This document shows positions 1 through 64,000 of a stretch of DNA of 64,000 nt, one piece after another. This DNA comes from Symbiodinium sp. CCMP2592 (taxonomy: Eukaryota > Sar > Dinophyceae > Suessiales > Symbiodiniaceae). A program made the position numbers and the translations under genes. The stretch spans positions 402,501 through 466,500 of the forward strand of contig CAJNDT010005523.1 of the NCBI GenBank assembly GCA_905221615.1, in the 5' to 3' direction. Numbering within the stretch: position 1 is the stretch's first letter; every line of letters starts with the position of its first letter. The notes under the pieces were generated by a model, which was not told the origin of the DNA, ran no database searches, and worked only from the letters and a program-made list of their open reading frames with translations.

Positions 1-299
1 CCTCTTGCGAAGAATCTGGACCCATGAGGCTTGTCACCATGTGCACGGGACGGGACATCCAAAGGAACTCTGACAACACGCGATTCCGACACACACACAC
101 ACACAAAGGGCCAAATTCCTTGCAGTCACAAATCCAAATGCTATAGAGTCCTGCTCAACGCCAAACTCCTAGACCCCAAAGCAGACGATGTATTACCTGC
201 CGAGCAAAGCCCTCTTGCTTTTTGAGTTACATGCCTTGCTGGCAGGAATCTACTACAGCATGACCTCGCTGCCGGTCTCCCTGCCTCTCGGCATCTCGG

Positions 300-457
<158 letters not shown>

Positions 458-779
458 TCTTTGTAGATGCAAAATGGAAGCACGCGTATGCATCCAAATA
501 CGCATGAGAACGTAGCCGCATGAGAACGTAGCGAGATGCAGACGTACTTGTCCATACGTTCATCGCAACGGATATGGGAATCAACATCGCCACTGCCACA
601 GGCATCATGCCAACACATCATTACCATCAGCACCAGCACCAGCACCACCACAAGCAGAGATATCATCAGTACGAAAGAACGGTGCCTATCCTCTATACGA
701 GCGGCTGCTTCGGGCGACTGTAGGGGTTACTAGAAGAGGCTTTCTTATGGGCTTTACCATAGTCAGTGTTCCTATAACT

Positions 780-957
780 AATGCCCCTAAGCGCTAAGTC
801 CGAAACATCCCCAAACTCTAATCCCCTAAACCCTCCGCCCCAAACTCTTCAACCCTAATCCCTATATCCCTAAACCCTCAGCCCTAAACTCTTCAACCCT
901 AATCCCTTAACCGCAAGCCCGCAGCCTTCAACTCTCAAGCCTTATCCCTTAATCCCA
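780..957. repeat. Degenerate telomere-like CCCTAAA tract
   Basis: Many imperfect CCCTAAA/CCCTAAT units are separated by short unrelated bases, all with the C-rich strand on top. The plant-type TTTAGGG unit is the known telomere repeat of dinoflagellates. This copy is internal and too degraded to be a functional telomere. Similar patches lie near 13040, 16840-17170, 20590-20660, 35100-35150, 41140-41190 and 48690-48750. Confidence 0.7.
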
Positions 958-1104
958 AATCCTCTGGAGAATACCAGCTTTGTGGAGACCTCCGGCCGGG
1001 CCCAAAGGACACTCAAAGGCCCGGGCAGCTGCCGTGGCGGTTGGGAGCGGGGCCGATGCCCGCGGCCGAAGACGTGGGACTGGGAGCGTGTCTGTATGCA
1101 CATA

Positions 1105-1288
1105 CATATTATATATATATATATATATATACATGTATATATATATATATATGTTGTATGTATGTATATATATATACTCCTATGCATGTAGGTGTGCATG
1201 TGTATGCGTATGCGTATGTGTATGTGTATGTATGTGTATATTTTGTATGTGTACACGCGCATATGGGATGTATCCTTATCTAACATAG

Positions 1289-1324
<36 letters not shown>

Positions 1325-1672
1325 TATATATATACATATACATATATATATATATATATATGTGTGAACATAACAAATGCATATATACGCGTATGTGACA
1401 TAGATGTACCGTACATCCACATACCACGATTGCGAATGTATGTGTACATTAACTATCTGTTTATCTGCCTGCTTATGTGGAAACCATGACTTTACAATGA
1501 CATGTACAGAGAATCGAACAAATAAGTAAATGACAACAAAAAGACAAGCACACAAACACACAAACACACATACATACATACATACATACATACATTCATA
1601 CATTCATACATTCATACATACAAAAATACATACATACATACATACACACATACACACATACACATCCATCTG

Positions 1673-1710
<38 letters not shown>

Positions 1711-1770
1711 CTACACACACGCACATACACACATACACATGTACATACATGCACACATACATACATAAGT
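1105..1770. repeat. Compound AT / GTAT / ATAC microsatellite cluster
   Basis: Alternating TA runs (about 1110-1152, 1290-1365 and 1676-1704) are mixed with GTAT and ATAC tetranucleotide runs, the longest at 1568-1660. Tyr/Ile/His-rich open frames here are artefacts of the repeat. Confidence 0.95.
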
Positions 1771-2692
1771 ACAATACCTACAGATGCATAGCTTGAGCAA
1801 CTGTTTCACGCTCTTGGCTTTTCGCTTATATGTCCTTAGGTCCAAAGGCTCTGGGCTTCGGGGTTCAGGATTACAGGTCCAGAGCGTATAGTGCAGAGGG
1901 CTTGCAGAGGGCCACAAACCCTGAAATCCCTGCCCGAGATTCTCCAAAGACTTCTCGGGTTCTTACTTTTGGAACAGGGTTTGGGCGTATTTTGCAGCAT
2001 AAGAGTAGTCGAACTGTAAGACGACAATACTAGGAACTGTTCAGATCATGTTATGAATTGCCCTAAAAGCCTGAAGCCGCTGCTTGCGAGCAAGAAGCCT
2101 TGGGCATGGGCTTCATGCGCCACCTTGCAGCTCGGGCTTGGGCCAAGGTTTTCCTGATTGCCAGTCTCACTGCTGACCCGGAAACAAAGGAACCCTAGCG
2201 TGGAAGCGGTCTCTGCTGCAGTTTGAAAGTTCAAGTCGGTTGTAATTCGGACAGGTAGGGATAGCCGGATGCAGCGTCGCTATGATGTTTGGTTGGCGAA
2301 CGAGTTCTACAAGTGCAACATCTGATGCATCCAAGAAACCCGCAACACGTCGGAGGATTTACGGACACAGTTGAAAAAACCCAAGGTTCCAGCCCGGCAG
2401 AAACTCATGAGTCACGATTTTTCACAGATCCCCAAAACATCCCCACTCAAACACTGTGCGCCGACTGTGTCTTCGGGCCACAGAGACGCGTAGCAACGTA
2501 GCAACATTCACCGGAGTTGCACACCGAAGTATCGCGTCTGTTCCAGCCCTAAGTTACCGACTGCATAACCGTGTGGTCGTTGCCGCCCACGGTCAGCAGA
2601 ATGTTGCCTGGCTAGCATGGGCTGCAGCTTTCAAGCGGTACGCCTACCCCTGATCTGCAACGTATGTGCATCTGTGCTCTGTCTGTCTGAGA

Positions 2693-2815
2693 GGGTGTGT
2701 GTGTGTGTGTGTTGTGTATATGTGTGTGTCTGTGTCTGTGTCTGCGTCTGTGTCTGTGTCTCTGCGTCTGTGTGTGTGTGTGTGTGGTGTGTGTGTGTGT
2801 CTGCGTGTGTTTGTG
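2693..2815. repeat. (GT)n microsatellite with GTCT variants
   Basis: An imperfect GT repeat with TGTCTG variant units. No coding signal overlaps it. Confidence 0.95.
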
Positions 2816-2819
2816 TATG

Positions 2820-4185
2820 ACTGGAGTCCGAGTTTTCTTTCTGGTGAGGTCTTCCGGGCCACCGGTTGGGGTCTGCGCTTCAAGCTAAGCGGCTAAATCT
2901 AGCCCTCGCAGACATGCAGACAGCATTGGTGCCTTTCAACAATGCCTCGGCGGCCTTGTTATGATGCAATGCTGATTCAATGATGTGCTGCGATGTTGCC
3001 ACGGTTGCACAAGTTGAGCGTTCATGCTTCGCTTCAGAGTTTAGGAGAAGTGTACTCAAGAGGCATCCGAATTTCACGGGTTCGGTTCAGCCACGGACAA
3101 GCAGAAGCCGACAAGGCCTGGAGTGAACTGTAGGTTCGTGACCTCGTCAAGTCGTAAGATCCAGATCCAGCGATGACACGAGGCTTGGAGTATTGAGTCT
3201 TGAGTTTCGCACAATGTACAGGCTAAGAGGCTGCCTGAATATAACCAGGTCCAAGATCTTGCACACCCTGTGAATGCAAAGCAGCCGAATTTCCTAGGTG
3301 CCAAACGCAGGACTGGACTGAGTCGCCTAACTCATGGCGATTTCTGACCGTATCACCGTATCCAGATCAGGATCTACATAGAGATCCCTTACTTCACGGG
3401 CCCCTAAGCTCTAGCTCTGAGCTCCCTCACACTCATGGCTCACCGACAAAACCCGGTCCCAAAACGGCCGCCGAACTCCACTCCGGGGTCCCGACAAACG
3501 ATGCATGGCCTAGGTACCTCAGATCAGGCAAGCATCTAAATTCCGGGGGTTGCCGGTGTAGGTTTACGACTCGAGCGGGTATGTGGCGGCATGAGCACGA
3601 GGGTTCGGACGTCTGGGTGCTGCATCAGCGGGGCTCAGGTTATTCGGGTAGTATGGTAGTGGTTTCTAGGTTACGAGACTTACGGTGTAAAAGCCATGAT
3701 CATCCCCAAAGCCCTTACGTCACGCTCCGAACCTCGGCATCTTAGACGGAGGTTGTTTTTGTCTGCCGAGGTCGGCACTCCCGCCCCGCAGCCAGAGATA
3801 GAGGCGACGGAAAGCCTGGCCATTGGTTTCGATCGACATATCTTCCTTCTCGAGATATGAAATGCTACGTTTACACATTGCGCAGCCCATATGAGAGTCG
3901 CAGTGATTGTCAAGTCATGACAATTACCACAGCACTCAGACTGAACGTGCTGCGATCTAGCACAATGAAAGGCACTGTACTTATAATACAAAAATGACGA
4001 CCGCAGTATAGCGATCAGAAAGCAGCAAGACTAAACATACTCATACCGCGCAAAAATCATAATGATGATGCCCGGATGTTGCGTGGTCTTTCGAAAAGAG
4101 ACTCTGCGGCGGCGTGATCATGGCCAAGGGCCGGAACCTCAAAGCATAAATCATAAAGTGCGAACCACAAACATCAAGATCCTCC
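2820..4185. other. No gene recognised
   Basis: Mixed-composition sequence with only short open frames and no family motif that I can recognise. It would lie downstream of the last exon seen in the minus-strand WD40 gene and may contain its 3' end. Confidence 0.4.
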
Positions 4186-4193
4186 CTTCCCAC

Positions 4194-7100
4194 CCATCCC
4201 CCTGAAAGTGCCAGCCGGGCGGTACAGCCAAACGGCGCCCTGGTCATCCCCGACTGCTATGACCTCTCCAGCAGCGGGGCCAGGACCTGTCGGATTAGCT
4301 CTTGCCCCACTCTTGTTTGGACAGCAGCAAGAATAGAAATGGAAGCGAATAGTGCCTAAGCTGCTGCTGCAGCTCCTCGTACCACTGGGACGATGACCAC
4401 GAGACGACGAGACGATTGCCACGACGACGGCTGCTACTGCTGCTACTACTACGACGACTTACGACGACTACTACTAGTACAGTACTACTGCTACTGCTGC
4501 CACTACTACCCGAGTGCCCACGACACGCAGTAACCCATAATCCCTCTTTCACTGCTCTGAATGTAGGCATCCCATAGTGCGACCACGCTGTAATGGAGAG
4601 TCAAATTAATAGCGAACAGCAATGTTTGCGTTGATGGTCGTAGTTGCTTGCGTGTACCTACGTCTCTGGTACATGCGATTAGTTGGTTGCTTCAGTTAAA
4701 CCCTCTTTTTCAGTACTCTCCTGTGCGCATGGGGGGAGAAGGCTTGTTATTGGGACCGAACTGAACTGAGGTTGTAGCAACTGGCTCCAAGCTCACAGCC
4801 GAAAGCTTGAACCCCAAGGGCTGCATCACACATAATAATGCATCCGAAAGCAGGGTTGAGGCATAGGAGACTTCCGTCATGTATCCGACACGGGCGGTAT
4901 GGCGTTGCTTCGGAGCCCTCATGAAGACATCTGCGAACATGGCGTTATTCAAAGGTTTATACACTACACCTGGGCTGAAACGCTGTGACCAGGAAGAAAG
5001 CCAAGAGCCGAAGGCGAGCCTGATGCATGGCTCTGGCAGACGGCATTTACGTCGGACTGGGCATATTCCTGTCTCCAAACCTCGCACGGGTGCTGTCTGC
5101 AGATCTTATCCTACAGTGTGTCAACCTTCATCATGAATGGTTACTTGGCATAGGGTCTGGGGTACATTATACGTTTCGCTACAATTGATAACCCCATGGA
5201 ATAGAAGCAGCAGTTGTTGGCTAGAGCAGAGGAGGGAGCGTGAAGGGTCTGGCAAGGCTTCCCTAGCCGTTTCGTTCTCAGCAGGGTGCTGTGGACGAAG
5301 CAACAAAAACCTAGCTCGAATGCAGAACGCTGGAGGGCTGCTGAATCTTTAAGACTTGTAGACTTTGGCTGTAAACAGGCGTGTTCCAAGCTGATATGGG
5401 ATTCAGAGTCACTCCATCAAGCCGTTTCAATGAAGGCAACGAGGCAAATGACAAAAAATCAAGCTTCCCGCGCATGTATGCATGCGATGTGCTTCCTCAC
5501 CACTTACCCTCCAGCCCGGCAGAGCCACAGAGTTTGCTGATGAGTTTAACGAGTCTAAAGTCTGGAGTCTAGAGTCCAAAAGCGGTGTGCCCTGGCTGTG
5601 GAGTGCTGCTCTGGGTTTGGCGTCTGTTGGCCATGGGGCAACGGGTGAAGGAGTGAGACTTCAAAAGGGTTGCACATGGCTTTCTTCTTCCAGGTCCTCG
5701 CGTAGTGACATTTCCAGGACGTCACGGGGTCGACCCAACATCGAAGCTTGAGGATCCCTGTCAGCTTCCTGCAACCAACCCGTGCAGGGCTTCAACGGCT
5801 TTAGTTGCTTTCAGATAAGAAGCTCCGGCCACCGGGAATCCCAAAGGTAACCGCCAGCAGGAGAACTGGGAATCTCGAAGCGATGACATTTTGCTGATGC
5901 GCTCCTTGGTGGCGAAAGAAAAGTGGGTGTACTTCTGTTGGTTTTGCTGCCATTTCGGATTTCGTCGCAACAGCTCCTGCTGATTTTTAAAGTGCTACCA
6001 TTGTCACTACCACGGGCACAGTTGTGAAAAACATTCAATCCCCTCCTGCTTGCTGCTACCGCCACACCAGCTTCTTCCGCGAGCCTAAACCCAACTGTAA
6101 ACTTCTAGGACGTCTACGACGAGCGAGAAGTCGCAAGGTCCTTGAAGGAGGCGAATGCAAAATTGCACCGTAAAAGTGATGGTAACAACTCCGCAACAAC
6201 ACTGTGCACGTGTTATAAACTATATAAGGGAATATGTCTTCTAATTATTGCGACCTCTGTTTTTTCCGGGGCTGGGTTTTGCAAGGTTCCACATTAGCTT
6301 CACGAGCTGTGGAACACTTGACAACTGTAAGGTTGGTCATCATGCAGTGACTCCGAGCAACCTCTTTCAGCAGGAACGGCAAGCCAAGGGACGTTGGGTG
6401 CAGAACGACGACTACAACAGCTCGACTACGCTCCTGCATATATAAGCCCGAATGATACCGCAGAAACCGTGCCCCGAAGATCACACAAATCCTTACACAA
6501 GAACAACTGTCATGAACACACTAGTTATTGCGGCCCCTATAGGAGAGATCAGGAAGCACACTTCGACACACCTTGCCTTGCAATCTGTGTTTCCGGGAGT
6601 GAGGAACCCTCCGTCCCCCTGAACCATGATATGCTCCTATTCTCAGCTTGCAGCTGCAGCTTCTCCAGTTCCCGTCTTCCATACTAGGACATTCAGATCC
6701 TTCGAGGTCGACACCTGGATTCTGCCCGGTATAGCTTGTCATGACAGTGCGATGTCTTGGTGTCTCAGGTACTACGAGCAGCAATGGCAGGGATCATCTG
6801 TCATCATCATCATCATCGTCATCATCATCATCATCATCGACATCACCTTCATCGACATCAACATCATCATTGGCATTGCAATACTCCTGTAACAACGAAA
6901 ATATGAACTGGGGTGTGCCTGAAGTGATGATTTTCCTTATGCTTGTGAACTTGCTCTTCAACTCTAAGAAAGATGTGCAGGAACGGCTTCAATTTCCAAA
7001 CCCTGCGTAACAACTGCCAAACCGGAATCTCCACAGCCCGAACACTGAACTGCATGTTTGCTTTTGCCAGGTCGTAACGAGCTCAAGCTGCGGTCCAGGG

Positions 7101-8817
7101 TTGAGGTTTGCTTCAGAAGTGATCCGGACTTTGAGTTCGAAAGCGCCACCCAGCAAGGATCTTGGACATCGCTTTCAGTCCGTTGGGTTGGCTCCAGGAA
7201 GCGGAATGATGAAGCAATGCTGAAACACTTCTTATCGGTATGGCTACGGATGAATTTGCGTGCAAGCCTTCGGGGCTTAGTTGTGGGGTTGTTAAAACTG
7301 CCAGTTCGGCTTTAAGCTGCTTGCACTGGAACTAAGCTCTGCACAACAAACTGGGCGTCGTCGGTGAACATCACGTGCGTGGGTGAGGACGAGTTGCCCG
7401 ACAGCGCGCCCTTGAAGACGACTTCCTGCAGCACTTGGGTTCTCAAGTCAAACATACGGGCACGACAGACAGATAAGTTCTGAAACATAACGATACCGTC
7501 AGCGCCGTCGTCCTAGTTTACGCTCGTGTTCATCTGCCTGTCATCTTTACACCTGGTTCCAACACAGCCCACACTTTGCGGCTTAACCAGCTGTATGCTT
7601 TCTTGCGTAACTTTCCTCTACAGTACTGTAGGGGCCTTACTAAATCGGAATAGGGTTTTGGGGGTCTATTATACTATAATCATAATCAGGAACCCCTAGT
7701 TTGAAGGATTTCATCGTTTCCCTGCCGGCTGCCCTAGGCCTCGTAAGCATGTAATTTGCGCTCAGTCCAACTGCCCGCTTTGCTAGTCGTAGAATGATTC
7801 AGACAATCACAATATCTGACATACCTTACCGTTGCTTTCCTCTTACTGGCTCGATTAACATTTTTTTACTTGTGACTTGTTTACTTGCATTCTCTTAGTT
7901 AGTGTATTTCTCGCTTGCTTGCTTCTTCCTTCCTTCCTTCCTTACCTGACTGCCTGCTTGCTTGCTTTGCATTCTTTCTGCCTCTCTCACTCTCGCTGAC
8001 TCACCGACTCAGTGAGTCGCTGAATCACTCATGATCACTTACTGACTTACTTTGCTTCCTTGCTTGCATGCCTTCCTTGCCTGCCTAGCTACTTAACTGT
8101 ACCATTTTGCTACCTATGGGCTTACTTATTTCCCTTTGTTTGCGGCTTCGGCTCTTGACGAGCTTGGGCTTCTGACCAATCAAATCAGTTTCGAAAAGCT
8201 GCCTCTTCTGCTTCAGAGTCGGGTTTACGGGGGTATAGTAAGGGACTAGGGTTTCAGGGTTCAGGAATGAGTTCTCGAAGGTGCATAGCATGGGCTGTCC
8301 CGTCAAGGCTTCCCCGCCGTCGCGGGGCTAGACATGTGGATCTCTTCAGTCGAAGCAGATTGAAACGACAGAGACGGTCAGAGTTGCGCAAACGCACAGG
8401 CGCATCATCATTGGTAGCACCAATGACGCCAATGTAATTAAGGACGGCCGAAATTGACAAGTCATGGCTCGAAGACATTAACCAAAGTTTCAGAATCGTG
8501 GGATCGGCAGCACTAAGAACGATAAGAGTTAGAAGATTAGTTCTCGACACACTGTCAGACAGTTTAACAAACTTGAGCCGTAGATTGGAGAAGCACCGAA
8601 ACCCGTCGGGAAATTCTGTGCATGGAGGCCGTAGTGTCTGAGCTCCAGTCAGGTAAAATGTGAACAAGCAGAAACGAGCAAACATCAGAATGGCTCCTGA
8701 CAACATGACTTCACCGCACCGTCACCATCATCATCAGCAACTTCTCAAGGAAAACTACCATCAAGGAAAGCCGTGGTGACGGTAGTTCAAGTGGCAGTAG
8801 AATTGCACTACAAGTAC

Positions 8818-8872
<55 letters not shown>

Positions 8873-8909
8873 CGTAGTAGTCGTAGTAGTCGTAGTAGTC
8901 GTAGTAATC

Positions 8910-8992
<83 letters not shown>

Positions 8993-9056
8993 CGTAGTAG
9001 TCGTAGTAGTCGTAGTAATCGAAGTAGTAGTAGTAGTAATAATAATAATAACTCGT

Positions 9057-9092
<36 letters not shown>

Positions 9093-12000
9093 TAGTGACA
9101 GTTGCGGCTCTGACTGTTGCGGCTGCGCCGTCGCAGCATTTGTTGCAAAAGTGTTGGCCGCAACAGTGCCAACCCGCCTGTGTATAGCACGCCACTGCAA
9201 ACAATGGAAGCATCTTGAATCAGGTGTTACGGTGATTGGAGGAGGCACAATTTGTTGGCGTCTCCCCTCTTATGCCGGCCCAAAATCTTCACCACTGTAG
9301 AGGGCATTGCAAACAGAAGCCGTTCGGGCAAACTTCGAGCTAGATAGCACGACACAGGACAAGGTCCTGATGCCACTGCGGAGTCTGTCTGACCTCTTTC
9401 TTCTGCTTCCAGAAGATGCGGAGAAGGTAAACGTTCTGATCCCAACCTTTGGTGTCGGATGAAGGAGTCAGTTCTTGAGCTTTCCCGCTCCTGTGACTTG
9501 AGGTTCAGGGTCTGAGGAACAGAGAATGTCATGGCTAGAGCAAGAAAGCTGCTGATAGTCCTGCAAGTCATACATTTCGCTGTCACGTTTTCGAACTCAG
9601 GACGGAGAAAGAGTGATTTTTATAATGTCAAAGAAACTGCTGCCGTGCTGCCTACTCACATAAAATTTCTTGCCTTACCACTACTGTATATAGATCTCAC
9701 TGCTCCTAGCTGGAAATACAGTTCGAGCTTGTCAACGAACAGAAGTTGCCCCAAATGATAACATCTGCACCATGCATAACAAGTAGCTGGCGCATGCGAG
9801 GTAGCGCGATTTTGCGCCTTGGTTGCCGCGCATGCATACAGTACTTGACCGTCGCACAAGCCACTGCACACAGCAGTACGTTAATCTCAACCATGAACGC
9901 AGTGCACAAGAGCAAGAAGAAGTTCAGGATGCCACAGTCGCGGTTCCGTGCAGCATCAAGACATAATACTGTGTTCTAAGCTCAAAGTTATCGAGACAGG
10001 GATTCTTTGCAACAGATCTCACGGATTCTTCTCCTGGTTTACTGCTTGGGCCTTCAAACCGACGGTACCTCATGAAACCAATGCCTAGCGGCTTCGCAAG
10101 CAATGCCCTGGTGAAGGCCGACAGCATCGAATTGTCACAGCGTAGGCTGTACACCGAATCCATTTATCCTGCAGACCAAACCTGTGCCCTGGCATCAGCA
10201 TCCTCTGGATCAAGTGACTGTCAGCATAGTTCGAGAAGGCGATCCAAGATAGCACTTCCCCATCCTTGCGGGAGCGAAGGACTCTGGAAGTTAGGGTTTC
10301 TGGCAAGACAAGCTTCGGGGGTGCATCGTGGTTCATCGAGGCCCGTGTCCCGAGAATCTGTATCTCGAGCCCGAGATTGGTTCGAATTGGAAAATCCCCT
10401 ACAGTAAGCCGCAGTGCCACGCAAAGAAACCCCGAAACCAGCCTACACCCTTATGGCTTGGTCCAAAGTAAAGCCCAAACCCTAGAGCAAAAAGCAAATC
10501 CTCCAAACTCTAGAACTGGTTCCCAAGTTTGGAACAACCAACACAAAGTCCATGTTCTGTGCACCCGGACCCTAAAGTGAACAACTCCCTTCAAACTCGA
10601 GGCAAGGCCTTCCCCGGACGCGAAAGCCGGCGGTGGAAGATGCCTGCTCGGTGGCTTTGGAAGCGTGAGGGTTTAAGTGTGCTTCCTTTTTTGAGCTCCT
10701 TCTTGCGTCTGGAGCATCCAAACAGACGGGTGAGGATTTCATGCCTTAGGCTTTGGTTCGACTTCCGGTCGCTTCGGAGATACTACAGGCAAAATGCTGT
10801 GAATCGTTGTTGCCGAAGCCGTAGAAGCATCTCCTACCATCTGCCCATCTCTGTAACTCCGTGCCACGATTTCATGGTGCCAATCAATATGCCTAAGAGA
10901 TGCACAGCTACCTCGGAGAAAAGTTTCTGCTTCATTTCCCATAGAATCAAAGCTGCACCGCCAGTACTACCGTGCAGCACCTTCAAATCTGAGTGTCACA
11001 GATCCAGTCCTTCAAGCGAGGGGAAGTCCAAGAGCTTCAGGAGACCAGTTGACTGCCCCAAAGCCAGCATGTCGCCTCCCGGATGGCTGTGGTTTGGATG
11101 GTGGACGTTGTGATGGCAGCGTCGAGGATTGCTGTATTGGCTGGAGGTGGCACGTGGCAGTGTTGCGCTGAATCCGTATTCAACGGTATCTATATTCTGA
11201 GGAGGGCTGCACGCACACCCCAGGCCGCTTGGTGTCTGCAAACACTTCAAAGAAATCATATACAGCCAAGGACCATGCACATCCGATGACCCGTGACCCC
11301 CGCAAACACCAGGCTTGCAGACCGGTCCGCCCCAGTCCTTCACTCAGCTCTCTGCACCAGGCCCGGCCCGACATCAAAATTCTGCAGGATAGTGTGGATT
11401 TCAACATATCGGGTCATGACTCTGGTGGCCTCCGGCCTCCTAAATCCAAAGACACCTGAGGTATCCCGCATATCAAGCAACAAGGGAACCCAAACAAGTA
11501 TTGCCCTACAGAACCTGAACCCTTCCGGCCTTCAGGGGAGAAGGCAAGGCTTCGGACGGCGAGGTCCGACCGGTACATCTTGTGGAGGAGGGGCTTCTTG
11601 GCCTAGAAGGGAGGGTTTAGGCTCAGGGTTTAGGGGTTTAGTCTAGGGTTTGGAGGCTCTGGTTTGGACTTAGAGCTCTCAAGGTGTAAAATAGAAGCAT
11701 GCATACTTATGTAGTAATACCATTCCTGAGTTCCATGTTACTTATCGCAACGTATACCCCCAAACCCTATGAGGGTTTGTGCGGCCAGGGGCTGCTTTAG
11801 GATTCTAGGCTTTTTTGGTAGTGTGGGGTAACTTGAAGCGGTCACTGGTAAGCTGCTTCGTATGTTCGGGCGCCAAAGCAATGATGAGCTCCTGTGGTAA
11901 TAGCCGCTTAATAGGTAGGGGATGGGGAATAAGAAATTTGACCATGTGGTTTGCCCAATATCCATCCATACTGTCCAGGTTCTACCCGATAATTCTATCC

Positions 12001-12939
12001 ATGTTGGAATGCCATGTCGAAAAGAGCTTGCATCAAGCCGGAGAAAGTTGCACCTCCAGATCCTCAAATATCTACGTCACGCAAACAGTGATTTGTCTCG
12101 AAGCCTCAAACCTTAAAGAGAAGATCCGGCCCGGATAGCCTGATCCCTGGTTCATTCCCAGGTTTCCATCGGGGCGGATCATCTCAACAACTCGCTGCAT
12201 CTGCAGAATATTGTCAAACTCGTTCGTAGCTACAACCACTTATCACTCCTTTTTTCGCCGCGTTTTGCAGACCTCCTTCTGTGGCTGTGATGGATGTTCG
12301 CATCGCAGTATCGTGTAACAGTCCAGTATGCAATACAAACAAAATGACTCGGTTCGTAATGCAACCACGACTTCCTTAGCCATAGGTCTTAGTCATCCGC
12401 AGTAGGCCTCCAAGTCCCAGAAGTGAATCACCTGAGCAGCTGTGCTGTGCGGCTGAGGGTGGGCATAATGCTATTTTAAAGTCATCACGGTAAAGTGTCC
12501 TTCGGCAACATGCTCCATCCACAAGGGGCCAAACCAGAGCTCTGAACCAGGATTGCAAACAAACTTCAAACCCTCGTTGGATACCATGGCCCTACGTCAC
12601 TTTTCGACCCCCCATCCGCCGCCCGGAAAAGCTCTTATGATCCTATGGGCCTGGTGTAACATGATCCTACATCACTGTGACAATACTCTTGTGAGCCTGG
12701 TATAACTTCCCACAAAATACTTTTGCACAACACAACCCTCAAAATCGTGGGCAGCGCGCTCCAGACACACGTCCGCAGGCATTGCAACCGAAATTCGTAG
12801 GAATGATCGGCCCTGGGCCCCTCGAACTTACCAGCCGAGTGGCACCCCGCTCGTCGCCGGTGGCGCAGAGCTCTAGAATCTTCGGGTGTGGTGCCAGCGC
12901 AAAAGCTTCAACCTTGTGACCCACCTTAGACAGTCCGGA
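4194..12939 (-). CDS. WD40-repeat protein, EML-like, multi-exon gene
   Basis: A minus-strand gene seen as separate exons. 12939-12832 has GHKVEAFALAPHPK and ATGDERGATRL, ending at a GTAAGT donor. About 11112-11000 has MLALGQSTGLLKLLDF. 10926-10838 has ASLRHIDWHHE, the EML-type 'hDW' signature. 7512-7348 has ARMFDLRTQVLQEVVFKG. 6714-6661 has VSTSKDLNVLVWKTGTGE. 4286 to about 4194 has EVIAVGDDQGAVWLYRP. The 7.4-kb and 6.7-kb exons join in phase across GT...AG to give DDAQFVSTSKDLNVLVW, a textbook WD blade. WD40 propellers are binding scaffolds, and EML members bind microtubules. Introns run from about 70 bases to over 3 kb and hold a large triplet repeat. A further possible exon lies at about 12239-12095 (MQRVVEMIRPDGNLG). 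Both ends of the gene are unknown. The WD40 call is firm, the EML subtype is inference, and some exons could belong to a neighbouring gene. Confidence 0.68.
6800..6870. repeat. (CAT)n microsatellite
   Basis: A CAT/CGT triplet run lying inside the WD40 gene between the exons at 7.4 and 6.7 kb, so probably intronic. Confidence 0.9.
7623..7705. repeat. Short dispersed GGGGCCTTA element, copy 1
   Basis: Contains GGGGCCTTA, then GAATAGGGTTTTGG, then an AT-rich stretch ending near AGGAACCCC. The same arrangement recurs at 46265-46340 (inverted) and 48045-48135, with a partial copy near 63488. It lies in presumed intron or spacer DNA. Confidence 0.55.
8254..8706 (-). CDS. Hypothetical 150-residue open frame with possible signal peptide
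   Basis: Begins with a true ATG and a hydrophobic N-terminus (ILMFARFCLFTFYL) that could be a signal peptide or anchor, followed by a moderately charged body with two cysteines near residues 29 and 38. I recognise no family. It sits in the large intron between the WD40 exons at 10.8 and 7.5 kb, on the same strand. Third-codon composition is not clearly biased. It could be a chance open frame or a decayed retrocopy. Confidence 0.2.
   Translation of the reverse strand: MLSGAILMFARFCLFTFYLTGAQTLRPPCTEFPDGFRCFSNLRLKFVKLSDSVSRTNLLTLIVLSAADPTILKLWLMSSSHDLSISAVLNYIGVIGATNDDAPVRLRNSDRLCRFNLLRLKRSTCLAPRRRGSLDGTAHAMHLRELIPEP
8818..9092. repeat. Large (AGT)n / (CAG)n triplet repeat
   Basis: About 230 bases of AGT triplets with CGT and AATCGA interruptions occurring in two similar blocks, then AAT and a 12-unit CAG run. 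The poly-Tyr and poly-Leu/Cys frames on the minus strand are artefacts. It lies within the large WD40 intron. Confidence 0.97.
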
Positions 12940-14189
12940 CTGCGGGCTTCGGTAGTTTGCTTGACCTCAATGAATGTCGTCCCGTTTGCTAGGAGGACAT
13001 GGTTTGGCTAAGTGCGTTTCCTGTGGTGCCGAGCTGTGAAACTCTCCCTCAACCCTAAACTTTAAACCCTGAAACCTACGACCCTAGGACTCAGCAGCCC
13101 TAAACCCTGGCTGCCAGATTCAAGCTCCCCAGGCCTCCAGACCTTGTCCCTCCAGTGTTTCTAGTCTCTGCTCACCCCAGGCGGTCCCAAAGCCTGAACC
13201 CCAAAGGCTCAGAGCTTCTTTTAAACAGCCAAACCACTTAGGGTTTAGGGATCTGGTCTCTGGCCATGACGGCCTTGTCACGCAAGCTTCCAAGCTTCGC
13301 TACTGGCTTCGGGTTTGAGATATCAAGCGAATCGAAGCCTTCAAAACCTAACACATCCGGCAGCCTGCAAGACACGAAGCAGCCGACGGCTGGATCCTGT
13401 TCTCAATCCCAGTGTTTCAGGTATCAGGCTTGCCGTGTAGGAGCCTGGACATTTATCCCGTCCGCTCCTTCGTAATCCGTTGCCCAGCTTCGTTTAGGAA
13501 TTATTATTGCATGAGAAACTGAGCAGCACTGGCTTCCGAAGAACCCAAGATTTCCATTCATCCTTCCAGCGTGGAACATACTGGTTCGGCTCCAACTTGT
13601 TTAGCTAACACCATCTTCTGAGGAAAGGCCGCGACACGCGAAACTGCAATGTCCTGGACTTTCGCTGTTAGCAGCTCTCCCTCCGAAATACAAAACATGC
13701 CACGAAGTCCAGAATTTGAGAAAGTCAGCGACTTCTGCCAGCCGAGCCGGTTTCAACTGACGACGCTTGAAACACATGACTTAGGCTTCCTGACAACACC
13801 AGAAACTACACCTCCATTTGGTCAGGAGCTGGACATTTCAGTCTTCCAACAGCCGATCAAGTTTTCTTTCCTCTCAACACCAGCTACAGCAGATACACCG
13901 CGTCGACCCGAAAACCCAAACCTCCTAGCATCAGGTTCCCCCCCTCCCCCTCCCGCCACAAAAGCAAATCCTGACTACCTGTCCTGCTCGAAGGCCCAGG
14001 TCCAAAAGAACTAGCACATGGCCGGCGGAGGCGGCTATGCAGAGACCTTGCTCCTGGAGAGCGATACAGGCAACGATACAAATACCAGTGACAATAAGTC
14101 AATAAGAATGGCAGTACCATTAACAAGAGCAGCGATGACCTTAATAAGCCTCGACAACGAGTACGGTTCTGAACTCAGGCGTTCAGCGT

Positions 14190-15335
14190 GGACCCGTTGC
14201 ATCCTAGTGCTGGTGGTGAGGCAATGATAGGCAACGTGCCCTGACAACTCAGAGAAGGATCCTGGCGAACTGGCCCCATTTCCTGGTCACTGCTCTTATC
14301 GCCTCTACGCCCGATTCTGTTGAGGGTGTTGTATACCCGTCCGCCTGCAATGATGTAGATAGGTTTAAGCAGTTTCGATCATTCAAGGTCTGGGCACTTG
14401 CGGATTCAGTGCGAAAATTGAATTCAAGGGTCTCTGCAATCAACGGGATCTATCCAATGCCCGAGGGCAACGATCGAAAGCCATGAAGCCTCAATCCTGC
14501 ACTGGTCCTACACTGAAAGCCCTACTGGATTGAATGAGCACCGAGCTCGATGAGTGTCCGACTTTACTGCTTTAGTTACCTAGCGTTCAGGGTTTCGGCT
14601 CCCAGCATATTGGGGCTTGAGATTAGGACTCAGCTTCGTTTGCCATGCCAGTGTTTGAGAAGCAACCTGACAGTTACGAGCAAAACTTACAACAAACCAT
14701 CTCGAAACCATGAACTTCGTGCGCGAATGAAAGTCTGCCAACTTCGATTTCATCCAAGCAGCATTTACTTGCAAACTCTTCCAGTGGGGACGCAGATCTT
14801 TCGGCCAAACCTCCGAGCGAGTCTTGGTATCATGTGCTGAACATATCAACTTGGTGGTAACAAATTCTCGGAACAAATTTATCATCAATACCTGGTCGTT
14901 TGTTCTTGGTCACTCCCCTCCGCCGAAGTTGCGATGATGGCTCTTGTCCTTGCCGCTGGCGCTGTAAACTGCTGTCGGCATGGTTGGTTGCAATATGATC
15001 TTCGTGAAACCAACACGAGTCAGGACAGCGAGGAAGCTGACACAAACCGAAAGTTTTCCTCAACACAGCAGCCCGGTAAGTGCTAAACTGCTAAAAAGCA
15101 CCTCCAGAACCTCACAACCATGCATTAACAAATAAGCAGAAGGTTCCAACAGCGTACAAACGACCCTGATCCACGAATCTTTCTCGACCCAGTGGACGAA
15201 GCTGAGCAGCTCGTCAAACTGCCTAGACCCATAGTTCCTGACGCCAGCATAACGCACTCCCCTGGCTTGGCAAAAAGCGCACGCTCTCTGCCTCTTGCAT
15301 CTCCAGCCAGGCTTCGGCGAGCTCACCGAGTCTCT
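14190..15335 (-). CDS. Candidate exons of a helical protein upstream of the WD40 exons
   Basis: Three minus-strand stretches look coding but begin with no Met. The first is 15335-15283 (RLGELAEAWLEMQEAES, charged and helical), ending at a GT donor. It would join in phase to the second, starting 15218 after AG, with FDELLSFVHWVEKDSW. Near 14815-14645 is SPLEEFASKCLDEIEVGRLS followed by FAHEVHGFEMV. Near 14380-14200 is a third with YIIAGGRVYNTLNRIGRRGD. I recognise no domain. Their strand and position suggest the N-terminal part of the WD40 gene or a separate gene just upstream. Boundaries are provisional. Confidence 0.35.
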
Positions 15336-15588
15336 CTGCCGCAAGTCTATATGCTCAATCGAATTCACGACTGCCCGTTCGATTTTATCAGCATATGGGA
15401 GGTATGTATGTATATATGTACGTGTGTACGTATGTACATGTCATGTACAGCCGCGGACAAAGAAAGACAACAACATTTATTGGGTCGTCGCTCTTGCAGA
15501 TTTAGCAGTTGCTTCCACAACATTGCAACAATTTAGAGGACTACAGAGCAAACTATTGTAACTATTTTTTGCGTGGCAATACTGGTCC

Positions 15589-16371
15589 ATGTTCTGGAAT
15601 TCCTACTACGATTCACTCCCGGATTGTGCTAGGCCCCCATATTATAGTAGTGTTGCTGCAGTTGCTGCAGCCGCCTGGTTCGGCTCCGCAGGAACCTCCC
15701 CCAGATTAAAGCGGACGATGACGCAAGGCCTTGGCTGTGAAATATTTAGGGGCTCCAAGTTCCTAGCTCAGCCTAGTACGCTGCTAACACTCCCGTACCT
15801 CCTGTTAAAGTCTTCAAAAAGCGGGATGCCATGCGTCAAGGATTTCATTCTAAATCCTATACGCTTGCGCTGTAACCCAGAACCTACTACTCCAAATTGC
15901 CAAGCGAAATACCGTCGTCGAGAGCTAACGCGGTCGACTCAGGAATTGCCGGCGATAATGCATGTCTGTCGAATCGAATTCCCCGTATTAAGCGCTTCAG
16001 GAACCCGTGCCCTAAATTTTAAGCCCCTAAGGCTTCTATTGCGTTTGTTCTTCCTCTTGTTCTTCCTGCTTGTGCTACAAGGAACAGTTTTCTGGTACAT
16101 TTATGGTTATGATGACCAATCTAAACCCAGAACAAAAATTCTCGTGCGCCTCAAACTTGGAGTTGCAGGAAAATCCACCCATCTGTCTATCCATCTACTT
16201 ATCTCCTGGCTGTCCGACATGAAATCTCGGGCTTTGGGCCTACAGGGTTTGACACATGCGGGGTTTCGTCTTTCAGACCTCCTCGCAACAAGCTCCGCGA
16301 AGCCTCGCAAGCATCCCAAAGCCGAAAGGCCCAAAACTCCCGACCTTCAGTCCCGAAGCCGAATCCGATGA
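15589..16371 (+). CDS. Unusually long 260-residue open frame, unknown
   Basis: Starts at ATG and stays open for 260 codons in non-repetitive sequence. Residues about 170-185 form a strongly hydrophobic segment (LRLLLRLFFLLFFLLVL), a possible membrane span, followed by a basic tail. I recognise no family. It would be the only clear plus-strand gene in a minus-strand neighbourhood, and its start overlaps a CCCCCATATTATAGTA motif of the dispersed element family. It may be a chance frame. Confidence 0.2.
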   Translation: MFWNSYYDSLPDCARPPYYSSVAAVAAAAWFGSAGTSPRLKRTMTQGLGCEIFRGSKFLAQPSTLLTLPYLLLKSSKSGMPCVKDFILNPIRLRCNPEPTTPNCQAKYRRRELTRSTQELPAIMHVCRIEFPVLSASGTRALNFKPLRLLLRLFFLLFFLLVLQGTVFWYIYGYDDQSKPRTKILVRLKLGVAGKSTHLSIHLLISWLSDMKSRALGLQGLTHAGFRLSDLLATSSAKPRKHPKAERPKTPDLQSRSRIR

Positions 16372-16655
16372 CTGAGTCAGGAGGATCCAGATCCCCAGTT
16401 CCCAGATTCGCCTAAACCCCGCAGGCCTTGAAGTGGCGAACAATCCTCCAATGCAAGCGAAGCCCGAAAATCAAAAATCAAGAACAGTTGCGACAACCCT
16501 TGACCGAGAATCCTAGGATCCTGGACCCTGTCATCGGCCTGTGCCCCAGCTTCTGCTTCTTACCCCGAACGGCCTCCTCCTTGCGAGAGGCTTGGGGGTT
16601 ACGGAGTGACTCGAATCCCTAGAAGCCCCCTGAAGCCCCCTGAAGCGACGAGGGG

Positions 16656-17283
16656 TAATGTGGGGGTCGGTTTAGGAATATAGGCTCCTTTAATGCGTCG
16701 GCTCGGGGGCTAATTCCGAATCTGACCAAAAATTTCGGGGTACTCATTAATGCGTTTTTTTTGGCTGGGGGGACTTTTGGGGTGGGTGTTTGTGCTGTCT
16801 GCTGATGGTCAATCTTAAGGCAGCCACGACCTGAAGCCCACCCAAACCCTAAAACCCTGGCCCTGAAGACCTAAACTAGGCATGCTTAATTAAGCCTAAA
16901 ACCTGAAGCCCCCACCCAAACCCTAAAACCCTGGCCCTGCAAAGCTCCCGAAACCTACAGAACCCTCTTAAGCCCGAGTACTTAATTAATTGATTAAGCA
17001 CCAAACCCTACAAAACCCCCCAAAGCCTTCTACTTAGGCGCCCAAACCCCGAGACTCCCGATTCCCTCTAATTGTTTAATTAATTGTCTTAATTAATCAA
17101 AGCCACCCAGACCCTAGCTGCGACCCCGCAACCCCCTTCTAATTTACTTAATTAATCAAAGCCACCCAGACCCTGAGCCCCACTCAGACCCCTGACCCCT
17201 GTCCGGCGTCACCGGTTCCATATTAAATAGATTTCTTTTTTGGTCGGGGGGGGGACCCTTCAATTAAACCGACCCCCACATTA
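16656..17283. mobile_element. 628-bp element with perfect 19-bp terminal inverted repeats
   Basis: The left end TAATGTGGGGGTCGGTTTA (16656-16674) is exactly repeated in inverse orientation at 17265-17283. Inside are tandem duplications: a block with CACCCAAACCCTAAAACCCT occurs at about 16838 and again at 16915, and a block with AATTAATCAAAGCCACCCAG occurs at about 17092 and 17152. There are also several TTAATTAA motifs. No open frame could encode a transposase, so it fits a non-autonomous inverted-repeat element. I see no certain target-site duplication. Confidence 0.7.
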
Positions 17284-17881
17284 CGAGTCCAAAGTTCAAG
17301 GATGCGAGAAAGATGTAATTACCGAACACAGCTTGCTTTCTCGAGAAGCTATAGGTCCGAGCACGAGATCTATTATGAGCCAGAGCGCAATACCCAAACA
17401 AGCATTTACTAAGCATTCCCAGCTCGAACTGCGCGAGGCCCCCAAAACTCCTTCAAGCAACCCAGCCTACAGCCTACACCCCTGCCTGCTCCGTGCGGCC
17501 CAGCATGAAGCTGCCATCGCTGGCGGCAACAGCGAAGTGATACGCAGAACCTGCTTCAACAGTCAGCTTGCATACCCGAAAGCCCAAGCAACGTAGAACT
17601 GCAATCTTCAAGCCCCAAGGCCTGAAACAACCAAAACCTTACCACCGAACATCCTAACTTGCTTCGCTGACTTTTTGCTCGATTCCACCTTTCTTGCTCT
17701 GATGACACGGGCGCGATGCATAAAGGCCGGCGTCGGAACTGCATGTCATGTGCATGCTTGGATCGGCTGATGCTTTAGCAACTTTAGCCATACTCTGAAT
17801 CGACTCAAAACTATATACCAGTATTCCCTTTGTGGGCCTAGCCAAGTTCACAAGCTCATGTCGTTGGCACGAAGGATCTCG

Positions 17882-18478
17882 TCAAGCGATGCCTTGGCCC
17901 TTTCGCATCTCGCTGTCCATCACTTTCCAGACCTCCGTCCAGGACTCCTTGGTTTCTGGCGTCCAAAGCCCCTTCGGCTCCAGCACCTTCTCAAGAACCG
18001 CCAGCAAGGTCTTGCCTGCTGCATCGTAGTGCTCCTTGGTGACGTCGTGGTAGGCATGCCGCTCACCAAGGTAGTTCAGCACCGGCAGCAACGTGGGGAT
18101 GTCGTCCAAACCCTTCACCGCCTTGTCCACTGTCTGGGTGAAGCCCGCGACATGCTTATCGAACTTCTTCTGCTCGGCCTCATTTAGACGGTCGCCGAAG
18201 CTGAAGAGGTCTTTGGTGGACTGATCGGTCTCAAACAAAGCATCAAAGATCACCGTACCCACGGCCGTGAGTGTCTCCTTGGAAGTGTCTGGACAAACTT
18301 CCGCCCAAGAGCTTTGGACCAGATCCTTGTCGAGGGCGGACCTTGCAATCCTTGTGGAAGAGAGCGCAGCACGCGCCCCAGCGAAGGCGTTGCCGGCACG
18401 AAGCCCTGCTAAGCCGAGGGCAAGAGCCAGCAAGGCGAAGCCGGGGCTGGTGCGCCGGCGAGCTGGGACGGTGGACAT
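17882..18478 (-). CDS. Globin with N-terminal targeting leader
   Basis: A complete, uninterrupted 198-residue frame from a true ATG to TGA. Residues about 48-195 match the globin fold: A-helix Trp58 in LVQSSWAEV, Phe92 at the CD corner (LFSFGD), distal E7 His109 (FDKHVAGF), proximal F8 His141 (LGERHAYHDV) and Trp180/Trp184 in the C-terminal helix. Both haem-ligand histidines are present, so haem binding is expected, with oxygen or NO handling the likely role. Residues 1-47 are an extra leader: basic start, hydrophobic core FALLALALGLAGLRA, then NAFAGAR followed by Arg/Ser/Ala. This resembles the two-part plastid-targeting leader of peridinin dinoflagellates, though secretion is the alternative. 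The spacing of the ligands resembles neuroglobin or cytoglobin-like proteins. Lack of introns contrasts with the neighbouring genes. Confidence 0.88.
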   Translation of the reverse strand: MSTVPARRRTSPGFALLALALGLAGLRAGNAFAGARAALSSTRIARSALDKDLVQSSWAEVCPDTSKETLTAVGTVIFDALFETDQSTKDLFSFGDRLNEAEQKKFDKHVAGFTQTVDKAVKGLDDIPTLLPVLNYLGERHAYHDVTKEHYDAAGKTLLAVLEKVLEPKGLWTPETKESWTEVWKVMDSEMRKGQGIA

Positions 18479-18810
18479 CGCTGCGGAGGCAGGAAATCGC
18501 TTTCAGAACTCAGAACCTCTGTGGCCGCGTTAACAATAAGCAGTCGAGTAGAATTTCCAAGATATGTCAAGAAGCACGCCTTCTGAAAAAGTAGTGACTA
18601 GTGTGTCATCTGCAACTCCTAGTTCAGCTCAGACCATTCAACGAACACCCACAGCAGAGCTTCCAAGCCTTTGCAATGGCCCAGGGGGACTGCGCAACCA
18701 AGGGAGCTGGAGACAGACGCAGAGTTGTGGCAGGTTCCTCCCTCCACCTTCGGTTGGCCGGAAGAGTCAGTACTATCACTATTGATGTTACCATATACCA
18801 CTAATCACTA

Positions 18811-19060
18811 CTACTCATACTCATACTCATACTCATACTCATACTCATACTCATACTCATACTCATACCCATACTCATACTCATACTCATACTACTCCTC
18901 CTCCTCCTCCTGCTGCTACTGCTACTGTTACTACCAACATTACGACTACGACTACGACTATTACGACTACTACGAGCGCTAATACTACGACTGCTACTGC
19001 TGCTACTACGACTGCTACTGCTGCTACTGGTGCTGCTATATTACTGCCACAACAACAACA

Positions 19061-19130
<70 letters not shown>

Positions 19131-19138
19131 GTACAACA

Positions 19139-19179
<41 letters not shown>

Positions 19180-19280
19180 CACTTCCACTACCACTACCAC
19201 TACCACTACTGCTACTGCTACTGCTACTGCTACTGCTACTGCTACTGCTACTGCTATTGCTACTGCTACTACTTGGCGGT
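18811..19280. repeat. (ACTCAT)n, (CTA)n and (CTACTG)n repeat block
   Basis: About 14 ACTCAT hexamers at 18811-18895, then CTC and CTG triplets, then long CTA and CTACTG runs at 19055-19275, ending in a GGGGGT run. It begins about 330 bases upstream of the globin start codon and separates that gene from the next minus-strand exon. Confidence 0.95.
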
Positions 19281-19509
19281 GGGGTGGGGGTGGGGGTGGG
19301 GGTGGTGCTAATGTTGTTGCAAACAAGAACATCATGACAGTCGATGCTTCTGCACGTCGACAACATCATTACACATCATTCCGACCGCTGCCCTCGTTTC
19401 ATTGCACACTACTGCCATGATGATTTCAATCGCCTCACTTGCTAGACATTGTGGATTGAGAAACATACCGCATCAGAAAGAGAAGGCGGCAAATAATCCT
19501 AGCCATCCG

Positions 19510-19712
19510 GACAAGCTTGCTCTGAGAGCAGGACGTTGTAGAGGTGGCCATCTTTGCCTGAAAACGCTACGAGTCGTGAGGTTGAGAGAAAGGGCTGCTT
19601 GGGCTCGCGTACCGGGCAGCCGCACTTGAACAGCTTCCATTTCGAAAGGGCTGGACAAACAATCTTTGCACTCGTATGTGCAGTCCGAGACACCGCACAT
19701 GAGAAGATGCCC
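19510..19712 (-). CDS. Beta-propeller exon, PQQ-like repeat
   Basis: One minus-strand frame reads GIFSCAVSRTAHTS, then WKLFKCGCPVREP, then RLVAFSGKDGHLYNVLL. The pattern 'W-F-CG-PVR ... LVAF-KDGHLY-V' is typical of PQQ-like (quinoprotein) propeller blades, found for example in the C-terminal part of aminoadipate-semialdehyde dehydrogenase-like enzymes. The upstream splice site is probably an AG just before GGCATC near 19712. The frame stops at 19510, so a donor must lie shortly before, perhaps at a GC. Another frame here (DKGHLLMCGVSDC) also looks plausible and cannot be excluded. The rest of the gene was not found; strand and position place its 3' part toward the globin gene. Confidence 0.45.
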
Positions 19713-20019
19713 CTTGTCGACATAAGCAACATAAGTCATCTGCTGCTGTGGATTCCTCCGGACGGGCACATGGAGACAGCTGTCGGGTGTTTCGGGGGTC
19801 GCTGTAGACAGTTTACATCATAGGACGGATGCAGCGACATGCTCCAATTTTGGCAAGCAAGACAAACCGCCTAAGCACTGGATGAGTGACCCACTCCTAA
19901 CACGATGGGGCTTCGTAGGGGTTCGATAAAATCCGCCTCGACTGAGAACTGCCTGTGTCATGCCTGATCTGCATGGTGAACGGCGACTAAAGCAGCTTCA
20001 CCCCATCTTCCCCTCTAGA

Positions 20020-20112
20020 AAAGGTCAGCAAAGCTCGCGGGCACACAACCTCCGACACTTCGCCCGAATTGGTGCCGCCACGGCTCTTGCCGAAGACCAC
20101 AGAGCTACTTTT
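20020..20112 (-). CDS. Candidate coding exon, unknown
   Basis: The frame SSVVFGKSRGGTNSGEVSE has codon use typical of coding sequence and lies between a possible AG acceptor near 20112 and a GTTGTG donor near 20050. It could be an upstream exon of the propeller gene at 19.6 kb. No family is recognised. Confidence 0.25.
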
Positions 20113-20589
20113 CACCTCCTGTGTGGCTTGCCGGTACCTTGAACCAATGCGCGGGGTTAGGCAAAGCTGATCGAGGAAGCAATGCGAAACCTGAAGCCGT
20201 GACATACAATAAGCAAAGCTATCAGAAGTGGGCACGACCAACAGAGCAGGAGCTTGTTCGCCCAAGCACTGCTTTATGCGGTTACCCTATGTGAAGCAGA
20301 CGCAGCACCATAAGTAGCTACAACATGTGTGACAAGAGCGCATGACAAAACCCCAAGCTGAACTAAGGGGGGCCTGGGCTAGCACGAACTGTTAAGCAAT
20401 AAACTAAACCGAAACTAAACCTGAAACCAAAAACAGGATTTGGGTTTTAGATTGCGTTTTCTTTGGGGGCTCAAGGTTCAAGGTTCAATCCTGAACAGTG
20501 TTTCATTCCGAAACGAGACCCCAACATCACATGTCATGCGTAATCCTGTGACTCGAACTCGAAGAAAAACCCAGCAAACCTGCTGCCAC

Positions 20590-20662
20590 CCTACACCCTA
20601 AACCCAGAAACCTTTCAAACCACGTAAACCCTAAACCCTAAAGGCCCTAAACCCAGAAATCC
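20590..20662. repeat. Telomere-like CCCTAAA patch
   Basis: Several exact CCCTAAACCC units with short spacers on the top strand. It is the cleanest of the internal telomere-like patches in the window. Confidence 0.7.
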
Positions 20663-20832
20663 ATCAAACCAGGAGGCTCCCAAAGCTTCACCGCAGTCTT
20701 TGTCAGCGCCGCAAAGCGAAATCCTCCGTCTCCATCGAAAGGATTCGGCACCATCATTTCCTTGGTTAGGGCTTTCGGGTTTCGGGGCCAAGGCGCTCCG
20801 ACGCTGAACCCTGAACCCGAGGTGCCGAAATT

Positions 20833-20937
20833 TGGGAGTTTCCGAAAATTAGGGGTACCTTATTTTGGAGTCCTTATGATAAGGATCTTAGTAGTTAGGG
20901 TACTATATTAGGGTCCCCTATTTCTCGGAAACTCCCA
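20833..20937. mobile_element. 105-bp palindromic element (MITE-like)
   Basis: The ends TGGGAGTTTCCGAAAATTAG and the inverse of CTATTTCTCGGAAACTCCCA match at all but two positions, and the inner part is also partly self-complementary (GGTACCTTA...). Its length and design match two other palindromes in the window at 41402-41508 and 45856-45946. It contains no gene. Confidence 0.65.
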
Positions 20938-20939
20938 TC

Positions 20940-22185
20940 TCATGGAAGGGGTCATCGGCTCGAGGTTTCGGAGTTGAGCGTTCGGGATCGCTGAGCAGCT
21001 TGATGGGTCTTCGGCTCAGATAGAGATTTTGGGGTATAGAGCCGCGTAACTGCAATGGGGAACCCTGAGGAATGTTATCGGTAACTATTCAGGCCCCCAT
21101 ATTACAGTAATCTTCTCTGATGCTTGAAGGCGAACGGATTTCATGGGTTGGGAGTTCTAGGGATTTTGTGACATGATGGACAGCTACAGACGCCCGTACA
21201 CGCAGACGGGTCTACCGAGACCATCCAACCCTAACGGCCCTGACCCCCAGAAGCAAACAGTCCTTGCTGCCTTGCATGCTTCTTCTTTGCCCGAAAGAAA
21301 GCCTGAAGCCGTACCTGGTAAGGCAAACATGAAAGTATCCAAATCCTACAACGCTATGTTCTCAACTCTGCACCTGAAGAACTCTGCACCCTGAGCCCTA
21401 ACTTCAACCACGTATTTTCAAACCACTTAAGACTCAATCATCAACACTTCCGTGGGCTAGCAGTTGTAGTTCTTCGGGTACTGCAATGAGTGGGTGCGAA
21501 CTCAAACTTGGGGTGTATGATAGTGTTTAAACCTTTCATGGGATTCCAATGCAGGGCCGTACACCTTTCACAACGTGCCGCCAAAGGCATGAATAATCTG
21601 CGAAAAGCACAGCTTCGAACAGCAAGCACCTCAAGATTGAACCACAACCGCCCCAAACCTTGAGCACGCTTCAGCAAAGACATCCTGCTGCGAAAGGTTC
21701 GCATGGGTTGCCCCCAGGACCGATCAGCAGCGCAGGTACCTTGATGACCTGGGTAGGATGCTGGTTTTGAGGTGACCGGTATTGAGCATTCAGGGCTTAA
21801 GGGTCAGTCACATGGGACGTATCTAAACGAAGAGCTTCCCGATTCGTCCTGTGTAGGGTTTATAGGGGTTCAGGCTCACGGTTTAAGCCTTCTGGTACAC
21901 TTGCACAAAGTTCCGGGGAATGTTAAAGTTTTGAAGACGGGGTTGGTGCGCTTCTAAGGAAAGATCTTTTTCATGTATGACGGTTTTAATGCAGCCGCCC
22001 GCCACAGAAGGATCGTTCCAGTATCATGTGAATCCCCAACGACAGGACGCACTTACCAAGGACAGAAACACAAATCTTGGAAGTTCCGCGCTTAGGTTGA
22101 AAAGTGTTGGGGGCTTGTTAACAGTTAACAGCTACTGAAGGAAAATTCGTGGACACAGCCAGGGACCGTGACGTGCAAACTGCCG
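20940..22185. other. No gene recognised
   Basis: Mixed unique-looking sequence between the palindromic element and the satellite. A CCCCCATATTACAGTA motif of the short dispersed family is at about 21095. Minus-strand frames near 21450-21700 show faint coding character but nothing identifiable. Confidence 0.4.
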
Positions 22186-23849
22186 CCGACTTTTCACACT
22201 GGTCGAAATGCGGCCCCAAGGCCACCCATCAAGCTCATCAGCTGGAACTGCTTTCGTGTGTTTGATCGAAATAGAGCCCACAGAAAAGCATTGAGCTCAT
22301 CAGCTGGGCCTGCTCCAAAGTAACTGACAAGGCCCACAACCGTCCAATTCAACCGAACAGCCACCCACGCGGTGTACCGAACCGAAATACAGCCCAAAAA
22401 CCACTCATCATGAGCATCCGCTGGGAACAGCTCCGGTCTACTTCCCGGAAATACATCAGGTGTAGCATGAGATTTCCAGTTTAGATTCAATGACGGACAC
22501 AAGGTTGAATGTCAAGCGAGAACCAAGCAAAAAGTTCAGGGCCTCGCATCAGCCACGGAATCAACCCTCCCACTGCGTAACCGCCCATCCTTGTCACGGC
22601 TTCCATGGTGGCCGTGTGGGCGAAAGCATCTTGATGGCGTTCACCATCTTGCGCTGAGAAAACTCCAAGCAAGCATCAGCAGCGACAGCCCCGGGGCTGT
22701 CGATTTGACATAAAAACCTATGTCTGCCGGCGCAAAAAAAAGTTTGGCAGCTGATGTACTTGATCGTGCCCCAGCTCCTAGGCACGCGTTAAAATCATCA
22801 GTCGGCAACACCGTGACTGTTTATCCGACACCGAGCCCCAGGACCAAGCATTATGAGCATCAGCTGGGACCGCTCCTATCTGACCGAAACCAAGCCCGCA
22901 AGCAAGCATCAGCAGCGACGGCTCCGGTGCCCTCGACTGACATATAAACCTACATCCTGAGCTGCTAGCGCCAACAACTGTTTCGCAGCTGATGTACCCC
23001 AGCCCCTAAGCACGCATCACGAGCATCAATCGGCAACGCCGTGACTGTTTAATCGAGACCGAGCCCCACGACGGAGCATCATGAGCATCAGTCCGAAGCG
23101 CTCCGGTGCACAGGACCGAAATGAAAGCCTGACAGCCAGGCATCGTGAGCATCAGCTGGGACCGCTCCCGAATATCAGACCGACATCTGGCCCGCAGCCA
23201 TGCATCACGAAAATCAGCTGGGACCGCTCCGGTGTATCTGGCAAGGTCGAGCCCCGCAAACACGCATCATGCACGTTGGGAAGGTCCACAGATCGTGCCT
23301 CGCAGCTATGCATTATGGGCGTCCACTGGGACCACTCCTAAAATCTGCCAAATCGAACCACAATCTAACATCGTGAGCATCAGCTGGGATCGCTCCTAAG
23401 TATTTGACCGTCATCGGGCAACACAACCAAGCATTATCAGAATCATGCTCCGGCTTACTGACCGAGATTGGCCGAACAGCCGCACATCACGAGCATCTGC
23501 TAGGATCGATCCAAAGACTGTCGGGAATCAGGCTGAGCAGCCAAGCGTTATGAGCATGGGGACCCGGTGTATCCGAGCGGAAACAGAACAAAACCCAACA
23601 ACTCTGCATCGTGTGCATCATTCGGCACCATCCGAAGGTCGAAATTGGGCGCCACAGCCATACTGAAGCCGAACGAACGACGACCAAGCATAATGACATT
23701 TCAGCCGGGATCGCTCCCAGGTATGTAGTCGAAACAAAGCCCCGCAACCAAGCATTATGAGCCAAATTCAAACCCTGCAGCCACATATCGCTAACGCATG
23801 CTAATGCCTCACCGAAACCGAGCCCCATAGGCAGCGTTGTAAGTGTCAG

Positions 23850-25480
23850 CTGGGACTTAGTTGATGTACCTGACTGCGATCCAACCCCCACAGTCACGCA
23901 TCACGAGCTGCCGACCAGCACTATTCAACCGAAACCGGGCCCCACGACGCAGCGTACCAGACCGAAACACAAACACTAGCCAGCATCATGAGCATCAGCT
24001 GCAGCCACGGATCATGACCATCAGCCGGGACTGCTTTGTCTGGGCAACATCGGGATCCGCAAAGACGCATCATGCGCATCGATTGGACCCCCCTTAAGTC
24101 CACAGATCGCGCCTCGCAGCTATGCATCATGGGCATCGACTGGGACCACTCCTAAACATGACTAGTTCACCAAAGCCGAACCCCACAACGGAGCATTGTG
24201 AGCATCAGCCCGAACTGCTCCGGTGTACAGGACCGAAATGAAAACCTCGCAGGCAAGCATCATGAGCATCAGCTGGGACCGCTCCCGAATAACACGAGAT
24301 CGGGGAATCACCAGCATCAGCTGGGACGCTCTGGTGTATCCGGCAACATGGGGCCCCCGCAAACACACCTAATTTAATGTGCTAAATAAACATCGTGCCT
24401 CACAGCCAACCGCTATGGGCTTGAGTTGGGACCACTCAATTTGAACGCCAGCTGCGACCATTCCGGTGTAGCATTATCAGTAGGAGCCAAGAACATTCCT
24501 AGGAACGTTAGGAGTCAAGCTCTGCAACCAAGCATTATGAGCATCAGCTGAGGATGTCTGACGGAAACCAAGCCCACAAGCACTTTTTCAACACCAGCTG
24601 CGACCGCGCCGGTGTACCTGACGGAAATCTAACCCCACAACCACGCATATTCAGCATCAGCTGCAGCCGTAAAAGTTTGATCGAAGCCGAACCCGTAACT
24701 AGCGGTATGAGCGTCAGCTGGAACTGAGCTGATGTACCTGACTGCGATCCAACCCCCACAGTCACGCATCACGAGCTGCCGACCAGCACTATTCAACCGA
24801 AACCGGGCCCCACGACGCAGCGTACCAGACCGAAACACAAACACTAGCCAGCATCATGAGCATCAGCTGCAGCCACGGATCATGACCATCAGCCGGGACT
24901 GCTTTGTCTGGGCAACATCGGGATCCGCAAAGACGCATCATGCGCATCGATTGGACCCCCCTTAAGTCCACAGATCGCGCCTCGCAGCTATGCATCATGG
25001 GCATCGACTGGGACCACTCCTAAACATGACTAGTTCACCAAAACCGAACCCCACAACGGAGCATTATGAGCATCAGCCCGAACTGCTCCGGTGTACAGGA
25101 CCGAAATGAAAACCTCACAGGCAAGCATCATGAGCATCAGCTGGGACCGCTCCCGAATATCACGAGATCGGGGAATCACCAGCATCAGCTGGGACGCTCT
25201 GGTGTATCCGGCAACATGGGGCCCCCGCAAACACACCTAATTTAATGTGCTAAATAGACATCGTGCCTCACAGCCAACCGCTATGGGCTTGAGTTGGGAC
25301 CACTCAATTTGAACGCCAGCTGCGACCATTCCGGTGTAGCATTATCAGTAGCAGCCAAGAACATTCCTAGGAACGTTAGGAATCAAGCTCTGCAACCAAG
25401 CATTATGAGCATCAGCTGAGGATGTCTGACGGAAACCAAGCCCACAAGCACTTTTTCAACATCAGCTGCGACCGCGCCCA
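23850..25480 (+). repeat. Tandem segmental duplication, period 868 bp
   Basis: Two almost identical blocks of about 755 bases (about 23850-24612 and 24718-25480), each made of many satellite units, differ at only a few bases. A third, more diverged copy begins near 25545. Shared non-satellite landmarks include CTAATTTAATGTGCTAAATA in both copies. Confidence 0.85.
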
Positions 25481-26619
25481 GCTGCAGCCGTAAACCTGTC
25501 ATCGAAACCGATCGCGTAACCAGGGGCACAGTATGGGTGTCAGCTGGGACTGAGCTGATGTACCTGACGGCGATCCAACCCTCAGTCGCGCATCACGAGC
25601 CACGAGCTGCCGACCGGCACTATTCAACCGAAACCGGGCCCCACGACAAAGCGCACCAGACCGAAACACAAACACCAGCAAGGTCTCAGCTGCGCCACGG
25701 ATCATGAGCATCAGCCGGGACTGCTTTGATTTGTCCGGGCAACATCGGATCCAAACACGCATCATGCGCATCAGTTGGGAAACCTCCTTACGTCCACAGC
25801 CTCGCAGCTATGAGTCATGGGCATCGACTTGGACCACTCCTACACATCTGCGAAATCGAACCCCAACCTAACATCATGGGAATCGGCTCAGACTGTTGCA
25901 GCGAACCTGGTGGAAACCACGCAGCCACTAATCATGAGTAGGTATGTGACCGCCCTCGGGCAACACAACCAAGCATTATCAGCATCAGCTGGGAATTCTC
26001 CGGTTCACTGACCGACATTGGACCCACAGCCACACATCACGAGCATCAGCCTCGATCGATCCAAAGAATGTCGGGAATCAGGCAAGCGTTTCACCCGGTG
26101 TATCCGAACGGAAACAGAACAACGCCCCAACAACTCTGCATCAACATCAATTGGCACCACTCCCACGACCGCGATCGGGCACCACAGCCAAGCATCGTGA
26201 GCATCAGCTGCGACCGCTCCGGTATACCTGACCGAAATCAATCCCCACAGCCACGCATCATGAGCATCAGCTGCCAGCGCCCGTAAATGTTGGACCGACA
26301 CGTAGCAAGCATTACGAGCGTCAGCTGGGACTAAGCTCATATATCTGATTGCGATCCAACCTCATAGGCACGCATATAGAGCATCAGTCAGCAACGTCGT
26401 AACTATTCAAACGAAACCGAGCTACACAACACAGCTTTACGAGCATCAGCCCGCATTGCTCCGGCGCACCGGACCGAAATACAGACCACACAGCCAGGCA
26501 TCATAAGCATCAGCTGGGACCGCTCCGGTGTATCAAAGATGGTGTCCGGCAGACACACATCATGTGCATCAGGTGGCATAACGCCAACAAACGACATCGT
26601 GCCTCACAGCCATACGTTG

Positions 26620-29600
26620 CGGCCTTGAGTTGGGACCGCTCGAATTTGAACATCAGCTGCGACCGCTCCGGTGTAGCATTATCAGTATCAGCTGGGATCG
26701 ATCCTGGGAACGTTAGGAATCGGGCTCTGCAACCAAGCATTATGAGTCAGCTGTCTAGGCTTGTCCAATCGGAAACAAGCGCACCACCAGTCACACCACT
26801 CCAAGACCTCAGCCACGCACGCGTGATGAGCATCAGCTGGGATCGTTTCCATGCAGCCAGCAACAGTGCTCCACAATCAAGCATCATGAGCATCAGCTGG
26901 TGATATGTGGCAGAAATACTGGCCGCAAGATAACCAAATCAAACCGCACCGCCACGCATTATGAGCATCAGCTGCACCCGTGAATGTCTGACCAAGACCG
27001 GACCCGTAACCAGCAGTATGAGCGTCAGCTGGGACTTGGCTGATGCACCTGCCTGCGATCCAACACGAGCTCACCGAAACCGAGCACACGAGACAGCATC
27101 ATGAGCATCAGCCCGAAAGGCTCCGGTGCACCAGACCGAAACACAAAAACCAGCCAGGCATCATGAGCATCAGCTGCAGCGACGGATCATGAGCAGCCGG
27201 GACTGTTCTGTCTGGGCATCATCCTGCTCCGCAGACAAGCATCATGCGCATCAGGTGAAAACCCCCTGCAGTCCACAGGTCGTGCCTCAACTGGGACCAC
27301 TCCGAAACATCTGCGAGATCGAACCCCAACCTAATATCATGAGAATCGGCTCAGACTGTTGCAGCGTACCTGATGGAAACCACACAGCCACGCATCATGA
27401 GCATCAGCTGGGAATGCTCCAGTGTACTGACCGAGATTGGACCGACAGCCACACATCGATCCAAGGAGTGTCGGGAATCAGGCTGCGCAGCCGAGCATTA
27501 TGAGCATGGGGACAGAACAAGACCCAACAACTTTGCATCAGCATCAACTGGTACCAACCACAATGAAATTTCAGCCGGGATCGCTCCCAGGTATGTAGCC
27601 GAAACAAAGCCCCGCAACCAAGCATTATGAGCATCAGCCCGAACCGCTCCACGACTCCATGCTATCTAAACCCGAAACCAAGCCCGCAAGCAAGCATGGT
27701 GAGCATCAGCTGCGACGGCTCCAGTATACCTGACCGAAATCCAGCCACTCATCGTGAGCATCAGCTGCCAGTGCTCGTAGATGTTCGAGCATCAGTCGGC
27801 AACGCCGTAACTGTTTGACCGAAAACGAGCGACACAACGCAGCATTACGAGCATCAGCCTGCAATGCTCCGGCGCACCGGACCGAAATAGCCAGGCATCA
27901 TGAGCATCAGCTGGGACCGCTCCGGTGTATCAAACATGGTGTGCGGCAGACACACATCATGTGCATCAGGAGGGAAACCCCCTAAAATCGACATCGTGCC
28001 TCACAGCCATACGTTGCGGGCTTGAGTTGGGACCGCGCGAATTTGAACATCAGCTGCGACCGCTCCGGTGTAGCATTATCAGTATCAGCTGGGATCGATC
28101 CTGGGAATGTTAGGAATCGGGCTCTGCAACCAAGCATTATGAGTCAGCTGTCTCAGGTTTGTCCAATCGGAAACAAGCGCACCACCAGTCACACCACTCC
28201 AAGACCTCAGCCACGCACGCGTGATGAGCATCAGCTGGGATCGTTTCCATGCAGCCAGCAACAGTGCTCCACAATCAAGCATCATGAGCATCAGCTGGTG
28301 ATATGTGGCAGAAATACTGGCCGCAAGATAACCAAATCAAACCGCACCGCCACGCATTATGAGCATCAGCTGCACCCGTGAATGTCTGACCAAGACCGGA
28401 CCCGTAACCAGCAGTATGAGCGTCAGCTGGGACTTGGCTGATGCACCTGCCTGCGATCCAACACGAGCTCACCGAAACCGAGCACACGAGACAGCACCAT
28501 GAGCATCAGCCCGAAAGGCTCCGGTGCACCAGACCGAAACACAAAAACCAGCCAGGCATCATGAGCATCAGCTGCAGCGACGGATCATGAGCAGCCGGGA
28601 CTGTTCTGTCTGGGCATCATCCTGCTCCGCAGACAAGCATCATGCGCATCAGGTGAAAACCCCCTGCAGTCCACAGGTCAGGCCTCAACTGGGACCACTC
28701 CGAAACATCTGCGAGATCGAACCCCAACCTAATATCATGAGAATCGGCTCAGACTGTTGCAGCGTACCTGATGGGAAACCACACAGCCACGCATCATGAG
28801 CATCAGCTGGGAATGCTCCAGTGTACTGACCGAGATTGGACCGACAGCCACACATCGATCCAAGGAGTGTCGGGAATCAGGCTGCGCAGCCGAGCATTAT
28901 GAGCATGGGGACAGAACAAGACCCAACAACTTTGCATCAGCATCAACTGGTACCAACCACAATGAAATTTCAGCCGGGATCGCTCCCAGGTATGTAGCCG
29001 AAACAAAGCCCCGCAACCAAGCATTATGAGCATCAGCCCGAACCGCTCCACGACTCCATGCTATCTAAACCCGAAACCAAGCCCGCAAGCAAGCATGGTG
29101 AGCATCAGCTGCGACGGCTCCAGTATACCTGACCGAAATCCAGCCACTCATCGTGAGCATCAGCTGCCAGTGCTCGTAGATGTTCGAGCATCAGTCGGCA
29201 ACGCCGTAACTGTTTGACCGAAAACGAGCGACACAACGCAGCATTACGAGCATCAGCCTGCAATGCTCCGGCGCACCGGACCGAAATAGCCAGGCATCAT
29301 GAGCATCAGCTGGGACCGCTCCGGTGTATCAAACATGGTGTGCGGCAGACACACATCATGTGCATCAGGAGGGAAACCCCCTAAAATCGACATCGTGCCT
29401 CACAGCCATACGTTGCGGGCTTGAGTTGGGACCGCGCGAATTTGAACATCAGCTGGGACCGCTCCGGTGTATCAAACATGGTGTGCGGCAGACACACATC
29501 ATGTGCATCAGGAGGGAAACCCCCTAAAATCGACATCGTGCCTCACAGCCATACGTTGCGGGCTTGAGTTGGGACCGCGCGAATTTGAACATCAGCTGCG

Positions 29601-30000
29601 ACCGTCCCGGTGTAGCATTATCAGTATCAGCTGGGATCGATCCTGGGAACGTTAGGAATCAGGCTCTGCAACCAAGCATTATGAGTCAGCTGTCTCAGGT
29701 GTGTCCAATCGGAAACAAATGCACCACCAGTCACACGACTCCAAGACCACAGCCACGCACGCATGATGAGCATCAGCTGGGATCGTTTCCATGCAACCCG
29801 CAACAGCTCCACAACCAAGCATCATGAGTGTCAGCTGGGCATATTTGGCAGAAACCATCCCCACAAGCTCACCAAATCAAACCGCACGGCCACGCATCAT
29901 GAGCATCAGCTGCACCCGTAAATGCCTGACCAAGCGTCGAGCATCAGCTGCGACCGCTCCGGTATACCTGACCAAAATCAAACCTTACGGCCACACACCC
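26620..30000 (+). repeat. Higher-order repeat, period about 1398 bp
   Basis: A block of about 1.4 kb starting near 26622 is repeated almost base for base from about 28020. A third, truncated and diverged copy begins near 29568. Just before the third copy a 143-bp segment is itself duplicated (29311-29453 and 29454-29596). Landmarks such as ATTTGAACATCAGCTG, followed by a unit with GATCGATCCTGGGAA, recur at the same offsets. Confidence 0.85.
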
Positions 30001-30544
30001 TAAGCATGAGCGTCAGCTGGGACTTAGCTGATGTATCTGATTGTGATCCAACCCCATAGGCACGCATGTCGAGCATCAGTCGCCAACGCCGTAACTGTTT
30101 AACCGGAACCGAGCCACACCACCCAGCATTATGAGCATCAGGTGCACCGGGCCGAAATAAAAACCTCACAGCCAAGCATCATAAGCATCAGCTGGGACCG
30201 CTCAGCATGGGGCCCGGCAGACACACATTATGTGCATCAGGTGGGATGACCCCTAAAATCGACATCGTGCCTCACTTATTAGTATCAGCTGGGATCGATC
30301 CTAGCCTAGCTATGGGAACCTTAGGAATCAGGCTCTGCAACCAACCATTATGAGCATCAGCTGCAGCCGCTCAGGTGTGTCGAATCCGAAACAAACGCAC
30401 CACCAGTCGCACCACTCCAAGACAAAAGCCACGCATGATGAGCATTGGATGGCACTGCTCCTAGGCATGCGGGGATGCATCCAAGCATTATGAGCATCAT
30501 CATGCTGCGTTGTGAAGCTCGCTTTCGGTGAATACGGCGTTGCC

Positions 30545-31466
30545 GACTGATGCTCGAGACGCATGCCTATAGGGTTGGATCACAAGCAGATACCCCAGCC
30601 AAGTCCCAGCTGACGTTCCTAATGCTGGCCATGTGTAGGTCCAACATCTACGGGCACTGGCAGCTGATGCTCACGATGAGTGGCTGGATTTCGGTCAGGT
30701 ATTCCGGAGCGGTCGCAGCTGATGCTCACGATGCTTGCCTGCGGGCTTGGTCTCGGTCAGTCATTGTGGTTGGTACCAGTTGATGCTAATGCAGAGTTGT
30801 TGGGTCTTGTTCTGTCCCCATGCTCATAATGCTCGGCTGCGCAGCCTGATTCCCGACACTCTTTGGATCGATGTGTGGCTGTCGGTCCATTCTCGGTCAG
30901 TACACTGGAGCATTCCCAGCTGATGCTCATGATGCGTGGCTGTGTGGTTTCCATCAATACGCTGCAACAGTCTTTTCGGAGTGGCCCCAGTTGAGGCACG
31001 ATCTGTGGACTTCAGGAGGTTTTCATCTGATGCGCATGATGCTTGTCTGCGGAGCAGGATGATGCCCAGACAGAACAGTCCCGGCTGCTCATGATCCGTC
31101 GCTGCATCTGATGCTCATGATGCCTGCCTGGTGTTTGTGCTTTTTGGTCTGGTGCACCGGAGCGTTTCGGGCTGATGCTCATAATGCTGCCTCGTGTGCT
31201 CGGTTTCGGTTAGCTCGTGTTGGATCGCAGGCAGGTGCATCAGCTAGGTCCCAGCTGACGCTCATACTGCTGGTTACGGGTCCGGTCTTGGTCAGACATT
31301 TACGGGTGCAGCTGATGCTCATGATGCGTGGCTGTGCGGTTTGATTTAGTCAAGTACGCCGGAGCGGTGGCAGCTGATGCTCGCAATTCTTGATTGCGGG
31401 CTTGGCTTAGCTTCTGAAAGATAACCCCAGCTGATGCTCACCATGCTTGGTGTTGGGGCACTGTTG
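30545..31466 (-). repeat. Inverted copy of part of the higher-order repeat
   Basis: From about 30545 the satellite core reads in reverse (CAGCTGATGCTCATGATGC). The order of landmark variants, including GGTTGGTACCAGTTGATGCT and the reverse of GAACAAGACCCAACAACT, mirrors the forward block at about 26.8-27.8 kb. Relative to that block it lacks about 60 bases near 30980. It continues beyond the 785-bp insertion at 32256. Confidence 0.8.
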
Positions 31467-32251
31467 CTTGGATCGTCGGGCTGGCTTATAAGTGTTTAAG
31501 CGACTTAGATAAATGGTTAGACGTGAAATATCCGTTTGCAGCACTTACACATAAGTAACTTACAAGGGTTATGTAAGTGGTACTAAGTCGGTTACATAAG
31601 TCCACTTGGCAAGTCATCGTGGTGACTTATAAGTCACTTAGGGTAAGTCCTATAAGTAAATCTTGGCAGTTATTGGCTTGTGCTCACCCCGGTCAAAAAA
31701 GTTTATTGAAAAATAAACTGTCCGCGTGCAAGTTTATTAAAAAATAAACTTGCAACGCGCAAGTTTATCAAAAAATAAAGTTGCCATGCGCAAGTTTATT
31801 AAAAAATAAAGTTGCCATGCGCAAAGTTAGTGGAAAATAAACCAGCGCTGGACCCGACCACAGCTAGCTAAATCGACTGTAAGTCACTTACGAGACTTAC
31901 GATAAGTGCACTTATACGACTTGCCGTAAGTGATGTATCTGATTAACAAGTGCTGGGAGATTACTTATATCTACTTATAGTAAGTCACCTAAAACCATTA
32001 CACCACTTATCCATAACTCCCTCCTGGCAAATACTAAGTGGCATATTCATTTAGGCCACTTAATAGAAGAACCCTCGTCAGTTATTATGTCTCCTAAACA
32101 AAAGATAATTAAATATCAGACAAACTAGACTTAGTAAGTAATGTTATCACACTTGTTAAATTGACATACTTGATATAACAAGTCCTTTGGCCCACATAGC
32201 AGCAATCCCCCAAGTCTGGTAAACACTTATAACCGACAGCGACGATCCAAG
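31467..32251. mobile_element. 785-bp inverted-repeat element inserted in the satellite
   Basis: The left end is CTTGGATCGTCG, seven variable bases, then TTATAAGTGTTTA (31467-31498). The right end (32220-32251) is its inverse with only the middle seven bases differing. The interior is AT-rich, unlike the satellite, and crowded with ACTTAT/TAAGTCACTTA motifs and short palindromes. No open frame could encode a transposase, so it fits a non-autonomous DNA element. The flanks are the two halves of one reverse satellite unit: GCACTGTTG on the left and CATGGAAACGATCCC on the right are adjacent in uninterrupted sister units at 26.85, 28.26 and 29.79 kb. No clear target-site duplication is visible. 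Confidence 0.82.
31692..31845. repeat. Palindromic tandem repeats inside the 785-bp element
   Basis: Four to five units of about 34 bases, each containing AAGTTTATTAAAAAATAAAC, which can fold on itself as a hairpin, joined by a GC-containing linker with TGCGCAAG. They sit near the middle of the element. Confidence 0.8.
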
Positions 32252-34141
32252 TGAGGGTTACATGGAAACGATCCCAGCTGATGCTCATAATGCTTGCTTG
32301 CGGGGCACGGTCGCTGGAAGACAATAAGGCTTAAATAAAATGCGCCGCTCTGACCGAAATAAAAACCTCACAGCCAGAGATGGAGAGTTCAACCGGAATC
32401 GCCAGGTATGTAACCGAAACACAGCACCAAAACCAAACATCATGAGCATCAGCTGGGACCGCTCCCAGATATCTGATCCGAAACCAAGCACGCCGCAAGC
32501 AAGCGCTGTGATTGTGAGCATCCATGAGCATCAGCTGGGATCGCTCCTGGGTCCTGGGTATGTGCCCGCCATCGGGCAACACAACTACGCATTATCAGCA
32601 TCAGCTGGGATCTTCGCTCCTAGGTACCAAAGAGCACAGCCACGCATGATGAGCATCAGCTGGCACGGTTGAATCCAAGCATGTTTAGCACCAGCTGGAA
32701 CCAGAGCGACGCATCTTGTTGTATTCCACCGAACGGACCCCGCGGCCAAACTCTATGAGCATAAGCTGGGTCCGCTCCTAGATATCTGACCAATTGTCAA
32801 CATCAGCTGCTGCGACTCGTCCCGTGTACCTGACAGAAATCAATCCTACGGCCACGCATCGCAAGCATTAGCTGCGAGCGCTCGTTACATGTTGGACCGA
32901 GACCGAACCCCTTAGCCAGCATGAGCTGGGACCGCTCCGAACCTCTCCGTTGACCTGGCCGAAATGAGTGCCTCACAGCTATGCATTACGGCATCCGCAG
33001 GGACCATTCCTAAACATCTGCGAGATCGAACCCCAATCAAGCATCATGAGCATCAGCTGCTACTGCTGCAGCATGCCTGCTAGCCACGTGTCGTGAGCAT
33101 CAGCTGGGATCGCCCCTTCGTATATGCGACCGCCACAACCAAGCATTATGAGCATCGGCTGTGACCACTCCGGTGGAAACAGATCTAACAACCATGCATC
33201 ACGTGCATCAGCGAAACCAAGCATTATAAGAGTCAGCTGGAACCACTCGGGGGTGTTTAACTGAAATTGGAACTCACAGCGACACATCCCGAGCTGATGC
33301 TGGCTGTGCGGTCCGATTTCGGTCAGACAGCCCATGCTCACATTGCGCTGCTCCAGGGTTTCATTTCGGTCAAACACACCGGGGCGGTTGCAGCTGATGC
33401 TCATATCATTCTTCGTTGGTTTTCGATCTTGTTCAGATGTCTAGTAGCAGTCTCAGACCAAGCTGATAATGCATGGCACGCTCTCGATCATATCCCAACT
33501 GATGCACATGATGTGTGCCTGTGGTGCCTGGCTGTGGTGTTTGTATGTGAATCGGAGCGGTTTCGGCTGATGCGTCATGATATGTACGGCGTCGCCGACT
33601 GATGCTAATGACGGGTGGCAATGGGGTTTGATCTCAGTCAGATACACCGGAGCAGTCACAGCAGGTGCTCACAATGGTTGCTTGTGGGTTTGGTTTCGGT
33701 TGGATCTCTAAGACCAGTAGCAGCTGATGCTCATTAAAAGCTTGGTCAGCGATCCCAGCCATGCATTTTACGCATGAGCTGCTCCTAAACCCAACAGCCA
33801 CGCATCGATGAGCATCAGCTGCTTCCCACAACCAGGAATCATGAGCATCGGCTGGGATGCATCACGCGCGCGTCAACTCCTAAGATCAAGATCTGCCATG
33901 GCAGCCATGCCTAAATAACTGACCGAAATCCAACCCGTAACCAAGCACAAATCTGCAGCCTCCATACACATCGGTGAAGCTGTGGCTTGAAACCCTATGC
34001 CAGCTCTACCGTCGCGAAGCAGCGCGGATGCTTGCAACTGCGCAAGAAAAACGGTTTACTCGAATTGCAATTAGGAGCTTCCAGGAATATGTGGTACTGA
34101 TTTGGGCTTCTATATTATCCCCCTTCCCCCAGACATTCTAA

Positions 34142-34216
34142 TAAAAATAACAACAATAACAATAATAACAAGAACAACAATAATAATAATAATTGTAACA
34201 GTAATAACAACAATAA
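34142..34216. repeat. (AAT/AAC)n triplet repeat
   Basis: An imperfect AAT and AAC triplet run. Hydrophobic open frames on either strand here come from the repeat. Confidence 0.9.
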
Positions 34217-34219
34217 TAG

Positions 34220-35640
34220 TCTTAGGCGATCCAACGGGGCTCCCCCACAACATGGTTGTGTTCTTAGTGCTATATAGACGATTGCAGCGGGAAGTATGCT
34301 TGGGCTTAGAAGGGTTGAACGAGTGCACAGGACTCCCCGAAGATGGCCCATGCCCGTGATACGCCCCGGGAAATAAAAAACTACAGAGGGTCACCTAATT
34401 GAACACGCGGCAAAATTGTGAATCATCATCAGCAGCTGCGCCGCGATCCTGATCGTCATCATCATGACTTTCACCCGCGTTTTGTCGTCGGCACCGTCTC
34501 GACGATCTTCATCCAGAATACTGCGCCACGCGCTCGGCATTACGGCCACGATCAAACCTCTGTTCCTCATCATTCTTGTGCCTACCATGGCAATCATCAC
34601 CAGCATCATTCGAATCGGCTTGTCATACTTTTGTTGGCCAGCATGTGGCGCGCACAAACGTCACAATTACTATTCAATTGCACTCACATCATGGCCAGCG
34701 CTTCACAAGAATCCCATCATTAGTTGGGATACTATCAAATCTTACTGTCTTGCCGTTTTAAACCAAAAATGGCACATGTTTGATTTGTTTTGTGACGGTG
34801 GCCTTAGCTGGTCCATCCTGTCGCCTATTATCAGGGTTCTGCAGCGGTGTACTGCTTCTTGCAAGCCAAACTCTCGTTGTCATCAACAGGGCCATCGGGA
34901 ACAAGGCCCGAAACCCTAAACCCTCTGTTTTGATGCTTTGCACAGAATGATGTTGGAAAACCCATTGACTTTCGATTTCAAGAAGCCGAAACAATCGAGC
35001 AAGCCACAGCTGCTGCACTCTGCTAGCTATACCGCTGCAACGATTCCATGAGAACTCTCTTCAGGAGTGAACGAGATGACCCAACTGCGAAAGTCTAGAC
35101 ACCAAACCCAAAACCCTTAATTCCAAACCCCTAAACCCCCTAAACCCAAACGACTCTCAGCCAGCGGCATAAGTTTGCGTGGGCTCGCTCTTGCGGGGCC
35201 GGGCCTGAAGTGAAGCGTTTCGGTCAGGCTGGAGCTTACTATTATCAGTATTAGTCGTATTCTGACTATTATAAGTTGGAGGACTCCCTGTTTTGAAGGG
35301 GTTTAGGGGGGTTTAAGGGTTTAGTTAGCTGCTAGGGTGTGAAGGCATGTTAGATCCCAATGCTGTCTCGCAGCCTATGCACTCCGTTTGCGTCGACTCC
35401 AGGATGGACAAGATGACAGCAGCAGTGGAAGGCTTGCAACACTGGTCTCCTAGCTGCCCAATTTCGACTTTTCAGTTCACCGATCTGACTGGCAAGCAGG
35501 TTCCAGTCAGGGTTGTGAGGTTTAAGGTGTAGGATTGTCAGATATCTCGCCTGCATCAATGAATCGATAGGGGATTCGATTCCAGCAGGAATGGGCAGGC
35601 GTGGCATGGATGGCAAGGTCTCGTGAAGTTCCAGGGTGCG
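34220..35640. other. No gene recognised
   Basis: Mixed sequence with a 151-codon plus-strand frame (34464-34919) that has no recognisable domain, and a telomere-like patch at 35100-35150. Confidence 0.4.
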
Positions 35641-35652
35641 ACAGCTTCGTAC

Positions 35653-36530
35653 CTTGACGCGCCTCATCCAGACCCATTTGTCACGGGCATCTAAACCACC
35701 TTGCGCATCGAGAAAATCCACTCCGACCAAAACACGGCTAGCATATGCTAGCATCTTCCGACTGTGCATCCTGGTCGCCACGTCTGCCGGCAGGTGGTAA
35801 AGACAAATACCTGTCATGTCTGCCACCAACATCAAAGTCCCAGCATCCTCCCAGTGCCACCCCATCAGCGTCTTCATAAGCATACTTCTGGTCACCGCCG
35901 GTCACCTCAAAGTCATGTACGGCACGAGCATCACCAAACTCATGATTTCTCGTCATCATGATCAACCAGCCGCATCACCGTCATCATACCTGCATAATCA
36001 CCACTTAACTCGTCTGCAAGGCACTACCACAACCGCCACCACCGCCGCTGCCGCCCCCCCACCACCACCACCACCACCACCACCACCACCACCACCACCA
36101 CCACCACCACCACCACAAGCAATCAGGGTTCATGATCATGATCATCGTCACCATCGTCACCTCTGCACTCCAAATCAAAGAACCAAGGTTTCGATACGAG
36201 GCTTGGGGGGTTTAGATCTTCGTTGGCGGCGCGTAATGGACCGAACAAGGCTCCAATGCAGCCCCTCAGGTTGCTTTGGTTGATCATGAAAGTTCCTACT
36301 GTCATAGCCAACCTCAGACAAATAGAAGCATCACTTGCAGCAAACAGGCCAGTGCTTATTCCAAGATGAGCCGGAAAGACTTTTCTTCTCATCCAGCGCT
36401 GACATAGCCGCAAAGCGGCCATTGCCTGCGCGCAGTGCCACCGATATGGGTCTTTGACGATAACCAGCAGGGTTGTGTTTTCGGATACTTCCAAGCTCAG
36501 GATTTTGATGGAAGCCTGAGATACAGACGA
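35653..36530 (-). CDS. Candidate exons of a beta-propeller-like protein
   Basis: The best stretch runs from near 35883 to 35653 and ends at a strong AAG/GTACGA donor. It reads HWEDAGTLMLVADMTGICLY and later DARDKWVWMRRVK, with alternating hydrophobic strands as in propeller blades. A second open stretch near 36520-36420 reads SIKILSLEVSENTTLLVIVK. A third near 36435-36375 reads RAGNGRFAAMSALDEKK. No single family is certain. They share strand with the WD40-like exon at 44.1 kb and could belong to one long gene. Confidence 0.35.
36055..36118. repeat. (CCA)n triplet repeat
   Basis: About 20 CCA triplets in a row, apparently between two candidate exons of the minus-strand gene. Confidence 0.95.
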
Positions 36531-36828
36531 TCATTACAGCCGAAGTTGAAAGCGGCGAATCTGATTTGCATTGCAAAACATCAAGAACAATGGGCCTGGA
36601 AAGAACATGTACAAGCCTCACCCTGCGGATCCTACTGCGCAAGCCTCTTTGGTCGTAGGTTTCTGCCGACAATACTTCATGCCGGAAAACACTTGAATCT
36701 ACATTCGGCCGTTTTGGCCCGAGGCTAGTGAATCCCGCGTGCCGATTGCTGCATGACCCTGGATTGTGGCTTAACCTATGTTTTGTGAATGACGGAGGAA
36801 GACTCGTTCCAGGTGAATGGAGCTATCA

Positions 36829-36872
36829 ATAATAATAATAATGATAATAATAATAATAATGATAATAATAAT
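36829..36872. repeat. (AAT)n triplet repeat
   Basis: AAT triplets with GAT interruptions. Confidence 0.9.
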
Positions 36873-36899
36873 AGAGCTCAGACTTTGCTCGGCTGCCTT

Positions 36900-38918
36900 T
36901 CGGATTCTACGCCCGCAGTTGGCACCCGAAGACTGGTGATGCTTGAAGTCACAGTGGTAGTGCGAAGTCATTCAGCATAACCCGGTGATGACCGTGTTGC
37001 TTCTGCTGGCTGATGGTCATCAGGGTGGCGATAATGGTGCTGCCGTTGCCTTTTCTTTCAGCTGCTGTTGGTGCTGATGATGAACACGATCCTCAACATC
37101 TCCACTACAGATATTGCTGCAATGATGCAATAGCACTGAGTCGGAGCGCAGGGACAATGATGGTTCTGATGGTGATAATGCAGCCGCAGCGGGAGGGGTG
37201 TTGTCAGATGTTTATTACTTTTGATGTCACAATGGTTCTGGTGGCAGCTGTCGAATATTGAATAACACTGATCTTGGTGGCGTCGATCATGTTTGACATA
37301 GCGCCGTCTTGGTAATGACAGTAAATACGGACATGACATTGGACACATGCAGAATGACAGCACTCATACTGACAGTGATAACGGCGCAAGCGAGACTGTT
37401 TATGCGTGTGACGGACGCTATTCCGTGCAGGTTTTGTAAGTTCAAGGTCAAGAGTGTCCGCACGAAGCCGTGCAGTATCCTGCACTTCTAGGGATGTCGT
37501 GATATGGGGAAGCTCCCATCAATGTCACAGTCCGACTCACATCTCTGGGTGGGAGTCGTCTGCTGGGTGCGGGTTTCCTTCTTTAACGTCCTACCGGGTC
37601 TGCTGATGATCTATGAAGAGCAGGAGGTTGAGTATGCAAACAGAAGCAAACATGAACGTCAATGCGAGTGAGTATACAGCATACGGATGTGAAGATGACC
37701 ATCGGAACAGCCTTCTTTTCTTGTCTAGTTACTGCTGTAAGTGAGAGAATTAATGTCCTCGTGCAGAAAGTGTCGAACATGTTCCAAGCCCCGGGCTCGC
37801 AATGGCCACGGAAACAATGCTGCGAAGTGGCACCTCGTCGAGCCATGGCGTAGTGCTTAGAGCAAGAGTGTTTAAGGTTCTGGATCGTGAGACTTCAAAC
37901 CCCCCCAGTAATTGTTCAAACTGGAAATAATCCAATTCCTGCAACCTCGACTCTAAAAATCATCTAAAGACCATGTCACTAGCTAAGTCAGTTTCGTCTG
38001 TCAGTGGTTTGAACGGAGCTCATTCTGGCATAGCAGAGGACAAGGCCCCAGGCAGCCCACACCACGAGGCAGATTCAAATATCGCAAGCCACCGTAGGGG
38101 GTATATTAAACAAGAAAAACAAAGAGCCACCAAGACCCTGTGACCACATCAGATTCCAAAAATGAAAACACTTTGGAAGCATGAGAAACAGTTGACGTTG
38201 AGTGGCAGAATCACTACGATTTGCTGTCACCTTCTGTGTCTAAACCTGTACTGTAAGAGAACCTCCAGTCAGGCAATCGCCCTTGTAGATAAGATGTGCG
38301 TACATGTTTGTCGGGTGTGCAATATGCGGGCAGTACTCAGTACACCTCGTGATATATATATATATATATATATATACATTTGCATATATGTATATATAAG
38401 GCCTAGTTGAGCTAGGATGATGGCCGCAAGGGCATGTTTCCTCAATGTGCAAGCGCCGGCCTTTCAGGTTTGGGACTTCTGTAGAAACAGGCCGCCCGAA
38501 ACACAGCTCGAGTCCAGGGAGCCTCCACCATCGTCTTCGGATCAAACCTCTGTCAGGGGCTCCTACCGCTGCCAAGGACCTCTACAACCACGCAGTGTCC
38601 GGGAAAATGCTCTTGACATACTGCTGTCTCAGGCTATTCTATCAGTGTGCATCATGAAACCTTGTCATGGTTGACTAGCGGAGAGCGGACCGACAAATGC
38701 AATTTGCTGTCAGTTCTCAAACATCTTTACTTTACGGCCAACCATCACCATGCATCCGCACATCTCTCGCTCGCTCGCTGCCGGGGAAAAGTCTGCGAGC
38801 AGACCCGGGCCAAGGGCCCCCCCCTCCCTGCCTTGTTGGTGGAAGGAGGCATTGGGATCTGTGTTGGGAAGTTTTCCCCCCAAGGTTTGTGCAACCGGTG
38901 GAGTGCGTACGGTGCACA

Positions 38919-38962
<44 letters not shown>

Positions 38963-41395
38963 AGTGGCTGAAGTATCTGCCGGCAAGCAACGCAAAGCCA
39001 AGTGCATCATCCTTCTGACTAGTCAGAGCTTGGAGCCAAAGACAGGAACGCTTCAAACTCCGAAGCCCTTAATCCTCATATAGTGTACGATACGTACATA
39101 CATACATACATGTATGTATGTATACAAGTACATATATACATATAGACAGCATATGCAGTATCATATGATGAAGTATGGTGATGTACAGGTTTGATACAAT
39201 GTCATACAACAGTCTAGAACACAGATGTAATACACATATTATGTATATACATACAGAGATAGAGATACAGATGTAGGTATAAGCATGACCATACATATAT
39301 ATATATATATACATATGCACATTGTATATCTGTGTTTTTTACATACATATACATCTTCATAATACACAACCGAGTGTTTCAGAGGCAGCCACTCGGGTGG
39401 TAGGTCGATGTAGCTGCTGTCTGAACCATACTGCAGTCGCGGAGGAGGATTGCCACCTGGATCGGGTCAGGGTTTCTGGTCTTAGGGTGCAAGGTTCGTG
39501 CGGTGTCAGAAATTGAAGTTTTAGATGATTCTGGGATGAAGGCATTAGAGCTTAGGGTTCGAGGTCTTCGTAAAGAGTTCAAGGGTCTGAAGCCCAGATG
39601 CTCAGGTAGGTCTGTAGAAGTCGTGAGCACAAGAAGACTTTTGCATTGGATTGAATGGGTCTCTCGAATTAGACTATAAACGAAATTAAGCCCGCACAGA
39701 GAATTGCCATATCCCAGACTTCCGCCGAATGCTTGAGTTCCCGTGTGCCTTTTCGTTCCTGGTAGCATCGTAGCCTCGGGAGTGCTTTCGGCTTGCTCTG
39801 CAGCTTAGGGCTAGTGGGGTGTTTCTTCTGGCCGAGACAGCGTCTCGACTTGCAGGCTGTCATGGCCTAGGACTGGTTCGTGAGCAAACTGTTCGGGAGC
39901 AGATCGGAGAGTTTGAGAGAACTTGGAGGACATGTGTGGATGAATCGAACGGCAAATGGAGGAAATCGTTACATCACTCGTGCGATAGTACAGTATTGAA
40001 CAGCTCAGGAACGTCAACGAGAGGTGTGAACGACGGAAATGAAGCCACCAAGCAAATTCAGGCACAAAGCTCGCGCATGCTCTTGTGACATCTCTCGGTT
40101 CTTGATCTCCTTGATTTCTGTCTAGCCTCCCCCCTACATTCTCGTGCGATTGTCTTCTTCTATTCTAGTTCCTGTAACTGAATTATTGGAGATGGGCCGG
40201 AGCATCCTCGTGCGGGTCATCTGGCTCAGACGGACACGCAGAACTCAAAAACACATCTCAGAGATTACACCACTTTGCTGTTATCCAGGACCCAGAGTAA
40301 CGAGAGGCGGCGCAGAGTCTCGAACTGATTCATTCTGTGATCAGCTTCTCTCAATGTCGTTCCCTCAAGTCACAACTGATTCCAAATACCTTGCCGACGT
40401 GTGTCCGTGGCCCACTGCTCACAATGAGAGGTGGTTGCAATGCTTTTCCACATTGCCATCGACTACTGTTTGCCTGCAAGTAAACGAAAGAAAGACGTGC
40501 CAACTACAATAAAGCAAGTCCAGCGAAAAATTGCCTGATTTCTGAAGAAACCCACAGCACACTGAGGTTAAAACAAGTCCAAGCCGCAAATCCAAACGTT
40601 TCAAGCTTGAGGTCAAAATAATCTCACCTGAACCCCTCTACTCTTGGTCCCCATCTTGGGTTGAGATCTGTTGAAAATCATCATCGCGATGGTAACCAAG
40701 AAGCAGCCACTAATCACATGGATGCTGATGACGACAATGAGCTCATTTCATGACGATGATGATGAAGGCGACGATGATTTATGATGGTGCTGAACATGAG
40801 GTTGCTTTGTAGCCTTTTACCCATGTCATGGACCATGGCAAATCAAACAAGCCAAAGGTGTCCAAGATATTCAGAAAGCTTGGCCTGGTGAACAGACATG
40901 CACCGAAAACTTGCAAGAAGTCGCCTGCTGGGCAAGACAACTTTCACAGTGTGCCCCTACAAGTGGCGCGATACCCGAGACTGCACACGAATGTGTTTCT
41001 GCAGATGCAACTTCAAACTGACTCATGCTGAACGTGCTGTGCAGGCACCCTGGTGCCCAATAAATCTTAAGCCCCTCAACCATGAGACCAAAAGTCCAAA
41101 ACTCCGGAAACTATACAGCTCAAAACCTGGAACAGTAAGCCCCTAAAGCCCCTAAAGCCTCGACCTAAACCCCAAAAGCCTTAAATCCTAAAACAACACA
41201 AACAAAAAGGAACAATAACTAGCATTTTTTTTAAGTGCACTGACCCTTTCTTTGTTTCACCTCGTTTTTTCCTTCGAAAATCCCAGCCTGGGCTCCCCCA
41301 CTCTGCCAAAGGCCTCGAGGGAAAGCTGGGACACCAAACCTGGGCAGGGACTACAAAAAGGGACCCTTATAAGGGACTACTATACTAGTATTGGG
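36900..41395. other. Gene-poor stretch with microsatellites
   Basis: No exon is recognised on either strand. It contains AT repeats at 38351-38400, a CT run at 38921-38962, ATAC/AT repeats at 39095-39350 and scattered CCCTAAA-like patches near 41140. Confidence 0.5.
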
Positions 41396-41401
41396 GATTA
41401 T

Positions 41402-41508
41402 ATGGGTGGTTGTCAAAATTAGGGTCCCTGTTCGGGTCCTTGTTATAGTACGGCACCTAATGTTTAGGGTACCCAAAAAGGGATCATAATTTTGACAACC
41501 ACCCACAT
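41402..41508. mobile_element. 107-bp palindromic element (MITE-like)
   Basis: The left end contains GGTGGTTGTCAAAATTAGGG and the right end its near-exact inverse (CATAATTTTGACAACCACCC). The middle holds GGGTCCTTGTTATAGTACGG. A second, one-sided copy is at 42058-42123. No coding capacity. Confidence 0.7.
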
Positions 41509-42057
41509 GGAGGTTTGGGGATTTAGGGTTTAGGGTTAGAGTATAGACTCTGTAGTATACAAAATTACGGCTTAAGGAACTTAGGGCCTAGGGATTCAAT
41601 GCTCAGGAGTTCAGCGATTCCAGGATGTTTGAGGTTAGGGGTCTTTATTGCTATTTACTATTCCCGCAAGGAGGTCGCCCCAACCTATTGTCCCTTCTGC
41701 AGTTCTGTTAGCAAGAACATTCGTCAAAACAATCAAGCACCCTTCCAATCCAACTGCATCATTGCCATGCAAGTGCCCAGCTACACCACACGCCATATCG
41801 GATTTGAGCAATTCCAATTAGCTAGCGAAGCGCGGAGACTAAGAACCTATGGATCAAACTGAGTGCTTGGACCTTGGAGGGAACCAGTTGCGATGTGGGG
41901 ACCGGTTTGCCCCGCAATCAGTATAGAGTATAGATCTGCAAACTTTATGAAATCGTCTTAGTACGGAGAATACATGCTGGCCTTCACATGCGTCGAAGCG
42001 AACATGCAGGTACTCCCGACTTGCGATTCTGAGAAGAGCGGCATATGCGCTGCAAAA

Positions 42058-42123
42058 TAATAGGTGCCGTATTATAATAGGGACCCAAAAAAGGGGCCCT
42101 AATTTTGACAACCACCCATATGG
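42058..42123. mobile_element. Partial second copy of the 41.4-kb palindromic element
   Basis: Matches the right half of the 41402-41508 element, including CCTAATTTTGACAACCACCC, preceded by GTGCCGTATTATAATAGGGA. The left half is missing. Confidence 0.65.
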
Positions 42124-42357
42124 CTGAGAGCAAGGCACAGGCGAAAGGGCAGCCCTCTCCTGGTGGGTCCTTCACAGCAGAAGAGTTTGGAAGACCGACT
42201 ATGCAAAGCTGGTTAATCGTTTGCCAGTGGCGGTTTGGCTTGGGTTTTCTGTCCTGCTTGTTTGCAGCCCGATGGCCGCTTGACGTGCTACGGTCACTAA
42301 CGGTGTTGACAGGATTCAATGCCTGCTCTTTCGTTGTTGATTTTACTGATACTGCTC

Positions 42358-42524
42358 TGCTTCTGCTACTACTAGTACTACTACTACTGCTGCTACTACT
42401 ACTGCCCCTCCTACTGCTACTGCTACTGCTACTGCTACTGCTACTGCTACTGCTACGGCTACGGCTACGGCTACGGCTACGGCTACTGCTACTGCTACTG
42501 CTACTGCTACTGCTACTGCTACTG

Positions 42525-42562
<38 letters not shown>

Positions 42563-42614
42563 ACTGCTACCGCTACCGCTACCGCTACCGCTACCGCTAC
42601 CGCTACCGCTACCG

Positions 42615-42650
<36 letters not shown>

Positions 42651-43143
42651 ACTACTACTACTATACTACCACTACTACTACCACTACCACTACACTACTA
42701 CCACTACACTACTACTACTACTTACTACTACTACTACTACTACTACTACTTACTACTGCTACTGCTACTAGTACTACTACTAGTACTAGTACTAGTACTA
42801 GTAGTACTAGTACTAGTACTAGTACTAGTACTAGTACTAGTACTAGTACTAGTACTAGTACTAGTACTACTACTACTACTGCTACTACTACTACTACTAC
42901 TGCTACTGCTACTGCTACTGCTACTGCTACTACTACTACTACTACTACTGCTACTGCTACTGCTACTGCTACTGCTACTGCTACTGCTACTGCTACCGCT
43001 ACCGCTACCGCTAGCGCTAGCGCTAGCGCTAGCGCTACCGCTACCGCTACCGCTACCGCTACCGCTACTGCTACTACTACTACTGCTACTACTGCTACTA
43101 CACCACGACGACAACAACAACTACAGCTGCTGCTACTGCTACT
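42358..43143. repeat. 785-bp compound CTA-based hexamer array
   Basis: Runs of CTACTG, CTACGG, CTACCG, CTA, ACTAGT and finally GCTAGC hexamers follow one another, nearly all keeping CTA in one phase. This creates open frames hundreds of codons long on both strands that are not genes. Confidence 0.97.
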
Positions 43144-44118
43144 CGGGGGACCTGGGGATTCTGAGCAGCACTCGAACCTGTCAACTTGTTGAGAGCCACC
43201 GGTCGTGGATAGTTCCACAACGGTTAGGATAACACCAAATATTGGCTCTAACCTACTCGAACATTCACCTTGCAAACATGAGGTGCTGCAGGTTTTAACG
43301 TGAAACTAAACGCTTCAGAAATTGCCAGCGGAAAGACAGGCCTGCTGCCCGCTGATGGCCAGGTGATGGGCCTGCCACCAGTTTGCTTGCTTGAGGACTC
43401 CATTGTTGAATCCCGGCTGTGGTCGTTATCGCACTTTTGTGGCGGCTGGCTCTTGAGATTGTTGCTCCCAAGACCGAGTTTTAGAGTGTCGCGCCCAGGG
43501 GCTGAACAGTCGTCCGTGCAGTGCAGCTCAGTCCAAAAATCTAAACCGTAAGTCTGAGAAGCCCAACATGCAAGCCATAACACTCGCGTGGCACAAGGTC
43601 GAACATGGCAACGAATACGGCGTTGGTGAGGGTGATACTACAAATAGCAAAGATGCGGATGAAATTGATAATGCGGCTGAGAAGGATGCTGATGCTGGAT
43701 TCTTGTGTCGGTGCTTGGCATGACCATGGAGGCCTCTGGAATCACGATGTCTTGGTGGGGCGAGGCACTGGCAAAGGCCTTCTGCCCCTAAACGCTCCTT
43801 CGGCAGCTGTCTCGCTACTTGCTCCAGTCCATTGATGTCTTTAGTAATTGATCCTCGCCATCTTTTGCTGCTGTTTTTTGCCCGAATAAACGATGCCCAA
43901 AACATAAACTCTCGGGCAAAGGCAAATCGAAAAAGCCCATCGGCTTCTCCACGCGACTTCGCCTACTGAAACCATACGGTTCAGTCCTCCTTTTGCCCTC
44001 GATAAATGTGGGACAGGGGTCTCGCTGTAAAGTCTGACCGACCTTGCACCGAGGGCCTGAGCTGTAAACCTTCTACTGACTCTACGGTAGATGTTTCCTC
44101 AAACACTCCTGCAGGGGC

Positions 44119-46166
44119 CTCCGAGTAGGAGAGGCAAAGAACATCGCTGTTGTGCCCCTGGGGAGCAAGGCATGGCGAGGCCAAGCATTGTGCGTTAAGC
44201 CGTTATACAAGTCGTACAAAACCGCACTTACTGCACCCTTGGCCTAGAACTAGGAATGCCTGTTCCGGCCGCTGAGAGTTCAGGGCATTTGCTGTTGATT
44301 CAAGCCTCTCGGATCCAAAATCTCCGACCCTTGGAGCTGACGGTTTCTAGCCGCGACCTGAATATGAATAGGCCCTGAACCCCTAAGCTCGAAAACGCGA
44401 CTTTAAATCGTCACTGGAGCTTCGACCTGCCTCGAAGAAAGTCTGCCGCGATTCTCGCAGATCCTCCCAGTTTCAAGCATGCCTAGTTGTGCGTGCTGGA
44501 CAGGTTTCATTCAGAAGCCCGGATAATTGGCAATACCGTTTTTAGGTTGCGGTACTAAAGGATCTCACGAACAGGAATTCAGCGGTGAGCCCTAACAAGA
44601 CCTTCATAATCCCAAAACATGATCCGCGTGCTTACGTGGCCGTTTGAGACCCGCACTGTCCCGTGCATGCAAAAACCGGCGTACCCAAAATGATGCTAGT
44701 TGATTCCTCACATTGTTGAGCCCGGTCCGATTGTGGTTTAGACTCCAGAAGTTACCAGAAACGGGCCAAATACTGTTCAACAGCACCAAGGTGATCCCCA
44801 TGGCCTCCACGACGCATAGGCGGGCTGCGATGTAGATCTGAGAAGTGCTGCAGCAAAAGAGCTGATGCTGCAGATTTTTTTCTCGCTGATCTCCGGGCAG
44901 TTCACCAAGCTGCACCGGCACCACGTCAGATTTGACGAGAAGTGGCTCTTCCGGAGTGACGGCTTAGGACAAGCACTGAAGGCCAAAAAGTAACACAAAC
45001 GCTTTGTCAGCCAGACTGTCACGAATCTTCCGAGCGCCAAAGGAGCAAACAGGCAGGTTTCGATTTCCAGTTCATTGAACATGACGACTCAAACTGCGAC
45101 GACGACCACGAAGACTATAGCAAGTACTACAGCGAAACTAACTACTGCTACCCTGCTGCTGTTGCTACTGCTACTACTACGACGACGACGACTACTACTA
45201 CTACTACTACCACTACCAATACTACCACTACGACGACGACGGCTACGGCTACTGTCACCACCACCACCACCACCACCACCACCACCACCACCACCACCAC
45301 CACCACCACCACCACCACCAAGAACAACAACAACAACAGCAAAAACAGCAACAGCAACAACAGCAGCAGCACCACCACCAGCAACAACACCAAGATCAAC
45401 AGCTGCTGTCAGTGTCACTACTACGACGACCAGCACTATTGAATCCTGATAAAGAACATTTTCATCATCGGGAATTCAAAGCATAGAGAAATGAACTGGT
45501 ACTGAAAAAGAGTGAATATCATCGCTCTCGCTGCAATTATCCTTGTGGTTCTGTGGCAAGTGTGATCGTCCCAAACATGCTGGCACCACACAGCGGTCTT
45601 CCCCGACGAAGTGCACCGTACCTGCAACGTCTGACTGAAGTACCACTGGGCCTTATTCAGCTCCCGCGCGAGTTGGGGGCACAGTTCAAGGCAGATCAAT
45701 ATTGTAAGTAGAAGGCTTGCCGCCTTCCTATTTCTATGTCTGAGATGCGACGATACTTCAAGCCCGATGTTGCTGCCCTATAGTAGTTCCTCTAAAGGAA
45801 CCCTAAGCCCCTTTAAAGGAGCCTAAACCCTGTGTTCGGAGCGTCCTAGGAGCAACTTACCTTTGGCTAGTAGGGAATGGAAGAATGGTAGTAATAGTAG
45901 TTATAATTGTACCCCATTCCTCCATTCCCTTCTAACCAAAGGTAAGCTATAGGATTATTAAGACCCCTATATTATAGTACCCTTATAGATCCCTTATAGA
46001 AGTGAAAGGAGCTTCAGCTGCCCGGCCTGGGCAGGAGCCATCCATGCCGTGGACGTGCTCGCGCTCCAGCGCGACGTTCGGCAGCTGCAGGCTCGAGAAG
46101 GTGCCCAACCCCTAAAAAAGAAGTCGAAAAATATATATCTATATATATATATATATACATATATAC

Positions 46167-46201
<35 letters not shown>

Positions 46202-47191
46202 CAGAACTTATATATCTATATATCTATATATCTATATATCTATATATATATATATGTAGATTCCTTAGGGGCCTTATCATAATGATACTATAAAGCCGAC
46301 CAAAACCCTATTCTCATTAAGGTCCCTAATCCCTACAGTCCCTACATTACGGGTTGTGACCTTGACTGGGAGGCCAGAAACTTCAAGTATCCAGGGAGCT
46401 GCAGGTAATCCTAAAGCTGCGGATCCAAACTCGTTCTCAATCACACGTGCATTCTACAGAATATGTGGCATCCTGCAAGTCGTTGAAGTCTTGCTTACGG
46501 GAAGTTGGATGATCGTGGTAGTGTTCAATTCTCTGGCTGTTCCATGACTCTTCTCACTGTAATCGTGTTGACTCATACCATTGCCGGCCTGGGTGTTTGA
46601 AGATTTCTGTTCCACGAGACAGCCTCCATACTAGTCTTGACGGTGACTAATCGCTATGAACCTTGCCGGAGCAATTCCGTGCACGGGAAGCTCCCGAGAC
46701 GAAAAGGAGCCAGCAGTTAGAGCTAGGTCAGAGGAGACAATTCGAAGGGCTACGACCTTCAGCACGAGCCATTCAGGTCTTTGGTCCGGCACTTCCGACT
46801 GCCAGTGAACGTCAAGATGGTTGTCCGGTTGAGGATACCGAGCATGTCCCCCTCGCTTCCCTCGCAAAGGCTTCACACCTAGCCCTGCTCACGTAGTCCG
46901 GATCACCGATTACGTTCGAAGTGCTCCACTATGGGGGCCTGTAGTACGAGTGCGCCCAGACAAGACAATACAAGACAAGATTGACCTTGCCATCTAACTA
47001 ATTCCGGCAGCAATATGGAACATGAAAACAAGAAGGATTGATGACAGAATCGAAAAACTCACGCCTCACGGCTTGTAACATCTGGCACCCAGCCGGAGGG
47101 CGCAAAAACCAACTGCCGATGCCTGGGCACAAGAGCTTGTACAGGTCTGTAGTTTTGCTGTCGTTTCTTTTGATCGGATTCGTGTAGCACC
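44119..47191 (-). CDS. Candidate exons including a WD40-like repeat start
   Basis: Four minus-strand stretches look coding. 47191-47063 reads [20 protein letters not shown] and ends at a consensus GTGAGT donor. About 46866-46800 reads [16 protein letters not shown]. About 44963-44880 reads [20 protein letters not shown]. 44157-44119, after a CAG acceptor, reads [13 protein letters not shown], which matches the 'GH...V..L.YS' opening of a WD40 blade. I cannot show they form one gene. Microsatellites at 45150-45420 and 46130-46258 would lie in its introns. Confidence 0.35.
45150..45422. repeat. CTA / ACC / AAC-CAG triplet repeat block
   Basis: CTA and ACG triplets, then about 25 CAC/ACC triplets (45256-45320), then AAC, CAG and ACC triplets. 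Its open frames are artefacts. Confidence 0.95.
45856..45946. mobile_element. 91-bp near-perfect palindrome (MITE-like)
   Basis: The left arm begins CTTACCTTTGGCTAGTAGGG and the right arm is its inverse with about three differences over 37 bases. Only a short AT-rich loop (TAGTAGTTATAATTG) separates them. No coding capacity. Confidence 0.7.
46130..46258. repeat. (TA)n / (TATATC)n microsatellite
   Basis: TA runs with CATATA and CTATATAT variants. Confidence 0.95.
46265..46340. repeat. Short dispersed GGGGCCTTA element, copy 2 (inverted)
   Basis: Carries AGGGGCCTTATCATAATGAT and, about 35 bases on, CCAAAACCCTATTC, the inverse of the GAATAGGGTTTTGG core in the copy at 7.6 kb. Confidence 0.5.
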
Positions 47192-48044
47192 CTGCAGTAG
47201 GATGCACTACAGTCTCGATCTATTCATATGCTCAGGAAACATGACGCCGTTCACACCATCAGAACATCATAATTTGAATCTACGACCCCAACAATGCCGC
47301 AACGTAGAAACCCAACCACGGGGAACCCTAAATGGTAGGATCCTGAACAGCCTTCGTATCAGGACGAAAAGAACGTTCAACATGCGAATCTGAAGAAACC
47401 ACTTCACTGCCAGAAACATGCAGGCAAGCTGACCTACCGAAGCTGGTCAGCCGGCCACCATCGTCGGCGTCTTGCCTGAAGGGGGAGGGGGGGTGGGGCT
47501 TCATGACCTGCTGCCTCGGCTCCCGAGGTTGGTTCCGTTTGTTGGGGATGCTACTCGGGGGAATCGAATCCTTCAGGAATCACCATGCCGCCTTCAAACG
47601 GTTCACACTAAGGGCGGGCACTTCGGGAATAGATCGGCAATACAGATACAGGACCTGGTCATAGTACAGCCGCTGCATGCTTGATATTTTGAGCCCATTC
47701 AACTTACGGTGCTTGCCCAAGGCTGGGGCGACGGCGCTGCAGCATCTGCGAGCCCCCACTGAGTTGGCATTGATGTTAACACGAGTTACCCACCCCTTGT
47801 CTTCTAACACTATACTCATTTCTAGGTTGGCCAGGAAAATCCGTTGACCAAATTTGCAAAACAAGACCCTGAAGACACAAAGGACGTACTTGGAGGTACA
47901 TCTACGAAGTAGCTAAGCATGACCCCGGCTAGGTTCAGGACGGACACAGTTTGGGTTACACCAGGACCGACAGCAAGAGAAGTCTTTCTATGCCGCTGTT
48001 AGCTTTTTGACCTTCGTCATAGTGGTGGCGGCGACCACCTTGGT

Positions 48045-48135
48045 AATATGGGGGCCTTAATACTTCGAATAGGGTTTTGGCGCTAATAAGGAACCCCCAA
48101 AATAGTTTTGGTAAACCTTAGGTCCCTATATTAGT
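48045..48135. repeat. Short dispersed GGGGCCTTA element, copy 3
   Basis: Reads GGGGGCCTTAATACTTC, then GAATAGGGTTTTGG, then AATAAGGAACCCCC, the same order as the copy at 7.6 kb. Confidence 0.55.
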
Positions 48136-48139
48136 TGCT

Positions 48140-51100
48140 TGGACTCCTGTTCTGCTGTTCTGCCCTTGTGCTTCGCAGGGTCTACTGGCAATACTGGCTG
48201 AAAAGACTCAGCACCAACTGACTATCCTTGGTCTTCGAAGCTACTTTGAGCCTCATGGCTTGGGCAAGGGCAGAAGTTTTCAAGCCTTAGGACTCTGCTT
48301 CTGGCTCTGGCCTGCGCGCAGGAAAGTTGGTCACCGACACTGGCATGCCCCAGCATGAGAAACTTGCATACTCCGACACTCTGAACCCAAAACTAGAAGC
48401 GGACCCGTTCATGAAACCTCACGAAACCCATATCGAGTAATGCCGTTATGAATTGGGAAGAAGGCCTGACCCAGCTTGAGGGCCCCCCTTGCGGATCCTT
48501 CCGGCCTCCCAAATGTTGCCTACCGGGGGCCAAGTGGAACGACTTAAATCGTAAACCCAAAGATGACTCCAAATTGCCAGACATTGACATGGGAATCGTT
48601 GTAGGCTTAGGGTTTCAGCATAGACTAAACTACAACTTCTTCAGAGCTGACACCTCGATGCGCATCCGAGCATAATCTCAAAGAACCCTTAAACGAATAA
48701 CCCTCAAAACACTTCAACCCTAAAGCCCTGAAACCTTTAAGCCTTAACAGAACGGTCCGTTTTCCTCACTAGAGGGGGTTCGCTCGACTGCGGCGCGCAC
48801 GCGCACGCCATCTGCTGGTTCCGAAAGCCGCCTGGAGGAGATCCTGGCCGAATGGTCAGGCTTAGCACAGATTTTACAATGTATGATATATCCAGCGAAC
48901 TTCAGAAGATACGATCATATCAAGTAGAAAGGATATAGACACAGTTTTCAACATAAAACTCTTAGCCTGGTTGTTAATGGTCCTTACTGGTTGGGGATTC
49001 AATTCTGAAGAGTGCAGCAAGTCGGCCTGATGTTTTTCCTTCTGGGTGACTGCGGAAAAAGTCGGGCAGTGGCAGGCCAGGATGTAAGGGCTCGATTGCC
49101 TCTGACCGATGCAACAAAGCCTGAGCCCGGTCCCTCTGAAGCGCCAGACAATTCTTGATGGTCCGGCTGTGTCTCCAAGCCCAGGTGAGCCTGCTCTGAA
49201 TTTCTAAGGATACCGACAAGGAGTTTCTGAAATAGGGGACCCTCATATATAGTACCCTTAATAGTAGGATCCTTACTTCCAGGACCCTAAAACCAGGTAT
49301 TCCCAGATTCCCAGATTTGGTAAACTCCCAAGAAAGCCCAGGTTTCAACCCCACGTCCAGGCCTTCCTTGTGCGGTCTCGGCTGGCAGATGTTAAAGAGG
49401 CGGGGTTCGCCAGTGTGAAACCTCCGGACTGCCATGAGACACCGGAGGTCATCTCAGGTTTATTTTGGTGTCGGGCTTCATTTCCGAGGCAGAAGGGGCA
49501 GCTTCCAAAGCCTCGAATCGCCTCGCCAAGCAGTTTTGCATCGGTTGCACTCTACCTCCCCCGCGCACGCCACACCTGTACCGCGGTCGACATAGATCCA
49601 ACTTAAAGAGGTCCCTGAAACGGATCCCTCCGGAAACCCGAAACCGTACTTGAGACTGAGCTTTGTTCAAGCGCTGTTGCAAGCCTATGGTGGCCCGGAT
49701 GCTTGATGTCTGCAAGGCCAAGTTTTAAGCTGCCACCAATGCTCTGGCTCCCAAGCCCCATAACTGCGTTGTTACGTGGAGGCCTCCAAAATCATCGCCT
49801 TGCTGTCATAGACCATTTGGAGCATGACAGGGACAAACCTGCGTGGCTCCAAAAGGCTATGAATTGAAGGCGACGGCATCGACAACAATTCTGAGCATCG
49901 ATTCTGATAGCCCTGGGAATATTGCAACTGCGACGATACTTGCTGAAGATGAGGATCAGCATAACTGTGAAGAAGAACTGAATACAAAATCTGGAGTGCG
50001 CAAGTTTGTGATGACATAAACGATGCTGAGTATGCTGGATGGTGATGGATATGGCATGTCGAGAGGATAGGGCCAGAGAACTATCCACAACAACAACCAC
50101 AATAGCCACACGAGGCATCAGCCTGCATCGCTGTGGCGATCACCAATGTGATCTTTGCCACCACCATCATTCCAAGGGTCACCTTCCCCCCCCCTCTCTT
50201 CGTCGCCTCCTCCTTCCCAAAACCTTCCGGTGCGCGCCAGCACCATGTGCGGTTTATTAACTGGCTAACTCTCTCCTCCTGTCGTTTTTCACTCGTCGTC
50301 GTCGAAGTTAAATATCTGGCTCTTCTTTTTCTTCTTGACCATCGCCCTAACCGCACTGTCATCGTCTTCACCATCATCATCATCACCATTTCATTGCAGT
50401 CCCTCGGGAGCAGCTCTCCAGACGCCCAAGATCCTCTTCACGTCCTGGCCTTCCGGAAACTTCAGACTTTGTTCTAGTAACCTCGACTACGCAACCGGGA
50501 TTCGAGTAAGCATGCGCATCACCGGCCTGAGAAGGCCATGACTATGAACGGTGGAGCATCACGAGCGTCATCACCAAACGCAGCTCAGGCAGCGCAATTC
50601 CAAAGCCAATGCTTCTCTACGAACCTTAATTTATCCGCTCTTCGGCTTAGGCAGTCTGCGCAGTAGTTCAAGATCTTGGCACGATGGCCGAGATGAATGC
50701 AAGGAGGTGCACTTCAAAAAATGGCGTACACGGGCAGCCCAAAATGAATTGCCAGTCAAAGGAAATATTCCAGCTTTTGGTACAGGACCACTGCTAAATA
50801 CCACCGAAAGCCTTGGAACATTGCAAGTATAGGTACTGAACACCAAACACCACATGCGCTATCCCCGATGGCCTTCAGTCCCTAAGCCCCACGATCATTT
50901 CCTAAAGGCCCACATCTCCAGAATACACACCTCAAGCCCCTTAGGGAGGCTCTGTACACCCCGCATCCACAACAACGGCCTCCTGAGCCACCTAGCCACC
51001 CATGGCCTGCTCCAGATTGCGTAGGCTACTGCTTCAAGGGTCTCGGTTTCCGATCGAATTACAAACTGGGTCTAATTCTTGCGGTTCCCGGATCGCTGCG

Positions 51101-51415
51101 GATGCTCGCGCTCCGGGTATAGGTTCAAGCTGTCGCTCGGCTTTGGGCGGTGGGTCTGCCTTCGTCTCGCTTGACAAGTCTTGGTGTCTGACTCCTACAT
51201 GCTGGGCTCTAAACCCCAAACATCTTACCCATAAGAGCTTCGTTACAGCAGGGCAATAAGCCCAACGCCCTGGAATGTACCGGCAAAGGACCCATCCCCA
51301 AAATTCTCCAGGCTTAATTGACTGACAAAACTCAATCGCGGAAACCATTCAGGTTTCAAGCTCGACTCCACCAAGTCAGAAGTTGCCATCGTTGCTTGCG
51401 TTCTTCTCAACCTTG
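48140..51415. other. No gene recognised
   Basis: Some minus-strand frames near 49020-49180 and 49450-49540 have moderate coding character, but nothing is identifiable. A telomere-like patch lies at 48690-48750. Confidence 0.4.
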
Positions 51416-51420
51416 GAATC

Positions 51421-51510
51421 CTATTTGCGCAGAGCCTTGGAAATCTTGGCCATAAGCTTTTCGTCGCCCCAATACTTCTCCAAGGCGGTCATGCCGTTCT
51501 TCTTGATGTC
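51421..51510 (-). CDS. Terminal exon of an STI1-domain protein
   Basis: After a GTGCAG acceptor the frame reads DIKKNGMTALEKYW, then GDEKLMAKISKALRK, then TAG, 29 residues in all. This is the second half of an STI1-like motif, the Hsp70/Hsp90 co-chaperone repeat, whose usual form is 'DPE..p.FeDIkknG...ky..d...m.kis'. The missing first half must lie upstream on the minus strand. The exon at 63.6 kb supplies exactly that half in matching phase. The CDS end is certain; the assignment to the 63.6-kb exon is inference. Confidence 0.62.
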   Translation of the reverse strand, partial: DIKKNGMTALEKYWGDEKLMAKISKALRK

Positions 51511-51631
51511 CTGCACGGTTACAAAGGTCATCACACCCATTAGGAGCATCGCCGGCTTCATCACCGTCAGCACTTTCACTATCCTCACATTCATTGCTGC
51601 CAGCTACTACAACTACTGCTAGTTGTAGCTC

Positions 51632-51679
51632 GTGGCAGCAGCAGCAGCCGCAGGAGTAGGAGTAGAAGGAGTAGAAGGA

Positions 51680-51738
<59 letters not shown>

Positions 51739-51788
51739 GGTGGTAGTAGTAGTAGTAGCAGCAGCAGCAGTAGTAAAAGTGGCAGCAG

Positions 51789-51868
<80 letters not shown>

Positions 51869-51905
51869 CTAGTAGTAGCAGTAGTAGAAGTACAAGTAGT
51901 CGAAA
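51632..51905. repeat. (AGT)n triplet repeat with GGT and AGC parts
   Basis: AGT triplets in three runs separated by GGT and AGC triplets. It sits just upstream of the 51.4-kb terminal exon, so probably in its last intron. Poly-Val and poly-Thr frames are artefacts. Confidence 0.96.
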
Positions 51906-52144
51906 TTGGTAGTAGTGGAGCGAGGACGAAGGTTTCCGACAAGCTTTGCGCTTCGTCTGTACTACTCAATGCGCAACTGACATCTGTTGTAGTACTGGCG
52001 CAGCAGCAATAACTGCTGGCTGCTGGCGGCTCAGGCCACGCCCGAACGAAGCGTTCAAATGCAAGCGCGCAGGCACACTTTTGACCGCTGGCTCCAGTGC
52101 CGGGCTGTAACAGTTTAGAGTTTTGCGCAATCAGTCTGTGACTC

Positions 52145-52498
52145 GTGGCCGTGGCTCTGCTTTCACCCAGCGGTGCCTGTCACATCTCTTGCCATGGTGG
52201 CGGGTCTTCAGAAAGCGCTTTTGTGACGATGAAAGTCTGGGATGCTCCACTGGTTCACGCCACAGACACGTCGAGATCTGCAGCTGTGTGTACAGCGTTG
52301 GATGCCGATGCGCAGGCTACCAAGATCTGGGCAGATACCTTTTCCAGCTGCTTCAACTTCAACTTCGGCTCCGATCACGTGGCCACCCTGTCCAAGGTGA
52401 TGTCTTCCAGCGGCGGCTGTCAGGCAGACATCAGCGCGGTTGGCACAGTGAATCGCGCCGGCACTCACTGCTGGTGGAGAAGCACGACTTTGTTGTAG
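52145..52498 (+). CDS. Possible coding stretch, unknown
   Basis: An open plus-strand frame of 117 codons with C/G-rich third positions, especially from about 52270 to 52460 (IWADTFSSCFNFNFGSDHV). I recognise no domain. The minus strand is also open in part (LKLKQLEKVSAQILVACASA near 52360-52290), which would fit the direction of the surrounding genes better, so the strand is unresolved. Confidence 0.22.
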   Translation: MAVALLSPSGACHISCHGGGSSESAFVTMKVWDAPLVHATDTSRSAAVCTALDADAQATKIWADTFSSCFNFNFGSDHVATLSKVMSSSGGCQADISAVGTVNRAGTHCWWRSTTLL

Positions 52499-52579
52499 AA
52501 AATCTCCTCTGCAGGGCTGCCAGACAGGAGAACGCTCTAAGGAAGCACGGCGTTGCCTGGAACTATTCTGCCTAGGTTC

Positions 52580-53915
52580 AGCTTTGAGGTTACCTTACTC
52601 GTCGAGAGCGAATCACAATTTGTCAAATACTGTAAATTCCGGGAATAACTTGCTCTGGAGCCAAGGGTGATTTCAGGTGAACATAATGGAAATAATGGAA
52701 ACTGGCTGGGGAATGGGGTCAAGATGAAGTTTAGGGTTGAGGGGTCAAGGCTCTCGAGCTGCCCACACAGAAAATTCTGCTCTCTTTTCCTCAGCGCTTA
52801 CTGCAAAAGATGATCTGCAAATTGCACACTGAACCACCAGGACGTGTCGTGTAGAAGCCGGCTCTCGCTGGTAGACTTTTGTCTTTGAGCTAGTGAGCCC
52901 ACAGACCAAACACCAGGTCAACTGCAGCAACAGCAACAGGCAAAAAATGCAACCGCAATGGCAACCTCAAAGGCAACGGAAACGGCATGGGCATTGGCAA
53001 CAGCAAAATCACCAGCAGCGGAAGCGGCAACGACAGCAACAGCAATAACAACTACAACTTAACAGCAAGAGCACCAGCGCTAGCGCCAGCAACAACAAAA
53101 CCATCACCCTGACCAGCAGCAAAAGCACTACCGCCAACATCAACACCAACAGCAACGACGACGAAACGACGACGACAACAACGACAATGACGGCGACAAC
53201 CACAGCAACTTACAAAACAAGTAACACAACAACCGCCACGACAGCAACCACAACAACAGCAGCAGCGACAACAACAACATCAACAAGACTCGCAACACGG
53301 CTTAGACTCAAAGCGTCGTGGCTTCCGCTGACAGAGAAATGACTCCGTGCCACAAAAAGAAGGTGAGAATAGCAAACATCATAACAGCCAAAAGGAGCGT
53401 AATAACAATGTCGACAGCAAGAGCAGCAGCCGCAGAAACAGGAGCAACCACTGCGACGAAGACTATAATGACAAGTAACGACATCCCCAACTCCGGGCCT
53501 GTGCTTCCTGATATAGCTGCTGGCAGGGAAGTCGGTAGAAGTGGCCTCAAAACGGCAGCTTCGTTCATTGAACACGCATGGTGCGCTTTCACTATAGTGG
53601 TTGACCGTGGCTGACATGTAGGATCTAGAGAATGTCAGAAGGTCGCATGAAGGAAACAGCACAGGGATAGTATCGCTATTGAAGACGATCACACAGATTT
53701 TGCTATCGTAGCAGCAAAACACCAATACCAAGCACTTCGTCACCATCACAGTCATGAAGACCGTCGTCCCGATACCCTCAACATCACGAACAAACGTCAT
53801 CTTCATGACCATCAACATCACAGCCAACGGCATGATCCATTGTCATTCGTATTCAGGGCCACCATCACAACCAGTACGACAATGACCTCGGCCATTCCCT
53901 CATTTTTGGAATACA

Positions 53916-53949
<34 letters not shown>

Positions 53950-55340
53950 CGTTTATTATACATATATATATATATACCCCTACACATGTATCCAATATAT
54001 CCTCCAGTCGTCGTCCTAACCCCCACTCCATCATCAACCAGAGTGATACATGGGGGGGACTTCTGCTTCGAGGATGTTCGAGCTGCCTCCTTAAGGGGAA
54101 AAGTAATTCCGTTGAAGCCCCAAGCCGTTTTAAACCCACCAAGATCCAAACAATCCAGAAGCAAAGGCCTCAGAACCTAAGTAGAACTAGTTTCCTGATC
54201 CCCTGAAATCTTCTGCTGGGGCGCAACCAGGGTGGTGCTTGATGAAGTCTCCATCTCGCCTGAAGTGCTTGGAACGTGGTCTTCAGTGAAGCTTCAGTGT
54301 GGTGAAGAAACACAACCAAACCCTGAACCCGAACCGCTCAATGATCAGGAAAGCCGGTACGTTAAGTTCAGCTCAAGTCTTCGACCGCAAGCGCTAAAAC
54401 CCATGGATGCAAGCAGGAAGATGAGGATTCTGGCGCAGGTAGTGGCATGCGTGATGAGAACTAGTCCGCCGAGGCCCAGGCGTATTGGGGGTTGGCCCTC
54501 CAGCTACCTGCCTGCCCCCCCCTTCCCTTCTGCTGCCGCCCCCCTGCCCCTCCTTACCCCCACCTCTCTTCGCCCTTCAGCTACCCCCCTCCGTCCCTTG
54601 CCCCCCTCCCTCCCACTTCTGCATCCGCATTGCTCTGTCACAGAACGGAAGCAAGTCGATGAGTTCTGTCACAGTGCTGGTCTCCGGCAAGCCCAGGCGG
54701 GCGGCGTAACGTCAAAATTACGAAGGTGACAGTCATGATTTCGCTTAGTGTGGTGGCGATGGCTGACGAAGGCCAGGGTGATAAGGCTTCGAAAGTAAGG
54801 ATGAGAACGATGCTTTGCTAGGCTGATGCTTGCTGCCAGATCTTGAGAACTTCGAGACAGGTCCCATGCAAGCAAGCGGCCAGGCACGAGAGAGAGCTGT
54901 CGCCGCTGTGGCCTGTCGTTCTAGGCCCAAGAGCTACGGAGCAGCAATTAGTTTTTTTTATGGTTCAGGGTTTAGGGTTGCAGGTCTCCAGGGCCATTTT
55001 TGCTGACAGCCGTGCGGGCCGTGTGGCCTGGGGAAGAATGGGGCTGAGTGGGGTCGGAGAAGTTTTCGGCCTTGCCTTCACAATCGGTCCATGGCCTCCA
55101 TGTGAGTGCACGCACAATCCGAAGATCTTCATAACATGGAAAAAGCCCACCATGTCCGAAACCATACCGCGCCTGTAGCCCAACAAATCTGCCTTCTATG
55201 GGGACTATATACATAAGCCATAAAACGGAACCCCAGAAAGGTAGATCGTTTCGGGTACAGGTATTCGCCCTGAGTCCCCGACCCGCAGTCCCAATCCCTC
55301 AGCATTCACTGGCAAATCCCACACCACGACCCAAAGACCC
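52580..55340. other. Gene-poor stretch
   Basis: CAA/CAG-rich low-complexity sequence at 52920-53290, a GT/TA microsatellite at 53917-53985 and a C-rich tract at 54500-54620. Any last exon of the glycosyltransferase gene may lie near 55200-55000 but could not be identified. Confidence 0.4.
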
Positions 55341-55357
55341 CGCAAACAAACCCGGAA

Positions 55358-58300
55358 CTCCAACCATGAACTGAGGGATTTGCTCAATGCCTCGTGGAAG
55401 GACTGAAGGTGCTCTTGGCGCGCCACGCGCACTTCGGATGGATAGATTGGGGCCTTCCGGTGGGCAAGGCTCTCGTGTCTAGGGCGATGTAGAATCTACC
55501 CGCCCTAGACCGGAAACCTTAGATCGAAACTCCCTAAACCCAAGTGGGACAAACTGCGCAAGCGTTACAATGCAAACAAGGCGCCCTAAGGCCTTGAACT
55601 CAATTCGCTAAGCCCTGAAGAACGAAAGCCAGAGACCCTAAGCCGGAAAGTGACCTTCAAGCTTTGTGAAAGTGTACCATGAAGACTAACCTCATTAAAC
55701 CTTGTGGTTACCCTGATGTGCCAAGATGTTCTTGGATTTATATGCGGTCCTTGCTGTGCAAAAGAGTGGGTATGCCAGCCTAAATTAGTATAGGAGCCGG
55801 AGTAAAAAGAACGGCCTTTTTTGCTAGCATACTACAGCATTTTTATACAGAGACTACAATGGTATACTAGTGAATACTTATTGCTCAAGCCCCTACATCG
55901 GACGCTAGATCTGTGGTCACACAGGATGAGCCTGGATAGGTCCGGATATGGAGGACTTTCGCATGCCAGGCCCTTTCTAGCAACCCCTTCCTGGAGTTTC
56001 GGTATCTGGATTTTCGAAGGCTCGGATCTCGCGGATGAACAGGACACGTGATGATTTCGCGTGGTTGGTTTGCAGGGGTCCAGGGTTCTCAGGGTTCTCC
56101 GGCAACTACACGCATGCCGGCCTGGAACTTCATTTGTATTCTTGGGTTTGATTGAACTTGCTTGAGGTACACAGACGGCCTCGTACTTGTCCCATATCTC
56201 GTCTAATTTCATGGCCCGCTCGTGGAGGAGCGCATGCAGCATGGTGGATTGGTCGCTGCAGTTGTGCTCTTTCCCAGGACCTGCAAGACACAAAAGCTCA
56301 TGTGGACGGACATTGGACATGACCGCAATTCACTACCAATGAGTATACAAAAACTAGTCCATGCTGAATTCCTGTCAAGAACCGGGATAACACACATCGC
56401 TGACACTTTTCAATGATGAATGCATGCGATCATGCATCCGTATATACCTGTATGCTGAAGCGGTCGGTCGTGCTCGGAAAGTCAGGTCACACCGGCTCTC
56501 GGCGTCTGATTCCGAAAAATCTTGCACACCACATGTGGAAGGGTTTCAGTCTTGGAGCAGGGACCGGCTTTCGGTGCAAACTGTCGCCAGTCGCAAGCAC
56601 TGGCTCATATGCAGAACAAACAACAGTTCGCAACTCCTGCACGTCCGATTTAACTCCTCGGCACATATGGATACAAGTTCATTCCCCTTCATACATCGGA
56701 GTGCCCAGACAAGCGAATCTGCAAAAAGCAAGATTCGGACTTGCAAACCGGAGCAGTCGAACCAGACCCGAGAAGCAGCCAGGGCCTTCGAGTATGTCGG
56801 AGTCCCACCACCGCTGCAGGAAGTCATGCGACCAAGCTGTATTTCTCCTTGCTAGGGGAAACTCATTTTTGCTTTGATGCGTTCAGGGGAAACTCATGTT
56901 TACACACTAATTTGTGATGCTTTCCCGAGAGTAGAACATGTTGATCACATCTGAGCTTTGTCCGTGTTCTTACTCTTACTGCTACTCCCCCTGCCTCTCC
57001 TCCAACAGCCAAAGCCACCACCTACCTGCCGTCCTTTACCCCCTCCGCCACTACGCTAAATGCTACTACCACTACTACTGCCACTGCCACTACCACTACC
57101 ACTACTTCTACTCCTTCTACTACTTCTACTACTTCTACTACTTCTACTACTACTACTACTACTACTACTGCTGCTACTACGACTACTACTACTACTACTA
57201 CTACTGCTACTACTACTGCTGTCCGGAAACCCTACGACCTCTTGTAACGTTTGCGGCCCAGCGAAGCTAAGATACCGAGAACTGCAGAACGACGCAAACA
57301 CGGTACCATGAAGGAATGCGTCAGAAGCCATACGCCGTTGTTGATGCCCGTTGAGTCCACGGCGAATATTAAGGAAATGTTAACGCCGGGATCTGGGCTC
57401 ATGTTGCGCCGCATCTGGCGCACTTCCTCAGAGTCCTCCGAACCTGCCAATGTGGCTTGCACCAGCACTAGCACAACCAGCACCAACGGCAACAACCACC
57501 ATAACCACAATGACGAGAAACCACTACAACCACGACCACAACGACAACAACGCACCACCACCGCCGCCGCCGCCACCACCACCACCACCACCACCAACAA
57601 CAACAACAAGAACAAGAACAAGAACAAGAACAAGAACAAGAACAAGAAGAAGCACAACTAACTAAGACGACTGCGATGACCGCGACGACCGCCGACGACG
57701 ACGACGACAACTACTGCTACGATGGTCATTAACCAATGCTGGCACCTCATTACCAATTCGGTTTTTCGTTGATCAGCGAAGTCAGCTATCTTTACTAGGA
57801 TCTTGCTACACGAAAGACACCCACGGACCTGAACAAGTAAACATCAACACTGACCCGCTTAAACTTCAATGCCTGCAAAGCCAGGCAGCTTGGAGGACGG
57901 AGACGCGAGGCTGAGGTTAAGTTGCCACTGTACATGGCTATCACGGAATCGATGCTGCGCCCTGGCTTCGGGGGGGTACCGCTTAGAGGTGGCAGGCAAC
58001 AAACGAGACCTACACGGCCGTCCGGGGGTCTTCATGATGTCTTGCCAACTTTGAGATTCTGGGACACAACAACGACCCACAAAACCTACACTACACCTCC
58101 TAAGGTGCTCCTGGATCCATGAAAAATGCATCGCAGTCCATCCACAGCACCCAGTCATATTTGTTCGTGTCCAGGACATTCTTGACAGCATTCCTGAGAT
58201 TCATGCTCCGAGCATCAGTAACGAAGTAATGAGTACCGCGCTAGCCTGCAGATCTACAGGGGGCATGAATGCAACTTTCTTCCGAATGCAGAAAGTTTTG

Positions 58301-58707
58301 GACGAAAAACCGAGCATCACTTTCCAGAAGAAGGGTTTGTGAATTCCGTCCTGCACATTCATGCGGGCCGCCTTGTTCGGCAGAATCTGCGCGGCGTCCG
58401 TAAAAAAGTGGAGGTCGTAGCCGTGAAGTGCTTTGTAGATTTGGCGGTTTTGCTCGCACAGAACACGCACAGGGGCATCTGCTGCATATGCACAGATAGT
58501 GACAACGGCGATGCGAAGACCGTCGACTCGGTGGGCAGGCTCCAACTTGAGAACAGACTCGTCATCAAGCAGGCGGACCCTCTCAGTCAACGACCTGCCG
58601 GCCAGCATGACATCCCAACCCGCTGCGGGCCAAGTTGAACATTCGCTGAAGCCACGGTCTCGAACAAAAATGAAGCCCAGGTGAAGGAAGGCAAGCGCCC
58701 TCCGCAT
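55358..58707 (-). CDS. GT34-type (GMA12/MNN10) glycosyltransferase, six exons seen
   Basis: A Golgi-type enzyme that would transfer a sugar from a nucleotide-sugar donor. Exons by hand: 58707-58316, 58193-58111, 57443-57320, 56371-56337, 56280-56180 and 55453 to about 55358; all join in phase. Exon 1 opens with ATG and a short hydrophobic anchor (ALAFLHLGFIFV), then RIAVVTICAYAAD and HKPFFWKVM. Exon 2 has DWVLWMDCDAFFMDP with the metal-binding D-x-D. Exons 3/4 give AVDSTGINNGVWLLTNSAW, exon 5 HNCSDQSTMLHALLHE, and exons 5/6 KYEAPIYPSEVRVARQEHLQ. Donors are GC, GA, GC, GT and GC. The segment normally reading FL--WW after NSAW is not seen, and the C-terminal end is unidentified, so a missed small exon or decay is possible. 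The start could also lie in an upstream exon. Confidence 0.8.
57060..57226. repeat. (CTA/CTT)n triplet repeat in intron 3 of the GT34 gene
   Basis: CTA, CTT and CTG triplets lying between the exons at 57.3 and 56.4 kb. The Tyr/Phe/Leu-rich frames are artefacts. Confidence 0.95.
57545..57655. repeat. (ACC)n and (AACAAG)n repeats in intron 2 of the GT34 gene
   Basis: ACC/GCC triplets followed by about eight AACAAG hexamers, between the exons at 58.1 and 57.4 kb. Confidence 0.95.
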
Positions 58708-58719
58708 CCGGCCCTGCAG

Positions 58720-59930
58720 AACCAGAAACCTTGCCAAAGTGAAGTAGGTGCTGACAACTGCAGCAGTGCAAGAGAAAGCGTCTGAAAACCTTCGCCGGCG
58801 ACCGCCCAAGTGTCAAGGCTCTCGCAAGCACTAGACTCCGGTAGTTTAGAGTTCAGCGTGTGTTTCTGGGTCTTGGGTATTGACATTGACAGCAGTAAAG
58901 TGTTTGCTATGTAGCCCGCACTGCGGCAAAGTCAAATCACTCTGTGCATCCTTGCCACTTGCTGGTCGCTTGTGAAAGCAGCTTGTGCACGGCTGAAACC
59001 TCGACTAGCCGATGTCTGGATACCAAACGAGAAAATACATGCCCGTGGCTCTCCTTGCCCAATACTCTGTGAAGCTCTCAAAGCTTTTCTAGAATTCTCT
59101 CTGATGCTTTGGAAGGCTAGATTTCAGGGTGGGACCTTATGTAGGCAATTCTTTCCAGTTCAAGGTGTTCAGGATCTCGGCACTACGTTCTTCATCGGGG
59201 AACCCCCTACAAGGGCTTCTGGGCAACCTCGATGTAGCACTGTGGTCTAGTAGGCTTGCCTTGCATGGAATGGCGACGTTTCAAGCAGTGTTGGCGAAAG
59301 AAGGCTGCGCCTCGGAGCTGCCAGCAACTGTGCGTGCCACACACATAAGGAGCAGCACCTATCTCAAGTTTTCGCTTCAAGCTGTAGTTGGTTTCGTCAG
59401 AACCCTCGCGGTCCTCAGTAGTATATACGTATGTCAAAAGATGTGTATATGCTAAGCTCCAGTACGAATCACAATGAAGGTGCTAATCACGATCAGTCTG
59501 AAGGCGGCCAGGCTGCAGCAAGTGATAAGGAGAAGCCAAACAGCTGAGCACGAGCAGCAAAAAGCCTTGAGATTCAAGAAACGCGGATTTTTTCCTACAG
59601 GAGGGGCTTTGACTAGAACGACAACTAAACTATACTACACTACTGTATATTGTTGCGAAATGAGAGTTACTCTTATGGGTGTAGGGCCGGGCCTGACTTC
59701 AACGGCGCACCCACTCGGAAGTCATCCTGCATGAACTGAAAAACACATGTTCTGGCCAACAGCAGCTTGCGATGTAGCAATCTAGCCCCCAAACCCAAAG
59801 TTGCAAACAGGACGTATACTTTGACTTAGACGCCGACACAGGTGTATCTCATCTAAATCCGGACCCATAGCTTCGCATCACGTGCAACAGCTGGAAGGGC
59901 CCAGCAAACATGCCGCTTAAACTGAACCCT
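58720..59930. other. No gene recognised
   Basis: Upstream flank of the glycosyltransferase gene. The exon 1 frame stays open to about 58812, where it meets a stop, so a 5' exon could join in this region, but none was identified. Confidence 0.4.
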
Positions 59931-59934
59931 GCAA

Positions 59935-60240
59935 GCAAGCATTATTAGCATCAGCTTGGACGGCTCCGGTGCCCTCAGCTAATGTTGACTCTGCTTGGCT
60001 CCGGTCAGATACAATGGAGCGCTCACTTAGGATCGGTCCCCGCTGATGGGTTCGAGTTACATTCAAAGATCAGATACACGGGAGCAGTCCCAGCTGATGC
60101 TCATCATGCTTTGCTGCGCGGTCGGATGCACCGGAGCACTCATGATGCAAGTGGCGAAACCCCATTGGTCCCCTGGATTCATGCGCACGGATTCCATGAC
60201 AGCCTAAGACTAACTCCTGAACCCTGAAACATTCAGCATC
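59935..60240. repeat. Outlying island of the 63-bp satellite
   Basis: Contains forward cores (GCATTATTAGCATCAGCTTG) and reverse cores (CCCAGCTGATGCTCATCATG) plus CCGGTGCC / GCACCGGAGC arms, within 300 bases. It is about 26 kb from the main array, on the far side of several genes. Confidence 0.85.
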
Positions 60241-61443
60241 ACATTTCACAGCTCCAATGCTGACTGACGATGCATGGGAAACGAGCAGCCAAAACAAGGT
60301 TCGGGAGGAGGAACCCTCAATTTGACGGGCGTGGTCCAGGTGTTTGCATATTGAGCAATAATAAAACCATAGAAACGTTGAGCTGGGAGCGGGGAAACCC
60401 CACAACAAAGAGCATCCTAGCGAGCAGTCACCTCGACTCGAGCAAGGCCGAAACTCCTGAACCATCAAAGCCTCCTGAAGCTTCAGCGATATGAACCCGT
60501 TACCGCACCTGATATGAATAGCTCTATGTCCGATCCCCTAAGCTTACACCCGCCCGAGCCTGGAAGCCTAAGCTCCCGCTGAAACCCAACACCGTGCGGA
60601 TGCGGCCTAGGAACTGCTGTGAGAAGCTCGACCAGACAAGACCCAGGCTAGTTGCATTGGGGCACTCCTCCGCCACCTCGCAGCATCACGCTGACAGTTC
60701 GGGGCTCTTGCGCTACTTCAACTTTGGTCTCGAAACTAGGGCCTACATAGGGTGTGGGGCTTTGGAAATTCAGGGTGTGGGTCGAGGGCTCTTCGGCTAC
60801 TTTGACATGCAGGGCACAGTTCGGTTTTCAGCTTTCAATGAATATTTCAAGCTGTAACTGCAGCCAAATGAGACATGTCGTGCTGTGGGATCTGTGCTTT
60901 TGTTTTTCCTTGCTGTTGCTACGGTGTGTCTGTGTCTGTCTGTGTGTGCGTGCGTGCGTCTTTTGCTGTTTGCTCCCGGGCCGGCCGTTCACTCACTTGC
61001 TAATTTGCCGGGGCTGCGGCGCGAAAAAACATCAACAGCAAAAGCAAAAAAAACACCCGCTCCGTTTACGGATCTCAGGATGCTCGCAGTGGATTTTAAA
61101 ACTTGGGAAAAGATCTTAAACCAAGGCTGGCAACGGCTGTCAGCCTTTGTGACTCAGAAACTTGACGACACGTTGCCGTTCCAGGGAAAGGGATTTGGTT
61201 TCGGGTGCAGGGCAGTTACACCCACAACCCACAAAAAAGGCCAAACCCAAACTGCTAAAGCCTCAAGACGCCAGAAGCCGCTAAGCCCAGAAGCAACTCC
61301 AACAAGAACCCTTGCCAAGCCTCTAAAAGCTGGGGGTTCTTGTGAAGGAGTTTAGTTTAAGTTACCATAATAAAGACTCCATGTCTTTACTACAGATCCC
61401 TACGACGGGAACTTAAACTGAATCCCCGAACAAGCAGGGAATC

Positions 61444-61571
61444 ACCGAAAAAACGATTCCCCCAAAGTGGCCTTGATCTCCGAGTTGTCGCAGGGAGGCA
61501 GCTCTGGGCCTGGCATCACCTGCTTTTTGCGGCGCTTTTGTTCTCTTCTTTTCTTCCTTCGTTGCACTGTT
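61444..61571 (-). CDS. Candidate exon with basic segment, unknown
   Basis: The minus-strand frame reads RRKKRREQKRRKKQ, then VMPGPELPPCDNSEIKATLG. The basic part could be a nuclear localisation signal. An AAGCAG acceptor precedes VMPGP and an AAG/GCCACT donor follows SEIK, so the true exon may be only the second half. It lies between the STI1 exon at 63.6 kb and the glycosyltransferase gene, on the same strand. No family is recognised. Confidence 0.3.
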
Positions 61572-61968
61572 TAGGGTATAGGGTTGTGGAACTGTTTGTT
61601 ATTGGCTATTGGAGCTGTTTGTTAGTGTTGGAGGAGTTTTGGTGGTCGGCCTTTCTGACTAAGGAAACAGACTAGGGATATCCCGCCCCAAGGTTAACGT
61701 GCAGGTGGGATTTTGCCTCCCGAGCCTCGAGTTTAGAGCATCGAGCGTAGGTTTTTGCCGGCTGAAGGATTTAGCGTTGAAGGGTTACCCAAAACCCTAA
61801 GCTTTAGGGGGTGTCGAACTTAGAGTTTCAAGCACTGTTCCCACGGTCTCACTGGTCTAGGGGCCTCCCGAAGAAAATGTAACAAGCACCATGTCATGGG
61901 GCTTCGTACGTTCTAAGCAAATGGGCATTGGGTAGTGCATAATGACTGTTTTCTGATAGAACGCAATC

Positions 61969-61973
<5 letters not shown>

Positions 61974-62017
<44 letters not shown>

Positions 62018-62062
62018 TGTATGTATGTATGTATGTATGTATGTATGTATGTATGTATGTGT
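61974..62062. repeat. (AT)n / (GTAT)n microsatellite
   Basis: An AT run followed by about eleven ATGT tetranucleotides. Confidence 0.96.
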
Positions 62063-62064
62063 AT

Positions 62065-63485
62065 ATATACAAACATATGTACACGTAAACTAAAATCTAC
62101 CCCGAGGCGCTCTTCCAATGATTAAGGCTCCGCGATCCCTACGCCCACAAAGGTTTTAACAAAGGAACCCCAAGGAATAGTATCAGTGATGATTTTGGCC
62201 CTTACTGTATGGGGATATGATTCTCCTTCCAGGGAAGCGATCGCGATACTGAGCCTACGGCCAGCGCTGCGGGCCGGACTTGGGGTCCGGATACAGCCAA
62301 TTAGAATGGTGGTTTGGGGGCAGTTTGAATCAAATTATCGTACAGCTATGTCTGTAAGCGTCCTGCACGGGTTGGGGTAGGGAACTGCGCGCCTCAGAGC
62401 CAAAGCATATCGGCATAAGCCGCTCACTCCTTGTGCCGGAACTGGCCCCGAACCGTAAAGTCTGTGGTAGTCCGAAGCTGCCAAACTACCGAAGCCAAGC
62501 GACTGCCTAAAGCCCGATGGCGCTAATTCGCTTCATGCTTAAGTTTACTCACCAGACCAAGGCTCCGGGCCTAAGCCAATGGTCTGATGATGTAAGTTTT
62601 GGGGTATGCTCAAAGTATGATGAGCTAAGTAATAGACAAGGCATAAGTTGGTCAGGAATTGCATTTGCCATAAGAGCGCGTAAACAAAGCAAAGGGTTTT
62701 GCAGAGCTTATCCCAGCGGACGCCCGAATGGCACCACGAATGCCGCCCTTTGGTTTCCTAAGCTGCCCCTTCCCCATCGGCTTCCCACCTCAGCATGAGA
62801 GACTTGCATCTCAGCGCGGGCGAGCTCAGCAAATAACAGCCAGCAGTACAGTCGAAGTCGGAACATGGCTCAATTGAGAATCCTGTTTACAATCCCGATG
62901 TGAATACCAATGACAAAGCCGGAATTGGTTGGCAGGTGGGGCTGGTGGTCGTGTGGGTTGCAGGGCTTGACGAACTTCTAAGATCTATGAAGCACATCTT
63001 GAACCGATGCGAATTGTGAAATTTGCTTGGGGACGGATTAACCGATTAACCCGCTCTACTGCAAGGCCAAGACTTCAAGACGGGCTCCGAGATTTCACAA
63101 GGTGCCAAGCTCAGGAGCATCCAACAAAAGCAATCGCAGTTCACTTCCGATGCTGTACTATGGCGGATTGTGTGCGGTAGACCTGGGCGTCGTGTCGTAG
63201 GTAATCCTTTCTGCAACAAGGCCTGGAAAGACTAGAATCAGTCATCTTGGGCTGCCCAGGTACGAAGTATCGAGAAAGCCTCTTCAGTTGTCGTGAGGAA
63301 ACTAGCTCAGCCAACTCAAGCACCGGGAGAACCATTCAATAAATCAACCGAGCTACCCCTGCAGACTCTAAGCTCGAAGCCGCCGACCCCGACAAACCCT
63401 TGGGATCCGAAAAGCCTAAAAGCAACAATCACCCAAACGCCCGAAAGCTCCAGGACCCTGAGCCTTCACATTCCACTGCACTAGA
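62065..63485. other. No gene recognised
   Basis: Includes a 93-codon plus-strand frame (62517-62798) without recognisable domain. A GGGGGCCTTGATATT motif near 63497 is a partial copy of the short dispersed element. Confidence 0.4.
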
Positions 63486-63600
63486 TCCAGATATTTGGGG
63501 GCCTTGATATTTAAAATGGGGTTCGGGGGTATATGTACACTACACCACCATTCTCATGCGGACTTTTCGGGAAGCCTATGTGTAATTATCCAGCCATCTC

Positions 63601-63654
63601 CTCGAAGATGGGCTGGAGCTCAGGATCGTTCTGGAGATCGTTGAGCTTTCCGGA
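63601..63654 (-). CDS. Internal exon of an STI1-domain protein
   Basis: The frame reads SGKLNDLQNDPELQPIFE, the first half of an STI1-like co-chaperone motif. Upstream is a TAG acceptor directly after a CT/GA repeat. Downstream the frame would continue as EMAG and stop, so splicing after FE is likely, using a GA donor (GAG/GAGATG) in phase 0. Joined to the exon at 51510 it gives PIFEDIKKNGMTAL, the exact family pattern. The remaining upstream exons would lie beyond the window edge. Confidence 0.6.
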
Positions 63655-63687
63655 CCTACTGCCCAAGCTACTAAGAGGACTTCGAGC

Positions 63688-63860
63688 TCTCTCTCTCTCT
63701 CTCTCTCTGTCTCGTCTCTGCCGTATGTATGCATGTATACACACATACGTACGTACATACGTACACACATCTATGTAAAGACATACACATAAAAAAGCCA
63801 GTCAGCATATGTATAGTATATATATATGTATATATCCACACACACACACACACACATACT
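63688..63860. repeat. CT, TACG and CA microsatellites
   Basis: A CT run (63688-63712), ACGT/ACAC repeats, a short TA run and a CA run (63836-63858). Confidence 0.95.
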
Positions 63861-64000
63861 GTATGTATACGTATACACACAGATAGGTAAACGGATCGAC
63901 AGATGGATGGATGGACGGATGAATACTTTCCATGTCTGTAGGACCTACTCTAGCATGTAGTGTTTGCCGCTTGCCTAGGGCTTGGGTGCAAAGATTGCCC

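Follow-up and report, generated by a model that had tools for sequence, protein, structure and literature searches.

The window, a 64,000-nucleotide stretch of contig CAJNDT010005523.1 of Symbiodinium sp. CCMP2592 (positions 402,501 to 466,500), contains a 785-bp inverted-repeat element that is mobile and has recently moved, a MITE-like non-autonomous transposon. We are fairly confident that this window element is a deletion derivative of large two-gene transposons whose transposase mobilises it in trans. As a passenger, the window element is unremarkable. More surprising is the large family to which it is linked, which is numerous and combines a two-gene organisation and 2-bp pyrimidine-purine target-site duplications (TSDs) with a putative transposase that lies outside Pfam and bears a RAG1/CACTA signature. 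With large two-gene elements and a specific candidate transposase now linked to the short passenger, its movement becomes testable.

Structure of the element and its insertion site

The limits of the window element, which the initial annotation had drawn from the sequence of the window, proved exact to the base (Table 1). That annotation had also described 32-base ends mirroring each other except for seven central bases; accordingly, 27 of the 32 positions pair, the outermost 12 are identical, and all five mismatches lie inside the 7-base central block, five of whose seven bases differ. The inverted repeat extends to 40 nt at 80% identity. The seven variable bases are part of an end pattern that recurs in the large elements described below. 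The interior was said to be AT-rich and full of one motif, and we found it to have a GC content of 0.38 and to hold 28 ACTTA/TAAGT words, 14 per orientation. Across 2000 first-order Markov resamplings, such words numbered 4.0 on average and never more than 12. There is no transposase gene in the window element, as first noted: only four frames of at least 40 amino acids (ATG, GTG or TTG starts) overlap it, and the longest, with 71 amino acids, runs out of the element.

Table 1. Features of the window element and its flanks (positions in the window).
Feature	Position	Strand	Basis
785-bp non-autonomous inverted-repeat transposon (MITE-like)	31467..32251	+	Full-length copies with the same ends elsewhere in the genome
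Left terminal inverted repeat, made of blocks of 12 bp, 7 bp (variable) and 13 bp (TTATAAGTGTTTA)	31467..31498	+	Inverted-repeat pairing
Right terminal inverted repeat	32220..32251	-	Inverted-repeat pairing
Left TSD copy (TG), 2 bp	31465..31466	.	Dinucleotide match in 10/10 short elements, trinucleotide match in 0/10
Right TSD copy (TG), 2 bp	32252..32253	.	Dinucleotide match in 10/10 short elements
4.6-copy tandem repeat, 31-bp unit	31699..31842	+	Similar repeats at the loci of larger related elements C336, C5017, C5311, C5074 and C4190
Stretch with all 28 ACTTA/TAAGT words, none within the tandem repeat	31489..32229	.	Proposed transposase-binding motif
Right half (element positions 414-785)	31880..32251	+	78% identity to one end, on the ORF2 side, of a degraded large element (C2291)

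The surrounding satellite preserves the site as it was before insertion. The three unbroken sister units that had been named all lie on the minus strand. Those near 26.84 and 28.24 kb of the window contain both GCACTGTTG and CATGGAAACGATCCC exactly, while the third, at 29.78 kb, is a variant with the second word CATGGAAACGATCCC present and AGCTGTTG on the other side. The element is flanked on either side by TG, which the initial annotation overlooked. Once the element and one TG are removed, 7 nt remain between TTG and CATGG, a spacing that matches all three sister units and bears out the proposed insertion into one specific satellite unit. The satellite itself occupies 22.8-33.8 kb of the window; its basic word, CAGCTGATGCTC, appears in both orientations, and blocks of it recur at a spacing of 1398 bp (26839, 28237).

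Copies, target-site duplications and empty sites

We searched the genome assembly (1,098,105,373 bases, 5383 contigs). As had been guessed from the window alone, the host is a dinoflagellate: the 21-base spliced leader of this group matched the assembly 636 times with at most one mismatch (318 forward, 318 reverse), against 0 matches for the reversed control. A DNA search with the window element returned at least 45 matches. At least nine are full-length copies, six of them 99-100% identical over 785 bp and the others 92, 88 and 78%; the matches listed further include seven partial copies (C3336, C90, C2291, C5056, C5267, C269 and C5351), and the other 29 matches cover 57-89 bases and concern the repeat region. 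The six young copies differ from one another at 0-8 of 785 positions, and two of them (L005 and L006) are identical in sequence at separate places. All nine full-length copies sit in unrelated flanks, which is what the initial annotation had proposed to look for as confirmation of mobility. Like MITEs, the window element is short, AT-rich and non-coding, with inverted ends, a TSD, near-identical copies and a larger coding relative with similar ends; it differs from them in its low copy number, with at least nine full-length copies and a few partial ones in 1.10 Gb.

Some of these partial relatives deserve a separate mention. The relative on C90 (L011), at a contig end, has a degraded and extremely AT-rich left part, as if changed from C to T, and the neighbouring DNA looks likewise. 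The three loci on C5267, C269 and C5351 (L014-L016) are at least 99% identical over 4.1 kb or more, a stretch that contains a 278-bp relative of the element as well as a frame that appears kinase-like by eye.

The comparison of flanks that had been suggested as a way to reveal a target duplication uncovered one of 2 bp (TA, TG or CA): the same dinucleotide stands on both sides in 10 of 10 short elements, a matching trinucleotide in 0 of 10. These ten are the nine full-length copies and the 278-bp relative in L015, with the near-identical L014 and L016, which share its flanks, counted together with it as one case. Three larger elements (C4940, TG/TG; C5074, TG/TG; C4190, TA/TA) bring the total to 13 of 13, with TA in seven cases and TG or CA in six. 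Similarly, the outer dinucleotide at 15 ends of the C336 family of large elements was TA, TG or CA in 14 and TC in one, figures to be read with the bias that the pattern searches that found the large elements required a pyrimidine-purine dinucleotide before the end.

To find empty sites, we joined four targets without their element and searched the genome with them, scoring 40 places of 263 candidates. Uninterrupted copies among these 40 places belonged to the targets of L003 (37), L005 (two) and L004 (one), and none to that of L002. In all seven junctions that we read (two for L005, one for L004 and four for L003), exactly the element and one dinucleotide were missing, without any scar. Both C5124 and C1166 hold an uninterrupted L005 target, with 100% identity on one side and 99.9% on the other over ~1.0-1.1 kb each, and the empty counterpart of L004 in C5214 is 99.6% and 93.8% alike on its two sides.

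These data bear directly on two other explanations. Spread of the window element only through segmental duplication or within the satellite, to which we give practically no credence, could appeal to the surrounding satellite, which is itself duplicated with its 1398-bp spacing, and to the three copies of the 278-bp relative in L014-L016, which have one duplicated context. However, nine full-length copies have unrelated flanks and a TSD each, and three of them have exact empty sites; for the window element, the unrelated flanks and the empty sites refute duplication as the only route, and the possibility of a spread confined to the satellite array, raised in the initial annotation, is contradicted by the same nine copies. 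It is also very unlikely that the window element is a non-autonomous Tc1/mariner transposon. TA is the standard mariner target and seven of the 13 TSDs are TA, but the six that are TG or CA depart from a strict TA target, and this reading is weakened because of these non-TA targets.

Large two-gene elements with similar ends

A genome search for a pyrimidine-purine dinucleotide followed by the 12-bp end matched 57 places, compared with 24 in the control. Beyond the known short copies, these 57 places included a single further inverted pair, which delimits an element of 18,217 bp (C4940:950507-968723). It includes a run of 5000 N; the rest of it, over which the gene content was read, has a gene for a 690-aa protein towards one end and, towards the other, a gene for a 467-aa protein (ORF2). 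Its ends share the outer 12 bp with those of the window element, and 17-19 of 21 terminal bases agree.

The 690-aa protein had 64 matches in the genome including itself, scored out of 748 candidates, with identities of 100, 98 and then 61 down to 33%. The members of a ~60% family that we read (C336, C5017, C5311 and C553) have the end sequence CTTGGAGAGTCGGGCCGGTTATAACC, and a 3972-bp element on C5074 has one end of this C336-family kind and CTTGGAAAGTCGGTCTTGGTTATATTC as the other. The same layout recurs in these ends: an outer block is followed by a variable one and then by GGTTATA, which reads GGTTGTA in C4940. The contigs C336, C5017, C5311 and C2663 also matched the repeat region of the window element, a link through the tandem repeat that may reflect a shared simple motif.

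ORF2 had at least 93 matches including itself, and the two-gene layout is conserved: an ORF2 match lies upstream on the same strand within 30 kb for 47 of the 64 transposase matches, pairs that are not independent cases as many matches are near-identical copies. Of these pairs, 46 are spaced by 7.7-16.7 kb; the remaining one, at 23.2 kb, is on C4896, where two transposase genes have the same ORF2 as their partner. ORF2 was found downstream on the same strand for none of the 64, and there was one opposite-strand pair; for 17 of the 64, an upstream partner was absent from the match lists, whose counts are lower bounds. The one large element that was measured is 18.2 kb long, and the gene spacing suggests sizes of ~12-20 kb.

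Several observations connect the window element with these large elements besides the terminal bases. ACTTA/TAAGT words reach 35.7 per kb in the window element and 1.2 in the rest of the window; likewise, three terminal stretches (300-400 bp) of large elements have 20.0, 22.5 and 26.7 per kb, against 0.5, 1.5 and 0.9 inside. At C2291, a stretch corresponding to element positions 414-785 (78%) forms the end of a degraded large element, with an ORF2 relative on its inner side, and ORF2 starts 1.36 kb from that end, compared with 1.40 kb in C4940. This link comes from a single locus, which may instead combine an ORF2 relic with an adjacent partial short copy, and we found no transposase gene in the 18 kb inside that end apart from one marginal match of 51 aa (E 1e-3). 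Beyond their terminal 14-24 bases, the window element and the C4940 ends aligned no better than expected by chance. A genome pattern search for the full 32-bp ends with up to three mismatches found 20 places, each an end of a short or partial copy and none an end of a large element, while the bare 12-bp end had 191 matches against 147 in the reversed control, most of them due to chance.

Taken at the level of sequence, the large two-gene elements are the likely source of the window element, which would have arisen from one of them by loss of both genes and retention of the two ends. The large-element transposase (690 aa in the C4940 copy) would recognise the 12-bp terminal block together with the subterminal ACTTA/TAAGT words, its candidate binding sites. 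We infer that this protein acts as a transposase on the window element as well, excising it and joining it to a pyrimidine-purine dinucleotide (TA, TG or CA) that would be doubled upon insertion. Such movement would be of the cut-and-paste type, carried out by a DDE enzyme.

The putative transposase and its possible relation to the CMCT clade

We aligned 11 relatives of the 690-aa protein, with identities to the first of 31-58%. D145, E146, D238, E239, C257, C260, D350 and H353 were invariant in all 11 rows, and H500, H504, E522, R523 and H525 in all 10 rows that reach this region. The putative transposase carries the order D-D-CxxC-HxxxH-E (C257-x2-C260, H500-x3-H504), which the available portion of PMC12730594 gives as the signature of the CMCT clade (CACTA/EnSpm, Transib, RAG1 and kin). 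The corresponding residues of mouse RAG1 are, in the accessible text of PMC4914335, D600, D708, C727, C730, H937, H942 and E962. The second D is separated from the C by 19 residues in both RAG1 and the putative transposase, and the last H from the E by 20 residues in the former and 18 in the latter. When the labels of 75 invariant positions were permuted, the signature with RAG1-like spacing was obtained in 0 of 200,000 permutations, a result that holds for 10 alignment rows (truncated row L057 dropped) and for criteria chosen after the motif was seen.

The 690-aa protein matched no Pfam family at E 1, and among 11 family members there were weak matches to four other Pfam families, none of them a transposase. 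A PDB search with the transposase profile gave no match, and sub-profiles of the motifs matched neither RAG1 nor Transib in the PDB. Comparison with one RAG1 sequence using hhalign gave a Prob of 0.64, at a location away from the motifs. A search of the genome with PF02992 was silent, but its control was equally silent; among viral contigs, we found no relatives of the putative transposase.

The elements themselves resemble the CMCT clade in their 2-bp TSD, within the 2-5 bp of the clade, and differ in their termini, CTTGG..CCAAG (CT..AG) instead of the CA..TG found in most cases. The TSD is TA in ESTA and 3 bp long in published fungal EnSpm families, compared with TA, TG or CA here. CACTA elements, too, are known to have a second gene and subterminal DNA rich in motifs. 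Judging from its conserved residues, the putative transposase probably works like a CMCT transposase; we leave membership of the clade unproven because Pfam, PDB and hhalign revealed no homology and because the ends are CT..AG. The initial annotation had been unable to place the window element in a known superfamily, a question now partly resolved inasmuch as its ends, TSD and subterminal motif tie it to large two-gene elements with a CMCT-like putative transposase.

We found no description of these large elements in the one open-access library of papers that we searched. The balance of the evidence tilts slightly towards a DNA transposon lineage that is new to the literature and may even rank as a superfamily; it would be defined by the RAG1/Transib/CACTA active-site and zinc signature without detectable homology, an ORF2 ~8-17 kb upstream, ends made of CTTGGA..GTCG, a variable block and GGTTATA/GGTTGTA, and 2-bp pyrimidine-purine TSDs; its members would be plentiful in the genome of a dinoflagellate and would mobilise short passengers without genes, such as the window element, into other genes and repeats. 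If the RAG1-like signature does reflect descent, this family would bear on the history of the RAG, Transib and CACTA enzymes.

Interrupted reading frames and the introner question

Dinoflagellates are rich in short transposon-like insertions, and they are known in particular for introners. The window element might be one of these, namely a transposon that is spliced out of the mRNA when inserted in a gene and so becomes an intron, although we consider this unlikely. Of the six young copies, all but L001 and L006, namely L002-L005, lie inside frames that are open without the element and one dinucleotide (386, 413, 717 and 432 aa, respectively); these four are also the only ones to do so among the nine full-length copies. 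By comparison, frames of at least 300 aa cover just 1.8% of the window and 3.2% of 30 kb at other loci, backgrounds of which the latter comes from one of eight loci only and neither is a random genome sample. Moreover, the element ends in AG in either orientation, and a hypothetical GA donor four bases in would, as worked out by hand, lengthen the coding sequence by six bases without breaking the frame in any of the four cases. Against this, the junctions have no 5' splice site, since the coding-strand TSDs (CA, CA, TA and CA) leave no GT, GC or GA spanning them. The targets of L003-L005 have other uninterrupted copies, so that insertion would be tolerated without need of splicing, and the seven empty junctions are all scar-free. 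The window copy sits in a satellite, and the DNA around L002 has a GC content of 67-70%, with other frames open as well. The published introners of dinoflagellates (PMC9860276, as far as its available text goes; Roy 2023 as cited in the accessible part of PMC11453091) are also non-autonomous inverted-repeat DNA elements, and the frequent position of window-element copies in open frames recalls them; the same available text reports median family lengths of 30-654 and, for Symbiodinium microadriaticum, a 4-bp TSD, whereas the window element has 785 bp, a TSD of 2 bp instead of 4 bp and no splice donor at the junction. A MITE-like passenger of the large two-gene elements would account for the window element, and an introner role, though conceivable, is not needed.

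The large elements may nevertheless matter for introner studies. In the available part of PMC9860276, introner mobilisers were sought up to 10,000 bp from an end, and also among RepeatModeler repeats, and frames were matched against known transposases in a database. A search of the kind described there could overlook an 18-kb element with a transposase that lacks database relatives.

Two of the interrupted frames have recognisable features of their own. The 413-aa frame of L003 (C262:50430-54214) has a CCCH-like C-terminus by eye and belongs to a near-identical high-copy repeat, with 37 places among those scored, which is perhaps a retroelement. The 717-aa frame cut by the young copy in L004 (C5377:237690-241474) is tyrosine-recombinase-like by eye in its C-terminal part and had no Pfam match. 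A Pfam search with six one-sided pieces of the interrupted frames yielded only rve, in L002 and below the cut-off.

Other features of the window

Elsewhere in the window, a 206-aa stop-to-stop frame on the minus strand (17882-18502) contains a Pfam Globin domain (E 9.6e-19) and has a hydrophobic N-terminal part resembling, by eye, a targeting signal. At 20588-20654 there is a short tandem array of the telomere-like unit ACCCTAA.
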